Assembly: GCF_014696435.1 (NCBI RefSeq)
Contig: NZ_JACJQG010000012.1
Location: 1 to 64,000, forward strand
Length of the DNA: 64,000 bases
From: Calothrix anomala FACHB-343
Lineage (GTDB): Bacteria > Cyanobacteriota > Cyanobacteriia > Cyanobacteriales > Nostocaceae
Reading direction: 5' to 3'
Part shown: positions 1-64,000 of the stretch, piece after piece
Layout of the letters: each line of letters begins with the position of its first letter
How positions within the stretch are numbered: the stretch's first letter is position 1
Notes under the pieces: model-generated
Databases searched by the model: none
Told to the model about the DNA's origin: nothing
The model's input: the letters and a program-made list of their open reading frames with translations, nothing else
Translations under genes and position numbers: made by a program

Positions 1-2
1 CA

Positions 3-51
3 AAGCCTGCCTTCGCAGGCTAAAAGTTTGATAGCCTGCGAAGGCAGGCTT
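3..51 (-). terminator. Long hairpin downstream of the PEP-CTERM gene
   Basis: Two copies of an 18-base near-palindrome (4..21 and 33..50) are reverse complements of each other. They can fold either as two small hairpins (arm AGCCTGC, loop CTTC or GAAG) or as one 19-bp stem with an 11-base loop. On the minus strand the first small hairpin is followed by a short CTTTT run. The position just past the stop codon of the minus-strand gene fits a transcription terminator. A dispersed palindromic repeat is the alternative. Confidence 0.6.
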
Positions 52-70
52 CGTATTTCTAGCCCCACCC

Positions 71-784
71 TTATAGGGTGAGGGCGTTTTTGCACATTTG
101 GGATGCTCCCGCAAACTTTCTCTTAGAGGCTAAAGCTAAACCAATCAGTGCAATACCTAATAATGTTCCTGGTTCCGGAACTCTCTCTAAGCGAACGTTA
201 TCAATGTAAGAACCGTAAGTATCTTGCGAATCATTCTTGACATCATAGTCAAATTGCAAGCGAGACAATTTACTGTTGGCAACAATATCAACCGTATACT
301 GTAACCAATTTGTTTTATCACCACCTGCACCACCGGAAATAGTCTGGTTGAGTACGTTACCAAACAGAACATTAAAGTTATTTTCTGTTGCTTCTGTCTT
401 AGGGCGTGGTGAATAGAAAAATGATAGGCGGTATTTACTACCAATTTCGGTAGCAATATCCTGAAAAATACCGATTTTGTCTTGATTTTTATAGTTATGG
501 CTATCCAATTCTGTCAATTGGTTCCCATCTTGAGCCGCGCCAGCTGCTCCCCTTTGAATTTCAATTTTGCCACCGGTGGTAGCCTTCCAACCTAAAATCT
601 CATCGTATGTTTTCCAACCGCCGTTGTTGATGTCTGTACCACCAGTAAGTAAGGTTTGTTCAAAGCTACCATTAACTACCAGATTGGCAGCAGCTGCAGG
701 CTTAACTTGGCTAACACTCAAAACTGAACAAACAACAACACCAGCAACTGATAGTTTCTGAAGACTAGCAGGAATAAATTTCAT
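71..784 (-). CDS. PEP-CTERM sorting domain protein
   Basis: Secreted protein of about 237 residues, probably anchored or sorted through its C-terminus. The start is placed at the ATG at 784, because it gives a clean signal peptide (MKFIPASLQKL followed by a hydrophobic run ending in AAAA). The frame stays open 11 codons further upstream. The mature part begins NLVVNGSFE, as in DUF642/choice-of-anchor-like proteins, and is rich in Gly, Asn and Asp. The C-terminus has VPEPGTLLGIAL, a hydrophobic helix and KRK, which is the classic PEP-CTERM signal. In this family the tail is thought to be processed by an exosortase, and the function is usually extracellular. No exosortase gene is in this window. 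The substrate and role are unknown. Confidence 0.85.
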   Translation of the reverse strand: MKFIPASLQKLSVAGVVVCSVLSVSQVKPAAAANLVVNGSFEQTLLTGGTDINNGGWKTYDEILGWKATTGGKIEIQRGAAGAAQDGNQLTELDSHNYKNQDKIGIFQDIATEIGSKYRLSFFYSPRPKTEATENNFNVLFGNVLNQTISGGAGGDKTNWLQYTVDIVANSKLSRLQFDYDVKNDSQDTYGSYIDNVRLERVPEPGTLLGIALIGLALASKRKFAGASQMCKNALTL

Positions 785-817
785 ATCGGTAGATTGGCTT
801 AATAAAAGTCTAGTCAT

Positions 818-1279
818 GTAGAAAGAAAATTCAGCTATTTATCGTCTCCAACTGTTTTTTCTCTACATTCATTAACCCAGCACTTATATACGGAAGCAAA
901 AGCGCTTAGAAAGTATATTTTATAACTTTTTTATCAAAATAATAGTAAAAATAAAAGTTTTACTAAGTGACGAAAAACTTGATTTTATCTATAATTAACT
1001 AATAATAATTTCGTTAATATTACTTAAGCGTTTGTAGTGATATCTTGCACCAAGATACATGAATATCAAAACAATGAGTACGTGTAAGAGGCAGCAAATG
1101 TTGAATCTTCAGTTCATAGGTACAAATTTAGCATTCTTCCCAGTTAAAGATCGCCTAATACTTATAATATTTAATACAAGTGCTTATTAGGTTTAGTGAT
1201 TTCAGCTTGATTACAACATCCTGATTACGGATATTCAGCTAATGGTAATTTAAATTGCATCATTTTTATGGTAGTTTAC
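818..1279. other. Intergenic, AT-rich, no gene seen
   Basis: This 462-base stretch lies upstream of the PEP-CTERM gene and downstream of the DUF2085 gene. It is AT-rich, has no open frame with coding character and no strong hairpin. It presumably holds the promoter of the PEP-CTERM gene, but no convincing -10/-35 pair could be singled out. Confidence 0.5.
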
Positions 1280-1783
1280 TCAAGCGCGATCGCTTTGCCC
1301 ATGCAAAATAGGCATGGTAAATAATCCCCATGCTAAACCTGTAATTAATCCAAATGGTGTAACCAAATAATTATTAAAATCCCACCAGCCTAAAACCTGG
1401 GCGGCTAATTCCACAGGATAAGCCATCATCAAAACAATGGCTAAGGCGACACCATTCCAGCCATACTGACTTAACCAATAAAAACCTTTACCCCCAGTTA
1501 CCCCATACAACAACCGCGTTATCAACAAACCACTGACAGTCCCGTAACAACGCATACATACTGCCATGATATGTGGTGGCGCTAAATCTAAGCCCATATC
1601 GGGTTGGGGACAGACATGAACGCCCATAAAATAAATAATATTGGCAATTACTCCCAATAGCCACGATCCAGAGGCAGCAAGAAAGGGAGCGGCTAGCGGG
1701 CCTATGACCATACCCGCTAGCAGAAAATCAGCGATCGCACTTACCCAATTAATTTGCAACTCTCGTTTGAAAGCTACTCTCAT
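1280..1783 (-). CDS. DUF2085 family membrane protein
   Basis: Integral membrane protein of 167 residues with about four hydrophobic segments. It contains the conserved cluster HVCPQPDM..PPHIMAVCMRCYG (residues about 56-80). The paired Cys and His residues in this cluster are typical of DUF2085 proteins and could bind a metal. The function of the family is unknown. It starts 36 bases downstream of the agrE stop codon on the same strand, so the two may be co-transcribed. The stop lies in a short GCGATCGC-containing end. The family assignment is by eye from the cysteine motif and topology. Confidence 0.75.
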   Translation of the reverse strand: MRVAFKRELQINWVSAIADFLLAGMVIGPLAAPFLAASGSWLLGVIANIIYFMGVHVCPQPDMGLDLAPPHIMAVCMRCYGTVSGLLITRLLYGVTGGKGFYWLSQYGWNGVALAIVLMMAYPVELAAQVLGWWDFNNYLVTPFGLITGLAWGLFTMPILHGQSDRA

Positions 1784-1819
1784 AACTCCCTTTCTTTGCG
1801 CCTTTGCGTGATACTTTTC

Positions 1820-3931
1820 TTAACGTACCACTGCCCGATAAGGACTTGTCAACTTATCAAGCTGCTGGGTTAACAGACTGAGGAATAATCCCACATCTGT
1901 CACCACACCCACCGATTCAATTGAACCGCGATCGCTTAATTTGGTGACGACAGCCGGATTAATATCCACGCATACCATTTTCACCCCAGCCGGAGTCATA
2001 TTTCCCACGCCAATGGAGTGGAGCATACTCGACAGCATCAAAATCATCTCCGCACCTGCTAGATTTTCGGCGTATTCCTGCTGTGCTTTGAGTAAGTCCA
2101 TTTGGGTGTCGGGTAAAGGCCCGTCATCGCGAATCGAGCCAGCGAGGACAAAGGGGACATGATTTTGTACGCATTCATACATTACCCCACTCTTAATTAC
2201 GCCAGCTTCCACAGCTTTAGCAATACTGCCATGACGGCGAATGGTATTAATTACCTTCAGGTGATGACGATGTCCGCCACGCACGGCGACACCCCGCTTC
2301 ATATCCACACCGAGAGATGTTCCCATCATATTTTGCTCGATGTCATGAACAGCGATCGCATTTCCGCCTAATAAAGCTTGGACATATCCCTCACGAATCA
2401 ACCTTGAGAGATGTTCGCCGCCACCAGTATGAATTACCACAGGCCCGGCTGTGACAACTACTTTACCACCAGCATCACGAATTTTACGTAATTCCCAAGC
2501 TACTTGTTCTACCACTAATTCCACCCGGCGCTCGCTGGAAACCCCAGCAGACATAAAGCTGAATTCTTGGGCGTTGCGCTGTTCCCGCGATTCGGTTTTG
2601 CGGATGGTGCGGATACCTTGGACATCGACAATTACCTGTTCGCCTACTTCTAAATCCCGTAAGATTTTACACTTAGCAACGTAACCATTAGCAGATCGAG
2701 TAATTGCGATCGCGCCATCCATACGCTGATTTTGCACCTTCACCCACTCACCATGAATCCGCACTTCAGTGGGATAAATTGTACTCACATAAAAATCATC
2801 TGGGGCGACACCAGTTTGAATTACAGGCTCTAGCTTCGCATCTCGCTCATCTTGGGGCAAGTCTACCGCACCCAAATCGATTAACTGCGAGATAATTTCT
2901 TCCATCACCTCATGGGATGGTGCTGATACCTTAACTTCAGCTGCTGAGGTACTTTGGCGCTGTTCTCCCAAGTCAAAATTCAGAACCTGGAAACTACCAC
3001 CTGTATCAACAATCAAGTCTAAAGCGCGGTTAATCAAGCCAGAATCAAGCAAATGCCCTTCTAAGCGGATAATCCGACTTTCCACAGACACATTTGCATG
3101 AACTTCATCCCTGACTGGTTCAGTTACCCGCAGAGTCAGACATTTAGCCGCACCACCAGCTTTGAGGAATTCTGTTAGCGGTGTTTCAATAATTTGGAAA
3201 CCGACATTTTTCAAGCGAGATTTTAAACTATCACTCGCCTTGTTCATAATCACGATGCTGTCTACATTCACCGCATTACAGGCGAAATTCACCGCATCAG
3301 CTTCTTCTATTGCAATGCGTTTTTCTGCTGCTACCCGCATTTCAATTAAGCGGTTAGAGTAGGAATCAAACGCACCGGGGTAATAAAGTAAATAACCGTT
3401 AGCTAAAGGACAGAAGCAGGTATCTAAATGATAAAAACGCTCATCAATTAGCCGTAGGGATAGTACTTCAATATCTAGCCACTTCGCCAAGTAGGGGTGA
3501 GAATCCAATTCTGAACGGAAGCCATAACCAGCCCATAACCAGCGTCCTTCTCGATCTAGTAGGGCGTCTCCCGCACCTTCAAAAGGTAAATCTTTGGGGA
3601 GAACATGAACTGTGTAACCATTGGCTTCAAACCATTTTTGGAAATAAGGCTCTTCTCCCTGGCGTTCTTTGTGTAAAAAACGACTCAGAACAACATTATC
3701 GCCCAACACCAAGCCAGCATTAGCGGTAAATACCATGTCAGGCCAGCCTTTTTCCGGCGGGACTAAATCGACAATGGCGTGTTCTTTAATTACGTGGTAG
3801 AGTTTTTGCCACTGTTCCACAGCGCGATCGCGCGATGATTTATGGATATTCCCTTCCATCCAGGGATTAATCACATAGTCCACATCGTAGTGGTCAGGAG
3901 CGCACATCAAAAAGCGAATCGGGGAAGTCAT
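1820..3931 (-). CDS. agrE: Bifunctional arginine dihydrolase / ornithine cyclodeaminase AgrE
   Basis: Arginine-guanidine-removing enzyme: arginine to ornithine plus ammonia and CO2, then ornithine to proline plus ammonia. In heterocyst-forming cyanobacteria it completes catabolism of arginine released from cyanophycin; the Synechocystis counterpart is ArgZ. The 703-residue length equals that of the known Anabaena protein. The N-terminal half is a guanidine-modifying (pentein) domain with FTANAG (Asn71), FYHLDTC (His168) and the candidate catalytic cysteine in GGAAKCLTL (Cys264). The C-terminal half, from about residue 285, is the LOR/SDH-type (TIGR00300) cyclodeaminase domain with a glycine-rich VVTAGPVVIHTGGGEHL stretch. 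All key residues look intact. Identification is strong. Confidence 0.95.
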   Translation of the reverse strand: MTSPIRFLMCAPDHYDVDYVINPWMEGNIHKSSRDRAVEQWQKLYHVIKEHAIVDLVPPEKGWPDMVFTANAGLVLGDNVVLSRFLHKERQGEEPYFQKWFEANGYTVHVLPKDLPFEGAGDALLDREGRWLWAGYGFRSELDSHPYLAKWLDIEVLSLRLIDERFYHLDTCFCPLANGYLLYYPGAFDSYSNRLIEMRVAAEKRIAIEEADAVNFACNAVNVDSIVIMNKASDSLKSRLKNVGFQIIETPLTEFLKAGGAAKCLTLRVTEPVRDEVHANVSVESRIIRLEGHLLDSGLINRALDLIVDTGGSFQVLNFDLGEQRQSTSAAEVKVSAPSHEVMEEIISQLIDLGAVDLPQDERDAKLEPVIQTGVAPDDFYVSTIYPTEVRIHGEWVKVQNQRMDGAIAITRSANGYVAKCKILRDLEVGEQVIVDVQGIRTIRKTESREQRNAQEFSFMSAGVSSERRVELVVEQVAWELRKIRDAGGKVVVTAGPVVIHTGGGEHLSRLIREGYVQALLGGNAIAVHDIEQNMMGTSLGVDMKRGVAVRGGHRHHLKVINTIRRHGSIAKAVEAGVIKSGVMYECVQNHVPFVLAGSIRDDGPLPDTQMDLLKAQQEYAENLAGAEMILMLSSMLHSIGVGNMTPAGVKMVCVDINPAVVTKLSDRGSIESVGVVTDVGLFLSLLTQQLDKLTSPYRAVVR

Positions 3932-4198
3932 AAAAATCTTACAAGCGTTGAGATGCTACAAGTTCTTTTAGATACAGACTCTTGCTGTACTATTTTGTCA
4001 ACTTTGCTACAAAATGTCTGTATTCTGCTAGTTCAATCCGATACAAAAGTTTGCTGTTACTTTTTCTCTTAGCTAACGAAATCCAGTGCAGAAAAGGCAC
4101 ATAAAAGTTCAGGTGTCAAATCACCCAAGGAATAATGGTACAAAACCAAAAGTTCAGTGTGGTGACATTGTAGCGCTAATTGGTTCAGGGAAATAAAT

Positions 4199-4624
4199 AT
4201 GACAAACTTAAAATTTACAGTTGATGACGATCCCCAGCCAGAGGATATTCGTACTGTCATCAATCAACTTATTGAGTACAATAATGCTCAACAGATAGAA
4301 AAAGATGTATACCAACCTTTAGCAGTTTTTATCCGCGATCCAAACCAGGAAATTGTCGGGGGTTTAGTTGGTAAAATTCAGTGGGGATGGTTATTTATTT
4401 CTCACTTGTGGGTGCTGGAAGCATTGCGAAATCAAGGATATGGAAAAGAACTCATGCTGCAAGCAGAAAGCGCAGCTAAACAACGCGGTTGTAGTTACGC
4501 TTATCTAGATACATTTAGTTTTCAATCCTTGGGTTTTTACCAACGCCTTGGTTATCAAATATTTGGCGTTCTCGATAATTTCCCACCTGGACATCAAAGA
4601 TATTTTTTAAAGAAAGAAATTTAG
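4199..4624 (+). CDS. GNAT family N-acetyltransferase
   Basis: Cytoplasmic acetyl-CoA-dependent N-acetyltransferase of 141 residues. The acetyl-CoA binding motif A is visible as RNQGYGKEL (77-85), preceded by a beta-strand segment LFISHLWVLEAL. The C-terminal part has the usual SLGFYQRLGYQIFG motif B and the ending is complete. The substrate cannot be told from sequence. It is divergent from agrE and stands alone. The ATG is preceded by a weak purine-rich GGGAAAT stretch. Confidence 0.88.
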   Translation: MTNLKFTVDDDPQPEDIRTVINQLIEYNNAQQIEKDVYQPLAVFIRDPNQEIVGGLVGKIQWGWLFISHLWVLEALRNQGYGKELMLQAESAAKQRGCSYAYLDTFSFQSLGFYQRLGYQIFGVLDNFPPGHQRYFLKKEI

Positions 4625-4770
4625 CTATTTGTAGTGAAAGCTAATGAGATTGCTTTGATGACAAAAATTATTTTACAAAAACAATTTTTAATAAACAAGA
4701 ATAAGTCAATTGTCAATAGTAATGGTTTTCAGTGTCTTGACGTTAATATTCAGCAATTTTCAGGTATATA

Positions 4771-4806
4771 GACCAAGCTGTAGGGGCATGGCACTGCCAT
4801 GCCCTC
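4771..4806. repeat. Core of a dispersed GGGGCATGGCA..GCC repeat
   Basis: A palindromic core (GGGCATGGCACTGCCATGCC) also found inside the MITE copies at 32939 and 46407. Here only the core and a short TTCAGGTA-like flank are recognisable, so it is a partial or diverged copy. Confidence 0.55.
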
Positions 4807-4829
4807 TAAAATATATTGATGTGCTGCTT

Positions 4830-6485
4830 TTATTGACCTGTAAACTCTCTGAGTATAAACATTGCTTGTGGAGGAATTTTTGTCACTAGACGAATAGGAA
4901 AGGCTTGAGTTGAAGCAAACTGCGCATAATCTGGTGTGAGAAAAACCGCGTATTTTTCAGCATCAGGAGTTAGTTGTGCAGCGAAAGATAAAGCGATCGC
5001 TTGCAAATATTTACGAATATCAGCAGCTTGCTCGCCAACTACCTCACCACCAGATAAAGGAGTATTGAGTCTTTGCTCTTGATCTAAGGTGGTACTGGGA
5101 TCTTTAACGCTTAAATGGGTACCTCCCAGCACACCAACTAACCATTTAGGAGATGGCATTGCTGTAAATCCGATAAACTGTTCTGGTAAAGCGGGAACAG
5201 TTTTATCCGCAGAAGCAGCCCAGATTAAAGTAGGTACTTGCAACTTACTCAAACCATTTTTACCAAATATTAAAGATGTCGTGGGACTGAGAGCGATCGC
5301 TCTTTTAATTCTGCTATCCCCTAATTGATATCGATTGGCTGGTAATTCTTGCGCCACACATTGTAATGTTTCCCCAAGACTCAAGCCAGTAACATTCTTT
5401 TTACATCTTTGCTTGAGATTTTCGAGTTGTAACTCAGCACCAGCAATAGCTAAAGCAGTACCGCCACCAAAAGAATAACCAATTACCATCGCGTTATCAG
5501 CCGCAATCTTACCTTGTAATGGCTGATTTGGTTTTTGGTTGAGTTTTTCTAGTTCATCGAGGACAAAACTAATATCCTTGGGACGTTCTAAAAACTCTTG
5601 AGGTTGGAGCAGTCTCGTATTATTTTTAATTGCTAAATCAGTATGTGTTGCATTACTTCCCGGATGTTCTAATGCCACCACAATATAACCGTGGGATGCT
5701 AAATGTTCTGCGAGGTAGCGCATATCTGTACGCACCGAACCAAAACCGTGACTGAAGACAATTACAGGTTTTTCTATGCTAGAAGCATTTGACCAATAAA
5801 TATCAGTGGGGATTTTGCGGTTACGTTTTTGGTCATTTAACTGCAAACTCAAAACCTGGAATTGCTCGTTTCCGCGCAAACCGGGATCGAAGGGAAAAGA
5901 TAATTGGGATGTAGTGGGGTTAAATTGCGGCGCGATCGCTAGCATAAACTGTTGCGTTAGCCAAAAGCCAGAGTTTAAATTACTCGCAACTGCAAATACT
6001 TGGGGTAAATTAATTTCTAGGCGTTGGCTAGGATAGGCTTTAATAAACGAAAGTATCGAAAGACCTTGAGGTGCAGTAGAGCCTAAAACAAATCCTGCTC
6101 TCAGTGCTTGTGCGCCGGCTTGGTCTTTTCTCACCAAAGCTGTTGCTAAATCGTTGAGAATCGTTGTCCCTATTTGGGTATTCAGCAATCGACTAATAGT
6201 CACCACATTGAGTGGTAGCTTAGTTCTCAGCGCTCCTAAGATGAAGTTACGGTCTCGTTCTGATAGCTTGTTGGTAAAAGATTCCAAGTTTCTGGGGAAT
6301 TTTCCCGTTTCTGCTGCTGTTTGTAGATCCGCCACTGAGATTGATTCTGCAAACAGACCAAATCGCACCACAACTGTATCAGCAGCTGTTGCAGAGTTAT
6401 TTACCCCCAAAATTTGAGCGATCGCTAATGCACAAAACCAACCTGTAATAGTTTGGAAACTTTCCCTAATTCTTCCCATTAACAT
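4830..6485 (-). CDS. DUF1400 / alpha-beta hydrolase family protein, secreted
   Basis: Predicted exported hydrolase of 551 residues. A signal peptide occupies roughly residues 1-35, ending in SATAAD. A DUF1400-type region follows at about 36-160, which in cyanobacteria is commonly fused to a dienelactone-hydrolase or PAF-acetylhydrolase-like domain. The hydrolase part shows the oxyanion-hole segment FSHGFGS (244-250), the nucleophile elbow GYSFGGG (336-342, Ser338) and a late GGTHLSV histidine, so a full Ser-His-acid triad is plausible. The substrate is unknown; an ester or lipid is likely. It is monocistronic, with the start chosen at the outer ATG. Confidence 0.85.
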   Translation of the reverse strand: MLMGRIRESFQTITGWFCALAIAQILGVNNSATAADTVVVRFGLFAESISVADLQTAAETGKFPRNLESFTNKLSERDRNFILGALRTKLPLNVVTISRLLNTQIGTTILNDLATALVRKDQAGAQALRAGFVLGSTAPQGLSILSFIKAYPSQRLEINLPQVFAVASNLNSGFWLTQQFMLAIAPQFNPTTSQLSFPFDPGLRGNEQFQVLSLQLNDQKRNRKIPTDIYWSNASSIEKPVIVFSHGFGSVRTDMRYLAEHLASHGYIVVALEHPGSNATHTDLAIKNNTRLLQPQEFLERPKDISFVLDELEKLNQKPNQPLQGKIAADNAMVIGYSFGGGTALAIAGAELQLENLKQRCKKNVTGLSLGETLQCVAQELPANRYQLGDSRIKRAIALSPTTSLIFGKNGLSKLQVPTLIWAASADKTVPALPEQFIGFTAMPSPKWLVGVLGGTHLSVKDPSTTLDQEQRLNTPLSGGEVVGEQAADIRKYLQAIALSFAAQLTPDAEKYAVFLTPDYAQFASTQAFPIRLVTKIPPQAMFILREFTGQ

Positions 6486-6559
6486 CTTTATTTCCCACGC
6501 TTAGGGGAATATAACTGATATTCGTGCCTTTTACTACCCATATTGTAAAAAATCTTAGC

Positions 6560-6700
6560 AGCAGACCAGAGGCTAGGGAAGAAGGGCAAGGAAGGCAAGG
6601 GAGACAAGGAGGACAAGGAAGACAAATGACAATTGTACAGACGCGATTCATCGCGTCTCTGACTAATGACCAATCAGTGTTGAATGCCACAAAAATTTAG
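6560..6700. repeat. Purine-rich tract, dispersed palindrome and STRR remnants
   Basis: A GGCAAGGA/GACAAGGA-type purine tract is followed by the palindrome AGACGCGATTCATCGCGTCT inside a longer unit that starts ACAATTGTACAG (6629..6663), then by ATGACCAAT repeats. The palindromic unit recurs at 17541 and twice at 26234. Short frames crossing this tract are Pro/Leu-rich low-complexity translations and were not called. Confidence 0.7.
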
Positions 6701-6861
6701 TTAATTATCACTTATTTTAAGAATGTAACCCTGCTGAAAAAATGATTGCGATCAGAGCCTTATTTTGGTAAATTGCGGCTCAAATTACTGATTAATTTTC
6801 TATTACCAGTTTCATCTACTGACACACTTCATAAATTTAATAAATACTCATTGTTGACTTT

Positions 6862-7344
6862 ATGCACCGTCAACTTATCTATGTCTTAGTCTTCATTGTT
6901 TCTCTAAGTACTGTAACTTTGTTGTGGCCTGTAAATGATTCTCAATGTAATTCAGAAGCTTTCCTCGCATCAAATATCCAGAAATTTCAAGTACAAGCTA
7001 CTAAAGTTGTTGTCCAACCTTGGTTAGGCGAACATAATGTATATGGTATATTCATGGTTCCCGATAAATATAAACAAGCGCCATTTTTTGTATTAACTGT
7101 AAAAGGATTTGGCCATGAATGTTCCAAACCTTTTGGCTATGGTCAAAAATATGATGATATCTCTGCCCACCCTGGTACACATTTAGTCAGAGATTACATC
7201 AGAACTCGGACTGCAATGCGGCTCATGCTACAAGGTTTATATTGGCAAATTAACGATAAACAAAACTGGACTCTAACCTATCCGGAAATTCAAGCTAATC
7301 AATCACGAAAAAATGTCACAACCAAATATGGAAGTTTCTCTTAA
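6862..7344 (+). CDS. Hypothetical secreted or membrane-anchored protein
   Basis: A 160-residue protein I do not recognise. Residues about 4-24 form a hydrophobic signal or anchor segment (LIYVLVFIVSLSTVTLLWPV). The rest is soluble, with aromatic-rich stretches (VVVQPWLGEHNVYGIFMVP, FGYGQKYDD) and two later Cys (in DSQCNS and GHECSK) that could form a disulphide outside the cytoplasm. It stops just before a GTCAATA-type STRR array. No neighbour suggests a role. Codon usage resembles that of its neighbours, so it is probably a real lineage-restricted gene. Confidence 0.65.
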   Translation: MHRQLIYVLVFIVSLSTVTLLWPVNDSQCNSEAFLASNIQKFQVQATKVVVQPWLGEHNVYGIFMVPDKYKQAPFFVLTVKGFGHECSKPFGYGQKYDDISAHPGTHLVRDYIRTRTAMRLMLQGLYWQINDKQNWTLTYPEIQANQSRKNVTTKYGSFS

Positions 7345-7379
7345 GAGTCAAGAGTCAATAGTCAATAGTCAATAGTCAT
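7345..7379. repeat. STRR array, GTCAATA unit
   Basis: About five tandem copies of a heptamer of the GTCAATA/GTCAAGA type directly follow the stop codon of the preceding gene. Such heptanucleotide arrays (STRR) are characteristic of Nostocales intergenic regions. Confidence 0.8.
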
Positions 7380-7530
7380 TTGTTAATCCTATTTTCAATT
7401 TAGGGTTTGAGCTGATCGCGAACTTAGGTGATATAGCTGTAGTCACATAGGTTAGGACATCTTGAAAGCGTGAATAATAGGAATAGCAAGAGTTTTACCT
7501 TCTGCCTCCTGCCTCCTGCCTTCTGCTATA

Positions 7531-9096
7531 TTAGCTATTCGTACAATAATTAGGGTTGTAATAACCAAAAAATTTTTGTAGAGCATAAATTGTATTCATT
7601 ACTGCTGCTAATTCTGTGTAATCTTGAGTTTCTTCTAACATACGTAACAGCGCAGATAATGATTCTGGAGCAACAATTTTGCCTAAAGCCGCGATTGTAT
7701 TTGTACGCACTTTCGAGTTTTCATCTGTTAATGCCACAATGAGTTCTGGAATTGCAGATTTTGCACTAATTTCTCCTAAAGCAAAAGCAGCATGGGAACG
7801 AATGTTAAAATTGCGATCGCTCAGAGCCTGTCGTAATATTTCTATACATTCTTCAAAACCGATTTTTCCCAAAGCCTGAGCAGCATTCAAACGCACCCAA
7901 ATATCAGCATCGCTCAAAGCTTGCTGTACAGCCAACACTGCGCTTGCTGTTTGGATTTTACCTAATGCTTCGACAACAAGCGATCGCACGCCTGCACTCT
8001 CATCGTTTAATGCTGCAATTAGCGCTGTTGTTGCTGATTCCGCACCAATTTTACTCAATCCCTCAGCTGCTGACCAACGTACCGCAGAATTTTCATCGCT
8101 CAAAGCCTGTATTAATCCCGCTACTGCTGACTCTGTACCAAGACTCCCTAATTGTTCAGCCGCACAGCGATGTACTCCAACATATTCATCGTTCAATGCT
8201 TGTTGCAACAATTGTATTACCGCCTCAGAACCAACTTCACCCAATTTTTTAACTGTGCTAATCCGAACTGATTCGTCTTCATCTTGTAAAAGTTGTTCCA
8301 GGGTTACCAAGTCTAGCTGAGAGTTGCTTTGATTGACTTGCTGCTCATCTTCATCACTTGTATTTAATGGCACTGTGGCGATGCTGGCTTTTGCATTAAT
8401 CGCATCCAACACCATAGTCGCATCTGCACGCACGTAATCATCATATTCTTCATTTTCAACAAACTTTAGGAGTTCCGGCACAATCTCCGGAGTAGCAATT
8501 GGAATCAGAATATTAGCCGCAGTACTGCTAAAATCTGACCAATCGAAATATTTCAGACACCAACTCATTAGCGCTTGTCTCGCAGACTCAGAATTGATAT
8601 TTCCTAAAGCCTGTGCTGCTTCTACGCAGGTTCCTGATATTTCATAGTCATACCTCTGTTCGTCGTTGATAATTTCTGTGAGTGCTAGCACTGCTGCTTC
8701 TGTGCCAATTTCTGCTATTGCTGGAGTTATCAGAAATGCATAGTCTTCGTCATCATTCAAAGCATTGACTAGAAAGGAAATCGCTGCATCAGTTCCAGTC
8801 ATACCCAAAAGCTTAAATAAAAATGCTGGATAAACATCAGTATCTAGCAGTAAATCTACTGTAGTGCTTTGTAACTCGGGCTTCACTGCTCCTGCAAGTT
8901 TGGCTCCTAGACACAAATCTACTTCTAGGGCTAACTTCACCACTCGTAATGCAGTCTCATCATCTACTTTTGGTAAAATTAGCGCGATCGCTTCTGTCCA
9001 TTTCCAGGAGTTCAAATACTCAACCTGTAATTCGCGATCGCTTAAAATCTGTAACTGTTGGTATAAAATTTCTGCTGTATCATCTGCTGGAGACAT
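7531..9096 (-). CDS. HEAT-repeat (PBS lyase type) protein
   Basis: A 521-residue alpha-solenoid built from about ten HEAT-like repeats of some 31 residues, with recurring cores such as ALNDEYVGVHRCAAEQLG, ALSDENSAVRWSAAEGL and ALSDADIWVRLNAAQALGKIG. The first 250 residues hold diverged repeats. A Ser/Asp/Glu/Gln-rich linker at about 250-270 (SDEDEQQVNQSNSQ) separates them from the regular C-terminal solenoid. In cyanobacteria such repeats occur in phycobilin lyases and in scaffold proteins. The long form and lack of neighbouring phycobiliprotein genes favour a protein-protein scaffold here. Molecular partner unknown. Confidence 0.88.
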   Translation of the reverse strand: MSPADDTAEILYQQLQILSDRELQVEYLNSWKWTEAIALILPKVDDETALRVVKLALEVDLCLGAKLAGAVKPELQSTTVDLLLDTDVYPAFLFKLLGMTGTDAAISFLVNALNDDEDYAFLITPAIAEIGTEAAVLALTEIINDEQRYDYEISGTCVEAAQALGNINSESARQALMSWCLKYFDWSDFSSTAANILIPIATPEIVPELLKFVENEEYDDYVRADATMVLDAINAKASIATVPLNTSDEDEQQVNQSNSQLDLVTLEQLLQDEDESVRISTVKKLGEVGSEAVIQLLQQALNDEYVGVHRCAAEQLGSLGTESAVAGLIQALSDENSAVRWSAAEGLSKIGAESATTALIAALNDESAGVRSLVVEALGKIQTASAVLAVQQALSDADIWVRLNAAQALGKIGFEECIEILRQALSDRNFNIRSHAAFALGEISAKSAIPELIVALTDENSKVRTNTIAALGKIVAPESLSALLRMLEETQDYTELAAVMNTIYALQKFFGYYNPNYCTNS

Positions 9097-9262
9097 AACT
9101 TCCGGTGAATTATATCTTGTAGTATATAAATACTATACAAGGTTGCTAAATACACCACTTCATTAATTCATAGCAAATTAGCTTGGAAAATACTCTGCGA
9201 AACTTTGCGCTAACCTCCGTGTTCCTTTGCGTTTAAAACAGCACTCAAGCCCTGACTAAAAA

Positions 9263-10090
9263 TTAATTTACACATTGCAAAATATAGTTAGATAACTCAC
9301 AAAATCCTTCTCCTTCCGCCTCATGCGTCACATAAGCAGGCTGATGCTTTAATTGATGAATATATGCCAAAACATTGGCGACACCAAAAGACAAGGGAAA
9401 ATAATCGCGATTAAATAAACTTTCATCATTCGGACTATCGCCGACTGTGACAACTTGGTCTAATGAATATTCTGGCCAATATTGCTGCAATATTTGTAAC
9501 AATCCAGTAGCTTTATCTTGGTTTTGGGGTTTGATGTGACATTGCACGCTACTGTAAGTAAATCCCCACCCCATATCATGACAAAGATGGCTAAGAGTTT
9601 GGATTTCATGAGGAGTTAATCCAGCTACATCAAAAGTCCAGTCGGTGATGCGAAAGCGATTATCCGCAGATTCTTGAATTTGGGGAAATTTAGTTTGTAA
9701 TTCCCCAAAAGCCGCAGCTAATTGCTGACGATGGCTAGCTAAATCAGAAATTGGTGTTAAGGGAATTGGGCGATCGCTTCCTGCAATGTAAAAAAGGCCA
9801 CCATTTTCCGCTACTGCACCCACTACTGGCATTAAACTACTAATTCCACTCACCCAACCCGCAGAACGACCAGTAACAATTAACACATTTATTTTTGCTG
9901 CTGCTAAATGCTCTAAAGCTTGCAGCAAGTGATTTGTGAATTTTCCTTTACTGGTTAAAGTACCATCCATGTCTGTAGCAATCAGCCGAATATTTTTCCA
10001 GTCAATGGATTTGGCTTGAGACAGGGGTACAGTATTTATCAAAACTTCACCAGATTGGTTAGGGTATATGTACATATACGAATTTGTCAA
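9263..10090 (-). CDS. HAD-superfamily (Cof-type) hydrolase
   Basis: Phosphatase of 275 residues. The HAD motif I is ATDMDGTLT (residues 38-46, nucleophile Asp40 and acid Asp42), motif II is VTGRS, and motif IV is GDSPNDESLF near the C-terminus. The cap insertion is of the type seen in sucrose-phosphate or mannosyl-3-phosphoglycerate phosphatase relatives. The N-terminal 30 residues precede the domain, and a later start is possible. The substrate is unknown, perhaps a sugar phosphate. It is divergent from the next gene over about 90 bases. Confidence 0.85.
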   Translation of the reverse strand: MTNSYMYIYPNQSGEVLINTVPLSQAKSIDWKNIRLIATDMDGTLTSKGKFTNHLLQALEHLAAAKINVLIVTGRSAGWVSGISSLMPVVGAVAENGGLFYIAGSDRPIPLTPISDLASHRQQLAAAFGELQTKFPQIQESADNRFRITDWTFDVAGLTPHEIQTLSHLCHDMGWGFTYSSVQCHIKPQNQDKATGLLQILQQYWPEYSLDQVVTVGDSPNDESLFNRDYFPLSFGVANVLAYIHQLKHQPAYVTHEAEGEGFCELSNYILQCVN

Positions 10091-10183
10091 AGGGGTGCTA
10101 AAAAACAGTAATAATACCGCAAAATTGCAACCAAAATTTGGGCATCCTATACATCAGGAATAAATTTTTTCTGTTTGCTAAGT

Positions 10184-10999
10184 ATGTCAAATTTGATATT
10201 TATGGCGGCACCATCGCCAAAGCCAAAAAAGGCTGTTCAGGAAGTACCCGCTAATAATTCACAAATCACACCAATACTATTGTTAGGTTGTGGCGGATTA
10301 GCTATAGCATTAATTGCTGTGATTGTTTACGGCAAAGTATTGATGGCTCAGTTAGAGAAAAAACTTAAATTTGAGCAATTTCGGACGCGGGAGCTAGAAA
10401 AAAAGTTTAAATTAGCCCTAGACACAATCCGCAAAATGGAAACAAATCCCGACTTAGTCAACTCACGGGACTTTAACTTAGACTATCTGCGGATGCGGAT
10501 GTCAGAAGAAGTATTTCATTTTGCGATCGTTAATCAAATTAAAATCCAAGTTAAGGAAAAAATTTCTCAAGCTTTGCGGCCAAGTCAATCCCAACAGGGG
10601 ATGGTAGGAATTGCTAGTAATACAGGACGCCAAGTGGATGAAATGTTTGATGTTGAGTATGAAACTGGTACTCCACCAAATATTGCCAAGCGAGTACTAT
10701 TTCGCGTGCAAATTAGATTAATGAAGTTACCAACACAAGCGACTTCTGCGACTATTAGTCAAATTATTGATTGTATTGAAACTTACCTCAGTCCCACCGA
10801 TGATGAAGATACTTGGCAACCAACAATTCAAGGAAGGGTTGCTCACATGCAGTGGGATCAAAAGGCTAAACCTACGCCTCTATTAGTACTTGAGCAATCA
10901 AATGAAGGGGTGAATGTCACATTTAGGACTAGCCGTCAAGCGAATGCTCCCAAAAATTTGCAGGAGTCGATGATTAAAGAATCCCGTTCTGTTAAATAA
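10184..10999 (+). CDS. Conserved hypothetical protein with one N-terminal membrane segment
   Basis: About 271 residues. The ATG at 10184 is preferred to a TTG three codons earlier; an ATG at 10202 is also possible. A single hydrophobic segment (ILLLGCGGLAIALIAVIVYG) is followed by a coiled-coil-like charged region (KLKFEQFRTRELEKKFKLA) and a soluble C-terminal domain rich in Gln and Thr. I recognise no enzymatic motif. Such single-pass proteins are common in Nostocales genomes, but no function can be assigned. It is followed by a long STRR array. Confidence 0.75.
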   Translation: MSNLIFMAAPSPKPKKAVQEVPANNSQITPILLLGCGGLAIALIAVIVYGKVLMAQLEKKLKFEQFRTRELEKKFKLALDTIRKMETNPDLVNSRDFNLDYLRMRMSEEVFHFAIVNQIKIQVKEKISQALRPSQSQQGMVGIASNTGRQVDEMFDVEYETGTPPNIAKRVLFRVQIRLMKLPTQATSATISQIIDCIETYLSPTDDEDTWQPTIQGRVAHMQWDQKAKPTPLLVLEQSNEGVNVTFRTSRQANAPKNLQESMIKESRSVK

Positions 11000-11020
11000 T
11001 TACTATTACCTCTGGCAAGT

Positions 11021-11114
11021 AAGTCAAAAGTCAAAAGTCAAAAGTCAAAAGTCAAAAGTCAAAAGTCAAAAGTCAAAAGTCAAAAGTCAAAAGTCAAAAG
11101 TCAAAAGTCAAAAG
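11021..11114. repeat. STRR array, about 13 copies of AGTCAAA
   Basis: An uninterrupted perfect heptamer array (unit AGTCAAA) of about 93 bases, the longest tandem repeat in the window. It lies between the conserved membrane protein gene and the 3' end of devA. Perfect copies imply recent expansion by slippage. Confidence 0.97.
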
Positions 11115-11212
11115 AATTATCTTCTGAACTTTTGCAACATTGGCAATAGTGTATTTATTTACGCTGCGTTGTACTAGATAATTACCAAGGTTTTCGGGTT
11201 GCAGATGCAGTT

Positions 11213-11938
11213 TTATGATTTTGAGGAGTTCTGATTCCTGGCGATACCTTGGGAATTACGGGTTAAAAGACCATCTTCCATTTCCACAATGCGATCGGCT
11301 ATATCCAAAATCCGATTATCGTGGGTGACTAACAAAATCGAGGTTCCTTGCTCTTTAGCAAGACTCTGCATAATTTCTACAACATCACGCCCAGATTGCT
11401 TATCTAAGGCGGCTGTGGGTTCGTCTGCTAGTACTAACGGCGGATGATTTACCAACGCCCTAGCGATCGCAACTCTTTGTTTTTGACCCCCAGATAGATT
11501 ATCTGGATAGTAATTCATTCTGTCTTGTAAGCCAACTGCTTTGAGCATCGCTTCTGATTTAGCGATCGCTTGACTTTGGGCAATTTCGTCATTTAACTCT
11601 ACTGCCATTTGTACGTTTTGTCTGGCAGTTAAAAAACCCAGCAAATTATGCGCTTGAAAGATATAACCAATTTTGCGTCTAACTTGTACTAATTTATTTT
11701 GACTCGCACCTAATAATTCTGTTCCCAAAAATTTCAGACTTCCCTCTTGTACAGACCTTAAACCACCAATTAAGCTCAATAATGTGGTTTTCCCTGAACC
11801 TGAAGGGCCAGTCATAATTACAATTTCACCAGGATAAATTTCTAGGTTAATGTCAAATAAAATTTGTCTTTTGAGTACGCCTTTACCATAGTAATGATTG
11901 AGATGTTTAATGGCAATTACAGGCTCGGAGTTGATCAT
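11213..11938 (-). CDS. devA: ABC exporter ATP-binding protein, DevA family
   Basis: Cytoplasmic ATPase of the DevBCA efflux pump, 241 residues. Walker A is GPSGSGKT (44-51), the signature is LSGGQ (148-152), Walker B is LVLADEP (168-174) and the H-loop is LLVTHD. This is the MacB/LolD-like MF subfamily used by DevA. It is the last gene of the devB-devC-devA order, 167 bases after devC. In Anabaena DevBCA exports heterocyst glycolipids with TolC, and Nostocales carry several paralogous dev-like clusters. Whether this copy is the heterocyst one cannot be told from sequence. The C-terminal tail (about 10 residues, Asn/Ser-rich) is outside the domain. Confidence 0.9.
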   Translation of the reverse strand: MINSEPVIAIKHLNHYYGKGVLKRQILFDINLEIYPGEIVIMTGPSGSGKTTLLSLIGGLRSVQEGSLKFLGTELLGASQNKLVQVRRKIGYIFQAHNLLGFLTARQNVQMAVELNDEIAQSQAIAKSEAMLKAVGLQDRMNYYPDNLSGGQKQRVAIARALVNHPPLVLADEPTAALDKQSGRDVVEIMQSLAKEQGTSILLVTHDNRILDIADRIVEMEDGLLTRNSQGIARNQNSSKS

Positions 11939-12105
11939 AAATTAATTACCTAGAATTTAGTTTTTCCTGGCTATAGGTTTTGAAAATAAATTCTCACTTA
12001 TTAATAATAAAGTATTCTTTTTGAGAAGTATTGAGCATTTATAATTATTTTATATCTGTTATTTTGTCAAAATAGCAGCATCCGCCTTTGTTTAACTTAT
12101 TTGAT

Positions 12106-13299
12106 TTAAAAGATATCTGCTGGATCGGCAGAACGTAATTTACGCACAGCGATCGCCCCAGAAATAAAACACATTAATATAGTCAAAATTAACACTAATA
12201 CAGCCCGATCGAGACTCATGAATACTGGTAGCAAAGTAGCTTCCCTGGCAGTTTTATACATGAATAAAGCAAAAAGAAATCCTGGTAAATAACCCATTAA
12301 AGCTAAGATTAACGCTTCTTGCAAAATCACATTTAATAAGTAATTTTGTGTATAACCTATTGCCTTTAAGGTTGCATATTCAGCTAAATGATCGGCAACC
12401 TCTGTATACAGAATTTGATAAACAATTACGGTTCCCACAATAAAACCCATAATTGTACCCAAGGTAAAAATAAACCCAATCGCCGTACTAGTAGCCCAGT
12501 AATTACGCTCAAAATCGATAAACTCTTGTTTAGTTAAAACATTGATATCTTTAGGTAAATAATTTCTTAAATCTTCAGCTACAGCACTTGTATTTGCACC
12601 TGGTTTTAATTTAATCACACCAATATCAATTAAACCCCGTTGGCGGTTGCTAAATATCCTTAAGAAATTAACATCACTGGTAATTAAATTACCATCGGCT
12701 CCAAATGAAGCACCTAAAGTAAATAATCCACCTACTTTGATGCGTCGTCGCCTAACTTCTGCGGTTACAGTTTTACCTGCGTCAATATTTGCTGCAATTG
12801 GCCCGTATTCCAAACGCGAAGAACGGTCATATAAAACAACATCAGGTAATTTTAATTGCTCGATATTTTCTTGAATTCCAGGTAAATTAAATATATTAAC
12901 TTCTGGATTAAATCCAAATATTAAAATACTGCGAGGGCGACCTGTTTCGGGATTTTTCCAGCTTGTATAGTCTAAATATATAGAATGTACTGATTGCACT
13001 GTTGGTAAATCTAAAGCTCTATATAACCGTCGTTGAGAAAAACTTTTCATCGACAATACAGCATTAGATTGGCTATTAATTAAAATAATATCGCCCTGCA
13101 AACTTGTATGGAAGCGAACGTTACTATAATACAAAGCATCGCGAAACCCAAGTTGCATAAACATCAAGATATCAGCAAAGCCAATACCTGCCAGAGCCAC
13201 GGTTAAACGAGTTCTTTCCCTGGTTAATTGCAGCCATGATAAAGGAATTTTCTTGTTAGGATTTGAAAATTGAAAAATACTAATGAATTGTTTAAGCAT
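12106..13299 (-). CDS. devC: ABC exporter permease, DevC family
   Basis: MacB/FtsX-type permease of about 397 residues with four membrane helices: one near the N-terminus (VALAGIGFADILMFMQLGF), a large extracytoplasmic domain and three at the C-terminus. The family hallmark LRDALYYS-type segment (FRDALYYSNVRFHTSL) is present. The start is set at the ATG at 13299. The open frame extends 24 codons further, but that extension translates an STRR array (ITNYELRITNQ) and lacks family resemblance. It forms the middle gene of devBCA. Confidence 0.9.
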   Translation of the reverse strand: MLKQFISIFQFSNPNKKIPLSWLQLTRERTRLTVALAGIGFADILMFMQLGFRDALYYSNVRFHTSLQGDIILINSQSNAVLSMKSFSQRRLYRALDLPTVQSVHSIYLDYTSWKNPETGRPRSILIFGFNPEVNIFNLPGIQENIEQLKLPDVVLYDRSSRLEYGPIAANIDAGKTVTAEVRRRRIKVGGLFTLGASFGADGNLITSDVNFLRIFSNRQRGLIDIGVIKLKPGANTSAVAEDLRNYLPKDINVLTKQEFIDFERNYWATSTAIGFIFTLGTIMGFIVGTVIVYQILYTEVADHLAEYATLKAIGYTQNYLLNVILQEALILALMGYLPGFLFALFMYKTAREATLLPVFMSLDRAVLVLILTILMCFISGAIAVRKLRSADPADIF

Positions 13300-13311
13300 T
13301 GAGTATTGATT

Positions 13312-13340
13312 TGTAATTCGTAATTCGTAATTCGTAATTA
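13312..13340. repeat. STRR array, TAATTCG unit
   Basis: Four tandem copies of the heptamer TAATTCG (minus strand CGAATTA) lie immediately upstream of the devC start. They stay open in frame with devC and create a false N-terminal extension. Confidence 0.9.
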
Positions 13341-13411
13341 CTTTTTTACTTAGATGTTCATAAATGTACAATAGGCGATTTATTTAAATGCCCAGTTAAA
13401 CCCTTACTCAT

Positions 13412-13458
13412 AACAAATGACAAATGACTAATGACCAATGACAAATGACCAATAACAA
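13412..13458. repeat. STRR array, ATGACAA/ATGACCA unit
   Basis: Seven or so heptamers of the type ATGACAA, ATGACCA and ATGACTA fill the devB-devC gap, ending a few bases before the devB stop codon. Confidence 0.9.
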
Positions 13459-13464
13459 AACCTA

Positions 13465-14883
13465 TTATTTGCTAATTTCTACAACAACTTTGGCATAGGT
13501 TAAGCCTGCAACTTTTGCACTATCTTCTGGAGTTAAGGCAATTTTTACTTCTACAACTCTGGCATCTACATCAGCAGCCGGATCTGTATTTAAAACATCT
13601 TTCTTGCCAATTTTTCTGCCAATTTCTGTGACGCTTCCTCGTAATTCATGACTAAAAGCGCCATTATCACTAGTAACAGTTACATTTTGACCGAGACTGA
13701 TTTTACCAATAGAATCTTCAGGGACTTCAGCAATCACAATCATCTGATCGGTTTGTCCAAGTTCAGCAATTCCCATTTGATTAATGGCTTCTCCTGTCTT
13801 GGTATGAATTTTTAAGATTTCTCCATTAATGGGCGCTCTAACATAGCTTAATTTGAGTTCTGCTTCAGCTTTTCTCACCATTGCGATCGCATTACTCACT
13901 TGAGCTTGCGCCATCTGTACATCAGCCGGACTGACTTCTATCAGTCGTTTGAGTTTAGCTCTTTCTTCGTCGATTTGTCTTTGTAAAGTAGCTACAGTTT
14001 TATCGCGGTTAACTTTAGCTTCAATTAATTGCTGTTGTAAGGTGGATAAGGTTTTCACCAAATTTGCTCTCGCTTCCGCAATTTGTTGGCGTAAAGTTGC
14101 AACAGTTTGTTTATAAGTCGCTTGGCTTTCCGCAACCTGCTGATTGCTGGTAACTGCACTTAAGCGTCTTCTATCTCGTTCTTGCTGGGAAATTGCGCCT
14201 TCTCGGTACAACATCTCATAACGTTGCGCATCAACTTGGGCGTTACGCTGTTCAGCTTGTATACGGGTGACAGTAGCTCTTAAAGTATCTTTTTGTCCGC
14301 TCAGTTCCGCCTCTAAACGGTTAATCATGGCTTGTTGAGCCATTTTTTCACCACTTAATTGCGCCGCAATCCGCGCGATCGTGGCTTGCTGTGCATCCCT
14401 TTCACCGCGTAACTGAGCTTCTAAACGTGCAATTACAGAATTTTGGGCTTGAATATCTCTGGGTGAACCGGCTCTTACTTGTGCTAAATTTGCACGAGAT
14501 TCTTGCAATTTTGCTTTTGCTTCTTCCAGTGCGGCTGTTTGGGTGTCGTGGTTATCTAAAATCGCAACTACTTGACCTTGCTTGACTTTATCACCCTCTT
14601 GAATCAAGAGTTTTTGTACTCGCGATGCAGATTGTAGCCCCCCCATTGGCGCAGATAATTTAATTACTTCGCTTTGTGGCTCTAAATGACCAACAGCAGT
14701 TACACTGTTAGCCATCGGCCTGATGGATACAGAAGAAGCTAACTTTCTTAATTGTTCAACTTTGGCTGTACCGAGTACCCCAGCAGCGATTACTATTGGT
14801 AGGGCTACAGCAATACTCCACCAAACTTTAGGTTGCTCAACTGATTGCTCCGCGAGCTTTGGCCTTTCAGTCACCCTTGACAT
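13465..14883 (-). CDS. devB: Membrane fusion (HlyD-like) protein, DevB family
   Basis: Periplasmic adaptor of the DevBCA pump, 472 residues. One membrane helix at about residues 21-40 (WWSIAVALPIVIAAGVLGTA) is followed by VTAVGHLEP, the typical DevB start of the lipoyl/beta-barrel part. A long alpha-helical hairpin occupies about 110-340, with repeated QLSGEK/ARLEAQLRGER heptads and a central GAISQQERDRRRL turn. The C-terminal lipoyl and beta-barrel halves contain LSYVRAPINGEILKIHTKTGE. It is the first gene of the devBCA operon. The 1-kb upstream region is discussed separately. Confidence 0.93.
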   Translation of the reverse strand: MSRVTERPKLAEQSVEQPKVWWSIAVALPIVIAAGVLGTAKVEQLRKLASSVSIRPMANSVTAVGHLEPQSEVIKLSAPMGGLQSASRVQKLLIQEGDKVKQGQVVAILDNHDTQTAALEEAKAKLQESRANLAQVRAGSPRDIQAQNSVIARLEAQLRGERDAQQATIARIAAQLSGEKMAQQAMINRLEAELSGQKDTLRATVTRIQAEQRNAQVDAQRYEMLYREGAISQQERDRRRLSAVTSNQQVAESQATYKQTVATLRQQIAEARANLVKTLSTLQQQLIEAKVNRDKTVATLQRQIDEERAKLKRLIEVSPADVQMAQAQVSNAIAMVRKAEAELKLSYVRAPINGEILKIHTKTGEAINQMGIAELGQTDQMIVIAEVPEDSIGKISLGQNVTVTSDNGAFSHELRGSVTEIGRKIGKKDVLNTDPAADVDARVVEVKIALTPEDSAKVAGLTYAKVVVEISK

Positions 14884-15884
14884 GATATATTGCCCGTTTA
14901 TCTGAATTGTGCTGATGGAAGGAAAAGCAAAGCGTAATTTGTAATTCGTAATTCGTAATTATAGAATTCGCACAGAATCGAAGTGTTAAAGTTTGAATCT
15001 GTGAAATATTTCTCAATAATTACTATTACGCTTAGTCGAATTATTCTCTAGCGCATTAACCTTGATATATTTGTAGCGATCGCTTTATTACTTCAAAGCC
15101 AAATGACTGAAGTACTGATTAAGAAAGTAATTACTGAAGGTAGCAATTACGAATTACGAATTACGAATTATCTTGACATATTCTGTGATGTTGAAAGTGT
15201 ATTGTATTTGCAAAAATCTCTAGACTTTAGCAGTTTTTATCGTTGTGATAGATGCTGTGATTTTTAGATAATGTTGTAGAGTTTCGCCAAGCTAAAATTA
15301 CAGTTTTTCTGTTCAATAAACTGTATTAGCTTTAATTAACAAAGATAACTAACTTTCTTTGGTGTAGATATCCAAAGAATTCGTTTATCTAATGTTTTTA
15401 ACTTAGATAATGAAAATTGAAAAAATACCTCATTTGTAGGATGTGTCAGGAAATAATACATCTGCTACATTCTCAATCTCTAGGACTGACGCACCCTACG
15501 CAGTTGAGTTATTGACTGTTTTTGAATCACTCCATCAAACTTTGCTTAACTGAATTCTACATTCATCAGTTACGGGAAAACGTAACAGAACCTACAGATG
15601 GCAAATGAGAGGAATAAGGGAAACAACTCAGTTATTCACGAAAAAATTTCACGACCAAGTATGAAAAACTCCATCCCCCTGTGGGTGGATTTTTTGGGCA
15701 TGGGAAATAACATACCAATGCCCAAAGCCCCAAGCAGCAGGGCGCACACCCTATGCATCCACGATCATTGAGTTTTCCGCCGCTTTCAATAAACTTATGT
15801 AAAGTTATCAAACGGCTACTTTTCAATAGTATTATTTATTTTGTATCCTTAGTTACAGAAATATTTTGATATTGCCCCTTAGCT
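14884..15884. other. 1-kb intergenic region upstream of devB
   Basis: No convincing gene. It contains two STRR arrays in opposite reading sense, TAATTCG units at 14934..14961 and TTACGAA units at 15145..15170, which could pair as a long hairpin in a devB leader. AT-rich DNA and one GTA-N8-TAC motif (15843..15856) follow. A 64-codon minus-strand frame at 15632..15826 lacks coding character. Long untranslated leaders are known upstream of devB in Anabaena. Confidence 0.6.
15843..15856. promoter_or_regulatory. Candidate NtcA-type site (GTA-N8-TAC)
   Basis: The sequence GTATCCTTAGTTAC matches the NtcA consensus GTA-N8-TAC exactly. It lies 28 bases before the small plus-strand gene at 15885 and about 960 bases before devB on the other strand. 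No TAN3T box sits at the usual 22-23 base spacing in either direction, so activation from here is uncertain. A chance match is possible. Confidence 0.3.
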
Positions 15885-16142
15885 ATGAAACTAGATTCTC
15901 ACAGACCACATTTTGCAACACAATTCAGAAGGCGGAATCTGGATGTTACTACTCCCTCTTGCAGCATTAAGAGGTTACCACAGAGGCTGGGAACTTCTCG
16001 TTGGGTGAAGCTGCTACAATTCCCCAATCCATATAGTTTTGATGAAGCGCTGTTATTATGCCAGGTTTCGGATGATGAGTGGGTAGCTTGGATTCCCGAT
16101 CATGGGGAAGTAATCCTCCATTCAGGGGAGTTTAGTTATTAG
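15885..16142 (+). CDS. Small conserved hypothetical protein
   Basis: An 85-residue soluble protein. The N-terminal 35 residues are basic and Ser/Thr-rich. The rest is more compact (SRWVKLLQFPNPYSFDEALLLCQVSDDEWVAWIPDHGEVIL) and looks like a small folded domain with Trp and acidic residues, as in several uncharacterised cyanobacterial proteins. Translation ends right where a TCATTTG STRR array begins. The gene is convergent with maf. The function is unknown. I judge it a real gene from composition and the plausible ATG. Confidence 0.65.
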   Translation: MKLDSHRPHFATQFRRRNLDVTTPSCSIKRLPQRLGTSRWVKLLQFPNPYSFDEALLLCQVSDDEWVAWIPDHGEVILHSGEFSY

Positions 16143-16172
16143 TCATTTGTCATTTGTCATTTGTCATTTGTG
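16141..16172. repeat. STRR array, TCATTTG unit, inside the maf stop
   Basis: About four heptamers (TCATTTG; minus strand CAAATGA) lie between the convergent small gene and maf. The minus-strand TGA stop of maf and its last residues (MTNDK) are encoded by this array. Confidence 0.92.
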
Positions 16173-16764
16173 ACTGCCAGAAGTCAACGACGTTGTATCC
16201 TAGTTCTTTGAGCATGTGGCGCAGCAGGGGTAAGCTAAGACCGATGACGTTGCTGTGACAACCAGAAATTTTTTCGACAAATAAACTACCGAAACCTTCC
16301 AGCGCAAAAGCACCAGCACATTTGAGGGGTTCGCCTGTAGCTACGTAAGCTTGAATATCGCGATCGCTCATTTGCGCGAAGTAAACTCTAGTTACCTGAC
16401 ATTTAGTGACAGTGCGGTTTTGCGTCAAGTCTATTAAAGTATGACCAGTGTAGAGATCGCCAAAATTACCTTGCATAATCTGCCAACGAGCGATCGCTTC
16501 TTGCGGGTTAGCTGGTTTACCATGAATTTGACCGTTCACAGCCAAAACCGAATCACAACCCATAATCAAAGCTGATTCAAATTGGGGAATCACAGTTTCC
16601 GCTTTGCGTTGCGCAAGAGTTTGCACCAACTGATTGGGATCGTCTAATTGAATTTGCGATTCATCAAAATCGCTTGGATAAACTATGGGTTCAATCCCAA
16701 CACTTTGCAATAAACGTCGTCGCGCTGGCGAAGCAGAAGCAAGTACAAACTGCGGAATTTTCAT
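16150..16764 (-). CDS. maf: Maf-family nucleotide pyrophosphatase
   Basis: House-cleaning nucleoside-triphosphate pyrophosphatase of 204 residues. The N-terminal signature [16 protein letters not shown] (8-23), the YPSDFDE segment, the KAE motif (54-56), the catalytic GCDSVL segment and GDLYTGHT are all present, so it should be active on non-canonical or modified nucleotides. The C-terminal [10 protein letters not shown] is where the family normally ends. The extra SQMTNDK and stop come from an STRR array. It is convergent with the preceding small gene. Confidence 0.92.
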
Positions 16765-16843
16765 AGAAAATTATCAAGTATGAATTAAAGCTTTAACTTA
16801 GAGGCTAGAGGCTAAGGATAAGGACGGTAAATAAAAATACTCA

Positions 16844-16871
16844 ATGCCCCATGCCCCATGCCCCATGCCCA
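16844..16871. repeat. STRR array, CCCCATG unit
   Basis: About four heptamers of CCCCATG lie just downstream of the PsbP-family gene stop codon. The same unit recurs at 32339, 42295 and (as CCCAATG) 53183. Confidence 0.9.
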
Positions 16872-16875
16872 ATAA

Positions 16876-17421
16876 TTAATAAACTGAGAACGAACTTACA
16901 GCCTCGTCTATAGCATTTTTAAGTTTCTGCCAACGTCTTTCGGGAACTGAAGCATTAAAAGTAAAAAGTTTACCCCTACTGACAGCAACACTAGCAAGAT
17001 TGTGTCGCTGTTGATTATTGGGTAATTTCACCAGATACTCTAGTAAATAGTAAATTTTACCATTCACTTCTTGTTGAGCAGCATTGACTAATTCAGCTGT
17101 CCGACCGGAATCTGGGGGAGCGAGAGCCGCCTTACCTAATTTATACCCAACTTCTGTAGGTGTTCCCAGTTCTGCTAACGTTTTTCCTTCAGGAACAGGG
17201 CTAATTACTACCGAGACATTTTCACTAAGTTCTATTAAATCGTGGAACACCACATCAGGGCCGTTAGCAACTTTCACTTGCACCCAGCCATTAGGATATG
17301 AGAACTCATAGCCATTATCAGTGTTTACGAAGCTTTTGAATCCAGCCGCAGCCGCTATACCAGGATTACTTAGGCTGAAACTCAATACCAATAGCAATAT
17401 TAATGCGATTCGTTTCCACAT
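16876..17421 (-). CDS. psbP: PsbP-family protein (CyanoP-like)
   Basis: Thylakoid-lumen protein of 181 residues from the PsbP family, linked to photosystem II assembly. A signal peptide occupies about residues 1-26 (WKRIALILLLVLSFSL to AAAAG). The mature domain begins GFKSFVNTDNGYEFSYPNGW, the diagnostic PsbP start, and continues with VVISPVPEGKTLAELGTP and LLEYLVKLPNNQQRHNL. The best-studied CyanoP proteins are lipoproteins, but no cysteine is seen near the cleavage site here, so this one should be soluble or processed by signal peptidase I. It could be a PsbP-like paralogue instead. Confidence 0.88.
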   Translation of the reverse strand: MWKRIALILLLVLSFSLSNPGIAAAAGFKSFVNTDNGYEFSYPNGWVQVKVANGPDVVFHDLIELSENVSVVISPVPEGKTLAELGTPTEVGYKLGKAALAPPDSGRTAELVNAAQQEVNGKIYYLLEYLVKLPNNQQRHNLASVAVSRGKLFTFNASVPERRWQKLKNAIDEAVSSFSVY

Positions 17422-17540
17422 TTTTTATAAATTCCTTTGGACTGGAAGCAAAATAAAGCAAGCACAATTTCTCATTGTCCCATCAACCGGGACTCTGTTA
17501 AATAACGTATCTAGTTATGTTTGGGAATTGGTAAGGAAGA

Positions 17541-17574
17541 CAATTGTACAGACGCGATTAATCGCGTCTCTGAC
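17541..17574. repeat. Dispersed palindromic repeat (AGACGCGATTAATCGCGTCT)
   Basis: A 20-base palindrome within a CAATTGTACAG..CTGAC unit. It is shared with 6629..6663 and, as a doubled copy, 26234..26290. It runs straight into ATGACCA-type STRR units at the start of the next gene. Confidence 0.85.
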
Positions 17575-17591
17575 AAATGACCAATGACACT

Positions 17592-18215
17592 ATGCTTATT
17601 AGTAATGAATTACGCTGGTTTTATCCTGGCAATCTTCCAGACAATATTCAACTTTGGTTTCAGCAAAATTGTCTAATCGACCCGTTAAAATCGCCAGAAG
17701 CGCGAGAAGATGTTTATCTTTACTCGCCTGGATGTGATTATTTGGGAATCAAGCTGCGACAGGGAAGGCTGGAAGTAAAATGGCGACAAGCAGAACTTGG
17801 TGTGCTGGATTTTGGCGAATTAGTCACAGGTAAGGCGGAAAAATGGGGTAAATGGCTGTGTGAAGATTCCCAAGGTGAAAGTTTTCAACCTGGGATGGTT
17901 TTAGCTAATCCTGTATGGGTGAATGTGCATAAGATTCGCTATTCTCAGCTTTTTCAAGTTTTCGCGGATTTTTCGGTAAAAACTGTCGCCACGAATGAAC
18001 GTATAGATAACGGCTGTAGTGTGGAAATTACTAATTTGACGGTTCGAGAAAATGCTTGGTGGAGTTTGGCTTTTGAAGCTTTTGGGGAAGATAGCCGCAT
18101 ATTGGATAATCTCAAAGCGACAGCCAATCATGTATTCCAAACTTACCAAAATTCCCAATTAGCGATCGCACATTCTTACGCTTATCCCCATTGGCTAGGA
18201 ATAATTGCTCACTGA
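17592..18215 (+). CDS. Conserved hypothetical protein
   Basis: About 207 residues, soluble. The start is placed at the ATG at 17592. An ATG five codons upstream is inside an STRR-type repeat (MTND). The order of features (ELRWFYPGNLP near the N-terminus, then YLYSPGCDYLGIKLRQGRLEVKWR, then AWWSLAFEAFGE near the C-terminus) recalls CYTH-like beta-barrel proteins that bind triphosphates. I cannot confirm the charged ring of that fold, so no function is claimed. The gene is divergent from the PsbP-family gene. Confidence 0.7.
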   Translation: MLISNELRWFYPGNLPDNIQLWFQQNCLIDPLKSPEAREDVYLYSPGCDYLGIKLRQGRLEVKWRQAELGVLDFGELVTGKAEKWGKWLCEDSQGESFQPGMVLANPVWVNVHKIRYSQLFQVFADFSVKTVATNERIDNGCSVEITNLTVRENAWWSLAFEAFGEDSRILDNLKATANHVFQTYQNSQLAIAHSYAYPHWLGIIAH

Positions 18216-18515
18216 TAACTTCAGAAAAAATTACCCTACAGGGTAATAGTTGATTTCATCTGATAAAAGCCAAAATTGAGCATAATAGCTGATTGATCCA
18301 GCTAATTAACTTTGACTTAAATTATCTCAGACAAAGTATAGCTGTTGATAGTTGACAGTTGACTGTTGACTGTTGACAGACTTAAAAGCTTTTTAGTTTC
18401 AGGGTTTTATCTTGGCTTGATGTCCTAATCTATCTAGCTACAGTATAAGTAAACTCTGAAACTTGCTTTGTCTCAAGCTAAAAATCTAACACTGAGAAAT
18501 TCAGGATAATTACAG
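18216..18515. repeat. Intergenic with STRR array (GTTGACT unit, 18343..18379)
   Basis: About five heptamers of GTTGACT/GTTGACA lie in the middle of the gap before the DUF2278 gene. Nothing else was recognised apart from the likely promoter of the next gene. Confidence 0.8.
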
Positions 18516-19514
18516 ATGCCATTAAAAAATTACGGGGTTCTCAAATGCAAAGCTGTGGAGCGCAAACTAGGAGAAGGCCCGACTCCCCATTACCAAGTTC
18601 TAGTCACTGACGACAAAAATATTCAGTATCGCATTGCCATCAACGTTAAATCAAAACAAAGTCCGTCAGAATTACTGTACTTTGTTGATGAGAACTTTTC
18701 TCACCCCATTACTAAGGAACTACAAGAGTTAGATTTTGGCTTTAATGAGTTACCTCGTAAACCCGGAGGTGCCGCTTTAGACTATATCCGGGGTAACTTA
18801 TTCGACCCAACCCAGATGAAACCTTTACCGTACAACGTTCCTGGGCCAGATAACGACCTGAACGAGTTGTTGGAATTATACATCGCACGAGCGATCGCTT
18901 CACCAGAAGCCGTACTTTACCCCTTTGGCGAAAGATGGGGCCCAGAAGTAGGCGTGAAGGATAAGTATTTTGGGTTTCTTCCTGGTAATGGTATTCATGA
19001 CATCCACTTTAACCAGGGTAGCGTTGGTCAATTCCAAAAAGATAATGGTGTTTGGCAAGATGGCGGATTGTTAATTCACTATCCCGCACGCAATCAATGG
19101 GTAGGTATCTTTTTAGCCTTCCAGTCTCAATCTTTCCATACCGATGACACCACTGGTAATAGAATAGATGACGTTTCGCCAATTCCGGTAACAGGTGCAG
19201 TCCGAATTGTTGCAGCTTTAGTAAATCCAAGCGGCGATGATGTTGGTAAGGAGACAGTGACCTTAATTAACACTTCACCAGATCAAGTAGATTTAAGTGG
19301 TTGGGCGATCGCCGATCGTCTCAAACGCAAACAGCGCCTCAGTGGTACCATTAACCCAGGAGAAGCGCTGAAAGTGCCTTTAGGTAAAGACGGTATCCAA
19401 TTAGATAATAATGGCGGCATTATCACCCTACTGGATAACCAAGGCATCAAAGTTGATGGTGTTTCCTATACAAAGGAAGATTCCCGCAAGCAAGGTTGGA
19501 CAATAGTGTTTTGA
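18516..19514 (+). CDS. DUF2278 (YukJ-like) protein with C-terminal lamin-tail-like domain
   Basis: A 332-residue protein without signal peptide. Residues 1 to about 220 start MPLKNYGVLKCKAVERK and include the conserved GNGIHDIHFNQGS and WQDGGLLIHYP stretches typical of DUF2278/YukJ proteins. The last 100 residues (VRIVAALVNPSGDD, TVTLINTSPDQVDLSGWAIAD) form a beta-sandwich resembling a lamin tail domain, a combination seen in other DUF2278 proteins. The biochemical function of the family is unknown. A Gly/Asp-rich middle could bind metal. It stands alone; its 3' end abuts an STRR cluster shared with the next convergent gene. Confidence 0.85.
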   Translation: MPLKNYGVLKCKAVERKLGEGPTPHYQVLVTDDKNIQYRIAINVKSKQSPSELLYFVDENFSHPITKELQELDFGFNELPRKPGGAALDYIRGNLFDPTQMKPLPYNVPGPDNDLNELLELYIARAIASPEAVLYPFGERWGPEVGVKDKYFGFLPGNGIHDIHFNQGSVGQFQKDNGVWQDGGLLIHYPARNQWVGIFLAFQSQSFHTDDTTGNRIDDVSPIPVTGAVRIVAALVNPSGDDVGKETVTLINTSPDQVDLSGWAIADRLKRKQRLSGTINPGEALKVPLGKDGIQLDNNGGIITLLDNQGIKVDGVSYTKEDSRKQGWTIVF

Positions 19515-19518
19515 TATT

Positions 19519-19600
19519 GGTCAATAGTCAAAAGTCCAGAGTCCAAAGTCAATAGTCCAAAAGCTTTTGACCATTGACCATTGACCATTGACCATTGACT
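19519..19600. repeat. STRR arrays in inverted arrangement (GTCAAAA and GACCATT units)
   Basis: GTCAATA/GTCAAAA/GTCCAAA units read into an AAGCTTTTGACC centre and then TTGACCA units, so the two halves can pair as an imperfect hairpin between two convergent genes. This would fit a bidirectional terminator. The minus-strand stop of the phosphatase gene lies at its right edge. Confidence 0.75.
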
Positions 19601-20990
19601 ATTTAATCTGCAAAACCACAAGCGTCATATCATCGGTGTTTTGTTTTTCATCACCGATGAATTGCTGTACTTGGTCAAATAAATAATCGACAATTTCCTC
19701 TGGGCCATCGCAATATCGACAAGCAGCGCTAAAACTAGAAACAAAGTTTTCTTCGTCAAAGCGATCGCCTCCTGCTGCTGCGGCATCAGTTAAGCCATCG
19801 GTATAATAAATCACTGTATCCCCAGGTTCTAATTGTGCCTGGGCATCTTCATATTGGCTATTAGCATCTAAACCAATTAACATTCCCAGGGTATCTAATC
19901 TGGTGACAGTTTTTGTAGCTGCGTGCCACCACAAAGGCGGATTATGGGCAGCATTACTGTAAGATAAAACGCGAGTTTGGGGATTATATTCTGAATAAAA
20001 TAGTGTCACAAAGCGGTGCGAATTTTCTAAATCCGCAAACATGACGCGATTTAAATTTTGCAAAATCTTAGAAGGAGAATTACCGTGTAATACTTCTCCT
20101 CTTAACATTCCCCGCATCATCGTCATAATTAACCCAGCCGGGACACCTTTACCCATCACATCGCCAATTACTAAACCCAAAGGCCCAGTTTCTAAACCAT
20201 TTTTATTGTGAAGAATATTCTGATTTTGGTTTGTGGGAATAAAATCGTAATAATCTCCACCTACGCGATTAGCTGGTTTACATCTTGCGGCTAATACTGC
20301 ACCGGGAACAATTGGACATTGACGGGGTAAAAGTCGCCGTTGAATTTCTGCACCAATTTCTAATTCTTGATCTAGGCGTTCTTTTTTCCTAAGTTCTACT
20401 GCTAATTCATCATTTTCAATCGCGACTGCGGTTTGATCTGCCACTAACCGGACTAATTTTTGTCGAGTTTCTGTCCAGCTATATTCCGGATCGCGACTTA
20501 AAACATATAGCCATCCTCTTTCTGTATGTTTTACTAAAATAGCAGTGCCAAATATTTGCACATCTGGCCCCAAATAACGATGCATTTGATCGTCTAAAAT
20601 CCCTGTAGCAGTAGCCAGAGGGGCAGTATTTGGCAAAAGTGTAATTTGACTAGTAGCTGTTTCTAAGGCTTTACGAATATTTTTGCGCTGTCCGCTATCT
20701 TGCCAGTGCAATTGTTCTAATCTGACTTGACCGTTAGGTTTATAGAGAAATAGGGCGCTACCATCCCCATCTGTAACTCTAGTTGCCATCAGAGGAATTA
20801 GCTCCAAAAATTGATTTAAATTGTTGAAACTTCTGAGGGCAAATCCTAAAGAACTTAACAAATCCTGAATTTTGTTCTGTTCCCGGTGCAGCCTTGACAC
20901 AAGTTCTTTTAGTGCTACGACTGGAGTGACATCCGTTGCAGCACTACTATTACTGTCAGTGGGTTGAGAGGGCAGTTGAGACACAGGCAC
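19599..20990 (-). CDS. GAF-domain SpoIIE/PP2C-type protein phosphatase
   Basis: Cytoplasmic serine phosphatase of 463 residues. A short Ser/Thr/Gln-rich N-terminus and a helical stretch lead to a GAF-like sensor domain at about residues 45-200. The PP2C (RsbU/SpoIIE) domain follows from about 215, with GGDYYDFIP, GDVMGKGVPAGLIMTMMRGMLR, YSNAAHNPPLWW, YYTDGLTDA and the C-terminal DDMTLVVLQIK. All metal-binding aspartates are visible, so it should be active. Such proteins act on anti-anti-sigma or similar phosphoproteins, but no partner is encoded nearby. Confidence 0.92.
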   Translation of the reverse strand: MPVSQLPSQPTDSNSSAATDVTPVVALKELVSRLHREQNKIQDLLSSLGFALRSFNNLNQFLELIPLMATRVTDGDGSALFLYKPNGQVRLEQLHWQDSGQRKNIRKALETATSQITLLPNTAPLATATGILDDQMHRYLGPDVQIFGTAILVKHTERGWLYVLSRDPEYSWTETRQKLVRLVADQTAVAIENDELAVELRKKERLDQELEIGAEIQRRLLPRQCPIVPGAVLAARCKPANRVGGDYYDFIPTNQNQNILHNKNGLETGPLGLVIGDVMGKGVPAGLIMTMMRGMLRGEVLHGNSPSKILQNLNRVMFADLENSHRFVTLFYSEYNPQTRVLSYSNAAHNPPLWWHAATKTVTRLDTLGMLIGLDANSQYEDAQAQLEPGDTVIYYTDGLTDAAAAGGDRFDEENFVSSFSAACRYCDGPEEIVDYLFDQVQQFIGDEKQNTDDMTLVVLQIK

Positions 20991-22291
20991 AGGTTCTATT
21001 GCATTTTTAGATAGGCAAACTTTTGATTACTGATTAATCTCTTGCTTTTGGGATTGCTAAACCATATTGGGATAAGATTTGTCATTTTAGCAAGAGTAGA
21101 AAGACGTAAGACCAGAATTATATAAGTATTGCATTTGCTGATTTATTTTCTTACTAAAGATAGTAATTCTAAAAAATGTATTCTCTTAGAGAAACTACTG
21201 GGTCAAATTCAGCAATTTCTGGCAGGGTTTAACAAAATTATGGTTCTTTCATCACTTATTTACTCAGTTATATCTCTTGCATAGTAAAAATCCTTCATCA
21301 GGAAAATAATATATTACGTTGCCGGCTTGATTTATCGGGGTGAGGGGTCTGGGGGTCTATGGGTATGAGGTACTCTCAGCAATTTTAGATACCATTGAGA
21401 ATACACTGATTTCTAAAGTTTGCATCAGTACTGTTGTCAAGAATTTGTCATGTATGTAATTACCTCTGTGCTGAAGGTTTAGACATGGCTCGCGGTGCTA
21501 GCTTTACGTCCTGTTGTCGTAGGATTTATTACCTAAGTTTTTAACAGTTTGCGTTCAGCATCAGTTTAGTTCAAAACCCACCGGATCTTGTCTTAAGTTC
21601 TCAAACACCGAGAATAACTCATAACATATATGACTAGAAGCTTATGCAGAATTTTGTAGTTTCATAAACATATTTTACAGGTTTAATTTTTCTCCAGAGA
21701 ATATTCATTGACGAGAGAATTTTGGCAACAGACAGATTTATCAAATAGCACCGCCGGGTTATCTACATAGATGTCTGGGCGGAAATTATACTGTAATCTT
21801 GGAGTAACTCTTTTATTAAAGAGTTAAAAATGCAGTATTAGAGTAGAATTCTAGCAAAAGTAGTTCAATCTGTGTAAAAAAATTTTCTATCTAATGAATT
21901 AAGCTTTTTTCCATCATTTGTTGAATACCTTCGCCAAAATACCACACCTACCAAGTGTGTTAATAACCGCTTAACAGATGTCTTTACAGACTGTAATGAT
22001 TGCAGTCCATATAGGTAATAAGCTAATCTGCTTTGAAGTTGCACAATCTATTGTGAGGGCTGTTGACTGTTGACTGTTGACTGTTGACTGTTGACAGCCC
22101 TTATCAGTAGTTACGCAATTTAGATGCGTATTAGCTTATCAGTGAGTTTACTGACACAGTTCCAGCTAGTAGCGGTTGAGGAAATTGGCGAAGGTATTGT
22201 TATTAATACTGAATTTAAGCGATCGCACTGATGGCGGTGATTCTCCAATTGATGACTTTTCAAAGAAAAATCTTAACCGCAAAATCCAAAA
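20991..22291. other. 1.3-kb intergenic region between phosphatase and ftsY
   Basis: No open frame with coding character. It is AT-rich with a short TAACTCTTT/AAAGAGTTA hairpin (21811..21832) and a GTTGACT STRR array (22058..22096). No tRNA or known cyanobacterial ncRNA motif could be recognised. It could hold a long leader or an undescribed small RNA. Confidence 0.5.
22058..22096. repeat. STRR array, GTTGACT unit
   Basis: About five tandem heptamers, the same unit as at 18343. Confidence 0.92.
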
Positions 22292-24034
22292 TCAGCCACT
22301 TAATAGTGCTTCCACAAACTCGTAGCTTGAAAAAGGACGTAAATCCTCGATTCCTTCACCAGCACCAATAAAGCGAATTGGTAAGCCTAATTGCTGGACG
22401 ACAGCGAGGGCGACACCACCTTTGGCTGTACCATCCAGCTTAGTTAATACCACACCGCTAAGTTGAGCAGCTTGGGAAAATACTTCCGCTTGCCGCAATC
22501 CATTTTGACCCAAGGTAGAATCTAGAACCAAAAGTGATTCTATTTTGGCATTAGGAGCTTTTTTGTCAATAATGCGGCGAATTTTTGTGAGTTCGTCCAT
22601 CAAATTCTTTTTGTTTTGCAAGCGCCCAGCCGTATCGACTAAAAGTAATTCTGTATCTCTAGCTTGAGCTGCGGCGATCGCATCAAACACCACGGCAGCC
22701 GGGTCAGTATTTTTACCAGGGTTAGAAATTACTTCGACACCGCTACGAGTTCCCCAAACTTTCACCTGTTCCACAGCCGCAGCCCGGAAAGTATCTGCCG
22801 CACCAATTAAGCATTTATAACCGGATTTTTGAGCAAGGTGCGCAATTTTACCGATGGTTGTGGTTTTACCTGCACCGTTAACCCCTGTAATCAACCAAAT
22901 ATTCAGAGTATCCTTATCAGGAGCAAAAGCAGGCTGGTAATTTTTTTGTACCGGAGCATCCAGCATATCCCGGAGAATTTGTTTGAGATAAGCGATCGCT
23001 TCTTCTGGCGGCGTTACTTCTTCCCGCAGTTTTTTCTGTAGAGAAGTGATAATAAAATCTGTGGCTTCCACACCCACATCAGCTTGTAGCAGCAAAGCTT
23101 CGATTTCCGCTACAGCCGCTTGGTTAAGAGGCCCTTGACCAACAATTGCTTTGAGTTGGTTCAGTATATTCCGCCGGGTTTTGTCTAAACCTTGGCGTAA
23201 CTTTTTTAGCCAGGTAATTTCCTCAATAGAAACATCCTCAGCACGCCTACCTTGGGCGGCTAAGATTTCTGCTGACCAGACAAACCCTTCATCAAACGCC
23301 AGTCCAGCAAATTCCTCTGTAGTTTCTGGCGTGGTGGTGGTAGTAGCTGCTGGTTGCACTATTTCCGGTTCTGGAACTTCAATCGCGCTGGCGATTAACC
23401 TTTCCTGCTTCGCTTGTCGTTCCGCCGCCGCTCGTTCTAAAAATGATAAATTGCCTGGTGCTGTTGGCTGGGTTTCCTCTGGAGTACTTACCGATACAGT
23501 AGCTTCTGGACTGACGACATCTGGCGCTTCTGCAATTTCCTCAATCGCAGAAGTAGCTGAAATCACTTCTTCTGTAACAGATGATTCCTCAGCTGGTGCT
23601 TCTTCAGTAGTTACCTCTTCAGTACTTGTAGGCGCAACAGTTGCATCAACTTCTAAACTTGGTGCAGTTTCTGTAACTTCAGCAGGTACTTCTTGTGCAG
23701 TCGTTTGACTAACAGTTGTCTCAACTTTTGGTGTCTCAACTTCTGGTGTCTCAACTTCTGGTGCTGCTACCGATTGTGCAGTTTCAATTTCCACCTCTGC
23801 GGGTGATTCTGGCTCAACTGCTTGAGATTGCTGTTTTTGCTGAATATTTTTGTAAGCAGCTTTAGCAAAAGCCAACAAATCGGCCGATGTTTCCGGTGCA
23901 GTATCGGCTGTTGACGTTGACGATTCGGCTGTTTCTGGTTGGGGTTCTTGGGTAGGTGGAGTTTCTCCCTGCTGTTGATCGGCGGGAAGCTCAGAGGATT
24001 CGTTATGTTGACGGCGGAACCAATTAAAAACCAT
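22292..24034 (-). CDS. ftsY: Signal recognition particle receptor FtsY
   Basis: SRP receptor GTPase of 580 residues that docks ribosome-SRP complexes at the membrane. The NG domain starts near residue 245. G1 is GVNGAGKTTT (384-393), G3 is DTAGR (467-471) and G4 is TKLDG (531-535), with GIEDLRPFSS at the C-terminus. The N-terminal A region of about 240 residues is unusually long, acidic and Glu/Thr/Val/Ala-rich, and holds a tandem VETPE/VETPK repeat. It would give membrane contact or flexibility. The 5' side is next to the first tnpB insertion. Confidence 0.96.
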   Translation of the reverse strand: MVFNWFRRQHNESSELPADQQQGETPPTQEPQPETAESSTSTADTAPETSADLLAFAKAAYKNIQQKQQSQAVEPESPAEVEIETAQSVAAPEVETPEVETPKVETTVSQTTAQEVPAEVTETAPSLEVDATVAPTSTEEVTTEEAPAEESSVTEEVISATSAIEEIAEAPDVVSPEATVSVSTPEETQPTAPGNLSFLERAAAERQAKQERLIASAIEVPEPEIVQPAATTTTTPETTEEFAGLAFDEGFVWSAEILAAQGRRAEDVSIEEITWLKKLRQGLDKTRRNILNQLKAIVGQGPLNQAAVAEIEALLLQADVGVEATDFIITSLQKKLREEVTPPEEAIAYLKQILRDMLDAPVQKNYQPAFAPDKDTLNIWLITGVNGAGKTTTIGKIAHLAQKSGYKCLIGAADTFRAAAVEQVKVWGTRSGVEVISNPGKNTDPAAVVFDAIAAAQARDTELLLVDTAGRLQNKKNLMDELTKIRRIIDKKAPNAKIESLLVLDSTLGQNGLRQAEVFSQAAQLSGVVLTKLDGTAKGGVALAVVQQLGLPIRFIGAGEGIEDLRPFSSYEFVEALLSG

Positions 24035-24343
24035 TGCAGCTAGTGAATATTAGTTGTTAATTAAGTATGAGTTATAAGTTATGAGTTTAATTGAACTCCT
24101 GACTTTTGCCTGGTGTGAAAACCGCCAGGATCTCCTCACCTATTTCCACAAGGAGGCTCCCACTGAAATGGTACTCCATTGAGTGGTGAGAGGAATTGTG
24201 GGTTAAAAACGAAACGCTATTTGACCGATTTCTTGCACAGCAAGGACAGGGAAAATAGCAGTTGAGTTTTTAACAATCTCCGGGAACAGGCCACGAGGTA
24301 TTGTAGTATATAATTTTCATCACATCGTGAGTAGGTCGAACTC
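24035..24343 (+). repeat. Left end of tnpB element 1, with hairpin 24160..24186
   Basis: An imperfect hairpin with arms CCACT..AATGG and CCATT..AGTGG closes on a TACT loop. The right-end hairpin at 25504..25530 uses the same GGTACTCC apex. This matching supports a left end of an IS200/IS605-type element at about 24130-24190. The exact cut site was not determined. Confidence 0.55.
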
Positions 24344-25537
24344 ATGGAACAAGTACTGACGCTAGTTTGTAAACTCAACCCAACACCAACGCAATCTCAG
24401 AAGCTGGAAATAGTTCTTCATGCATTTGCCGAAGCTTGCAACTATACCAACCAAATAATTAAAGCGGATGTGACAAGCAAGTTAACTATTCAGGGAATTG
24501 TTTATCAAGACTTGAGGGCTAAGTTTGGTTTGCCTGCTAATTTGGCTGTCAGAGCTTGTGCCAGAGTTGGGGCTAATCGTAAAACGGCTAAACAAAACAA
24601 TCAGCCAGTTGTCGTTTTTAAACCAACTAGTGCTGATTACGATGCCAGAATTTTTGCATTTAGAGAAAAGGATTGGACGGTTAGCTTAACCACGCTGTCT
24701 GGTCGGGAACACATCAAGATAGATGTCGGCAACTATCAACGAGGTAAACTCAAAGGACGTAAACCAACAAGCGCTCAATTATGCAAACACCGCGATGGTC
24801 AGTACTACATCCATATTCAATTAAAAGACGAGGTTCCCGACCCACAAGCAACCAACAAAGTTATTGGCGTAGACTTTGGTAGACGCGATATTGCTGCTAC
24901 CAGCAAGGGTGATTCATGGAGCGGTGAAAAGTTAACACAAACGAGGGATAAATACAACAAAACCAGAGCGTCTCTCCAAACAAAAGCTTCCACACGCACA
25001 AGGTCTAGTCGGCGTAGATGTCGGCAAGTCTTGGTACGGCTATCGGGGCGCGAGAGACGATTTCAAGCGTGGGTAAACCACAATATCAGTAAGACAATCA
25101 TCCAGCAAGCCAAAAGTGAAAAAGCGCTTGTAGCTATTGAGGATTTGACTGGCATTCGTGAAAGGACTAATCAGAAACCACGTAACAATACAGAACGCCG
25201 TAGAAGTAACTCATGGGCGTTCTACCAGTTGCGGATGTTTTTGGAGTATAAGGGATTGAAAGACGGTGTAGAAGTGATCACCGTCCCTCCTGCCTACACG
25301 AGTCAAACCTGCAACCGTTGTCTACACATTGGTTTGCGCTCTGAAAAAAAATTCAAGTGCGGCAATTGCGGGTTATCCTGTGATGCGGACTTGAATGGAG
25401 CAAAGATGATTGCATTATTGGGGCTGTCTGTAAGCCAGCCTAGAGGCCCGAACGGTTTGTACTGTAATCTCAGTACGGACTCTTCAGGGCTACTGAAAGC
25501 CCTCACTGTATTCGGTACTCCGAATCAGTGTGGGTAG
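24344..25537 (+). CDS. tnpB: TnpB, RNA-guided nuclease of an IS200/IS605-type element
   Basis: 397 residues. TnpB proteins are RuvC-type endonucleases guided by an RNA transcribed from the element's right end. The catalytic residues appear intact: Asp177 in GVDFG, Glu266 in AIEDLTG and Asp349 in CDADLNGAK. The zinc ribbon is CNRC (323-326) and CGNC (339-342). The tail of about 40 residues after the last motif is Ser/Gly-rich and overlaps the predicted guide-RNA and right-end region. It is not closely similar to the other two TnpB proteins in the window. Confidence 0.92.
   Translation: MEQVLTLVCKLNPTPTQSQKLEIVLHAFAEACNYTNQIIKADVTSKLTIQGIVYQDLRAKFGLPANLAVRACARVGANRKTAKQNNQPVVVFKPTSADYDARIFAFREKDWTVSLTTLSGREHIKIDVGNYQRGKLKGRKPTSAQLCKHRDGQYYIHIQLKDEVPDPQATNKVIGVDFGRRDIAATSKGDSWSGEKLTQTRDKYNKTRASLQTKASTRTRSSRRRCRQVLVRLSGRERRFQAWVNHNISKTIIQQAKSEKALVAIEDLTGIRERTNQKPRNNTERRRSNSWAFYQLRMFLEYKGLKDGVEVITVPPAYTSQTCNRCLHIGLRSEKKFKCGNCGLSCDADLNGAKMIALLGLSVSQPRGPNGLYCNLSTDSSGLLKALTVFGTPNQCG
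25504..25530 (+). repeat. Right-end hairpin of tnpB element 1
   Basis: Stem CACTG-ATTCGG / CCGAAT-CAGTG with a single T bulge and TACT loop, ending five bases before the tnpB stop codon. A second small stem GGGCT/AGCCC (25486..25502) precedes it. These are typical right-end features that would form the 3' part of an omega RNA. Confidence 0.65.
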
Positions 25538-25561
25538 TTTACAACTTAACACCCATAGGCA

Positions 25562-26191
25562 TCAGGCAGTCTTTTTTTGTTCTGTAAATCGGCGCAGCAC
25601 ACCATTAATAAACCGATGACCTTCATCACCACTGTAGCGTTTAGCTAGTTCTACAGCTTCATTGATGGCGACGCTATCAGGTAAGCCTAAAAATAGCATT
25701 TCTGCCACAGCAATCCGCAGAATATCCCGGTCGATTTGAGCCAGACGAGTAACTTGCCAATCTACGAGGGCGGCGGTAATGTGTTCATCGACCGCATTGC
25801 GTTCTTCGCTGACTGTCTTCACAATTTCGATGGCGTATCTGCTGACTGTTTTATCTTGAGTCGCCAGCTGAATTAATTCGGGAAACTCTACAGCTGCGCC
25901 TAATTGATTGATAGCTGTTTGCGTATATGCGATCGCTTCTTGCAGCATTGTTCTGGCAGTATTTAAATCAGAAGCACGAGTTTGACTACTCAAAATGCGA
26001 TCGTGACTGCGTTGCAATTCACCCGCCGCATTATCTAAAGTATCTTGCACTTCCGATCGCAAAGTGCGTACAGCTGCTAGGACTAACTTAGGTAGTTGTT
26101 CCTCTGTCAGTTTCTTTGGGTTCATTGGTAGCTGACTGAGGCTTAACAGCGCTAATTCACGCGCCAGTTGTTGCGGTTTACGGTCTTGCAT
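25562..26191 (-). CDS. nusB: Transcription antitermination factor NusB
   Basis: RNA-binding protein of 209 residues that works with NusE in antitermination of ribosomal RNA operons. The N-terminus has [11 protein letters not shown] (10-20), and the C-terminus the diagnostic [43 protein letters not shown], here described by its start at about residue 160. The cyanobacterial form has an insertion of about 60 residues between the two halves, as seen here. Placement near ftsY is a common cyanobacterial order, now interrupted by element 1. Confidence 0.95.
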
Positions 26192-26233
26192 AAAGTTAAG
26201 TTTGGATTAATTATTGTCAGTGGTCAGTTGTCA

Positions 26234-26290
26234 ACAGACGCGATGAATCGCGTCTGTACAATTGTTAGAGACGCGATTCATCGCGTCTTT
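26234..26290. repeat. Doubled dispersed palindrome (AGACGCGATGAATCGCGTCT)
   Basis: Two 20-base palindromes (26236..26255 and 26269..26288) sit head to head around TGTACAATTGTT. They are the same family as at 6629 and 17541. The gap to 26520 otherwise holds CCCCTAG and CCCCATG STRR units and no gene. Confidence 0.9.
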
Positions 26291-26513
26291 TGTCAACAAG
26301 GTAATAGAAAACAGTAATTTTTCTCTCTTGTATTCCTTTATTCCTCAGCCCCTAGCCCCTAGCCCCTATTTTCAAGCTAGTTCTTCACGTCCGGAGACAA
26401 TCAAGCATAAAAATTTGTCTTTCCCATGCCCCATGCCCATTTTTCAGTTAGTCAGTAGATTTTCGCACGATCAGACAACTATATTATCTACTTGCTGGTA
26501 ACTTTGTCCGATT

Positions 26514-26580
26514 GACATCCTCTCCCGCTAATCCTGACGGATGTAGCGGAAGAAACCTAAGACTCACGACTTAGGTTTCT
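26514..26580 (-). repeat. Right end of tnpB element 2 with two hairpins
   Basis: Two strong hairpins follow the tnpB 3' end on the minus strand: AGAAACCTAAG/CTTAGGTTTCT with an 8-base loop (26551..26580, overlapping the stop codon) and CCGCTAATCC/GGATGTAGCGG (26525..26549). They are followed by GGGAGAGGATGTCAA. The GAGNATGTCAA end is shared with element 3 and a remnant at 59219. Confidence 0.75.
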
Positions 26581-27808
26581 GTTTCTTTCCATTGCTGGAT
26601 TTTCGCAACAGCCCTTTAGACTTATGCCTATGAGGTCTTACGCTCGCTCCACAGACTGCAACGGTGTGCCCCACCGCCAAGATATTTTTAGCTGCGTTGA
26701 TATCGCGGTCATGGTGCGTCCCACAGTTGGGGCAGTCCCACTCTCTGATACTCAACGGCAGCTTATCAACAATGTGACCGCAATTCCCACAACGCTTAGA
26801 ACTGGGAAACCAACGGTCAATTTTTACCAAGTTCCGACCATACCAAAGAGCTTTGTACTCCAGTTGTCTTACCAGTTCACCCCATGCAGCATCACTGATG
26901 GCACGGGCAAGCTTGGGATTGTTGACCCTTACGGGTTCGCCAGTCGCTTCAAGTCGGGAAACCCGCCCAACGCGCTGGCTCACCATGTTCTTAACTGCCA
27001 AATCTTCAACTACTATCGTTTGGTTTTCACGAATCAGTCGAGTTGTCAGTTTATGCAGATGGTCAATTCTGGCATCAGAAATTTTAGCTTGAAGACGAGC
27101 TACTTTGAGTCTTGCTTTGTCTCGGTTGCGAGAGGCTTTGTGTTTACGACTCAAAGATTTTTGCGCCTTCCTCAACTTTTGATAGTGCTTGTCAAAAGCC
27201 TTAGGATTAGCAATCTTCTCACCCGTACTCAGGGTAACAAGGCTACTTACCCCCACATCCAACCCCACCGCGCTATCAACAGGTCGCATGGTTTCATCTG
27301 TCGGGTCATCAATCCGCAAACTCACAAACCAGCGACCAGAAGGTTCAAGCCTAACGGTGATGGTACTAGGTTCGCACCTGTTGGGCAGTTGTCTAGACCA
27401 CTTGATTGGCAGTGGCTCAGAACACTTAGCCAAGTAGACTTGCCCATCCTTCCACCGGAAAGCAGACTTGGTAAACTCTGCACTACCACCACTACGCTTG
27501 TTTTTGAAGTTGGGGTATTTTGCCCTACCAGCAAAGAAATTAGTGAAAGCAGATTGCAGTTGTCTCAAACTCTGTTGCAGTGGTACGCAACTAACCTCGT
27601 TCAAAAACTGGAGGTCTTCAAGTTTTTTCCACTGCGTCAACATAGCAGAAGACTGAACGTAGTCAACTTTCTGTTGTCTTTCGTACCAAGCCTCAGTTCT
27701 TGCTGCTAAGGCTTTGTTAAAAACCAACCGCACACAACCAATTGTCCGACGCAATATTTGTTCTTGCTCGGTAGTTGGGTAAAAACGGTAGCAATAGGCT
27801 TTTTCCAT
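26564..27808 (-). CDS. tnpB: TnpB, RNA-guided nuclease of an IS200/IS605-type element
   Basis: 414 residues with a complete RuvC set: Asp184 in GLDVGVSSL, Glu268 in VVEDLAVKN and Asp369 in HDRDINAAKN. The zinc ribbon is CGNC (340-343) and CPNCG (359-363). The N-terminal part begins with the YRFYPT..Q..L signature (7-19). The C-terminus is a basic tail (RPHRHKSKG, KKQKPKS). It belongs to the larger, common cyanobacterial TnpB group and differs from element 1 in sequence and ends. Confidence 0.93.
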   Translation of the reverse strand: MEKAYCYRFYPTTEQEQILRRTIGCVRLVFNKALAARTEAWYERQQKVDYVQSSAMLTQWKKLEDLQFLNEVSCVPLQQSLRQLQSAFTNFFAGRAKYPNFKNKRSGGSAEFTKSAFRWKDGQVYLAKCSEPLPIKWSRQLPNRCEPSTITVRLEPSGRWFVSLRIDDPTDETMRPVDSAVGLDVGVSSLVTLSTGEKIANPKAFDKHYQKLRKAQKSLSRKHKASRNRDKARLKVARLQAKISDARIDHLHKLTTRLIRENQTIVVEDLAVKNMVSQRVGRVSRLEATGEPVRVNNPKLARAISDAAWGELVRQLEYKALWYGRNLVKIDRWFPSSKRCGNCGHIVDKLPLSIREWDCPNCGTHHDRDINAAKNILAVGHTVAVCGASVRPHRHKSKGLLRKSSNGKKQKPKS

Positions 27809-27873
27809 ACCTCACATTTTACCATTAAATCTGTGAAATACGTACAATCCGCTATGCACCAAAGTTCAACTAC

Positions 27874-28713
27874 TCACTCGTCGCTCACCCCATCACCTGT
27901 TACTGCTTCGCAGCAATTCGGATCAGGGGTGAAGCTTCTCGCTCGTCCCCATTCCTCTCGCCGCCTTCGCGAAGCGTCTCGCAAAGAAGCTGACGCTGTG
28001 GTGGGAGTCTCCTGGGGTGCTAGATGATTTATGTTTTCTACCAGAGGGATGACCTGGGAGTTGGTTTCTAGAGTTGGCGACAGGGTATTAGGCGCAACAA
28101 TTCCCCCAGAGACGATGATTTTAAAAGCATCTTCAATCGACATTGACAGGTTCACTACCTCATCTTCAGGAACTACTGCGTACCATCCTGTTGTGGGGTT
28201 GGGTGTAGTCGGGATAAAAACGCTCAACATTGGGACAGACATTTGGGCTTGAATGTCATTGCTGATAATACCTGTAACAAATGCGATCGCCCATATTCCG
28301 CGTCTGGGATATTCTAACAAAACTACCCGGCGAAATTTGCCCGGAGAATCTTTAAGTATGGTTTCTAAAAGCTGCTTGAGGGTTTTGTATACCTGTCCGG
28401 CTAAGGGAATCGCCTGCAAAACCTGCTCGCCAAAATCCAGCAACCAGCGCCCCACAATATTCCGCGCCATCAAGCCAATCAACAGAATACTTAATAGCGG
28501 TACAGCTAATCCTACTGCCAGATTCAGGATATTTACTAATATAGGATGCAGCCCCTCAAAGGGATTCAGTTGTTTGGGAACTTGAGTGAGAAAGTTGATT
28601 ACCCAACTAGCAATAGTAATAGTCAGCCAGATTGTAGTTGCTAGCGGAATTACAACCAACAGTCCAGCAATCAGGTCATTTTTTAAGTCCTGTTTTAAGC
28701 GATTAAGTGCCAA
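27874..28713 (-). CDS. DUF502 family membrane protein
   Basis: 279 residues with two long hydrophobic segments (AGLLVVIPLATTIWLTITIASWVI and LAVGLAVPLLSILLIGLMARNIVG, each described by position 16-39 and about 65-88). The DUF502 hallmark follows: IPLAGQVYKTLKQ, then VVLLEYPRRGIWAIAFVTG, VFIPTTPNPTTGW and SGGIVAPNTL. The function of the family is unknown. The last roughly 35 residues (from about ASASLRDASRRRRE) are encoded by a dispersed palindromic repeat and should not be part of the conserved fold. The gene order ftsY-nusB-DUF502 is interrupted by two mobile elements. Confidence 0.88.
   Translation of the reverse strand: MALNRLKQDLKNDLIAGLLVVIPLATTIWLTITIASWVINFLTQVPKQLNPFEGLHPILVNILNLAVGLAVPLLSILLIGLMARNIVGRWLLDFGEQVLQAIPLAGQVYKTLKQLLETILKDSPGKFRRVVLLEYPRRGIWAIAFVTGIISNDIQAQMSVPMLSVFIPTTPNPTTGWYAVVPEDEVVNLSMSIEDAFKIIVSGGIVAPNTLSPTLETNSQVIPLVENINHLAPQETPTTASASLRDASRRRREEWGRARSFTPDPNCCEAVTGDGVSDE
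27957..27995. repeat. Dispersed CTTCGCGAAG repeat inside the DUF502 3' end
   Basis: The palindromic stretch GCCTTCGCGAAGCGTCTCGC is of a type widely repeated in Nostoc genomes. It is in frame with the DUF502 gene and encodes an Arg/Ser-rich tail. Confidence 0.6.
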
Positions 28714-29279
28714 ACTCCTATTCTCCTTTTTTAGGCTCTCAAATATATTCGTTAACCAAAGGAGACATTACTTGAAGCACAAGCTACTGCAAGTAGCTGT
28801 CTCCACTATCAGCTGAACCACAGCTGCGAACATAGGCGTTTCAGCGCCAGAAATCCAGATTTTTTCTGCCATTAAATCAGCCGATCGGCCGCTAGATAGA
28901 TAAGATGCAACTTTACATGGATTTGGTGTAACTACTAACCGAAATTACAGCGATTCTTCTCAGATGATGTTACTTTTCTTTATCGGACTTGTAAATGATT
29001 GTTGCAAATATTGCGATCGCACTAATGTTAACCTACATCAGCATTACTAGCTTAATGTTGCTAAAATTCTTTGCAGATAGTCTTAAGAGGTATTTTGACT
29101 CCTGAAAAACTACAATTAATCTAAAACTATTTTCTGATAAAAGCCTATAAAAATATTAAGTTAACTTAACCAAGAAAAACTACTCAGTTTCGCACCTGAG
29201 ACTGTTAATCTTGACAATATGCCTGTATGAGCCACAAAAAGAAGATAACGGAGAAACCACTTCCTCTTCAAATAGCTTT
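28714..29279. other. Intergenic, no gene seen
   Basis: This 566-base stretch lies upstream of DUF502 and downstream of a glycosyltransferase. It holds a small GGCG-TTTCAG-CGCC hairpin (28827..28840) and otherwise AT-rich DNA with no coding frame. Confidence 0.5.
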
Positions 29280-30170
29280 TTAGCTGAAATTTATAGAAGT
29301 TGCATCAGTCTGTGTATTGGTTTGGGAAACTGAAGACTGTGTATCTAAGGTAGTTACAGGCAGATGTTTCATTTCCCAAACCTTAAGTAAAATTAAATAT
29401 TCGTAGAATGCCTGTAATGTACACCAAGCCAGACCAGCCCGTCCATCTAAAAAGCCACCTAATAAAAAATACATATAGAAGAAGCGGATTAATGGTCTAG
29501 CAGGTAACCGTAAAGATAAATCTTTTAAGGCGCGCCGTCTTTCTACTTCTGATTTACCAAAAAACAAAGCTCGCCAGTTAACAGTTCCTTGTTCTATTTG
29601 ATGCAATGTTTCTGTTGCTTCATCAGTAGAATAACGGTTATGCTTTTCAATCCAACGACTCAAACCTTTGCTACAAGTGTAATGAGGATAAGTTGACTTT
29701 AAAAAGCTGGTTGCACCGTGACACACTTCTCTCTCAGTATGTCCGTAGTCTGTAAACCAAACTTGACCGTGACGAAACAGCCGCATTTGGTAACGTGGAT
29801 ATTGGGTACTGTAGCGAATCCAACGATTCATAAACATGACACGTTCCGCAACATAGTAGCCAATGTAATCTGACTGCTGAATTGCTTGTTCGCATTCTGC
29901 AAACAATTCTGGTGTCATCCGTTCATCAGCTTCTAAAATATAAACCCACTCATGCTTTGGGGGAATAGATTCTAGCATCCAAGTACGTTGGCGTCCGTGA
30001 CTTTCAAAAGCATGTTGTACAACACGAATCGGATAACGACTAGCTATTTCTACAGTGCGATCGCTACTGCATGAGTCTACAACAATAATGTCATCCGATA
30101 GCATCGCTGACTCTATACAAGCAGCAATATCTAATTCTTCGTTATATGTCAGTATATAAATTGAGAACAT
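29280..30170 (-). CDS. Family 2 glycosyltransferase
   Basis: 296 residues, GT-A fold. The N-terminus MFSIYILTYNEELDIAACIES is the donor-binding start. IIVVDSCSSDRTVEIASRY, then VYILEADERMTPE (DxD-like EAD) give the metal and nucleotide sites. The middle has RYQMRLFRHGQVWF and the C-terminus a hydrophobic segment FFYMYFLLGGFLDGRAGLAW, as in LPS core WaaE-like and exopolysaccharide transferases. It is the first gene seen in the minus-strand arm of the hps region. Its sugar specificity is unknown. Confidence 0.88.
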   Translation of the reverse strand: MFSIYILTYNEELDIAACIESAMLSDDIIVVDSCSSDRTVEIASRYPIRVVQHAFESHGRQRTWMLESIPPKHEWVYILEADERMTPELFAECEQAIQQSDYIGYYVAERVMFMNRWIRYSTQYPRYQMRLFRHGQVWFTDYGHTEREVCHGATSFLKSTYPHYTCSKGLSRWIEKHNRYSTDEATETLHQIEQGTVNWRALFFGKSEVERRRALKDLSLRLPARPLIRFFYMYFLLGGFLDGRAGLAWCTLQAFYEYLILLKVWEMKHLPVTTLDTQSSVSQTNTQTDATSINFS

Positions 30171-30316
30171 GCTAAAACTCTCAATAAAATTCTTTGTTTA
30201 AACTATATATTGGTTAATTATTTGTAGCTTAATTTAACGAATCTCAAATTTAAAATCAATTATTACTATTTGATATTGCCAAATCCAGCCTATACCCCAG
30301 AAATTTTCAATCAGTG

Positions 30317-30382
30317 TAATACCAATTCTCTACAATTTAACCACTAAATTCAGTGAAATTTTGTAATAATGAATTGGTATTA
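30317..30382. repeat. 66-bp palindromic element (TIR TAATACCAATTC)
   Basis: A perfect 12-base inverted terminal repeat (TAATACCAATTC and GAATTGGTATTA) with further pairing inside (CTACAATTT/AAATTTTGTA). It resembles a tiny MITE or terminator and lies between the glycosyltransferase and the HpsJ-like gene. Confidence 0.8.
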
Positions 30383-30396
30383 GACTTTAGACTAAT

Positions 30397-30434
30397 TTGT
30401 AATTACGAATTACGAATTACGAATTACGAATTAC
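30397..30434. repeat. STRR array, ATTACGA unit
   Basis: About five tandem heptamers ending at the stop codon of the HpsJ-like gene, the same unit as near devC and devB. Confidence 0.92.
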
Positions 30435-31274
30435 CTAACGTGGTGCAGGAGTTTTCTTCTGACCACTTTGTAAAGTACCCATCCCTTTTAATCCTGTCCA
30501 ACCAATAATTATGTAACCAATAGATAACAGTAAACTGCTAATTCCCGTTCGCAAGCCAGATTTCCACGCATTGTCTTTAGCTTGTTTTTCAGCTTCTTCT
30601 TTACGTTGGCGGACTTGGCTAATTTGTTGGGTACGTAACCCCTCAATATCTGTTTGCTTTTCAATAGCTTTGTCTAGTTCTTTAGGATCTGCTTTCGCCT
30701 TTTTCAGTACTTCTTTTATTGCTGGGGGAACTTGAGGACTAGCTAATGCTTGCTTGTATTTTTGTTCGTCGTTGAGTATTTCAGTCAACTGTGCTTTGGT
30801 TTGATTCCTCGCCTGTTGTAATTGAGCTTTTCCCTGCTCTGTATTTAGTTGTGCTTGCAACTGCGATAATTGATTATTTAATTGCCTTTCTGCTTGTTCT
30901 GCATCTTCATTAATTTTCGTGACTGTCTGATTTTTTGCTTGATTTACATTATTCAGATGCAGTGGAAAAATTAGCAAAAACATTAACCCTAAAATACTTG
31001 CTAGTACAAGGGCTGGAAATCTTAAATCTAAATTTGGCGGGCGATCGCTATCCGCACTCTCAATCCAATGCCCAGCAAACAGTATCCCTAATCCTACCAA
31101 AGGCACAATCCCTCGATCTACAAGATTTGTTGCCAAACCTATCTGCCATGTGCGATCGGTTGGTAGAAAAGGGAACAACAGCAGTAAAAAGTCTAACAAA
31201 AAGGACAAAATTAAAACTACGCCCACTACTTTTAATGTAAGGGCAGTGCTAACAGAAGTAAAACGGTTCACCAT
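30435..31274 (-). CDS. hpsJ: HpsJ-like hormogonium polysaccharide protein
   Basis: 279-residue membrane protein. Two N-terminal helices (about 13-35 and 52-66), a third (about 87-105), a long Gln/Glu/Lys-rich coiled coil (about 110-235) and a C-terminal helix (LLSIGYIIIGWTGL). This topology and the sequence start match the HpsJ family, part of the hormogonium polysaccharide locus needed for gliding in Nostoc punctiforme. The coiled coil suggests a scaffold for the secretion machine. Assignment to HpsJ rather than a paralogue is likely but not certain. Confidence 0.75.
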   Translation of the reverse strand: MVNRFTSVSTALTLKVVGVVLILSFLLDFLLLLFPFLPTDRTWQIGLATNLVDRGIVPLVGLGILFAGHWIESADSDRPPNLDLRFPALVLASILGLMFLLIFPLHLNNVNQAKNQTVTKINEDAEQAERQLNNQLSQLQAQLNTEQGKAQLQQARNQTKAQLTEILNDEQKYKQALASPQVPPAIKEVLKKAKADPKELDKAIEKQTDIEGLRTQQISQVRQRKEEAEKQAKDNAWKSGLRTGISSLLLSIGYIIIGWTGLKGMGTLQSGQKKTPAPR

Positions 31275-31609
31275 AGTTGTTCGGTCTTTTGATAAATCAG
31301 AGTGATTGTCCTATATCAAGTTACTTGAATATTGTTCCCATAACCTTACTGTTATATGGCAACAAAAAGCAGATGCAACAAAACGACAGAATAGGAAAGC
31401 TTAACGATCCATTCCGTATCAGACTGCAAAGAAAACTTTCTACCATGATTAATTGTCAGTAGCTTAGAGTTTTCCGTTTTTGAGGATGAAACTACACCAC
31501 AGTAGCATCTGTCATCTTCGGTGTCCTCAGAATTTACTTAGTGTTTTAATAAACTGATAAATTAGCTAAAAACCAGATGCAAAGTCTCATTTTTACAATA
31601 CTAGTATAA
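31275..31609. other. Intergenic, no gene seen
   Basis: A 335-base AT-rich gap between the HpsJ-like gene and the DUF2064 gene. A 61-codon plus-strand frame here (31277..31462) has no coding character and no support. Confidence 0.5.
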
Positions 31610-32278
31610 TTAGTTACTAAAATTCTCCATTTGTCTTTGAATAGTTTGTTCCCAGATTGGTAAATCTTCTGGATAGTCAACATCACTCAAAGCAGGTAGA
31701 TAAATCTTAGATAAATTAAGTTTTTCAGCAATGTTAACAGTTTGTTGCAATACTTGAGATGTTCCCCAATCGATATTAGCGAATAAATTTGGTATTAGTT
31801 GACGTAAACCAATCAAGTAATAACCACCATCAATTGCCGGGCCGATAACTAGATCGTAGTTGCAGACTTGCTCAAAAGCCTTTGCTAATAGCTGAGAATT
31901 CACACCAGGACAATCTGTGCCAATAATTATGACTTGTTCCCTACCAGATTGAAAAGCATCACTAAGCGATCGCGCCATGCGATCGCCTAAATCTCCCTCC
32001 CCTTGAGGCTGGTAAACCAAATCCAAACCTAACCAATCTCGCATTAATTGTAAATTTCCACCCGCAAAGCGCACCTCGCAAGATATATACACAGTTTTTT
32101 GCAATTCTTTAACTTGAGATACCGTGTATTCAGTCATCTGCTTTTGTAAATTAGCAGCACCTAAATCGCCTAAAGCAGGTATCATTCGGGTTTTCGTCTT
32201 CCCCGGTTCTGGATAGCGCGTAAAAATAATCAAATGCTGTTTTAACTTCTCTGCTGATTTCAACGCCCAACAATTCAT
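31610..32278 (-). CDS. DUF2064 / TIGR04282-type glycosyltransferase
   Basis: About 222 residues, with a nucleotidyltransferase-like GT-A fold. The N-terminus LIIFTRYPEPGKTKTRM is the phosphate-binding signature, followed by QPQGEGDLGDRM, VIIIGTDCPG and VIGPAIDGGYYLIGL, which are all diagnostic. TIGR04282 members include enzymes of arsenosugar-like and other glycoside pathways. The start is set at the ATG at 32278. Nine codons upstream (MTVDCGLLT) are translated from an STRR array. It sits inside the hps region but the family is not specific to it. Confidence 0.85.
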   Translation of the reverse strand: MNCWALKSAEKLKQHLIIFTRYPEPGKTKTRMIPALGDLGAANLQKQMTEYTVSQVKELQKTVYISCEVRFAGGNLQLMRDWLGLDLVYQPQGEGDLGDRMARSLSDAFQSGREQVIIIGTDCPGVNSQLLAKAFEQVCNYDLVIGPAIDGGYYLIGLRQLIPNLFANIDWGTSQVLQQTVNIAEKLNLSKIYLPALSDVDYPEDLPIWEQTIQRQMENFSN

Positions 32279-32284
32279 AGTCAA

Positions 32285-32361
32285 GAGTCCACAGTCAACC
32301 GTCAACCGTCAACCATCAACATTATAAAATTTCTTAACCCATGCCCCATGCCCCATGCCCA
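32285..32361. repeat. STRR arrays (GTCAACC and CCCCATG units)
   Basis: GTCAACC-type heptamers overlap the 5' end of the DUF2064 open frame, and CCCCATG heptamers (32339..32361) follow, next to the stop codon of the pseudopilin gene. Confidence 0.85.
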
Positions 32362-32364
32362 AAA

Positions 32365-32883
32365 CTAATAACAATACTTCCCATCTTGGGCTGTATTCTG
32401 CTCTTTACTAGTTCGCATTGCCCCTAAAATTGTTGATACAAAAACACAGCGTTTAGCTTTACCTCCTTTTTTACTAGATAAAGTAATTCTCCCAAGCGGT
32501 GGTTGCTCCACCATACCCATGCGATCGAATTGAACTTGCCTGACTCCATTTGATTGTGCTAAAGTCGTTTCTTGGTCTAAGCGAACAGCAGCATCTAAAT
32601 TATTCCATTTAGCATTGGCAGGATTCATAATTGCTGGGTGAATAGCCCATTGAACAGTACCATTACTTTCCCTAAAACTTGCTTGCCAAGTTAACTTTTG
32701 TTTTTTCGCTTCGCTTTGGGCTTGTTGCATGGCGCGGTAAACTTCATCTTGAGCCACATTCAAGCGCCGAACATTTACAAAACCATACCAATTAGGGGCT
32801 GCGATCGCGCTTAAAATCCCAAGCACTAAAATAACTACCAACAGTTCCAGCACTGTGAAGCCACTGTTAGAGTGATTTTTCAT
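32365..32883 (-). CDS. GspH-like type II/IV pseudopilin
   Basis: About 172 residues. The prepilin cleavage motif SNSGFTVLELLVVILVLGILSA (described by residues 6-27) fits PilD processing after the glycine of GFTVLE. The body contains VRRLNVAQDEVYRAMQQAQSEAKKQ and a C-terminal KRCVFVSTILGAMRT. This C-terminus closely parallels that of the HpsD pseudopilin at 43847 (KRCVIIETLIGGMRT), so the two are paralogues. The start is placed at the ATG at 32883. It probably belongs to the same pseudopilus or polysaccharide secretion system. Confidence 0.85.
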   Translation of the reverse strand: MKNHSNSGFTVLELLVVILVLGILSAIAAPNWYGFVNVRRLNVAQDEVYRAMQQAQSEAKKQKLTWQASFRESNGTVQWAIHPAIMNPANAKWNNLDAAVRLDQETTLAQSNGVRQVQFDRMGMVEQPPLGRITLSSKKGGKAKRCVFVSTILGAMRTSKEQNTAQDGKYCY

Positions 32884-32938
32884 AACAATTTTTACCTGAG
32901 TATTCAAAAAAGTTTATTTGTTATGTAAAAAAATATTT

Positions 32939-33045
32939 TTACAGCAGATTGCCAGTTGGTAAGGTACAGATGATCGTTGATTGTAGGGGCACTGGCACTG
33001 CCATGCCCCGAAGCGCGTACCTAATTTACCTGAAATATGCTGTAA
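32939..33045 (-). repeat. 107-bp MITE-like repeat, copy 1
   Basis: A near-identical inverted copy lies at 46407..46512. The ends are imperfect inverted repeats (TTACAGCA and TGCTGTAA, with an inner GGTAC/GTACC) flanking a palindromic core GGGGCATGGCAGTGCC. It ends 21 bases from the stop codon of the glycosyltransferase at 33067. Confidence 0.85.
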
Positions 33046-33066
33046 TCATATCTTATAGTCTGACAA

Positions 33067-34023
33067 TCAGGGTTTTCCTGCCAATAATGATGTAGATATA
33101 GCAGCAGGAAAAATAATAATTATCACGGCTTTTAATAACAAAATAATTATAAATTTTATTTGGTAGAATCGCGATGAATTGTTAATGAAGTACTTCCAGA
33201 TAAATAAAGCAGCAGTCATACCTTTATATCTATTAAATGGTTCTTGTAAAGCTTTACATGCCAGGTATTTATAAATATTTGTCATAGCCATATACCAAAT
33301 ATGTTTATCAAATTGTCTGGCTTTATATGCTCTTTCTATCACTTGCAAACATGCTGTTTCCTGGCGAATAAGATTAGAAGAAAGTGAATTAGCACTGACT
33401 CTATATAATATTTGAACAGCAGGTACACATACAAAATTAAACTTGTTGGCTAGTCTTAACCACATATCCCAATCCTGAGCAGCACTTAGAGATTCATCAA
33501 ATCCACCAATGAGAGCGATCGCTTCTTTACAAATCAAGGGGTTAGAGCCATTTTCTAAAAAATTATTGAGCAATAATTGTTCATATACATCACCATTGGC
33601 TATAAAATGTCTACCAGACACCAAAAAATTGTCCTTTTCATCAATATAATCAGTCCAACTATAAGCAACCTGACAATCAGTATTATTTTGTAAAGCCTGT
33701 AACTGACTTGCTAGCTTCTCAGGTGTCCAAATATCATCTGCATCTAAGAAACTGACAAAATCTCCAACTGCATAATTTAATCCCCGATTGCGGCTAACAT
33801 TTCCTCCTGCATTTTCAAAAGAAAATATTTTCAACCGATAATCCTCAATTTTAGAAATAATCTCTAAAGTTGAATCTTGCGAACCATCATTAATAACAAT
33901 TAATTCAAAATTGGTAAAAGTTTGATTTAAAACTGATGCAATTGTGGCTTTAATAGTTTTTTGGCAATTATAAGCTGGTATAATTACAGAAATAATTGGA
34001 TTATTTTGGTTGTCATAATACAT
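33067..34023 (-). CDS. Family 2 glycosyltransferase
   Basis: 318 residues. The GT-A signature VIIPAYNCQKTIKATIASVL, VINDGSQDSTLEII and VSFLDADDIWTPEKL (DxD = DAD) is complete, and GGFDESLSAAQDWDMWLRLA supplies the base ED-like motif. The last 35 residues are hydrophobic (IIILLLKAVIIIIFPAAIS), suggesting membrane attachment. It is tightly followed (36 bases) by the upstream-transcribed pair of HpsE-like genes, so it belongs to the same minus-strand transcript. Confidence 0.9.
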   Translation of the reverse strand: MYYDNQNNPIISVIIPAYNCQKTIKATIASVLNQTFTNFELIVINDGSQDSTLEIISKIEDYRLKIFSFENAGGNVSRNRGLNYAVGDFVSFLDADDIWTPEKLASQLQALQNNTDCQVAYSWTDYIDEKDNFLVSGRHFIANGDVYEQLLLNNFLENGSNPLICKEAIALIGGFDESLSAAQDWDMWLRLANKFNFVCVPAVQILYRVSANSLSSNLIRQETACLQVIERAYKARQFDKHIWYMAMTNIYKYLACKALQEPFNRYKGMTAALFIWKYFINNSSRFYQIKFIIILLLKAVIIIIFPAAISTSLLAGKP

Positions 34024-34059
34024 GTTTTTTTAAATAAAAAACTTCTTTTATAAAATCCA

Positions 34060-35028
34060 CTAAAAAATATTAAAACTTTTCAGATAATAAAAAGGACTCA
34101 TCATACTACTTAAATAAAATTCAAATTCAAAAAGCGCAACTATATCAATTTTTAAAGATGTTTTGTATTGAATAATATGTTTGATAAGCCGATATAAATT
34201 CCCTAAAAAAGTCCTAAAAAATATTATTGGTTTTTGCCAGCTTTTAGTGTTAATCGTGCGTAAATAAAAAATACACAAGCCACAACCACGAGCTAAACTT
34301 AATAAGTAATCTTTTTCTAATCGCCAATGTGGGATTTGATGATAAGTATGCATATTGGGATTATACCAAATTTCCCAACCAGCACTATGAATATATAGCA
34401 ATGGTTCATAATCATCACCCTGCACAAATATACCAGGTAATTTTCCTGTCAGCATGGGTATTTCAGGAACGCGATCGCACCATACTTGTTTGCGAACAAC
34501 TAGCGCCGCGCCAGGGGGAAGGCGCAAATTTTCTGGTTCAAATAACTGTGGTTGATTCCCAAGTTCTCTAATAGCGAGAAAACCTTGAATTCTTTCAAAA
34601 TTTTTAGGTGGATTCACCTCATAACTACCATGAATTTGACCACTCCAAGCACCAGCTTGCGGGTGTTCAAGCCCAAAATTATAAGCAGCGATTAGCCAAT
34701 CTGGTGCTGGTAAGTTATCATCATCTAAAAATGCAATTATCTCACCTCTAGCTTCTTGTACTGCTCTGATACGTGCAAAAGCTGCTCCTTGGTTAAGTTC
34801 TAAAAAATACCTTAAAGGGCAAACATGATTACAGATTTCTTGGTAATTATGAATGACAATATTTGTGCAATCAACACTGTTATTATCAACAATAATAATT
34901 TCCCAACTTAACTTTTCTAATCCAGTTTGCGATAGCAGCATATCCAAAATTTTAGGCAACCTTTCCGCACCGTTATATGTAGGGATAGCTACAGAGATGT
35001 TTATTTTTTTAGTGAGTATATCAATCAT
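34060..35028 (-). CDS. HpsE-like family 2 glycosyltransferase
   Basis: 322 residues, closely similar to the next gene: VAIPTYNGAERLPKILDMLL, WEIIIVDNNS, FLDDDNLPAPDWL and a C-terminal SPFYYLK. The nucleotide-binding and metal (DDD) motifs are intact. Its first eight bases overlap the 3' end of the neighbouring gene, so translation is probably coupled. The two genes look like a tandem duplication. It is expected to add a sugar to the hormogonium polysaccharide or its lipid-linked precursor. Confidence 0.88.
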   Translation of the reverse strand: MIDILTKKINISVAIPTYNGAERLPKILDMLLSQTGLEKLSWEIIIVDNNSVDCTNIVIHNYQEICNHVCPLRYFLELNQGAAFARIRAVQEARGEIIAFLDDDNLPAPDWLIAAYNFGLEHPQAGAWSGQIHGSYEVNPPKNFERIQGFLAIRELGNQPQLFEPENLRLPPGAALVVRKQVWCDRVPEIPMLTGKLPGIFVQGDDYEPLLYIHSAGWEIWYNPNMHTYHQIPHWRLEKDYLLSLARGCGLCIFYLRTINTKSWQKPIIFFRTFLGNLYRLIKHIIQYKTSLKIDIVALFEFEFYLSSMMSPFYYLKSFNIF

Positions 35029-36013
35029 CGAAAATAAATTTACTTTCTTTATGGTATTTGGTTAAAGATCCTTGTTTCCAAAGATAAAAAGGACTGATAA
35101 AACTGCTGTAAAATAATTGCATCTCACAAGCGGCAACTAAATCAGTTTTTAAACCTTTACCATATTTAATTAAATGCCAAATAATTTTACGCAAATCATT
35201 TATTAAATAAAATAAAAATGCTAATGGTCTATAGTAAGGCTTGAGCGGTATCATCCTAGTAACAAAGCGGCTGAGTCCAATACCGCGAAAAAAAGGAATT
35301 AAATACTCTCTTTGTAAGCGCCAGCTAGGAATTTTGTGATAGATTTCCATTTCCGGGTTATACCAAATCTCCCAACCAAATTTTTGCAGGTAAGACAACA
35401 TTTCTAAATCTTCACCAGTCAGCGTATTATTAGAAACTCGACCTGTTAAAATCATCTGATTTGGAATACTTTTTAACCAAGCTTCTCGGCGGATAACAAG
35501 CCCCGCAGATGGCGGAAGTAATCTTTGATGAGGTTCATAAAGTAAAGGTAAATTTCCTCTTTCTGTAATTGCTAAAAACGGAGCAATTCGCTGAAAATCT
35601 TTTGGTGGTTCTACTTCCCAATCTGGATGAATTTGACTTCCATAAGCTCCTGCTTGAGGATATTTTTGACCAAAAGCATAAGCAACTGCTACCCAATTAG
35701 ATACTGGATAATTATCATCATCAAGAAAACCGATGAATTTACCTTTAGCTTCCTCAACAGCACGTTTTCTTGCGTAACCTGCACCCTGCTTGGCTTCAAA
35801 GCAATACTTTAAAGGGTAGGGACATTCCCAACCAGCTTGATAGTTTTTAATAAGAACTGCTGTATTATCAGTACTGTTATTATCTACAACAATAATTTCC
35901 CAAACAAATGTTTCGGTGTAGAGTTGATTACGTAGTCGCTCTAATAGTTCTGGTAAACGACTTTCACCGTTATAAGTAGGGATAGCTACAGTAAAGTCTA
36001 CACTTTCGCTCAT
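35021..36013 (-). CDS. hpsE: Hormogonium polysaccharide glycosyltransferase HpsE
   Basis: 330 residues. VAIPTYNGESRLPELLERLR at the N-terminus, WEIIVVDNNSTDNT, the KQGAGYARKRAVEEAKG acceptor segment and GFLDDDNYPVSNW are the HpsE-type GT2 signatures. GEDLEMLSYLQKFGWEIWYNPEMEIYHKIP follows, here given by its start at about residue 225. It is the first gene of the minus-strand arm and is divergent from hpsA across 795 bases. The name rests on family resemblance and on position beside hpsABCD. Confidence 0.8.
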   Translation of the reverse strand: MSESVDFTVAIPTYNGESRLPELLERLRNQLYTETFVWEIIVVDNNSTDNTAVLIKNYQAGWECPYPLKYCFEAKQGAGYARKRAVEEAKGKFIGFLDDDNYPVSNWVAVAYAFGQKYPQAGAYGSQIHPDWEVEPPKDFQRIAPFLAITERGNLPLLYEPHQRLLPPSAGLVIRREAWLKSIPNQMILTGRVSNNTLTGEDLEMLSYLQKFGWEIWYNPEMEIYHKIPSWRLQREYLIPFFRGIGLSRFVTRMIPLKPYYRPLAFLFYLINDLRKIIWHLIKYGKGLKTDLVAACEMQLFYSSFISPFYLWKQGSLTKYHKESKFIFDD

Positions 36014-36808
36014 CGGTAATTTCCCAGTTAAAACTACAGCGATATACGTGAATAATTAACCCCTAAGTATCTATAGAGGAAAACTCAGATACTTCCAAGT
36101 TGACTGTTGACGGTTCACTGTTAACAGTCAATAGTCAACAACTTAAAACACCCATTTGTTATTTCTATTCTGCTTTAGGTATGTTATTTCCAGTTCAGTA
36201 TTTATAGTGGTTTTTAATATTAGGTTGCTAACTTGATTTAATTACCGTCAGTATTTTTAGCAGTTAATATCTGCCTTGACAAGCAGATTTTGAGTAATAT
36301 TTACATAAGTAGAGAGAGTAGAAGGTAAAAATACTGATGGAGTGCTTCTAGCTCTTAACTATTATTTTCTCCCAGATGATATATTTTCCGCTTCAGGTGG
36401 GTAATATAAGCTTACTCTCCCATTAGTGATAACTAACTTTTCCTGTTAAGTCTAAAAACCTGGATATAGTAAGGGTTTCAACCTACATTTTATTCTCATT
36501 AAATAAATTTATTGAGAATTAGCACCCAGAGAATAAGACTTTTGTATCGGGGTATTATCAGCGCAGGCGCAGCTTGTCGTAGAAATCACTCCGCCAACAA
36601 GATAGCGGGAAAAGTCAGTGCGCGAAAACTATGCTGCAACTCCTATATACACAGATGATCGATCTCTGCCATTTTTATTCTTCGTCGGCTATCAATTAAC
36701 CAACTAATATTAAAATCAGTTTTTTGGTAAAGTACCAACCAAATTACAAATCATCTCCCAATATTCATCACGCTGTATTTCATATCTACACTTGACAGGA
36801 AAATAGCT
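36014..36808. promoter_or_regulatory. Divergent hpsE-hpsA intergenic region
   Basis: This 795-base gap should carry the promoters of both hps arms. An STRR-derived imperfect hairpin (GTTGACTGTTGAC paired with GTCAATAGTCAAC, 36099..36139) lies in the hpsE leader. No clear match to a hormogonium sigma-factor box could be fixed by eye; GGGGTATTAT at 36549 is only a weak candidate. No coding frame is seen. Confidence 0.6.
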
Positions 36809-39800
36809 ATGTCTATAAAACGCCGTTTAGTCAAGCAAATCAGAAAATTTTCTCAAAAATTACGCCAATTTCGATTTGTAATTAAAAAGCAATTAGTTTG
36901 GCTTTTGAGAAGTTTATTCATTAATAGAAACCAAAAAAAATGGCGTAATTCAGGTTTCGTTCTACCCTCAGTTGTCATGGTCTCTTTGGTAGTTGTCCTG
37001 CTAACAACTGCTATTCTGTTTCGCTCATTTGAACGGGCAAAAAATGCCAGCAATGTGAGAGTAAATGAGGCTGTACTCAACGCTGCGACACCAGCACTCG
37101 ACAGAGCTAAAACCAAGTTAAATAAGCTATTTTCTGATTCTAGATTGCCACGAGCAACACCCACAGATACAGCATTATCAGGTCATTTTGCCTCATATAT
37201 TAATGAATATACCTTTGGGGATGAACAACAAATCAAAGTTCAATTAAGTACGACAGATCAAAATAAATTAACTACAGGAGAAAAAAGTAAATTAGCTGCA
37301 AATTCTACAGCTAGTGCTCAAGAAAAAGCCTATTTAACTCAAATTCAATCAGCATGGATGTATCCGGTAGATACTGACAATAATGGAAAGTATGATACTT
37401 ATACCATGTATGGGATTTATTTTAAAAATCCACCAGTTACTAACGGCGCTTATGAACGTTCTAGAAATCCTCTAGAAGCAAGAACCATACCAATGATGGG
37501 TGGTAATGTTGGTAGCAATTGCGGAAGTGCGGCTGGTACAAGTGCCACTCTAGTAGGTAACTCTGGTTGGTTTAAGGTTGGTAGTCAGTTGAAAAAAAGT
37601 TTCTTCGTTTATACTGCCAATGTTCCGATTACAAATCCACCCAATAACACCACCTATGAAAGCTACAAGGGTAATAAAAGCTTTTCGGCGATGGAATATC
37701 AGCAGGAACGGGTACAACTTCCTCTAGTTAATAACGCCGTTGTTTTTGAGGACGATCTAATACTGACTCCTGCAGAAGATATGAACCTCAATGGGCGAAT
37801 TGTTACTAATAGTAACTTTGGTACTGCTAGCGGCGCTACAGCCAAACTATATCAAATCAGTAGTCAAGATTCCTGTTTTTATGAAGCTGACAATAGCAAA
37901 ATCTTTGTTGCTGGTAACTTAGGTGCTGGTGGTTACACTGACACTGCTGATAGAGCAAATGGCACGGAAGTACATTTATATCAAGGTAAAGGTGTTGCTC
38001 CGGAAACAGATGCAACCGAAAATAATACCAAAACTAATAAATCAGTAACCAATCAGCCAAATTTAATTTTATACAATAGTTTGGCTTATACCCAACGGAT
38101 CAATCGCTTAGTTGAAGCTCAAATGGCGAATAATGCAACTACCGATCCCGATGAGGTGAAGCAAGGCATTACAAAAGCAAAACAGGCTCTTAATTTATCA
38201 AGTTATACAACGGCAGAAGAAAATCAGTTACGTAACCAACAGTTAACAGCTTATTTTAAAAGACGTACTCGTCGCATTCCTTATCAAGAGGTTGGTTTCG
38301 GTGTAGATGCTTTAAGTGATTACGCAGCTAGCGGTAGCAAAGCCAGTCAAGTGTTACAAGGCAGTGGTAATACCCTACGCCCACCGGATGAGTGGATATA
38401 TCCCTTTTTACCAACAGATGGTAGGAGTAAAACTGGGACTATAAATGGTAGTACAGTCACTTTCAGTAACTTAGACCTGAACACTAATAATACTAATAGA
38501 CTGCGACCCAGTGCCACTAAACCAGAGAGACTAGAAAAAACATTACAAGGTGTTGAACAATCTGTAGGCGATCGCATTTCTGTTGGTAATAATTTACCTG
38601 AATTGTGGTGGAACGGAACTACATTTGTTGGCCCTAACGAAGAAGATACGCAAAATATCAGTGGTAGATACTGGGACGATCCTAACACTACTACTTCTGA
38701 TAATATTCGGACTCGCCATAGCGAAATTCAGCAACTACCTAATTTAGGTAACATCTCCAGAGATGGGGATTGGGAACTATCGGCAGCCCAAGTACCAAGC
38801 ACCCCACTAGAACCTGTTGGCGGTTTGCGAGTTATCACTGGTGCGGGAATTTACTTGCCTGATACATCTGCATCTGATACTGCACCCAAATATACTAGTT
38901 TGCCCACACCGGGTAATATTTGGTCAGATCAGAACCCCGTACCCCAAGCACCAACACCTACCAGCACAACAATTAAACCATATTGGATGTATGCCTATAC
39001 CGAGGGTGCAACAGATTACGCCAATATTACTTATAAATACAACACCATCACTGACCGGACAACAACTCCATATCTAAGGATGCGGGCTACAGCTGTTTAT
39101 CACTACAAAGGAACTAACTACGATCAGTCATCCCCCACACCCATAGCTTGTGTGAGTAGCTTTTATGTACCAACTAATAGCACTACAGCCAAAAATCTAT
39201 CTACACTCCCTGACACTGTGACTGTAGACGGTATAGGCAAGGATACTAACGGTAGATCCAACAACGGCATTGTTTATGGGCCACCTACTGGGACTGTTAC
39301 TAGTTATAGCGACGCCTTGACTTACATCTCCCAATTAAAATATCCCAATGGACGATTAATAGATGATGGACTATTAGCCAGAGCTTTAGCCAAAACAGCC
39401 GCCAATCGTACCTTATCTGAGAAGTCAGCAATTGATGCTCAAATTTGTGGCTTACAAATTTTAGATGGCAGTATTACTGTAGCCGCTACTCCTCCGATTC
39501 CCCACGGTGCGATTCGAGAAACTGCCTTTTTAGATGCCAGACAAATTAAAACCATTCATAAATCAACAACAACAACACCTGATTTCGATCTAGACAAAAA
39601 AGATCGAGAACCACAGGAAATCCGCGCCACAGTCTTAGATCTCAATCAATTACGGATAACAACCATAGGTTCGGGGCCTGCAAGTACACAAGAATACTTA
39701 CTACCAAATAGCGGAATTATCTATGCTTCTCGTGATGATGCGCTGCCAGATTGGAGTGCTGTAAGTAATATAAATTCACCAACAGAATCAGAAAAGCGAA

Positions 39801-41524
39801 TCAGTGCAGTAGACCATAGACTTGACGCTAATCGCCGACCCAATGCCATTATGTTAGTCAATGGTCAAAAGTTGTGGCGTGACGATGACTATCGCGATGT
39901 AGAGAAGGGGCTTATTTTAGCTACGAATTTGCCTGTATATATTGATGGCAACTTTAATTTGCATGGTGATTTTAGTGGCGATACTCAAGAGGAATTCACC
40001 AACGAACTCACATCTACTTGGGACAACTTCTATAACCGTACCAAAGCTCAACTCAATCCTAACTTTGCCTGTCGCAAAAATGACTCTAGATTGCCTAACT
40101 GTACTGTTGGCGACGAATGGCGACCAGCAGCTGTATTAGCAGATGCAATAACTATCCTTTCGGATAACTATAGATTAGGCTACCGCAATGAGGGAGACTA
40201 TGATTGGAAGCCTGATGCTTCTACCATTACAGGGACAACAATAGAAACCTATTTCTCCAAAACTAACAGTTACGTACCTGTAGCTAGATGGCGCGATCCT
40301 AGCACTAACTTACCCAAAGATTTGGACACCACAAAAACTGGATTCCAGGGTAGTTCTTACTTCAATAACTTTGTTACCCCCGTGGCGCTACAAATACCAC
40401 CAGGGTCGTATTTAACAGAGGTTTGCCCTGTACAAAATATCACGAATGGTCAAGGGACAGCGAATGGAGTCACAGTCAATGTAGCAACATTCTGTAGCAA
40501 TCCTAAAAACTGGACTATTCAGACTTCCTGTAGTGATAACGGCGGTGGAAATACTTATCTGAATGATAAGATTGTGGGCAAGAATGGAAACCCTAGTAAT
40601 AGTAGAATCAAAACCGGATATTTATTTGACGATCCTGCGGCTTTTGCAGCAGATAATAATACAGGCCCCAAGTGTTTTGATAGTAATGCTCCTCGCAGAT
40701 TAGCTTTAATCCGAAATAACACTACTGGAGTACCTATACAGCCTCTGCAAGTTTTAGGAGTTGAGACGGGGGGGAAAGTCCAAATTTTTAATTTCGGGTC
40801 AACAAAATCAGTATCTGTGTCAGGTGTAACAGGTTCAGTGGCAAATCAAACACTAATGGGGCCGCCCAATGATGCCTTCATGCCTTGGTTAAAGCCAATA
40901 ACCACTGCCGGCGCGATCACAGGTATGCAACCAGTTTTACAACTTGACCAACCCTTTGCTAGCCCTGCTGATCCTAATAACACTACCCAGATCACTGGTA
41001 CACAAGACGGTAATTGGTTACAAGATGCTACCGACACTACTTTTAATGTGATTATGGCGGCGGGAGACGTTCCCGGTCGTCCTTCAGAACATGGTGGTGG
41101 TTTACACAACTTTCCCCGCTTATTAGAAAACTGGGAACCAGGTACTCTTCAGACAACTAGAATTAATGGTTCGTTTATGCAAATTGGTCGCAGTGCCTAT
41201 GCCAGCGCTCCATTTTTTACGTCATTGGATAACACCAATATATATGCCAACAATAATACTAACGGCAAACTCCCTTACTACCGACCTTCAAGAAGACAAT
41301 GGGGTTATGATGTTGCTTTGCTATCGCAGTCACCAGATTTATTTGCGCTGAAACTGGTGAGAATCCCAACAGATAGACCAGATGAGTATTATCGGGAAGT
41401 TGGGCGCGATGATACTTGGGTACAAAACTTACTGTGTGCCAAAAAGGTCGATGGCGATACAGATCCTAGCAATGATACTTATGCTATTGCTGGCAGTCAA
41501 CGTCCTAGTAGCTGTCAATCGTAG
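36809..41524 (+). CDS. hpsA: Hormogonium polysaccharide protein HpsA
   Basis: 1571 residues, matching the very large HpsA of Nostoc, needed for polysaccharide secretion and gliding of hormogonia. A basic N-terminus of about 48 residues leads to a pseudopilin-like helix (SGFVLPSVVMVSLVVVLLTT, residues 49-68), then a vast Thr/Asn/Ser/Gly-rich extracytoplasmic part with many Asp/Asn-rich loops. Single segments such as KTIHKSTTTTP and the Cys in the C-terminal DRPDEYYR..LLCAKK region are seen, but no enzyme motif. The ATG is preceded by AGGAAAATAGCT, a fair ribosome-binding site. It is the first gene of hpsA-B-C-D. Confidence 0.92.
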   Translation: MSIKRRLVKQIRKFSQKLRQFRFVIKKQLVWLLRSLFINRNQKKWRNSGFVLPSVVMVSLVVVLLTTAILFRSFERAKNASNVRVNEAVLNAATPALDRAKTKLNKLFSDSRLPRATPTDTALSGHFASYINEYTFGDEQQIKVQLSTTDQNKLTTGEKSKLAANSTASAQEKAYLTQIQSAWMYPVDTDNNGKYDTYTMYGIYFKNPPVTNGAYERSRNPLEARTIPMMGGNVGSNCGSAAGTSATLVGNSGWFKVGSQLKKSFFVYTANVPITNPPNNTTYESYKGNKSFSAMEYQQERVQLPLVNNAVVFEDDLILTPAEDMNLNGRIVTNSNFGTASGATAKLYQISSQDSCFYEADNSKIFVAGNLGAGGYTDTADRANGTEVHLYQGKGVAPETDATENNTKTNKSVTNQPNLILYNSLAYTQRINRLVEAQMANNATTDPDEVKQGITKAKQALNLSSYTTAEENQLRNQQLTAYFKRRTRRIPYQEVGFGVDALSDYAASGSKASQVLQGSGNTLRPPDEWIYPFLPTDGRSKTGTINGSTVTFSNLDLNTNNTNRLRPSATKPERLEKTLQGVEQSVGDRISVGNNLPELWWNGTTFVGPNEEDTQNISGRYWDDPNTTTSDNIRTRHSEIQQLPNLGNISRDGDWELSAAQVPSTPLEPVGGLRVITGAGIYLPDTSASDTAPKYTSLPTPGNIWSDQNPVPQAPTPTSTTIKPYWMYAYTEGATDYANITYKYNTITDRTTTPYLRMRATAVYHYKGTNYDQSSPTPIACVSSFYVPTNSTTAKNLSTLPDTVTVDGIGKDTNGRSNNGIVYGPPTGTVTSYSDALTYISQLKYPNGRLIDDGLLARALAKTAANRTLSEKSAIDAQICGLQILDGSITVAATPPIPHGAIRETAFLDARQIKTIHKSTTTTPDFDLDKKDREPQEIRATVLDLNQLRITTIGSGPASTQEYLLPNSGIIYASRDDALPDWSAVSNINSPTESEKRISAVDHRLDANRRPNAIMLVNGQKLWRDDDYRDVEKGLILATNLPVYIDGNFNLHGDFSGDTQEEFTNELTSTWDNFYNRTKAQLNPNFACRKNDSRLPNCTVGDEWRPAAVLADAITILSDNYRLGYRNEGDYDWKPDASTITGTTIETYFSKTNSYVPVARWRDPSTNLPKDLDTTKTGFQGSSYFNNFVTPVALQIPPGSYLTEVCPVQNITNGQGTANGVTVNVATFCSNPKNWTIQTSCSDNGGGNTYLNDKIVGKNGNPSNSRIKTGYLFDDPAAFAADNNTGPKCFDSNAPRRLALIRNNTTGVPIQPLQVLGVETGGKVQIFNFGSTKSVSVSGVTGSVANQTLMGPPNDAFMPWLKPITTAGAITGMQPVLQLDQPFASPADPNNTTQITGTQDGNWLQDATDTTFNVIMAAGDVPGRPSEHGGGLHNFPRLLENWEPGTLQTTRINGSFMQIGRSAYASAPFFTSLDNTNIYANNNTNGKLPYYRPSRRQWGYDVALLSQSPDLFALKLVRIPTDRPDEYYREVGRDDTWVQNLLCAKKVDGDTDPSNDTYAIAGSQRPSSCQS

Positions 41525-41530
41525 CTGTAA

Positions 41531-41547
41531 GGTGGGCTTTGCCCACC
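41531..41547. repeat. Intercistronic hairpin between hpsA and hpsB
   Basis: A perfect 7-bp stem GGTGGGC/GCCCACC with a TTT loop. It lacks a following T tract, so it may attenuate or protect the hpsA transcript rather than terminate it. Similar GGTGGGC..GCCCACC repeats are common in cyanobacteria. Confidence 0.75.
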
Positions 41548-41581
41548 CTACAAACCACTAAAAGTGAGCAACAAAATAATT

Positions 41582-42253
41582 ATGATGTTAAAGTACCCAA
41601 TACCACCAACATCTCGAGAGTCTGGATTTACCATTATTGAATCCCTGATTGCAATGGTGGTTGTTGCAATATTAATGGTAGCGATCGCACCGGTAATTGT
41701 CTTCTCTACTGCAACTCGCGTCCAATCTCGACGTATTGAGTTAGCTACCCAAGCTGCGAAAACATATATAGAAGGAGTGCGAACAGGAGCGATTCTTGTT
41801 GATAATGCTGCATTACAAGTTGATACAACTACCTATACTTCCATAAATGCATTTCCTGCACCAGCAGTAGGCGCTTTAACTTGCAGCAATAATAGTTACT
41901 GCTCCGCTCCGGCTGCCAATTTATATTGTATAGATGGAGACAATAATGGTAGCTGTACCACAAATAATAGTAAAGACTTTGTAATTCAGGCGTTTCGCTA
42001 CAATAAAAACTCCACTAATCCTACTACTGGTTATCTTTTAGGAGTCAGAGTTTACCGAGCAGATGGCTTTACCAATGATGGTAGTTTGCAGAAAGCACCG
42101 GCAAAGCAAAAAACTGTGACTGGGGGGTTAGGCGAACGCAAAACACCTTTAGTAGAAATGATCTCAGAAATCAGCAGCCAAACAGGCTCATTTAATGATT
42201 TGTGCAATCGCTTGAAAACAGGTACTACTGGTACTAATAACAGTTGTAACTAA
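41582..42253 (+). CDS. hpsB: Pseudopilin HpsB
   Basis: About 223 residues. The prepilin motif is RESGFTIIESLIAMVVVAIL, with cleavage after the glycine. The body has five or so Cys in the middle (LTCSNNSYCSAPAANLYCID, SCTTN) and ends GTNNSCN, so disulphides are likely outside the cell. An upstream GTG at 41564 is also open in frame; the ATG at 41582 is preferred because it gives the usual short leader. It acts with HpsC and HpsD in a type II-secretion-like pseudopilus. Confidence 0.85.
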   Translation: MMLKYPIPPTSRESGFTIIESLIAMVVVAILMVAIAPVIVFSTATRVQSRRIELATQAAKTYIEGVRTGAILVDNAALQVDTTTYTSINAFPAPAVGALTCSNNSYCSAPAANLYCIDGDNNGSCTTNNSKDFVIQAFRYNKNSTNPTTGYLLGVRVYRADGFTNDGSLQKAPAKQKTVTGGLGERKTPLVEMISEISSQTGSFNDLCNRLKTGTTGTNNSCN

Positions 42254-42692
42254 CTTATTGTTGGGTGTCTGTCCTAGCGTGAAATGGGCATTGGGCATAG
42301 GGCATGGGGCATGGGAAAGACAGATTTTTCTGTTTGGTTGTGGGTTTTTTCCATGATTGACTGGCAAGAAATTTACATCTTCTATAAGTAAAAAGATATA
42401 AGTTTATGCTCTGTCTTACCAGTTAGGTTAATTCACACCATATCTAATAAACAAAATCCCCAACTTTTGTAATCAGTAATCGGGAATTTGGAAGAAGCAA
42501 ATCTCATCATTTAAATAAGATTTAAATAAGTCGTTGAAAAAAAATAAACTATGTACCTTGAGTAAAGTGGCATGAAACCCTTACCAATGACAAATGACAA
42601 AACTCGCCAGTTTTATTTAATTACGCAGACCTAATTAATTCACATAATTAGTATCAATTGTTGTTTATAGATAAAAAGAGAAAATATATCAA
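42254..42692. other. Long hpsB-hpsC gap with CCCCATG-type repeats
   Basis: A 439-base gap inside an otherwise linked gene series. It contains a GGGCATT/GGGCATG STRR cluster (42287..42318) and AT-rich DNA. There is no coding frame. hpsC may have its own promoter. Confidence 0.6.
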
Positions 42693-43679
42693 ATGAATCT
42701 TATCAAATTTTTACTGATTAAATATAAAAATAGACCAACAGTGATTCGAGATGATGGTTTTACCCTCATAGAATTACTAGTAGCTAGCATTGTAGCAGTG
42801 CTAGTGATTACGCCTCTGTTTGGATTTATGATCAACATTGTAAATACAGACCGACAAGAACAAGCCAAAGGTAGCTCAGAACAGGAAATTCAGTCAGCAA
42901 TAGATTATATTGCCCGCGATTTACAGCAAGCAATTTATATTTATAATGAGGCTGGTGTAGATGCTATTAAAGCCCAATTACCTAGTCCTAATGATGCCAA
43001 TCTGGTTCCGGTACTTGTGTTTTGGAAGCGTGAGTTTATCAATGGCGTACTCACCGCAGCTGATAACAATAAAGATGATACTTTTGTTTACTCATTAGTT
43101 GCTTACTATTTGATTAAGGATGATAGTGCACCTTGGTCTAAAGCAGCTCGCATTGCTAGATGGCAAATTCGCGATGGGGTAAAACTTTCTAGTGGTGTTT
43201 CTTGCTCAGGCTATACAGACAAGTATGTTAGCGGTTATTGTCCAAGTACTGGTTATGCGCCCTTTAAGCTAGAAGGGGTTGGGACTTTGGCACAGAAAAT
43301 GAATAGTTGGACGCGACTTAGCTCTTACACGACAACGGTTAACAATGTGCCAACTACAACCAATGTTAGTTATCAAGGTGCTCCTTTCGTGTTAATAGAC
43401 TACATCGACCAGACTACCACCGGCGCACCTGCTGCAATCACCTGTCCCACCGGAACATCAAAAGTCACGCCTGCAAGTTTTAATACTAGAGCTACCGGAC
43501 AAATGACTAGCTTTTATGCTTGTGTAGATACAACTAATACGGCTGCACAAGTATTCTTACGAGGTAATGCCTTAGCTAGGCTAAAAAGCAGCAACATCAA
43601 TTACAGCAGTAGTCAAAAAAATTATTTCCCTGAAGTAACTGTACGGGTACAAGGACGAGGATTCTTGTTTACACAGTAA
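42693..43679 (+). CDS. hpsC: Pseudopilin HpsC
   Basis: 328 residues, a larger pseudopilin. The leader is basic (LIKYKNRPTVIRDDG) and the motif DDGFTLIELLVASIVAVLVI is clear, followed by the long N-terminal helix and a globular part with GVDAIKAQLPSPN, GYCPSTGYAPF and paired Cys. Length and position match HpsC. It should work as a component of the hps secretion pseudopilus. Confidence 0.87.
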   Translation: MNLIKFLLIKYKNRPTVIRDDGFTLIELLVASIVAVLVITPLFGFMINIVNTDRQEQAKGSSEQEIQSAIDYIARDLQQAIYIYNEAGVDAIKAQLPSPNDANLVPVLVFWKREFINGVLTAADNNKDDTFVYSLVAYYLIKDDSAPWSKAARIARWQIRDGVKLSSGVSCSGYTDKYVSGYCPSTGYAPFKLEGVGTLAQKMNSWTRLSSYTTTVNNVPTTTNVSYQGAPFVLIDYIDQTTTGAPAAITCPTGTSKVTPASFNTRATGQMTSFYACVDTTNTAAQVFLRGNALARLKSSNINYSSSQKNYFPEVTVRVQGRGFLFTQ

Positions 43680-43846
43680 ATGTTAGGTTAATTGACATCT
43701 ATCAACTTGCACTAATATCCTTTAGTTCAATAATCAACTGGGAAATAAACTTTAAAAAAAGGAAAATATCTATCTGCTGTTTTGACAGATAAGAATTTAA
43801 ATTTCGCTCAATAAACTACTAAACCAGATTAATCTCTGCAAATTAT

Positions 43847-44443
43847 ATGAGTCAAGATACTTGGAAAATTTTCTCTAAATCAAAAGATGATGGTTTTACA
43901 TTGTTAGAAGTTTTGGTAGTGGTATTTATGGTAGGAATTTTAGCAGCAATTTCATCTCCTGGTTGGCTTGGCTTTCTCAAGCGACAGCGTTTAAACAAGG
44001 CTAACGACATAGTTTTAGCTGCTTTACAAGAAGCACAACGAGAAGCTAAAAAAAATAAGCGGAATTACAGTGTGAGTTTTCAAACTAATAGCGGTATTCC
44101 CCAAATGTCTGTGTATTTTGGCTCTACACCCAAGTGGAGAAATTTAACCCAAGAATTAGGAATCAAATCAGGGGAAGTTATTGTGGGAACAAATTTAGAT
44201 ACAACAGCGAATACTGTCACATCCCCTGCTACTGTTGTTTTTAATAATTTAAGTACTGCCAAAACTGTTACTTTTGACTATATGGGTGCTTTGGCAGGTA
44301 CTAGTCCTAGTACGGGTATTAAAATTGTTGTAGCAAATCCTCGGCCTGCAAACTCTACAAATCCTAGCAATAGCAAACGATGCGTAATTATAGAAACTTT
44401 AATTGGGGGAATGCGGACTGCTAAAGATAGTGACTGTAATTGA
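43847..44443 (+). CDS. hpsD: GspH-like pseudopilin HpsD
   Basis: 198 residues. KDDGFTLLEVLVVVFMVGIL carries the prepilin cleavage site (residues 15-34). RLNKANDIVLAALQEAQREAKK forms the conserved helix and the C-terminus is KRCVIIETLIGGMRTAKDSDCN by position 177-198. It is the fourth gene of the hpsABCD arm and a paralogue of the minus-strand pseudopilin at 32365. Confidence 0.87.
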   Translation: MSQDTWKIFSKSKDDGFTLLEVLVVVFMVGILAAISSPGWLGFLKRQRLNKANDIVLAALQEAQREAKKNKRNYSVSFQTNSGIPQMSVYFGSTPKWRNLTQELGIKSGEVIVGTNLDTTANTVTSPATVVFNNLSTAKTVTFDYMGALAGTSPSTGIKIVVANPRPANSTNPSNSKRCVIIETLIGGMRTAKDSDCN

Positions 44444-44551
44444 GTTAATTGTGTGCTAATCAAAATAAAAAATAAGTATAAACACTGAACTATGAAAAAT
44501 ATATTAAGTAGAGAATGAAGGCAGAGTATAGAAACATGTTGGTTCAGAAAA

Positions 44552-45511
44552 ATGGAGTTAACAAAGCAATTTAAAGAGCTTTTGCCTAAAAGTATTGCTG
44601 AACTTTTTAGTGAATATAAAATAATTTATAGAACCTACTATCACTGGCTTGATAAAAAAGATGTTACTGGAATTATTATTATTATTTCATACATCATTAG
44701 AATCACCATTGTAAATTTTTTTTTAGCTAGAAAGACAATTCTTTTTTATCCAGATAAGCCTTATCCAGGGACAGTAATATATAAAATATGTCTTCATTTA
44801 GGGTACTCTATAACCAATGACCCTACTAAAAAATTTGATTTGGCTTTTAAATGGCAGGATTCAACGTTTTCACAACCAGATAATTTTTTACAAAAACTAG
44901 CCGCTCGGACTGAAGTTTTCAATATTAATTGCAATGATATTAGCAAAAATCATGTTGATAAAATATTTAAAGATATTTTTGGCTATAGTTCTCTAGTTGA
45001 TCCTTTTACATTTAAAGGGAAAATAGTTCGTAAATCTAACATGAATGCTACTCATGATGGCAAGATTATAGATGCCCCGTTAGAAGAAACTGAAAGTGGA
45101 TACCTATATCAAAAATTGATTCATAACGAAGTAGATGAAAATTTTGTCCAGGATATAAGAGTAACTATTTTTAAGGATAAAATTACCTATTTAGCCCTTA
45201 AATACAGACCTATTCAAAATCGTTTTAATATAAAAAGTTATGCTAAAATCTCTGCGCCAGAAGAGATATTTACACAGGAAGAAATTAAAAAAATAATTAA
45301 TTTTGCCCGCACAATAGGTCTGGATTATGGCGATTTAGATATTCTCAGAGATAGGGAAGACAATAAAATCTATATCATTGATGCTAATAATACACCTTGG
45401 GGACTGAATTCCGATCATATGTCGAAAAGCTTAGAAAAAATAGCACTAACCAAATTAAGCAAATCATTTAAGATAATATTTATAGATTCAAAGACTAATG
45501 CTTGTGCATAA
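44552..45511 (+). CDS. ATP-grasp-like protein downstream of hpsD
   Basis: 319 residues. The C-terminal half looks like an ATP-grasp core: DIRVTIFKDKITYLALKYRP, then LDYGDLDILRDREDNKIYIIDAN with NNTPWG, where the acidic and Asn residues would bind magnesium. The N-terminal part holds a hydrophobic stretch (VTGIIIIISYIIRITIVNFFL, residues about 39-59) that may attach it to the membrane. The gene is AT-rich compared with hpsA-D and might have been acquired later. It could ligate an amino acid or acid group onto a sugar, but that is a guess. Position suggests linkage to the hps locus. Confidence 0.6.
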   Translation: MELTKQFKELLPKSIAELFSEYKIIYRTYYHWLDKKDVTGIIIIISYIIRITIVNFFLARKTILFYPDKPYPGTVIYKICLHLGYSITNDPTKKFDLAFKWQDSTFSQPDNFLQKLAARTEVFNINCNDISKNHVDKIFKDIFGYSSLVDPFTFKGKIVRKSNMNATHDGKIIDAPLEETESGYLYQKLIHNEVDENFVQDIRVTIFKDKITYLALKYRPIQNRFNIKSYAKISAPEEIFTQEEIKKIINFARTIGLDYGDLDILRDREDNKIYIIDANNTPWGLNSDHMSKSLEKIALTKLSKSFKIIFIDSKTNACA

Positions 45512-45994
45512 GTTTCCATTGATAGTATTAAGCATCAGCTGTTAGGCATTTAAATTGTATGTTTTGCACTGAGGTTGTCAAAAATCCAGAGTCTAGAGTC
45601 AAAGGCTTGATCTCTATTTTGTCACTCTCAAAAAACAATAATCAAAGCCAAATTCTGAAATTTTGATTTCATCAAGCATTGAGAGGATGTTTGGCTTACT
45701 CATTCATCCGCAAATGGTATAACTTGGGATGATAGCATTCCCAGTCTGGGACTGGGAACGAGAGAATCTCTCACATCTGTATCTAAAAGAAATTTGGCGC
45801 TAAGTTTACACCGATGGTATTACTATGCGCCTACGAAAAATCTATATGTATCAAGATTTTCGTGAATTGCGATCGCCAGGGGAAATGTTTGCTATTTTCC
45901 CCCGAACCTCCCCATGAGAAAAAATCTCTCTGGCAACAGTACTGAGGAGGTAATGAGAGGATAAAATATGTAGCGGTTTTGCGGGAAATCGCGA
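45512..45994. other. Intergenic with CCCAGTC hairpin repeat
   Basis: A TTCCCAGTC-TGG-GACTGGGAA hairpin (45738..45758) followed by AACGAGAG is a common Nostocales repeat. The rest is AT-rich without a gene. It lies between two convergent genes and may serve as a terminator. Confidence 0.7.
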
Positions 45995-46231
45995 TTAGTA
46001 ATGATTGAGGTTAATTCCAGCTTCTTTAGCCATTGCTTCTATACCTTTGATTTCCAAGGTTTTAATTGCTTTGGTAGATAGCTTGAGTTTAACCCAGCGA
46101 TTTCCACTTGGCCACCAAACGCGCTTGATTTGCAAGTTAGCTTGCTGAAGGCGTTTAGTACGGCGGTGGGAGTGGGAAATTGCAAAGGCGTTATTTGCCT
46201 TTTTACCTGTTAGTTCGCAGCGACGAGACAT
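45995..46231 (-). CDS. rpmB: Ribosomal protein bL28
   Basis: 50S ribosomal protein of 78 residues. [28 protein letters not shown] with the Cys-containing start is the bL28 signature (residues 1-28), and [23 protein letters not shown] follows. Only one of the usual zinc cysteines is present, as in many cyanobacteria. It is monocistronic, between an hps-linked gene and htpG. Confidence 0.97.
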
Positions 46232-46406
46232 AGCCTGTTTCTCCAGATTGCTATTTCAATACAACCTTTCTATTCTAAGAGGTTTGTGATGAAGATTTGG
46301 ATCGGGAAATGGGAAAATAGATAAAATATCCCAATTATCAGGTTACCAGGATTGTTATCTTTCAGAACGGGAAACCCCCGCCCCGATAATTTGTCATGAT
46401 TGATGC

Positions 46407-46512
46407 TACAGCATATTTCAGGTAAATGAGGTACGCGCTTCGGGGCATGGCAGTGCCAATGCCCCTACAATAAATGATTATCTGTACCTCACCAACTTAT
46501 AATTCGCTGTAA
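46407..46512 (+). repeat. MITE-like repeat, copy 2 (inverted relative to copy 1)
   Basis: About 106 bases, differing from copy 1 at only about a dozen positions. It starts TACAGCATATTTCAGGTAAAT and ends GCTGTAA by position. It lies six bases from the htpG stop codon, again next to the 3' end of a minus-strand gene. Confidence 0.85.
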
Positions 46513-46517
46513 GAGAT

Positions 46518-48506
46518 TTACTTACTTACCTGTTCTGTGAGTTTAGTAAGTACTTCGTTTGACCGTTCGACAAAGGATTTCATCCCTTCAGCGTCAAATC
46601 CTTTTTGTGACATGAGGGCTAAATCGTAGACATGTTGGCAAATCATGTTCGCTAGTTGGGCGCTGGGAGATAAGCCCTCACCTTGAATAATGCTACCTTG
46701 ACTGAGATTAGCTAAATTTTGAATTAGGGGGTGTGCGGTATTTACCAACAAAATATGATCTTCGGGGAATTCTGTGGTTTGCTGCTGCATCATGGCGTTC
46801 ATTTCCCGCAAACGACGCAGAATTTCTGGTAGCAATACCACTGCTGGTGGAGTTCCTTGGGGATTATCCGATTTTAAAGCTTCGGTACGGATATTGACTT
46901 TGGGTTTGTTGAGGGCTTTCTCAAATAATTCTTTGATGACTTCACTCTTGGTTTTGTTGGTTGTCGGATCTACGATTTCCCCAGATTTATCTTGATCCAA
47001 CAGGGTATTATCTAAGTCGGAATCTACACGGGTAAATTTAACATCGTTATATTCCCGTTCCAAGAAGTTGATGAAATGGGTATCAATGAAGGAGTCCATA
47101 AATAGGACTTCTAATCCTTGATTTTTGTGTAATTCTACGTATGTAGCTTGGGTCGCTTCATCGGTACAGTAGAATACTTTGTTTTCGTGGCGTTCTTTGT
47201 TACGTTCTAAGTACTCTTTGAGTGTGGTATAAGGTGTGCTGGTAGCTAAATTATCTTTGCTGGATGCAGATGGAGTCACATCTTGCCAAACATCGCCTTC
47301 AGCAGATTGTACTTCTACGGCTGGAGTATCTGCCGTTTTTTCAGCAACTTTTGCGGTAGTGCGGAAAACGATGATGTCTTCTACTTGTTTTTTAAACTTG
47401 TCATCGTTGAGTACGCCAAATTTAACAAAAGTGCCTAAGTCTTTCCAAGCGCTGATGTATTGTTCGCGGTTGTCGCGGTAAAGTTCCTTAAGGCGATCGC
47501 CTACTTTTTTGGCAATGTAGTCACCAATTTTGCGGACAGTGCGATCGCCTTGCAATGCACTCCGGGATACATTAAGGGGAATATCGGTACTATCAATTAC
47601 CCCTCGCATGGGCATGAGGAACTGTGGGATAATTTCTTCACAGTTGTCACTGACAAACACTTGGTTACAAAATAGCTTAATCTGACCTTTTGTGACATCA
47701 ACATCCGGTCTCATTTTGGGAAAATACAAAATCCCATTAATAATGAAGGGGTAGTCAGTGTTGAGATGTACCCAAAGTAGGGGTTCTTCTTGAAACGGAT
47801 AGAGATAGCGATAGAACTCTAAATAATCTTCTTTGCTGAGGTTATTTGGAGATTCCCGCCAAGGTGCTTTTTGTCTATTTAAGACTTCACCATCCAGTTT
47901 GATGGGTACTGGCATGAAGTCGCAATAAGTTTTAACAAGATTTTTGATTCGTGATGATTCTAAATACTCTTCTTCTTCCGCTTGCAGGGTGAGGGTAATG
48001 GTAGTACCGCGAGTTGTGCGGGATGATTCATCTAAGGTGAACTCTGGGGAACCATCACAACTCCAATGTACTGCTTGCGCTCCTTCTTGGTAGGAGAGGG
48101 TATCGATTTCGACTTTTTGCGCCACCATGAAGGAGGAGTAAAAACCTAGACCGAAGTGACCGATGATCGGCTGATCTGATTTTCCTTCATATTTGTGAAT
48201 AAATTCTTCCGCACTAGAGAAAGCAACCTGATTGATATATTTTTTTACTTCCTCTGTTGTCATGCCGATACCATTATCGGAGATAGAGAGGGTTTTGTTG
48301 TTTTTATCTATGGCTATTTCAATTTCTGGTTCGCCAATCTCTCCCGCATAGTCTCCGGCGCGGGATACCATTTTTAGCTTTTGAATTGCGTCTACAGCGT
48401 TTGATACCAGTTCCCGCAGAAAGATTTGATGATCTGAGTACAGGGATTTCTTGATGATGGGAAAAATATTCTCAGTATGAATACTGATAGTGCCTTGTTC
48501 TAGCAT
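46518..48506 (-). CDS. htpG: Hsp90-family chaperone HtpG
   Basis: ATP-dependent chaperone of 662 residues. The GHKL ATPase domain shows RELVSNAVDAIQKL (27-40), DNGIGMT (77-83) and GHFGLGFYSSFMV. The middle domain has NVSRSALQGD and the C-terminal dimerisation domain ends in the region around VNTAHPLIQNLANL. Cyanobacterial HtpG assists phycobilisome proteins and heat tolerance. All core motifs are complete. Confidence 0.96.
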   Translation of the reverse strand: MLEQGTISIHTENIFPIIKKSLYSDHQIFLRELVSNAVDAIQKLKMVSRAGDYAGEIGEPEIEIAIDKNNKTLSISDNGIGMTTEEVKKYINQVAFSSAEEFIHKYEGKSDQPIIGHFGLGFYSSFMVAQKVEIDTLSYQEGAQAVHWSCDGSPEFTLDESSRTTRGTTITLTLQAEEEEYLESSRIKNLVKTYCDFMPVPIKLDGEVLNRQKAPWRESPNNLSKEDYLEFYRYLYPFQEEPLLWVHLNTDYPFIINGILYFPKMRPDVDVTKGQIKLFCNQVFVSDNCEEIIPQFLMPMRGVIDSTDIPLNVSRSALQGDRTVRKIGDYIAKKVGDRLKELYRDNREQYISAWKDLGTFVKFGVLNDDKFKKQVEDIIVFRTTAKVAEKTADTPAVEVQSAEGDVWQDVTPSASSKDNLATSTPYTTLKEYLERNKERHENKVFYCTDEATQATYVELHKNQGLEVLFMDSFIDTHFINFLEREYNDVKFTRVDSDLDNTLLDQDKSGEIVDPTTNKTKSEVIKELFEKALNKPKVNIRTEALKSDNPQGTPPAVVLLPEILRRLREMNAMMQQQTTEFPEDHILLVNTAHPLIQNLANLSQGSIIQGEGLSPSAQLANMICQHVYDLALMSQKGFDAEGMKSFVERSNEVLTKLTEQVSK

Positions 48507-48858
48507 GTTGGGTAATCTTCAATGCAAGGATCTAAATGATGAATATAGCAAATACAACTCACCCCTCTGCTTCTAGGAGCGATCCGGAAAATGGATCAGG
48601 GGATGATACCAATTAGGATTTTAAATGTATAACTTAGGCGATCGCTTGTTTTTTCAGCATTGTTTCCCCCATACTGAGATGCGGATTTCCCTACCCTAGA
48701 GCAAGAATAAGCATGTTAACCATTGAATTTGCACATTGAGACGGTAGGGGAGCAAGGAGCAAGGGAGAGGGTTTGCAGCTTTCACAAGCATAAAAATTGA
48801 GCAATTGAAATGATGATTAGCTTATTCAATCTGCTGTTAGTATGATTTCTTGTTCGTG
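48507..48858. other. Intergenic upstream of htpG
   Basis: A 352-base gap that should contain the htpG promoter. No CIRCE element (TTAGCACTC..GAGTGCTAA) was seen. There is no coding frame. Confidence 0.5.
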
Positions 48859-49740
48859 TTATGATTTGGCGATCGCCAAACTAGAAAGTAACCAGAGAAT
48901 TCCCCCAGCTAGCAAGACACAGACAATTCCTGCTACACCTGCTAGGGGTTTTTTGTTTTTACCCGTAAACAATTCGGATACTTTACCTGTGTAGGTAATT
49001 AGTTCTGCTGTGTCTAAAGTAGCGATCGCCCATACCCAACCAGCATGTAATCCCCAAGCTATACCTAAATTACCGCCATCAACTAACCTCGCCAATACCA
49101 ACACCATCCCCATTAGCCACAGTCCTGGGAGTTGGGGAATGGTTTCTTTTTGTTCCCAAACTAAATGCAGCAGGGCAAAAATGACGCTAGAAATGACTGC
49201 TGCTAACCAAATTGGGTATTGTTGAGTTAACTCTGTGATTAAGAAGCCGCGAAAAATTAATTCTTCGATAGCACCTACTAATAAGGCTATCAAGGGAATT
49301 GGTAGTAAGTTGGCTAGTACTAACTTGTTATTTTCTGTTTGCCATTGGCACCAACCTAGCAAGAATTGTCCAGCAAAGACAATAGCTAGGCTAATTACTC
49401 CTAAGCCAAAGCCAAAAAGTAAAGAAGTGAAAAGGGAAAGATTAACAACCAAGCCATAATTAGCGAAAGATCCTCCAGCGAGAGAATTCATACCCCATAA
49501 AATCAATGGTGCTAATAAATACAGGGGTATTAATAAGGGTAGCTTTTGTTCGGGTTGTAAACTTTTACCAGGTTGCCATTTAAGTGCGATCGCTATTACT
49601 ACTGCTATTGGTAACCAACACAATACCCACAAGCTAAAAAAAGCCATCACTACAACTAATACTGGTGCATCTTTGAGAAATACCAGTAGAGTGTCGGCTG
49701 ATGGCTGCAACAATGTGATAAAAATAGGCACAAAAAACAC
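48859..49740 (-). CDS. CPBP-family intramembrane metalloprotease
   Basis: 293 residues with about seven membrane helices. The Abi/CPBP motifs are present: EE at 159-160 in AIEELIFRG (with Arg164), then FALLHLVWE and the late NLGIAWGLHAGW histidine. These form the metal site of Rce1-like proteases. Translation appears to begin at a GTG (49740), since no ATG occurs between the upstream stop and there. The substrate is unknown. Confidence 0.85.
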   Translation of the reverse strand: MFFVPIFITLLQPSADTLLVFLKDAPVLVVVMAFFSLWVLCWLPIAVVIAIALKWQPGKSLQPEQKLPLLIPLYLLAPLILWGMNSLAGGSFANYGLVVNLSLFTSLLFGFGLGVISLAIVFAGQFLLGWCQWQTENNKLVLANLLPIPLIALLVGAIEELIFRGFLITELTQQYPIWLAAVISSVIFALLHLVWEQKETIPQLPGLWLMGMVLVLARLVDGGNLGIAWGLHAGWVWAIATLDTAELITYTGKVSELFTGKNKKPLAGVAGIVCVLLAGGILWLLSSLAIAKS

Positions 49741-49930
49741 GACTAACTTCTTGCAACAATAGATTTCTTGATTTTAATCAAGACTCTAATAAAATTAGTC
49801 ACTTATGCAAGAGGTATAATCGTATTTTTTCCGATACGACAAGTTTTCCAACGACAGTGGTCAGTTTGTTATGTTGCTAGAGATAAGTTATTCAGCATTA
49901 GCTTTAACCTATCCCTATCATCAAAACAAC

Positions 49931-50374
49931 TTAATCTTCGTCGTCTTCTAAATCTTCTTCGTCTAAATCGTCAACATCTAAATCTGCTGAGGTTAATTTT
50001 TTGTCACTTTCACCAAGTTGAATCAAGTGAATGTGCTTGTATCCTAAGCGGATTTCAAATTCATCACCTGGTTTTAAGCCCATTGCTTTGGTGTATGTAG
50101 CACCAATGACAATTTGACCATTTTGATGAACGCTAACTCGATATGTCGGTTCGCGACCCCGGCCATCTTTGGGTGCTTCTGGGCTGAGAGGAATTCCTCT
50201 AGCAGATAGCAAAGCGTCATAAAAATCGGTGAGATTAACACGAACTTGATTATTCTTAGTGACCGTGTAATAGCCGCACTGCTTTGCTCGTTCTCGACGT
50301 GGTAAATTGGAAAGCTCTTTCACTTTAGCAAGCAATGCTTTTCCGGTTAATGGTGCGGTTGCAGTTTCAGTCAT
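49931..50374 (-). CDS. calA: Cyanobacterial AbrB-like regulator (CalA / cyAbrB type)
   Basis: About 147 residues. The N-terminal TGKALLAKVKELSNLPRRE and the CGYYTV segment are specific to cyAbrB proteins, and the C-terminal part (YRVSVHQNGQIVIGATY, GDEFEIRLG) is the swapped-hairpin DNA-binding domain. The last 20 residues are very acidic (Asp/Glu). These regulators control nitrogen, carbon and hydrogenase genes. CalA of Anabaena represses several genes during vegetative growth. The start is set at the ATG at 50374 rather than a TTG three codons earlier. The sdhB neighbour, as in Anabaena to my recollection, supports the CalA name, but a CalB type is possible. Confidence 0.85.
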   Translation of the reverse strand: MTETATAPLTGKALLAKVKELSNLPRRERAKQCGYYTVTKNNQVRVNLTDFYDALLSARGIPLSPEAPKDGRGREPTYRVSVHQNGQIVIGATYTKAMGLKPGDEFEIRLGYKHIHLIQLGESDKKLTSADLDVDDLDEEDLEDDED

Positions 50375-50383
50375 TATGCTCAA

Positions 50384-52061
50384 AATTTCCTTAATTTCTC
50401 CAAACTAACAAACGGTATCTTCTGCCAGAATTTAGCCTTTTAGCATCTGCACAGAGCCAATCTGGTCATGACATTTTTGGGTAAATTCCTGCTGCTATGA
50501 GTAAGCCCAAGCACCTCTTTTATGGTTGCCCATAAATAGATTGGAGGCCCTGGTAATCGCAGGCATTAATTTTGGTGATTTTACGTCACTTTTAACCAGG
50601 ATTCGCCAACGAAAATGAAATTATTTTTTCTTTTGGCGCTAATGTAGCGGTGTAACTTTAAGCCACCTTTACAAATTTTGTGGGTTGTACTGCAATCAGT
50701 CCAATAGACCAATAAATTGCAGATTTTCCACTATCAATGCTTGCCATTATTGCCCTTAAGTTATAGGGTTTACCCTAATATTACTCTGAGGCTTTAGACA
50801 GCATGAGATTTGAATATGGTCATACAGGCATACACCCTTTTGGCCTGCTAGTAGAGACGTAAAATTTCTTGTCTCTACATTACGAGATCAACAAAGCAGT
50901 AGTAGCCGCGCTTATACGGCTCTTGATACTGGTTTTGTTCCTGCGTAATTTTATATTAAATACTAGCATGGACTAATAATAGCAAAATAGTTGTTTTATT
51001 TATAATTAAACTTACTGGTAAATTTTTATGGAAATCTCTTAGCTCCAGGAATTAAAAAACGATGAGGATTTTTCTTGCGCTTGATTGGGGTTATGAGGAT
51101 TGTAGCCGTGGTTTTCTCAAAATTACTTTAATTTAGACTGTGAGTTTTGACAAGTGAGTTTATCTCAGATTTCCTTGATTGTGAAGACACAAAAAGTTAT
51201 GAGGATGTCCCTCCCTATTATTAGACAACGGACAAAAAGCAGGCAGAGGATTCTTTTCGTCTGTCTAGGGGAAGATTAGTTTTTCTCCATCTGTCTATTG
51301 CATTATTGCCACTACTAGATGTTGATTATGGCTGTCACAGTTATAAATCTACAAAAAGTTCGCAATTCATAACCTTTTGAGCTATCTATACTCTCAGGTC
51401 GTGACTGCTGTTGACATTAAGATGTAGTGCTAACCTCAGGTAGATTTCGTTTGTTAATTTTTGCTAGGACGGTAATTTACACAAGTCCATCTGTGGCTAA
51501 TCATTTCTCACCTATGCTGCCAAACAGGTCAATCAAATGTAAAGCAGTAATAATTTTTTTGATGTAGGCTCAAGAGAACTAGACAAATATTACCTGCCTG
51601 ACCTAAAAAACGAAAATCTTAATGGTTATCCTCAAACTAGTAGAACTCTCAAGTAAGTCAAAAGTCACTGATTCACAAGTCAAAAGACTTTGATTCTCGG
51701 CTCTAGTCAGGTTTTAAATGGTGGGCTGATTGACGTGCTTGCTGTAGTGGTACTTCTGTGTCTGATGCAAAATATCTTGCGGAAAACTAAGCTAGAGGTA
51801 GCTGCAAAATTGATCATACTTTGGGATCGCTCAGTATCAGGGCAAAGACAAAAACTTATATTTTAGTATTTTGAGGTATTTGTAGGGATGACTCGATTGC
51901 TGGGTTACTGTACTAGAATCAGTAGGTCTTTAATCATCAGCCTATTAACATCTAGTTCTCATCCAGGGCAACAAGAGTATAGCCGATTTTTCACAGTCAC
52001 CTGTCTGTAGTTGAAGTTGCTCAGGTAGGTAGGAGAATTTAAAAATTTTGGTTGGTAATAT
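50384..52061. promoter_or_regulatory. 1.7-kb divergent calA-sdhB intergenic region
   Basis: No protein-coding frame of plausible character in either strand. It contains a GTAGAGAC/GTCTCTAC hairpin (50851..50878), several purine-rich stretches and AT-rich tracts near 50940-51060. No tRNA or known ncRNA could be recognised. It must hold both promoters. Confidence 0.55.
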
Positions 52062-53069
52062 ATGGAAGTTCTGTTTAAGGTTATTCGCCAGCAACACAAT
52101 TCGTCTCCTGTTTTACAAACTTACCTTTTAGAGGTAGAACCAGGCAATACCATATTGGATTGTCTCAATCGGATTAAATGGGAGCAAGATGGCACTTTAG
52201 CGTATCGCAAAAATTGTCGCAATACAATTTGTGGTAGCTGTGCGATGCGAATTAATGGACGCTCGGCTTTAGCTTGTAAGGAAAATGTTGGCAGTGAAAT
52301 TAGCAGATTACAAAAAATGCGATCGCCTGCGTTTTCTGACAATACCATTCCCGAAATCACGATCGCTCCTCTGGGAAATATGCCAGTCATTAAGGATTTA
52401 GTTGTGGATATGAGCAGCTTCTGGAACAATTTAGAAGCGGTGACTCCTTATGTCAGCACAGCAGCCAGACAAGTCCCCGAAAGAGAATTTTTACAAACTC
52501 CCCAAGAGCGATCGCTGCTCGACCAAACTGGTAATTGTATTATGTGTGGTGCTTGCTACTCAGAATGCAATGCCCGGGAAGTTAACTCAGATTTTGTCGG
52601 CCCCCATGCACTCGCCAAAGCTTACCGAATGGTAGCTGACTCCCGCGACCAAGACACCGAAAATCGCCTAGAAAATTACAACGAAGGGACTAAAGGAGTG
52701 TGGGGTTGTACCCGTTGTTTGTACTGTGATTCTGTCTGTCCAATGGAAGTAGCACCACTAGAACAAATTACAAAAATTAAACAAGAAATTCTCACTCGCA
52801 AGCAAGCCAGCGATGGGCGCTCAATTCGTCACCGAAAAGTGTTAGTCGAACTTGTGAAAGAAGGCGGCTGGATCGATGAACGTAAATTTGGTTTACATGT
52901 TGTCGGCAATTATTTTCGCGATCTGCGCGGATTACTGAGTTTGGCACCTTTAGGTTTAAGAATGATCGCCAAAGGCAAATTCCCACTTTCCTTTGAATCT
53001 TCTGAAGGTACACAACAAGTGCGATCGCTCATTGAAGCTGTGCAGGAAACTGTAGAGGCTAGGGGCTAG
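52062..53069 (+). CDS. sdhB: Succinate dehydrogenase/fumarate reductase iron-sulfur subunit
   Basis: 335 residues. The 2Fe-2S cluster ligands are CRNTICGSC (52-60) and Cys72. The first 4Fe-4S motif is CIMCGACYSEC (159-169), and the second GCTRCLYCDSVCPMEV carries Cys216, 219, 222 and 226. It passes electrons from the flavoprotein SdhA to the quinone pool in the thylakoid or plasma membrane. The sdhA gene is not adjacent. Compared with enterobacterial SdhB it has an extended C-terminus of about 70 residues, as in other cyanobacteria. Confidence 0.94.
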   Translation: MEVLFKVIRQQHNSSPVLQTYLLEVEPGNTILDCLNRIKWEQDGTLAYRKNCRNTICGSCAMRINGRSALACKENVGSEISRLQKMRSPAFSDNTIPEITIAPLGNMPVIKDLVVDMSSFWNNLEAVTPYVSTAARQVPEREFLQTPQERSLLDQTGNCIMCGACYSECNAREVNSDFVGPHALAKAYRMVADSRDQDTENRLENYNEGTKGVWGCTRCLYCDSVCPMEVAPLEQITKIKQEILTRKQASDGRSIRHRKVLVELVKEGGWIDERKFGLHVVGNYFRDLRGLLSLAPLGLRMIAKGKFPLSFESSEGTQQVRSLIEAVQETVEARG

Positions 53070-53109
53070 GAAGATAAAGCAGGGGGCAGGGTGCAGGGGT
53101 ACAAGGAAT

Positions 53110-53216
53110 TTTAGATTTTAAATTTTAGATTTTAGATTCAAACCCAATCCAAAATCGCAAATCCAAAATCCAAAATTGAATTGCCCAATGCCCAATGCCC
53201 AATGCCCAATGCCCAT
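53110..53216. repeat. STRR arrays (ATTTTAG, CCAAAAT and CCCAATG units)
   Basis: AGATTTTA/TAAATTT units, then AATCCAA units and a clean CCCAATG array (53183..53216), lie between sdhB and the convergent TolB-like gene. Confidence 0.85.
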
Positions 53217-53224
53217 TGATTCCC

Positions 53225-53749
53225 TCACCTTGGATCTTGAGGGACATTAATCGGTTGTCCGAAACGGTTATAAACAAAAATATCCCATTGCCCATTATTA
53301 GTAGTTTCAAAAGCAATTCTGGTACCATCAGCGCTAATCGTGGGATTGCGGACTTCTGCTTGCAAATTCGCAGTTAAGTTCCGCGATTGGCGTGTTTCGC
53401 GATCGTAGAGGACGATCGCCGATCGCCCTTGACGACTAGCAGCAAAAACTAGATAACGCCCGTCTTCAGATACGCTGGGATGAGATGCGATCGTATCTAA
53501 GGAATTTAAACCAGGTAAATCAACTAAATTACCAGTTATGCGATCGAATAAGTAAACATCTTGGCTACCCCGTCTGTCACTAGTAAAAACAATATATCTG
53601 CCAGCCATTTGCGGGTTTGATTCAGAGGCTAAACTGTTAAGACTGCGCCCACCTGGATCGAACGGGTAACTCAAAAGGCGGGGATAGCCAAAACAGCCAG
53701 TCAATAAACTTGCGCAGGCAATTACAGATATAAAAATAGATTTTTTCAT
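53225..53749 (-). CDS. TolB-like beta-propeller lipoprotein
   Basis: 174 residues from the ATG at 53749. A lipobox is clear (ISVIACASLLTGC, lipid Cys at residue 19). The mature part has TolB-type repeats: AGRYIVFTSDRRGSQDVYLFDR, EDGRYLVFAASRQGRSAIVLYDR and ADGTRIAFETTNNGQWDIFVYNR, each about 50 residues. Only three full blades are present, so it is a partial propeller, and it may pair with other copies. The true TolB of the Tol-Pal system has six blades. It is a paralogue of the gene at 55282; a third tnpB element separates them. Confidence 0.85.
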   Translation of the reverse strand: MKKSIFISVIACASLLTGCFGYPRLLSYPFDPGGRSLNSLASESNPQMAGRYIVFTSDRRGSQDVYLFDRITGNLVDLPGLNSLDTIASHPSVSEDGRYLVFAASRQGRSAIVLYDRETRQSRNLTANLQAEVRNPTISADGTRIAFETTNNGQWDIFVYNRFGQPINVPQDPR

Positions 53750-53774
53750 ATAGCAGTCATTAGTCATTAGTAAA

Positions 53775-53807
53775 TCTTGACATACTCCCCAGCCTGAAGG
53801 CATGGGG
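53775..53807 (-). repeat. Right end of tnpB element 3
   Basis: Hairpin CCCCA-GCC/GGC-TGGGG with a one-base bulge and TGAA loop (53787..53807), then GAGTATGTCAAG on the minus strand. The left-end hairpin at 55103..55125 has a related CCCCGTGC start on the minus strand. Confidence 0.8.
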
Positions 53808-53816
53808 ATTCTGGGG

Positions 53817-54941
53817 TCAAACAGCAATTGCTGGCGTAGCCAGTCTGACATCACCTAACCCAACAGTCGATGCCCCGACTGCACAAATATTACGACTGGC
53901 GTTTTCATCTCTTCCATTAATTGACTGACAGGAAGGACAACGCCATTCTCTAAGGGACAAATCTAAACTCTCTAGAAGGTGCCCACAACTAGAACAAGTC
54001 TTGCTACTGGGATACCATTGGTCGATGAAAACAACCCTCTTTTTCTTGTTTTTGGCAACCCATTCTAGAATTTGAAGAAACTCACCAAAACCCAAATCTG
54101 ATATCTTCCTACCCCAAAGCCGTTGCATTCCTTTGAGGTTGAGCGTTTCAAAACAGAGAATATCAAACTTGTCTGTTAACTCATGGGCTAACTTCCAAAA
54201 CCAGTCCCGCCGACGATGAGAAATCTCCTCATATTTGCGGACTAAATTCTTCCTTGCTCGTTCTCTATTTGATGAGCCTTTTAACTTTTGAGAATGCTGC
54301 TTGCTGGCTTTTTTAATAGCATTGAGCGACTGCTGGAAAAATAGGGGAGATTCAATTTTGGAGCCGTCCGAGCAAGTGAGGAATGTCTTTAACCCAAAGT
54401 CAAAGCCAGCGATTTTACCTGTCTTCACTTCAACTTCTGGGTTGCGACAATCGTCAACAACCAAAACCATGAACAACTCACCTAATGGGGTGCGTTTAAT
54501 AGTTAGGGTTTTGACTGTTCCCTCAATCTCTCTCGACCGACAAAATTGATAAACACGCAGGCCAATTTTTACGCTGTTCCCACCCAAAAACTTATAACCT
54601 GCTTGCTTGAGGGTGAAAGATTTGTATTTCTTAACCTTCTTAAACCCCGGTGGTCTTACTCCTGTTTTGTTGTGCTTAAAAAATAACTGGTAGGCTTTTT
54701 CGATGCGTTGACAAATATCTTGTACTGCCTGAGAGCCTACCGATTGCCACAGAGAATTACGCTTTCTCAATTTGGCAATATGTGACTGAAGTTTTGCGCT
54801 GGGTAAATGCTTGCCAAACATCCGATAGTACCGTTTATGTAGGGCAATGCAATGGTTATAAATCACCCCAGCAGCGTTAATTGTGCGTTTTAGATGTTTA
54901 TTGCGCTTGTGTTGGTAGAGCTTAAACTTCAGTGTCTTCAT
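53817..54941 (-). CDS. tnpB: TnpB, RNA-guided nuclease of an IS200/IS605-type element
   Basis: About 374 residues from the ATG at 54941; the frame stays open 12 codons upstream. The RuvC set is intact: Asp181 in GFDFGLKTF, Glu265 in CFETLNLKG and Asp345 in GRDENASRN. The zinc ribbon is CSSC (316-319) and CPSC (335-338). The N-terminal helix is short and basic (LKFKLYQHKRNKHLKRT). It differs from the other two TnpB proteins in sequence and ends. Confidence 0.93.
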   Translation of the reverse strand: MKTLKFKLYQHKRNKHLKRTINAAGVIYNHCIALHKRYYRMFGKHLPSAKLQSHIAKLRKRNSLWQSVGSQAVQDICQRIEKAYQLFFKHNKTGVRPPGFKKVKKYKSFTLKQAGYKFLGGNSVKIGLRVYQFCRSREIEGTVKTLTIKRTPLGELFMVLVVDDCRNPEVEVKTGKIAGFDFGLKTFLTCSDGSKIESPLFFQQSLNAIKKASKQHSQKLKGSSNRERARKNLVRKYEEISHRRRDWFWKLAHELTDKFDILCFETLNLKGMQRLWGRKISDLGFGEFLQILEWVAKNKKKRVVFIDQWYPSSKTCSSCGHLLESLDLSLREWRCPSCQSINGRDENASRNICAVGASTVGLGDVRLATPAIAV

Positions 54942-54975
54942 GCTAATATTGTACTGCAATAATAAGTACAAAGCC

Positions 54976-55113
54976 ATGACTAAAGTTCCTTTGACAATAA
55001 GAATTGAAGAATCAGAGATGAAGATTCTTAAAGCGTTTTGCGATCAAACTGGAAGAACTCAAACAGACGTTCTGAGGGAAGCGATCAGGAAGCTCAAGAT
55101 CAAGCCGTGCTAG
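54976..55113 (+). CDS. Small ribbon-helix-helix protein divergent from tnpB
   Basis: A 45-residue protein starting at the ATG 54976, reading MTKVPLTIRIEESE, then MKILKAFCDQTGRTQTDVLR, and a basic tail. The pattern, one beta-strand with alternating residues (VPLTIRI) then two helices joined by GRTQ, is that of MetJ/Arc-type DNA-binding proteins. It lies 34 bases from the divergent tnpB start, so it may repress its own promoter and that of tnpB. The stop codon lies in the loop-proximal part of the left-end hairpin. It is too short for ordinary gene callers. Confidence 0.75.
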   Translation: MTKVPLTIRIEESEMKILKAFCDQTGRTQTDVLREAIRKLKIKPC

Positions 55114-55125
55114 AAGCACGGGGCT
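55103..55125. repeat. Left-end hairpin of tnpB element 3
   Basis: Stem AGCCGTGCT/AGCACGG(GG)CT with an AGA loop; it includes the stop codon of the RHH gene. Minus-strand reading CCCCGTGCTTC matches the CCCCATGCCTTC of the right end. Confidence 0.75.
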
Positions 55126-55239
55126 TTAGACACAGTTTCTTGGTAAATAGTCTAGTAACTAATAACTCATATTTTTTCTAAAGTAAGCCAATAAAAATCA
55201 ACCAAACTAGCTTAATAAAGCTTAATAAAATTGAAATCT

Positions 55240-55272
55240 TTACCAATGACCAATGACAAATGACCAATGACA
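55240..55272. repeat. STRR array, ATGACCA/ATGACAA unit
   Basis: About four heptamers just downstream of the second TolB-like gene. Confidence 0.88.
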
Positions 55273-55281
55273 ATACATTAC

Positions 55282-55851
55282 CTATGGTGCTGTAGGTGGT
55301 GGAGCGACAGTGGCACCATTAGGAATATCTAACTCAATATTTGGCCCCCGGTCGAGAACTTCAATGTCCCACTGACCACGGCTAGCGGTTTCAAATACTA
55401 TGTAACGCCCGTCTGGGCTGATTCCTGGTTTTCTCACCCAGCCGCGATAAATTGGTGTCATAATTTGTGACTGTTGGGTAGCGCGATCGTAAAGAGCTAC
55501 AACAGGTCTTCCTTGGTCGCTAGTTAAATAAGCAATATAACGTCCTGTATAGCTCAGGCTAGGACTTTCAGCAATAGTTTCCGGTCTATTTAAGCCTGGA
55601 GTCTGTATAAAACTTTGCCTTTCTAAGTCGTATACTAAAATTTGGTGACTGCCATTGCGATTAGAAACAAACCCTAAAAACCGCCCATTGCCACTCAAAC
55701 TTGGTTGCTCTTCTGTGTAGCGACTGTTGAGAGAAGTAGGGCCAATTGGTATGTTACCGGAACTGCAAGATCCAAGCACAGTTGCCAAGCTAAAAACTAG
55801 GCTCCAATGAATCGGTCTTTGGAGCCAAAATACTGGTGTAACTTTTTTCAC
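55282..55851 (-). CDS. TolB-like beta-propeller lipoprotein, paralogue
   Basis: 189 residues. The signal ends in LATVLGSCSS (lipid Cys at about residue 29). TolB-type repeats are NGRFLGFVSNRNGSHQILVYD, TGRYIAYLTSDQGRPVVALYDR and DGRYIVFETASRGQWDIEVLDR by position, followed by a Pro-rich tail VAPPPTAP. It is similar to the gene at 53225 along its length. The pair was probably adjacent before insertion of element 3. Confidence 0.85.
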   Translation of the reverse strand: MKKVTPVFWLQRPIHWSLVFSLATVLGSCSSGNIPIGPTSLNSRYTEEQPSLSGNGRFLGFVSNRNGSHQILVYDLERQSFIQTPGLNRPETIAESPSLSYTGRYIAYLTSDQGRPVVALYDRATQQSQIMTPIYRGWVRKPGISPDGRYIVFETASRGQWDIEVLDRGPNIELDIPNGATVAPPPTAP

Positions 55852-55881
55852 CTCACCTTATTTCCATCGCCCCTGACAGTT

Positions 55882-56793
55882 TTAAATATCATCAAAATTG
55901 TTGGAATCATCAGAATTTACATCTGGTCGTTCCAGAGGTTTATATTCTACGTAATCAGTTGGTATCGCCTCATCATCATTACGTTCTCTGCGTGGAGCTG
56001 AATCGGTAGCTGGACGGCGTCTCCTTGGTCTGGGTGTGACATCTTCATCACGGGGTTCGGAACGCTGTGGTCGGTTATTTGGACGACGAGAAGGTTTTCT
56101 GACTTCTGATTCCGAACTGTCCCAATCATCAACTTCTCTCGAAGCCGAACCCCAGTCTTCTTGTTCCAAAGTATCTGCGGGACGGCTCACAGAACGCCCA
56201 GAATTACGGCGTCGGCTTCTATCCCCTGAATCTTGTTTGTCACTACTACTAGGACGTTCTGAACGTCGGGGAGATGAATCTGTGTAGTAATCATCACGCG
56301 AGGAACGCTCTTCTCTGCTAGCTCTAATTCGGGGACGTACAGGGCGTTCTTCTTCCTCATAAGGTAGGGGATCTAAATCATCATCCACCTCAGCTTGATA
56401 CCCTTGTCTTCGCCGCCTGTCATAAGTATATTTATTGCTGACCTCTCGCTCTTCATCCACAATTGGAGTATTGCGCTTGGCTTGTTGAGTCGCAATACTA
56501 CGCAAGCGAATACTTTCGACGGCAAAAAATACAGTTGTACCCACTAAAAGTAGCTGACCAAATTGCAAAATTGGGTCTAGTCGCCAACCTTGGAAAATTA
56601 AAATAAAGCCGCAAAGTAAGCCTACTGCTGCAAAAAATATATCTTGATCTCGAGACAGCTCAGGACGCACAGTCCGCAAAAAATACAGTGCTGCCCCAGA
56701 CACAGCCAGGAAAATTCCTAGAATACTGGCTGAGTTTGTCCCAAAATTTACCTGAGCCAGAATACTGACTGAGTTCAGCCCAAAATTTATCAT
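55882..56793 (-). CDS. ycf66: Ycf66 family protein
   Basis: 303 residues. The N-terminal 100 residues hold membrane helices (SILGIFLAVSGAALYFLRTV, IFFAAVGLLCGFILIFQGWRLDP and LLLVGTTVFFAVESIRLRS by position), with the FQGWRLDPILQF segment diagnostic of Ycf66. The remaining 200 residues are disordered and rich in Arg, Ser, Asp and Glu with YEEEERPVRPR-type clusters. The function is unknown; the gene is conserved in cyanobacteria and some plastids. The start is set at the ATG at 56793 rather than seven codons upstream. psbX lies next on the same strand. Confidence 0.9.
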   Translation of the reverse strand: MINFGLNSVSILAQVNFGTNSASILGIFLAVSGAALYFLRTVRPELSRDQDIFFAAVGLLCGFILIFQGWRLDPILQFGQLLLVGTTVFFAVESIRLRSIATQQAKRNTPIVDEEREVSNKYTYDRRRRQGYQAEVDDDLDPLPYEEEERPVRPRIRASREERSSRDDYYTDSSPRRSERPSSSDKQDSGDRSRRRNSGRSVSRPADTLEQEDWGSASREVDDWDSSESEVRKPSRRPNNRPQRSEPRDEDVTPRPRRRRPATDSAPRRERNDDEAIPTDYVEYKPLERPDVNSDDSNNFDDI

Positions 56794-57047
56794 TGATCTA
56801 TATCCCAATATCAAATCTATGTTAGCGAGTCACAATTAAAATCACTACTCTAATTAGGCACAATAATATTTAAGCTTCAAAGCATCAGGTAAAGAAGCTT
56901 TGAAGCTATTCACCACAAGCTAAACAATTTTGTGTCTGTCAGCTAAGTATACCCTGTCTCTTGTAAGAGAAATTGCTGTGTACGCTGCAATTAGGTATAT
57001 AGCTAACAGACCAGCAGTTATCAGAGTCAAACTGACTCCTGCCAAGA

Positions 57048-57167
57048 TTATGAACGTTGGATTTTATCTTTTTGGCTAATGAAAATCAAACCAACTGTCG
57101 CTGGAATAACGACAATCACAGCACCCCAAAACAGACTCCAAAGAAAATTTGCTAAAGCAGGTGTCAT
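57048..57167 (-). CDS. psbX: Photosystem II protein PsbX
   Basis: 39 residues, too short for most automatic tracks. The sequence [20 protein letters not shown] followed by [19 protein letters not shown] is unmistakably PsbX, a single-helix subunit of photosystem II near cytochrome b559 that helps bind plastoquinone at QB. It is transcribed on the same strand as ycf66, 254 bases upstream of it, and is divergent from yggT. Confidence 0.95.
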
Positions 57168-57423
57168 AGTTCTCAACCATTTTTTACATACTTCATCATA
57201 ATTCTAATGGTGTATCAGTTCCTTGAGAAGGCACTAGATCGTGAGATACAACACACCAGTCCCCTGGTAAATGATGAACTGAACGCTCGCATATATTTAC
57301 TTTTCAATGCTTCAAAGGAAGTGACAGCATTTGGTTAAAATTATAGAGAGTGCTTTACAATGCTTAAAATTTTTCCAATCTCGCCCAGGTTTTTTCTGCG
57401 TTCACAGATAGTACTTCAAACTA

Positions 57424-57717
57424 ATGACTGGTGTTAACCTAATTACTTGGATTCTCAATCCTTTATTGGGATTGATGATATTTTTGTTCATTTTTCGCAT
57501 CATTCTCACTTGGTATCCGCAAGTGGATCTAAATCGGTTCCCCACTAATCTTGTAGCTTGGCCTACCGAACCCTTTTTAGCATTGTTGCGAAAGCTAGTA
57601 CCACCCATCGGTGGAGTAGATATTACCCCGATTATTTGGGTCGGGATTTTCAGTTTGCTACGGGAAATTCTCCTTGGTCAGCAAGGATTACTTACCATGA
57701 TGTCGCGTGTAAGTTAG
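57424..57717 (+). CDS. YggT family membrane protein
   Basis: 97 residues with two membrane segments: LITWILNPLLGLMIFLFIFRIIL and IWVGIFSLLREILLGQQGLL by position. The FRIILTWYPQVDLN and FPTNLVAWPTEPFLALLRKLVPPIGGVDITPI core is the YggT signature (Ycf19-like). The family is linked to membrane organisation or osmotic tolerance, and its cyanobacterial homologues affect nucleoids and photosystem accumulation. Confidence 0.9.
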   Translation: MTGVNLITWILNPLLGLMIFLFIFRIILTWYPQVDLNRFPTNLVAWPTEPFLALLRKLVPPIGGVDITPIIWVGIFSLLREILLGQQGLLTMMSRVS

Positions 57718-57846
57718 AAATTGGGCATGGGGGAGGCAGTGCGTTGGACGGGTTTCCCGGCTTGAAGCAACTGCCGTCATTGGGCAGGGCGCATTGAGGA
57801 TTTGTTTTGCTTTTCCCCTAGTGCCTTATCCCTAGCCCCTAGCTCC

Positions 57847-59190
57847 TTAGCTTTTTAACTCTTGTACAAAATTAGTGTAGACATTACCTTGCAAGAACTG
57901 TGGGGTTTCCATAATTCTTTGATGAAAGCCAATAGTGGTAGGCAATCCGGTGATAGCACACTCCCGTAAGGCGCGTTTCATGCGGTTAATGGCGGTGGGA
58001 CGGTCGGGGCCCCAAACAATTAACTTACCAATGAGAGAGTCGTAGTAAGGGGGGATTTGGTAATCGGTGTAAACATGAGAATCGATGCGCACGCCCGGGC
58101 CACCTGGTGGAAGATAGCCGCTAATGCGTCCGGGAGAAGGACGGAAATCATGATCTGGGTCTTCGGCGTTAATTCGGCATTCAATTGCATGACCTTGTAA
58201 CACTACTTGGTCTTGAGTCAGCTTAAGTCTTTCTCCTTGAGCGATGCGAATTTGTTCGGCAACCAAATCTACTCCTGTAATCATCTCTGTTACAGGATGC
58301 TCAACTTGAATCCGGGTATTCATTTCCATGAAGTAGAATTTACCCGATTTATCTAAAAGAAATTCAATAGTGCCTGCCCCAGTATAGTTAATATACTGGG
58401 CAGCTTTGATCGCTGCTTGTCCCATTTTCTCCCGCAGTTCGGGGTCAATAGCAGGGCTAGGAGCTTCTTCCAACAGCTTTTGATTGCGTCGCTGAATTGA
58501 GCAGTCGCGTTCGCCTAAATGAATGACGTTGCCGTAATTATCTGCCAAAATTTGAAATTCAATATGGCGTGGACGCTCAATAAATTTTTCTATATAAACG
58601 CCAGAGTTGCCAAAGGCTGCACCAGCTTCTCCTTGCGCTGCCAGGAAGAGTTTCACGAAGTCGCTTTCACAAGTGACTAGGCGCATACCCCGGCCGCCAC
58701 CACCTGCTGTGGCTTTAATCATCACCGGATAGCCAATTTCTTTGGCTAGTGCTAATCCTTCTTGCTCAGATTCTACTAAACCATCACTACCCGGTACTGT
58801 AGGTACACCAGCTTTTTGCATGGTTTCTTTGGCTGTGGATTTGTCACCCATTAAGCGGATGGCTTCGGGGGTGGGGCCAATAAAGGCAATATGATGGTCG
58901 GCACATATTTCGGCAAACCGGGCATTTTCAGCTAGGAAGCCATATCCAGGATGAATGGCGGTAGCATTCCGGGTTAAGGCGGCAGCAATAATGTTGGGAA
59001 TGTTCAAATAACTTTTACTGCTGGCAGGTTCGCCAATACAAACCGCTTCATCGGCAAGTTGTACATGTAGCGCATTACGGTCAACAGTGGAGTGAACAGC
59101 AACTGTTGCAATTCCCATTTCCTCACAGGCTCGGAGAATACGAAGGGCGATTTCTCCCCGATTGGCAATTAATATTTTGTCAAACTTCAT
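57847..59190 (-). CDS. accC: Acetyl-CoA carboxylase, biotin carboxylase subunit
   Basis: 447 residues. It carboxylates the biotin of AccB with ATP and bicarbonate for fatty-acid synthesis. [15 protein letters not shown] (5-19) opens the biotin-carboxylase N-domain; the ATP-grasp region has Lys159 and the GGGGRGM loop (163-169); [18 protein letters not shown] holds the metal and base residues. The length is standard. The other subunits are not adjacent, as is usual in cyanobacteria. Confidence 0.97.
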
Positions 59191-59559
59191 TTTTTAGCTT
59201 CGATATCTGTACCAGTAGATTGACATTCTCTCCCATTCAACTTGCAACAATGCTTTCCGCCTTATTTCAAATTATGACAGGAGATTCCCCAACCTCTTCC
59301 CAAAAAGGTGCATAAACCCTCAGAGTAGTTTCCCCAAGGGCAGGATTTGGCTGAGTCCGCCTACGGGGTTTAACTAGATTAACAATATTGCTACTGTTAG
59401 TCTCTTGCATTTACCTGAACTAGGTTTGTGCAAGCTTACCCTGCATCCCACGTTGGCTTACCTTTTTTAATATCTCTCGTGATGTGACTATATTTCTGTC
59501 CATCTGATATCCACTAACAGAAAATTTATGCTATATTCTATGTTCAGTGATAAAACCGT
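59191..59559. other. Intergenic with a relic IS200/IS605-type end
   Basis: A TTGACATTCTCTCCC stretch (59219..59233) resembles the right ends of elements 2 and 3 (reverse GAGNATGTCAA), and is followed by GGCAGG/CCTAC-rich DNA without an open tnpB. It is best read as a decayed element or an empty end. The tRNA promoter lies at the right edge. Confidence 0.5.
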
Positions 59560-59640
59560 GCGGATGTGGCGGAATTGGTATACGCGCACGCTTGAGGTGC
59601 GTGTGGCTTTGCCTTGCGAGTTCGAGTCTCGCCATCCGCA
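59560..59640 (+). tRNA. tRNA-Leu (anticodon GAG)
   Basis: An 81-base cloverleaf. The acceptor stem pairs GCGGATG with CATCCGC, with discriminator A at 59640. The D arm is GGCGGAATTGGTA. The anticodon stem CACGC/GCGTG holds the loop TTGAGGT, anticodon GAG at 59594..59596. A long variable arm (class II) and TTCGAGT in the T arm GCGAG/CTCGC follow. There is no encoded CCA. A T run (TTTTT) follows the 3' end. Confidence 0.97.
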
Positions 59641-59647
59641 TTTTTAG

Positions 59648-59794
59648 TGCATAGTCAAAAGTCAAAGGTCAATAGTCAAGGGTGAAAAACCGGAGCCTAT
59701 TGGCTTTTGTTGTTTGTCATTGGTCATTTGTCATTTGTCATTTGTCATTGGTTTTGACTATGGACTCTTGACTCTGGACTATTGACTATTGACA
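59648..59794. repeat. STRR cluster (GTCAAAA, TCATTTG and GACTATT units)
   Basis: Several arrays are strung together: AGTCAAAAGTCAAAGGTC units, a TCATTTG array, then GGACTCTTGACTCT/GACTATT units. The first and last can pair. They fill most of the gap from the tRNA to the chorismate lyase gene. Confidence 0.9.
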
Positions 59795-59832
59795 AGCCTA
59801 TTATAGAAATAGATGAACTTTTGTAAAGAACA

Positions 59833-60456
59833 TTGACTGCAATCTTTAAACCGACAGACAACTTAACATTGCCAGCAGCATGGCATCGTCTGACTCCGAT
59901 TTGGCAAGGTGGTGAGGATGTCATTAAGCAAAGTTTACCGCATTCAAAGCTGGCTCCTACTTGGCAAATGCTACTTTTGGGTGATGGTTCGCCAACACGC
60001 CATTTAGAATTGCTCACGGGCGAGCCGACGGAAGTAGATGTGATTGATATGTCATTGATTGGTATGGATGCGGATGCTGCTCCTGATTTGATTCAAGCTG
60101 TACCTGGCCCGAGGTTGAGGCGACAGGTTTGGCTGCGGACTGCTTCTGGTCAGCGATTGGCTTATGCTACTTCTTGGTGGGAAGCTAGTCATGTAGATGA
60201 GTATTTGCAAAACCGTTCATTACCGATTTGGGCTAGTTTAGCGCGGCTGCGGACTGAGTTGTATCGGGATGTACAGGGAATTTACTATGGCTATTCGCCT
60301 GCTTTAGAGTCTGGTTTTGGGGTGAAAGGGCCTTTTTGGGGTCGCCATTATTTGTTTTGGCATCACGGACAGCCTTTGACATTAATATATGAAGTTTTTT
60401 CGCCTTATTTAACTAAATACTTAGGGCCGATGCAGCTAAATTCTAGCGATCGCTAA
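59833..60456 (+). CDS. Chorismate lyase (cyanobacterial type, DUF98)
   Basis: 207 residues. It converts chorismate to 4-hydroxybenzoate and pyruvate, the first step of plastoquinone synthesis. The cyanobacterial form is recognisable from LPAAWHRLTPIWQGGEDVIK, LLLGDGSPTRHLELLTGE, VPGPRLRRQVWLRTASGQRL and FWGRHYLFWHHGQPLTLIYEVF by position. Translation must begin at TTG 59833: an in-frame TAA is at 59824 and there is no ATG before residue 46. A repeat-driven change upstream may have removed an ATG. Confidence 0.9.
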   Translation: MTAIFKPTDNLTLPAAWHRLTPIWQGGEDVIKQSLPHSKLAPTWQMLLLGDGSPTRHLELLTGEPTEVDVIDMSLIGMDADAAPDLIQAVPGPRLRRQVWLRTASGQRLAYATSWWEASHVDEYLQNRSLPIWASLARLRTELYRDVQGIYYGYSPALESGFGVKGPFWGRHYLFWHHGQPLTLIYEVFSPYLTKYLGPMQLNSSDR

Positions 60457-60736
60457 TCACCTACAATTACAAGCATCAGGTTTTTCTGGAAAGGTCTACT
60501 ACTCTTTCTCAGATACAAGGTTGGGTTGAAGGTAGAAACCGAAGGTGGCTTCCCGCAGAGTATTGAAACCCAACAAAGTATGAAAAATGTTGGGTTTCGT
60601 TCCTCAACCCAACCTACTAGCGCGTCTAATCTAATTTGTTGGGTTAAGTAATTAATTATCATGATTGCATTTTAGTTTTTGAACTTGATGAACACAACAT
60701 TTTAGAATTGCCACGCTACTACACTGATAAAATCAA

Positions 60737-62884
60737 TTACGGTGTGAGAAAATCTAAATGGTCGCCTGGTAAGGAACGTAACTCTTCTACTTTTCCTTCC
60801 ATTTTCAATTTTCCCTTTTCCAAGAAAATAATCCAGTCGGCACGCTCAATTACCCTGGGACGGTGGCTGATAATAATTGTAGTTTTGCCTGTTCTGTAAA
60901 ATAGCAGTCTATCTAAAATTTCTGATTCACTACTGGGGTCAAGTCCGGCTGTAGATTCATCTAAAATTAGTAGGGGTGGATTATGAACTATGGCGCGCGC
61001 TAGTGCTAGTCTTTGTCTTTGTCCACCAGAAATATTAGCGCCAAATTCTCCTAAAACTGTTTGATATGTGTCAGGTAATTTACTAATAAATTCGTCAGCG
61101 AGGGTAATTTGACAGGCGTTGACAATTTCTTCAAAACTGACATTTGGAGAACCTAAGCGGAAGTTTTCAATAATTGAGCGACTCCAAAAATGAGCATCTT
61201 GGGGGACTAGAACTACTTGTTGTCGTAATGATTCTAAAGATAAATCTTGCTGGTTATAAATGCCATAGCGAATATTGCCAGATTGCACTGTATGTAAACC
61301 AGCAATTAATTTGGCTAAGGTACTTTTACCACAACCTGATTTGCCAATTAAGGCAATAACTTTACCCCCTGGAATGGTGACGGAAAAATCTTCTAATAAG
61401 TCTACTCTACCAGCATAATAAAAGTTCAATTTGCTACAGATAATATCTGTATTATCGGAAATGTTTGCCCAAGGTTTCTGTGTATCTAAAGAAGCTTCAG
61501 GGGTACTGTCTATCACTTCTTGAATGCGGCTATGAGCAGTTTGTACCTGGGCAAATTCATCGACAACATCGATAATAAAACTAAATAAGCCAGTAACATT
61601 ACTAGTCAGGCTTGAAAATGCTAGTAATTGACCTATAGTTAATTCTTTACTAATGACAAGTTGACTACCAAATAATAATAGAACTGTACTGCCAATATTA
61701 GCAACGAGTCCAGAAAATTTTTGGTTAATAATTTCAATTTGGATGGTTGTTAAAGATAATTTAGTCAACCGCGTAAATCGGCTTTGTAATTCTTCCCAAA
61801 ACTGTGCCGCACTCGTAGTAGTTTTCAGGGTTAATGCACCTTTAAAAATTTCTACTAACACACCTTGATTTTCAGCATCTAAAACCATGTATTTACGGGT
61901 TTTTTGTTGCACAATAGGTAGAAATACAATTGTACTAATGCTCATTAAAAAGACAATTATTAAAGAAAATAATGCTAATTTCCAACTGTAATAAAACATT
62001 AAACACAAGCAGACTATAGCCATAAATAATTTGGTAGGAAAGCCAATTACTGCTTGGGCGATAAAACTATTAATTTTTTCAATATCTCTGACTCTGCTTG
62101 ATACTTCGCCACTACGACGGGCTTCATAGTATTTCAAAGGTAAATTTAAGATTTTTTGCCCAAATTCTAACATCAGCTTTAACTGTAAGCGTTGAGCAAA
62201 ATTAGCAATCAGGATATTTTGCACTAACTCTAAGCTACTGTTAACAATGTGCATTACAATTACTGCTAATACTACAGATATTAGCAAATCGTAATCGCGG
62301 CGGACTAACACATCATCAGTAAGAATCTGCACCAGGAAAGGAGAGGCTAAAGAAAGTAAGCCGATTAATTGGGAAATTACCAAGGCTTCTATAATCACAC
62401 CTCGGTGTGGCAAAATACCCTGAATAAACTTTTCAAAAGTATTAACTTTGTCATCTGGTTCTGCAAAAAAACGATTTGCATCTGGTTGGAGTAATAAAAC
62501 GACTCCATTTTGCCAACCCTCAATTAGTTCCTGCTGAGACAGATAACGAATACCTATTGCGGGATCGCCAATAATATATTGTTTACCACGCTGTCCATAC
62601 AAAACTACCCAATGATATCCTTGCCAATGGATAATCGCAGGTAGTGGCATTTTTGAGAGATTTTTGAGAAAATTTTCTGATGCTTTGCCAGTTCGAGTAT
62701 AAAGACCTAAAGCTTCTGTACCACGTCTTAAACCTAGCAAAGTAGTTCCCAGTTGACCGCTACCTATAGCTTCGCGGATACGGTTTATAGTTAAGTTACG
62801 TCCATAAAATTTGAGAATAGACGCAACACAAGCTGCACCACAGTCTTCTTCACTGTGCTGCATTATAACTGGGTATTTCTTCAT
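60737..62884 (-). CDS. C39-peptidase ABC transporter for a GG-leader peptide
   Basis: 715 residues. The N-terminal C39 domain cleaves double-glycine leaders: Cys15 in EEDCGAAC, His91 in YHWVVLYG and Asp107 in IIGDPAIG. Six membrane helices occupy about 160-430. The ATPase domain has Walker A GKSGCGKS (514-521), ISGGQ (618-622) and Walker B LLILDE (638-643). All catalytic residues are intact, so it should be a functional peptidase-exporter (PCAT/bacteriocin type). It lies 594 bases downstream of the likely substrate gene at 63479 on the same strand. No membrane-fusion partner is visible before the window ends. Confidence 0.93.
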   Translation of the reverse strand: MKKYPVIMQHSEEDCGAACVASILKFYGRNLTINRIREAIGSGQLGTTLLGLRRGTEALGLYTRTGKASENFLKNLSKMPLPAIIHWQGYHWVVLYGQRGKQYIIGDPAIGIRYLSQQELIEGWQNGVVLLLQPDANRFFAEPDDKVNTFEKFIQGILPHRGVIIEALVISQLIGLLSLASPFLVQILTDDVLVRRDYDLLISVVLAVIVMHIVNSSLELVQNILIANFAQRLQLKLMLEFGQKILNLPLKYYEARRSGEVSSRVRDIEKINSFIAQAVIGFPTKLFMAIVCLCLMFYYSWKLALFSLIIVFLMSISTIVFLPIVQQKTRKYMVLDAENQGVLVEIFKGALTLKTTTSAAQFWEELQSRFTRLTKLSLTTIQIEIINQKFSGLVANIGSTVLLLFGSQLVISKELTIGQLLAFSSLTSNVTGLFSFIIDVVDEFAQVQTAHSRIQEVIDSTPEASLDTQKPWANISDNTDIICSKLNFYYAGRVDLLEDFSVTIPGGKVIALIGKSGCGKSTLAKLIAGLHTVQSGNIRYGIYNQQDLSLESLRQQVVLVPQDAHFWSRSIIENFRLGSPNVSFEEIVNACQITLADEFISKLPDTYQTVLGEFGANISGGQRQRLALARAIVHNPPLLILDESTAGLDPSSESEILDRLLFYRTGKTTIIISHRPRVIERADWIIFLEKGKLKMEGKVEELRSLPGDHLDFLTP

Positions 62885-63478
62885 AGTTAAAATTTAGTTT
62901 TTATGTGGCGATTGATCCTAAAAATTAAATGATTATATAGCTGTTATATTTGATATTGTAATTTTTCATGTCAAGTTTTTAACTTGAGTGTAGTTGATAT
63001 AGATAGTAGCAAGATAAAAACACTCAACAGACAGCTTTTTTCCCTAGCTCAACGAATGCAATAAACTTTCTTATATAATCGTAGCCGCGTTTTTTGGAAG
63101 TAGATTTTAATGAATTTTGATTAATAAATTTTTATTTTTAATATGTAAGAATCCAAAACCTAAACTAGTTAAGACATCAGCTGGCTGTAAATATTAGCTA
63201 AAAATATAGCTTTTACAACCAGCTAATGCTATTGTATGCATAAGCCATTAGATTAATAAGGCGATATAGAGTGCGGCTATCCCTATTAGCCGCGTCTCTT
63301 CCTCAAGCTTATGCGATCCATTTTCAATTACACCCAAGGGACTATTGGGACTGGCAAATCACAAAACATCCAAATTATTTTTTGTGGGATGGAATTTTTG
63401 TCTTTCCAAGGTAAGAATAAGACAAGATTCTTGCACCACAAAGTTAGATGATTGATTGTTGCTATACCCTTGCCTTGA
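62885..63478 (-). other. Leader region between GG-peptide gene and exporter
   Basis: The region holds a strong long hairpin (63179..63224), a smaller GCGGCTA/TAGCCGC stem (63272..63292) and no second precursor gene on either strand. Such stems between a peptide gene and its exporter often set their expression ratio. Confidence 0.6.
63179..63224 (-). terminator. Long hairpin between peptide gene and exporter
   Basis: Stem AGCTGG-TGTAAA-AGCTA paired with TAGCT-TTTACA-CCAGCT, 17 bp with one mismatch and a small bulge. It has no U tract on either side, so it may be a processing or attenuation hairpin rather than a strict terminator. Confidence 0.5.
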
Positions 63479-63679
63479 TTAATGGTGAGGATGGGGAGGC
63501 TCGTAAGGTTTATGTACTGGGGGCTGGGGTGCTGGATGCCATTTCCACCATTTCTTCTTCAAAAGCAAACCCAGTAACAAGAAAGTACCACCAGAAATTG
63601 TTGCTTGATTTTCATCAGACAATTCAGAAAGGCAGCTTTCGTCAATAGACAACAATTTATTTTCAGAGTCGATCATCAT
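63479..63679 (-). CDS. Double-glycine leader peptide precursor (bacteriocin-like)
   Basis: 66 residues. The leader ends with LSELSDENQATISGG (Gly30-Gly31), the classic site cut by C39 peptidases, with the hydrophobic and acidic pattern (LSIDESCLSEL) of cyanobacterial bacteriocin leaders. The predicted 35-residue core starts TFLLLGLLLKKKWWKW, a hydrophobic stretch followed by a Lys/Trp cluster, and ends in a Pro/His-rich tail (HPAPQPPVHKPYEPPHPHH). It has no Cys, so disulphide or lanthionine rings are not expected. No modifying enzyme is visible. The ATG at 63679 or the adjacent ATG at 63676 can be the start. The likely exporter is the next gene downstream. Confidence 0.82.
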   Translation of the reverse strand: MMIDSENKLLSIDESCLSELSDENQATISGGTFLLLGLLLKKKWWKWHPAPQPPVHKPYEPPHPHH

Positions 63680-64000
63680 GATAAACTTCCTAATTTTGGA
63701 ATGTTAATTTTGATGTTGATGAGCCTTTAAACATTTTTATTAATTACAGATTTTAGAAAATTTATCTGCAAATAAACAAAAATGTTTGCATAACATAAAT
63801 TGCCAAAAGATTAAGCCAAAATGGCTATTTTTTTGAGCAATTACTGTTATTTCGTAAGCTCATGGCTATAAAACTACAGCATCTTCAAAAAAAAGTACAG
63901 TCTTTTTGAAGTTTTTAAATACCATGCTTTTAAGTAATAATTTAAGCATGATTTATTCAGCGATCATCGGCAGTCAACAATAAATATATATAGCGTTAAT
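63680..64000. promoter_or_regulatory. Upstream region of the peptide gene, to the window edge
   Basis: AT-rich, with two hairpins: CTTCAAAAA/TTTTTGAAG (63882..63910, followed by TTTTTA on the plus strand, terminator-like) and CATGCTT/AAGCATG (63924..63951). No coding frame is seen before the window ends. Confidence 0.5.

Follow-up and report, generated by a model that had tools for sequence, protein, structure and literature searches.

A stretch of 64,000 nucleotides from the cyanobacterium Calothrix anomala FACHB-343, hereafter the window, carries the gene for a 66-residue double-glycine precursor peptide (63479-63679, minus strand) together with a C39 exporter gene, and comparison with Calothrix brevissima NIES-22 points to a leader that is held constant and a core that behaves as a variable cassette, replaced or driven apart between strains. 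Judging from sequence, we consider it probable, at roughly 0.7, that the precursor is matured and exported through the adjacent exporter.

The precursor and its closest homologue

The ORF divides into a 31-residue leader of the double-glycine type, ending in ATISGG (63587..63679, minus strand), and a 35-residue core followed by the stop codon (63479..63586, minus strand). A likely ribosome binding site, AGGAAG (63686..63691, minus strand), precedes the start codon ATG by 6 bases, and NIES-22 has the identical motif. The leader has hydrophobic residues at -12 and -4 and GG at -2/-1, with a non-hydrophobic Q at -7. It agrees with the double-glycine consensus (PMC3140520) at EL -13/-12 (E19 L20), I/V -4 (I28) and GG/GA -2/-1 (G30 G31), whereas N24 and Q25 stand in place of the consensus E at -8 and I/L at -7, in NIES-22 likewise; we read this departure as a deviation inside a loose consensus. 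The core combines an LLLGLLL block, a KKKWWKW cluster and a PPHPHH end, and contains 8 Pro, 5 His, 3 Trp, 5 Lys and 0 Cys, the sole Cys of the precursor sitting in the leader; unmodified, it has a calculated mass of 4255.0 (monoisotopic 4252.35). The first-pass annotation had reported this ORF with its ATISGG leader, hydrophobic block, KKKWWKW cluster, His/Pro tail and Cys-free core, and the translation agrees with it on each point.

How secure is the leader? A strict L[ST]xx[EDQN]..[IVLM]xGG pattern occurs in one of the 230 window ORFs of 40-150 aa, whereas 40 dinucleotide shuffles gave 0.075 occurrences on average and never more than 1, a test that is weak on its own because the pattern was composed after the ORF had been seen. 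Conservation of the leader in a second genome appears to us the stronger support. The precursor has no family match in Pfam or NCBIfam up to an E value of 1, the N11P/NHLP leader models included, and in this it differs from the NHLP/N11P (Nif11) precursors of cyanobacteria, with which it shares a conserved GG leader and a hypervariable core as these are described in the available passages of PMC2887384 and PMC3140520. We regard the ORF as a double-glycine precursor by its sequence features, and as a new member of an already known sort of peptide.

The nearest homologue of the precursor is found in NIES-22, and the gene order chorismate lyase, exporter, precursor, REC-HlyD (a receiver-fused adaptor) is common to both genomes. 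The leader is 91.9% identical at the nucleotide level over 99 nt, the first two core codons included, and these 33 codons (leader plus TF) differ by 3 amino-acid changes and 4 silent codon changes. The non-coding flanks are less well conserved than the leader, at 86.3% over 300 nt on the 5' side and 83.0% over 300 nt on the 3' side, with 71.5% in the remaining sequence before the exporter and 79.2% in a distal upstream stretch. The core, whose divergence is based on these two genomes, is identical at 45.1% of aligned bases and 30.7% of columns, and blastn of the two syntenic stretches is interrupted around it, at 3470/3582. From the eighth residue onward, the alignment of the two cores is at chance level (score reached by 362 of 2000 shuffles); for the whole core without TF the score was reached by 42 of 2000 amino-acid shuffles, and some likeness at the start persists. 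At the nucleotide level, shuffling bases equalled the score of the core in 17 of 1000 cases and shuffling codons in 55 of 1000, and that same alignment, which is rich in gaps, gave 60.6% identity versus 61.7% for shuffles. In NIES-22 the core consists of a Pro/Cys repeat, is devoid of His and has Cys in its Pro-rich tail, and slippage in Pro-rich repeats could give such divergence without selection. The emphasis of the first-pass annotation on the His/Pro/Trp core as the telling feature is therefore not supported, since in the one close homologue the leader is retained and the core differs; likewise, the expectation of homologues with a GG site ahead of a similar core fails, because the sole close homologue carries its GG leader in front of a dissimilar one.

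The exporter and a receiver-fused adaptor

Downstream of the precursor on the same strand, across 594 bp, lies a complete exporter of 715 aa (60737..62884, minus strand), already recognised in the first-pass annotation, with matches to Peptidase_C39 (2.5e-33), ABC_membrane (1.1e-38) and ABC_tran (2.5e-30). Its residues C15, H91 and D107, which we take to be the catalytic residues of the C39 peptidase, have matching counterparts in the alignment with 4s0f/4ry2, a C39 transporter of solved structure, the ATPase has Walker and signature motifs, and the protein is of the short type, without an extra N-terminal CAP_ED domain. Between the two genes stands a stable stem-loop (63174..63229, minus strand; folding z = -5.57 for 161 nt folded), present at one place in the genome (81-base query) and largely kept in NIES-22, which may serve in processing or as a terminator or attenuator. 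Because the 594-bp gap holds this strong stem-loop, one precursor-exporter transcript cannot be assumed. No Rfam family reached its gathering score in the 4 kb around the locus, the ORFs of at least 20 aa common to NIES-22 near the precursor were short (at most 47 aa here), mostly overlapping or following conserved DNA and none of them conspicuous, and no immunity gene was recognised among the cluster ORFs.

On the other side of the precursor, an 866-bp divergent intergenic stretch (window portion 63680..64000) separates it from a gene that begins past the window end. The first-pass annotation had advised inspecting the DNA beyond 64000 for an HlyD partner, and one is present at C24:64546-66522 on the plus strand (contig C24 coordinates equal window coordinates): a 658-aa protein in which an N-terminal, NarL-like receiver (Response_reg 6.8e-29) is fused to an HlyD membrane fusion protein (HlyD_3 3.6e-12). 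This REC-HlyD, transcribed divergently from precursor and exporter, belongs to their system, and the receiver-fused adaptor is a variant of a known export layout that is worth testing. The fusion was confirmed in 17 of 17 long receiver proteins chosen from the family and order, 6 of which adjoin exporter relatives, one of these a mere fragment. The HlyD proteins tabulated in the accessible portion of PMC4971617 are without receiver fusion, and no description of one occurs in the passages available from PMC4971617, PMC8277102 and PMC13125312. No histidine kinase was found in the five scanned ORFs beyond REC-HlyD, or by eye in the other neighbours.

From its domain make-up, the receiver may gate export post-translationally by phosphorylation: placed at the cytoplasmic end of the adaptor, it would let a kinase open or close the export channel with transcription unchanged. 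More broadly, cyanobacterial type I peptide secretion might be gated directly by two-component phosphorelay, with the fusion on several HlyD subfamilies and service in trans where a local exporter has decayed, a tentative proposal to which we give appreciably less than even odds. If the receiver truly controls the adaptor, it would link sensing directly to peptide export.

Distribution and relation to known clusters

Five same-genus genomes (G013, G014, G015, G016 and G019) keep REC-HlyD, but between it and chorismate lyase the exporter is reduced to a 3' stub containing stops, and no ORF with the GG-leader pattern was found at the locus in any of them; the retained REC-HlyD might there serve another exporter in trans. 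Among the best receiver-less HlyD relatives (L082-L096), a GG-leader ORF occurs in 15 of the 15 surrounding stretches versus 0-2 of 15 per round in ten rounds of shuffled controls, and an exporter relative in 14 of the 15, L086 holding only a piece and L088, on a 7.8 kb contig, none. In the homologue search, 133 of 218 family genomes gave a match at an E value of 1; those below 1e-6 fell, besides the query genome, in G012, G020 (two copies), G022 and G025, and the remainder we treated as noise or leader-only likeness. An order-wide leader profile matched 13 of 388 at an E value of 0.01, counting the query genome, and 7 of the other 12 matches are leader-like and come from a single genus, in frames of 137-149 residues. 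One set of leader relatives (g7) has low-complexity Gly/Ser-rich cores, with no exporter relative in the stretches examined; these precursors resemble structural proteins rather than bacteriocins. The whole peptide found no match in plasmids by tblastn, and the core DNA, searched in nine genus genomes, found itself and otherwise 16-29 base matches at an E value of 0.06 or worse. Matches in a Paracoccus MAG (residues 45-62) and in G085/G086, the latter containing a stop, are probably chance Pro-rich likenesses.

In the clusters of the same family at L085-L087 and L089-L096, which we take to be mersacidin-like from their leader, an exporter homologue (identity 55-58% in intact copies) and an HlyD 53-57% identical stand beside GG precursors. 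The leader of those precursors is long and of the DIIRAWKDEEYR type, and their cores contain Cys, whereas the core here has no Cys. A LanC-like gene is present in 7 of 9 genus genomes and was found neither in this assembly nor in NIES-22; on this and the Cys-free core, we reject a lanthipeptide of the LanM class. The first-pass annotation had seen no modifying enzyme nearby, and we likewise noticed none among the neighbours.

The layout of the locus fits the group III clusters of Wang, Fewer and Sivonen (2011; PMC3140520), which, in the passages available, pair a short-type C39-ABC with HlyD, lack both LanM and a second ABC, and share a GG precursor with a variable core. Here too a short-type C39-ABC and HlyD occur without LanM, a second ABC, SurA or CAP_ED, the last two absences being judged on the ORFs and Pfam matches of the cluster genes. 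Group III HlyD proteins are described there as single-domain, whereas Response_reg and HlyD_3 share one protein here, and HlyD is divergent from exporter and precursor, unlike in group III. We class the locus as a group III variant because its HlyD carries a receiver domain.

Possible roles and control

What would the exported peptide do? We infer cleavage, export, activity and gating as follows. The exporter's C39 domain would cut after GG31, and the exporter, the receiver-fused adaptor and a presumed outer-membrane channel encoded elsewhere would export an unmodified, cationic 35-residue peptide, with phosphorylation of the receiver perhaps switching export after translation. The leader would be kept constant for the exporter and the core replaced or driven apart between strains, and the product would most likely be a bacteriocin-like peptide of narrow spectrum that acts extracellularly, its partner being variable. 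If maturation and export are granted, the sequence evidence makes a bacteriocin-like role the favoured one at somewhat under even odds, a matrix or surface role rather unlikely, and metal binding and signalling each improbable. The N/Q at -8/-7, the lack of a recognised immunity gene and the 594-bp gap with its stem-loop count against the main reading, as do the Gly/Ser-rich g7 precursors, the two-genome basis of the core divergence, the likeness left at the start of the core and the chance of slippage in Pro-rich DNA.

The most serious alternative, by analogy with EbfG1-4 of Synechococcus elongatus PCC 7942, is an extracellular matrix or cell-surface peptide that builds or decorates a mat or biofilm and is not antimicrobial. 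In the accessible parts of PMC4997328 and PMC9981879, the EbfG1-4 GG precursors are cut and exported by the C39 transporter PteB, which efficient secretion needs; biofilm formation needs EbfG1-4, EbfG1-3 are amyloid-forming, and Pro and Tyr abound in an EbfG1 fragment that was detected. The Pro/Cys repeat of the NIES-22 core and the Gly/Ser cores of the g7 leader relatives point the same way. Unlike the locus here, however, EbfG1-4 form a four-gene operon with 6-7 kDa products and a known biofilm role; our core is short and strongly cationic, and a structural part would be less likely to swap most of its core between sister strains, which leaves this alternative unlikely.

The core might be amphipathic and membrane-active or metal-binding, as the first-pass annotation had proposed. 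His and Cys are frequent metal ligands, and the His here and the Cys of NIES-22 occupy similarly Pro-rich tails that could capture extracellular copper or zinc; capture is nonetheless improbable given that no metal-related gene was noticed by eye among the immediate neighbours and that the two cores known at the locus align at shuffle level past the first seven residues. The peptide could also be a signal whose sensor kinase passes its input to the adaptor's receiver, giving feedback control of export; in favour of this, the receiver suggests some two-component input, but the scanned neighbours beyond REC-HlyD include no histidine kinase and hypervariable cores would require a co-varying receptor, which was not found, so that we hold this to be improbable too. 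A decaying locus with a precursor that no longer works, for which the five stub-bearing genomes speak, is the least probable of all, given that exporter and precursor are intact here and in NIES-22 and that the leader is conserved above its non-coding flanks.

For cyanobacteria, Wang et al. predicted 290 precursors of the double-glycine kind (PMC3140520, available passages), and among the papers examined, as far as their accessible text goes, a tested role is known for the EbfG set alone. The present locus offers a clean two-strain example in which the leader stays fixed and the core differs, and its product would be a simple peptide that can be sought by its expected mass; the corresponding NIES-22 product, beginning at its own T32, has a calculated mass of 5598.7 Da in reduced form.

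Control by LexA is a mere lead. At C24:64253-64266 the divergent promoter contains a sequence that fits the Nostoc LexA box RGTACNNNDGTWCB exactly; the 64-kb window itself has none, against 0.48 expected, while NIES-22 has a near match and the five exporter-less relatives have merely degenerate versions. The box is not enriched in clusters, at 2 in 139.5 kb inside 25 clusters versus 4 in 242.8 kb outside, and the two inside are the promoter copy itself and one in the coding sequence of another locus (L118). In the portions of the two papers available, a LexA box is predicted for alr5147 (PMC3091678) and alr5148 is cited as an HlyD of a group III example (PMC3140520); the two have adjacent gene numbers.

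A precursor, an exporter and a receiver-fused adaptor

The source genome (9.24 Mb, 144 contigs) carries a small gene cluster at the end of the window, which spans contig C24:1-64000. The first-pass annotation was right about a 66-residue double-glycine (GG) precursor ORF (63479-63679, minus strand) and a C39-ABC exporter, recognised by its ORF and domains (60737-62884, minus strand), and the HlyD partner it sought past position 64000 is present. This adaptor gene, REC-HlyD, begins 866 bp past the precursor's start codon on the opposite (plus) strand (contig C24:64546-66522; L003:4546-6522 in L003, the fetched stretch around the cluster) and encodes 658 residues: an N-terminal receiver domain at residues 4-115 (Pfam Response_reg, 6.8e-29), a single probable membrane helix (the top 19-residue window begins at 187) and an HlyD adaptor match (Pfam HlyD_3, 3.6e-12). 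Read together, the exporter and REC-HlyD genes give the cluster both exporter and adaptor.

A strong stem-loop (window 63174-63229) separates the precursor and exporter genes; it is mostly kept in Calothrix brevissima NIES-22, a genome of the same genus (NCBI order Nostocales), is single-copy in the source genome and has no Rfam match. Precursor and REC-HlyD are divergently oriented, and the promoter region they share has a sequence that fully matches the LexA box published for Nostoc (C24:64253-64266, L003:4253-4266), a box showing no enrichment across 25 related clusters. Upstream of REC-HlyD, two similar stretches of ~50 bases each, ~120 bases apart (L003:4280-4460) and reading TTATTTAA[GT]CATATAGTCAATA..., were spotted by eye in both genomes and are a possible operator. 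Transposase genes resembling TnpB (OrfB_IS605 and Cas12f1-like_TNB) occur twice, at window 53817-54977 and L003:6972-8165, the latter just downstream of REC-HlyD inside a stretch missing from NIES-22.

Leader and core in two genomes

Is the precursor ORF real? Among the 230 ORFs of 40-150 aa in the window, one fits a strict leader pattern, picked after the fact; shuffled windows (n=40) average 0.075, with a maximum of 1. NIES-22 (stretch L004, genome G012) offers better comparative evidence: its gene order is that of the source (chorismate lyase, exporter, precursor, REC-HlyD), with 93.6% amino-acid identity in the exporter and 94.2% in REC-HlyD, and its precursor reads MTINSENKLLSIDESCLSELSDENQSTISGG then TFGLLSWSWSFLFSWCLPKPVYVAPQPVCPPPQPVCPPPQPVCEPPKSYC.

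Over aligned bases, nucleotide identity between the two genomes is 91.9% across the leader and TF codons (99 nt), 86.3% and 83.0% in the 300 nt 5' and 3' of the precursor gene, 71.5% in the remaining precursor-exporter gap and 79.2% in the distal part of the upstream region. In the core beyond TF it falls to 45.1% (30.7% of columns). Blastn of the syntenic stretches stops at L003 position 3470 and resumes at 3582, with the core in between; the remaining breaks fall in intergenic DNA or a TnpB-type insertion. Both cores start with TF. Without it, the amino-acid alignment score is reached by 42 of 2000 shuffles, and without the next five residues as well by 362 of 2000; at the nucleotide level, again without TF, the score is reached in 17 of 1000 shuffles by base and 55 of 1000 by codon, and a gap-rich nucleotide alignment of the cores gives 60.6% identity versus a shuffle average of 61.7%. 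By these scores the likeness of the cores is weak at their start and undetectable further on. Because an unconstrained tail should diverge like its flanks and the core is far more diverged, the core was probably replaced or driven apart; slippage could have contributed, given the repeats in the NIES-22 core. Side chains in the Pro-rich tail are His in the source core and Cys in that of NIES-22.

Proposed function and class

As is established for C39 exporters, the exporter would bind the leader, cleave it behind the GG and send the core out. The 35-residue core is cationic (calculated charge +3.8 at pH 7) with a hydrophobic N-terminal block, and its targets outside the cell might be membranes, matrix or metals. 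That the core differs while the leader stays fixed points to a peptide directed against, or towards, a partner that itself changes, for which we favour bacteriocin-like action. A matrix role follows close behind, on the precedent of the Synechococcus elongatus biofilm peptides EbfG in the available text of PMC4997328 and PMC9981879. The receiver domain on the adaptor points to a kinase as the switch for export; no kinase was recognised among the cluster neighbours scanned or inspected by eye.

A Pfam search for LanC-like genes finds none in either the source genome or NIES-22, so the exported peptide is probably unmodified, at least by a LanC-type route; 7 of 9 genus genomes have such a gene. 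A LanM-type lanthipeptide was ruled out on the same search, and the precursor matched no precursor family model. The group III bacteriocin clusters of Wang et al. 2011, in the available text of PMC3140520, are alike in layout but have a single-domain HlyD, unlike the source cluster. Since the principle of conserved leader and variable core is already known (available text of PMC2887384 and PMC3140520) and group III fits save for HlyD, what is new here is the precursor as a further example, and the cluster layout as a variation, of a known type.

Relatives of the three genes

Among 218 family genomes, precursor matches below E 1e-6 occur in the source and only four others: NIES-22, G020 (two copies), G022 and G025. 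The peptides of the last three have the leader in common with the source precursor and a TLGLL start, but Gly/Ser-rich cores, and the stretches fetched around them hold no C39 exporter relative. Two adjacent GG precursors with this leader type and Gly/Ser-rich cores lie at L037:8126-8934, with no C39 exporter relative within the fetched 18 kb. All 15 stretches fetched around the top receiver-less HlyD relatives (L082-L096) have a GG-leader ORF (shuffle control: 10 rounds, 0-2 of 15 each), a sample ending above the lower-ranked G169, G084, G031, G066 and all below; 11 of the 15 have a long DIIRAWKDEEYR-type leader, of a kind known from mersacidin-type lanthipeptides.

Exporter matches include two members of the C39 exporter family, ComA and the solved 4ry2, labelled 'ABC-type bacteriocin transporter'; P-glycoproteins top one search through their two ABC halves. 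The source genome has 10 matches at E 1e-80, three of which are nearly full-length at ≥60%, the exporter itself counted in both figures. In five genomes of the genus (G013, G014, G015, G016, G019; L077-L081), chorismate lyase and REC-HlyD are separated by DNA that lacks an exporter and in which the leader pattern picks out no GG-leader ORF. What is left there is a 3' exporter stub, matching the last 70-100 residues but interrupted by in-frame stops (top tblastn hit of each genome 3e-17 to 3e-10; best reversed-sequence control 0.35), so the ancestor probably had the exporter. REC-HlyD is open in all five (76-79% identity) and may serve another exporter; each genome has several exporter relatives.

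Among the matches listed, REC-HlyD aligned whole (residues 1-658) in at least seven genomes, each of them one of the nine in the source genus, a lower bound since G032, listed over residues 168-657 only, proved an eighth fusion. A receiver and linker query against 388 genomes of the order gave, among the matches listed, at least 31 with open frames of ≥600 aa, two being the source genome and G019. Pfam found receiver and HlyD in all 17 proteins sampled (16 of those 31 plus G032), which, chosen for length and similarity, show that the architecture recurs, not how often. HlyD similarity to the source runs from 49% down to ~21%, and in several cases blastp at 1e-6 misses it altogether; several HlyD subfamilies thus carry a receiver. 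The fusions (G000:C24:64546-66522, L118, L125-L140) recur across cyanobacterial families on these different subfamilies; some adjoin glycosyltransferases (L125 and L131 by Pfam, L127 and L134 by likeness), others C39 exporters. An exporter relative adjoins 6 of the 17 and is lacking beside 11: neighbours in L129, L130, L132 and L140 are 27-29% identical, C39 part included (L129 appears orthologous to L132, and L130 to L140), that in L118 is 62% identical over residues 76-713, cut by the contig end, and L133 has only a 50-residue C39 piece. Beside this fragment and the receiver-HlyD gene, four GG precursors (L133:1315-3221) have similar leaders (MK.E.NQQQT.W) and different cores.

The VDD motif (D8, D9), D54, S82 and K104, residues with known roles in receiver domains, are kept in 11 of 11 aligned fusions. 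The best unfused receiver matches, among those listed, are mostly frames of 213-250 residues at ~50-58% identity, a length typical of NarL-type regulators.
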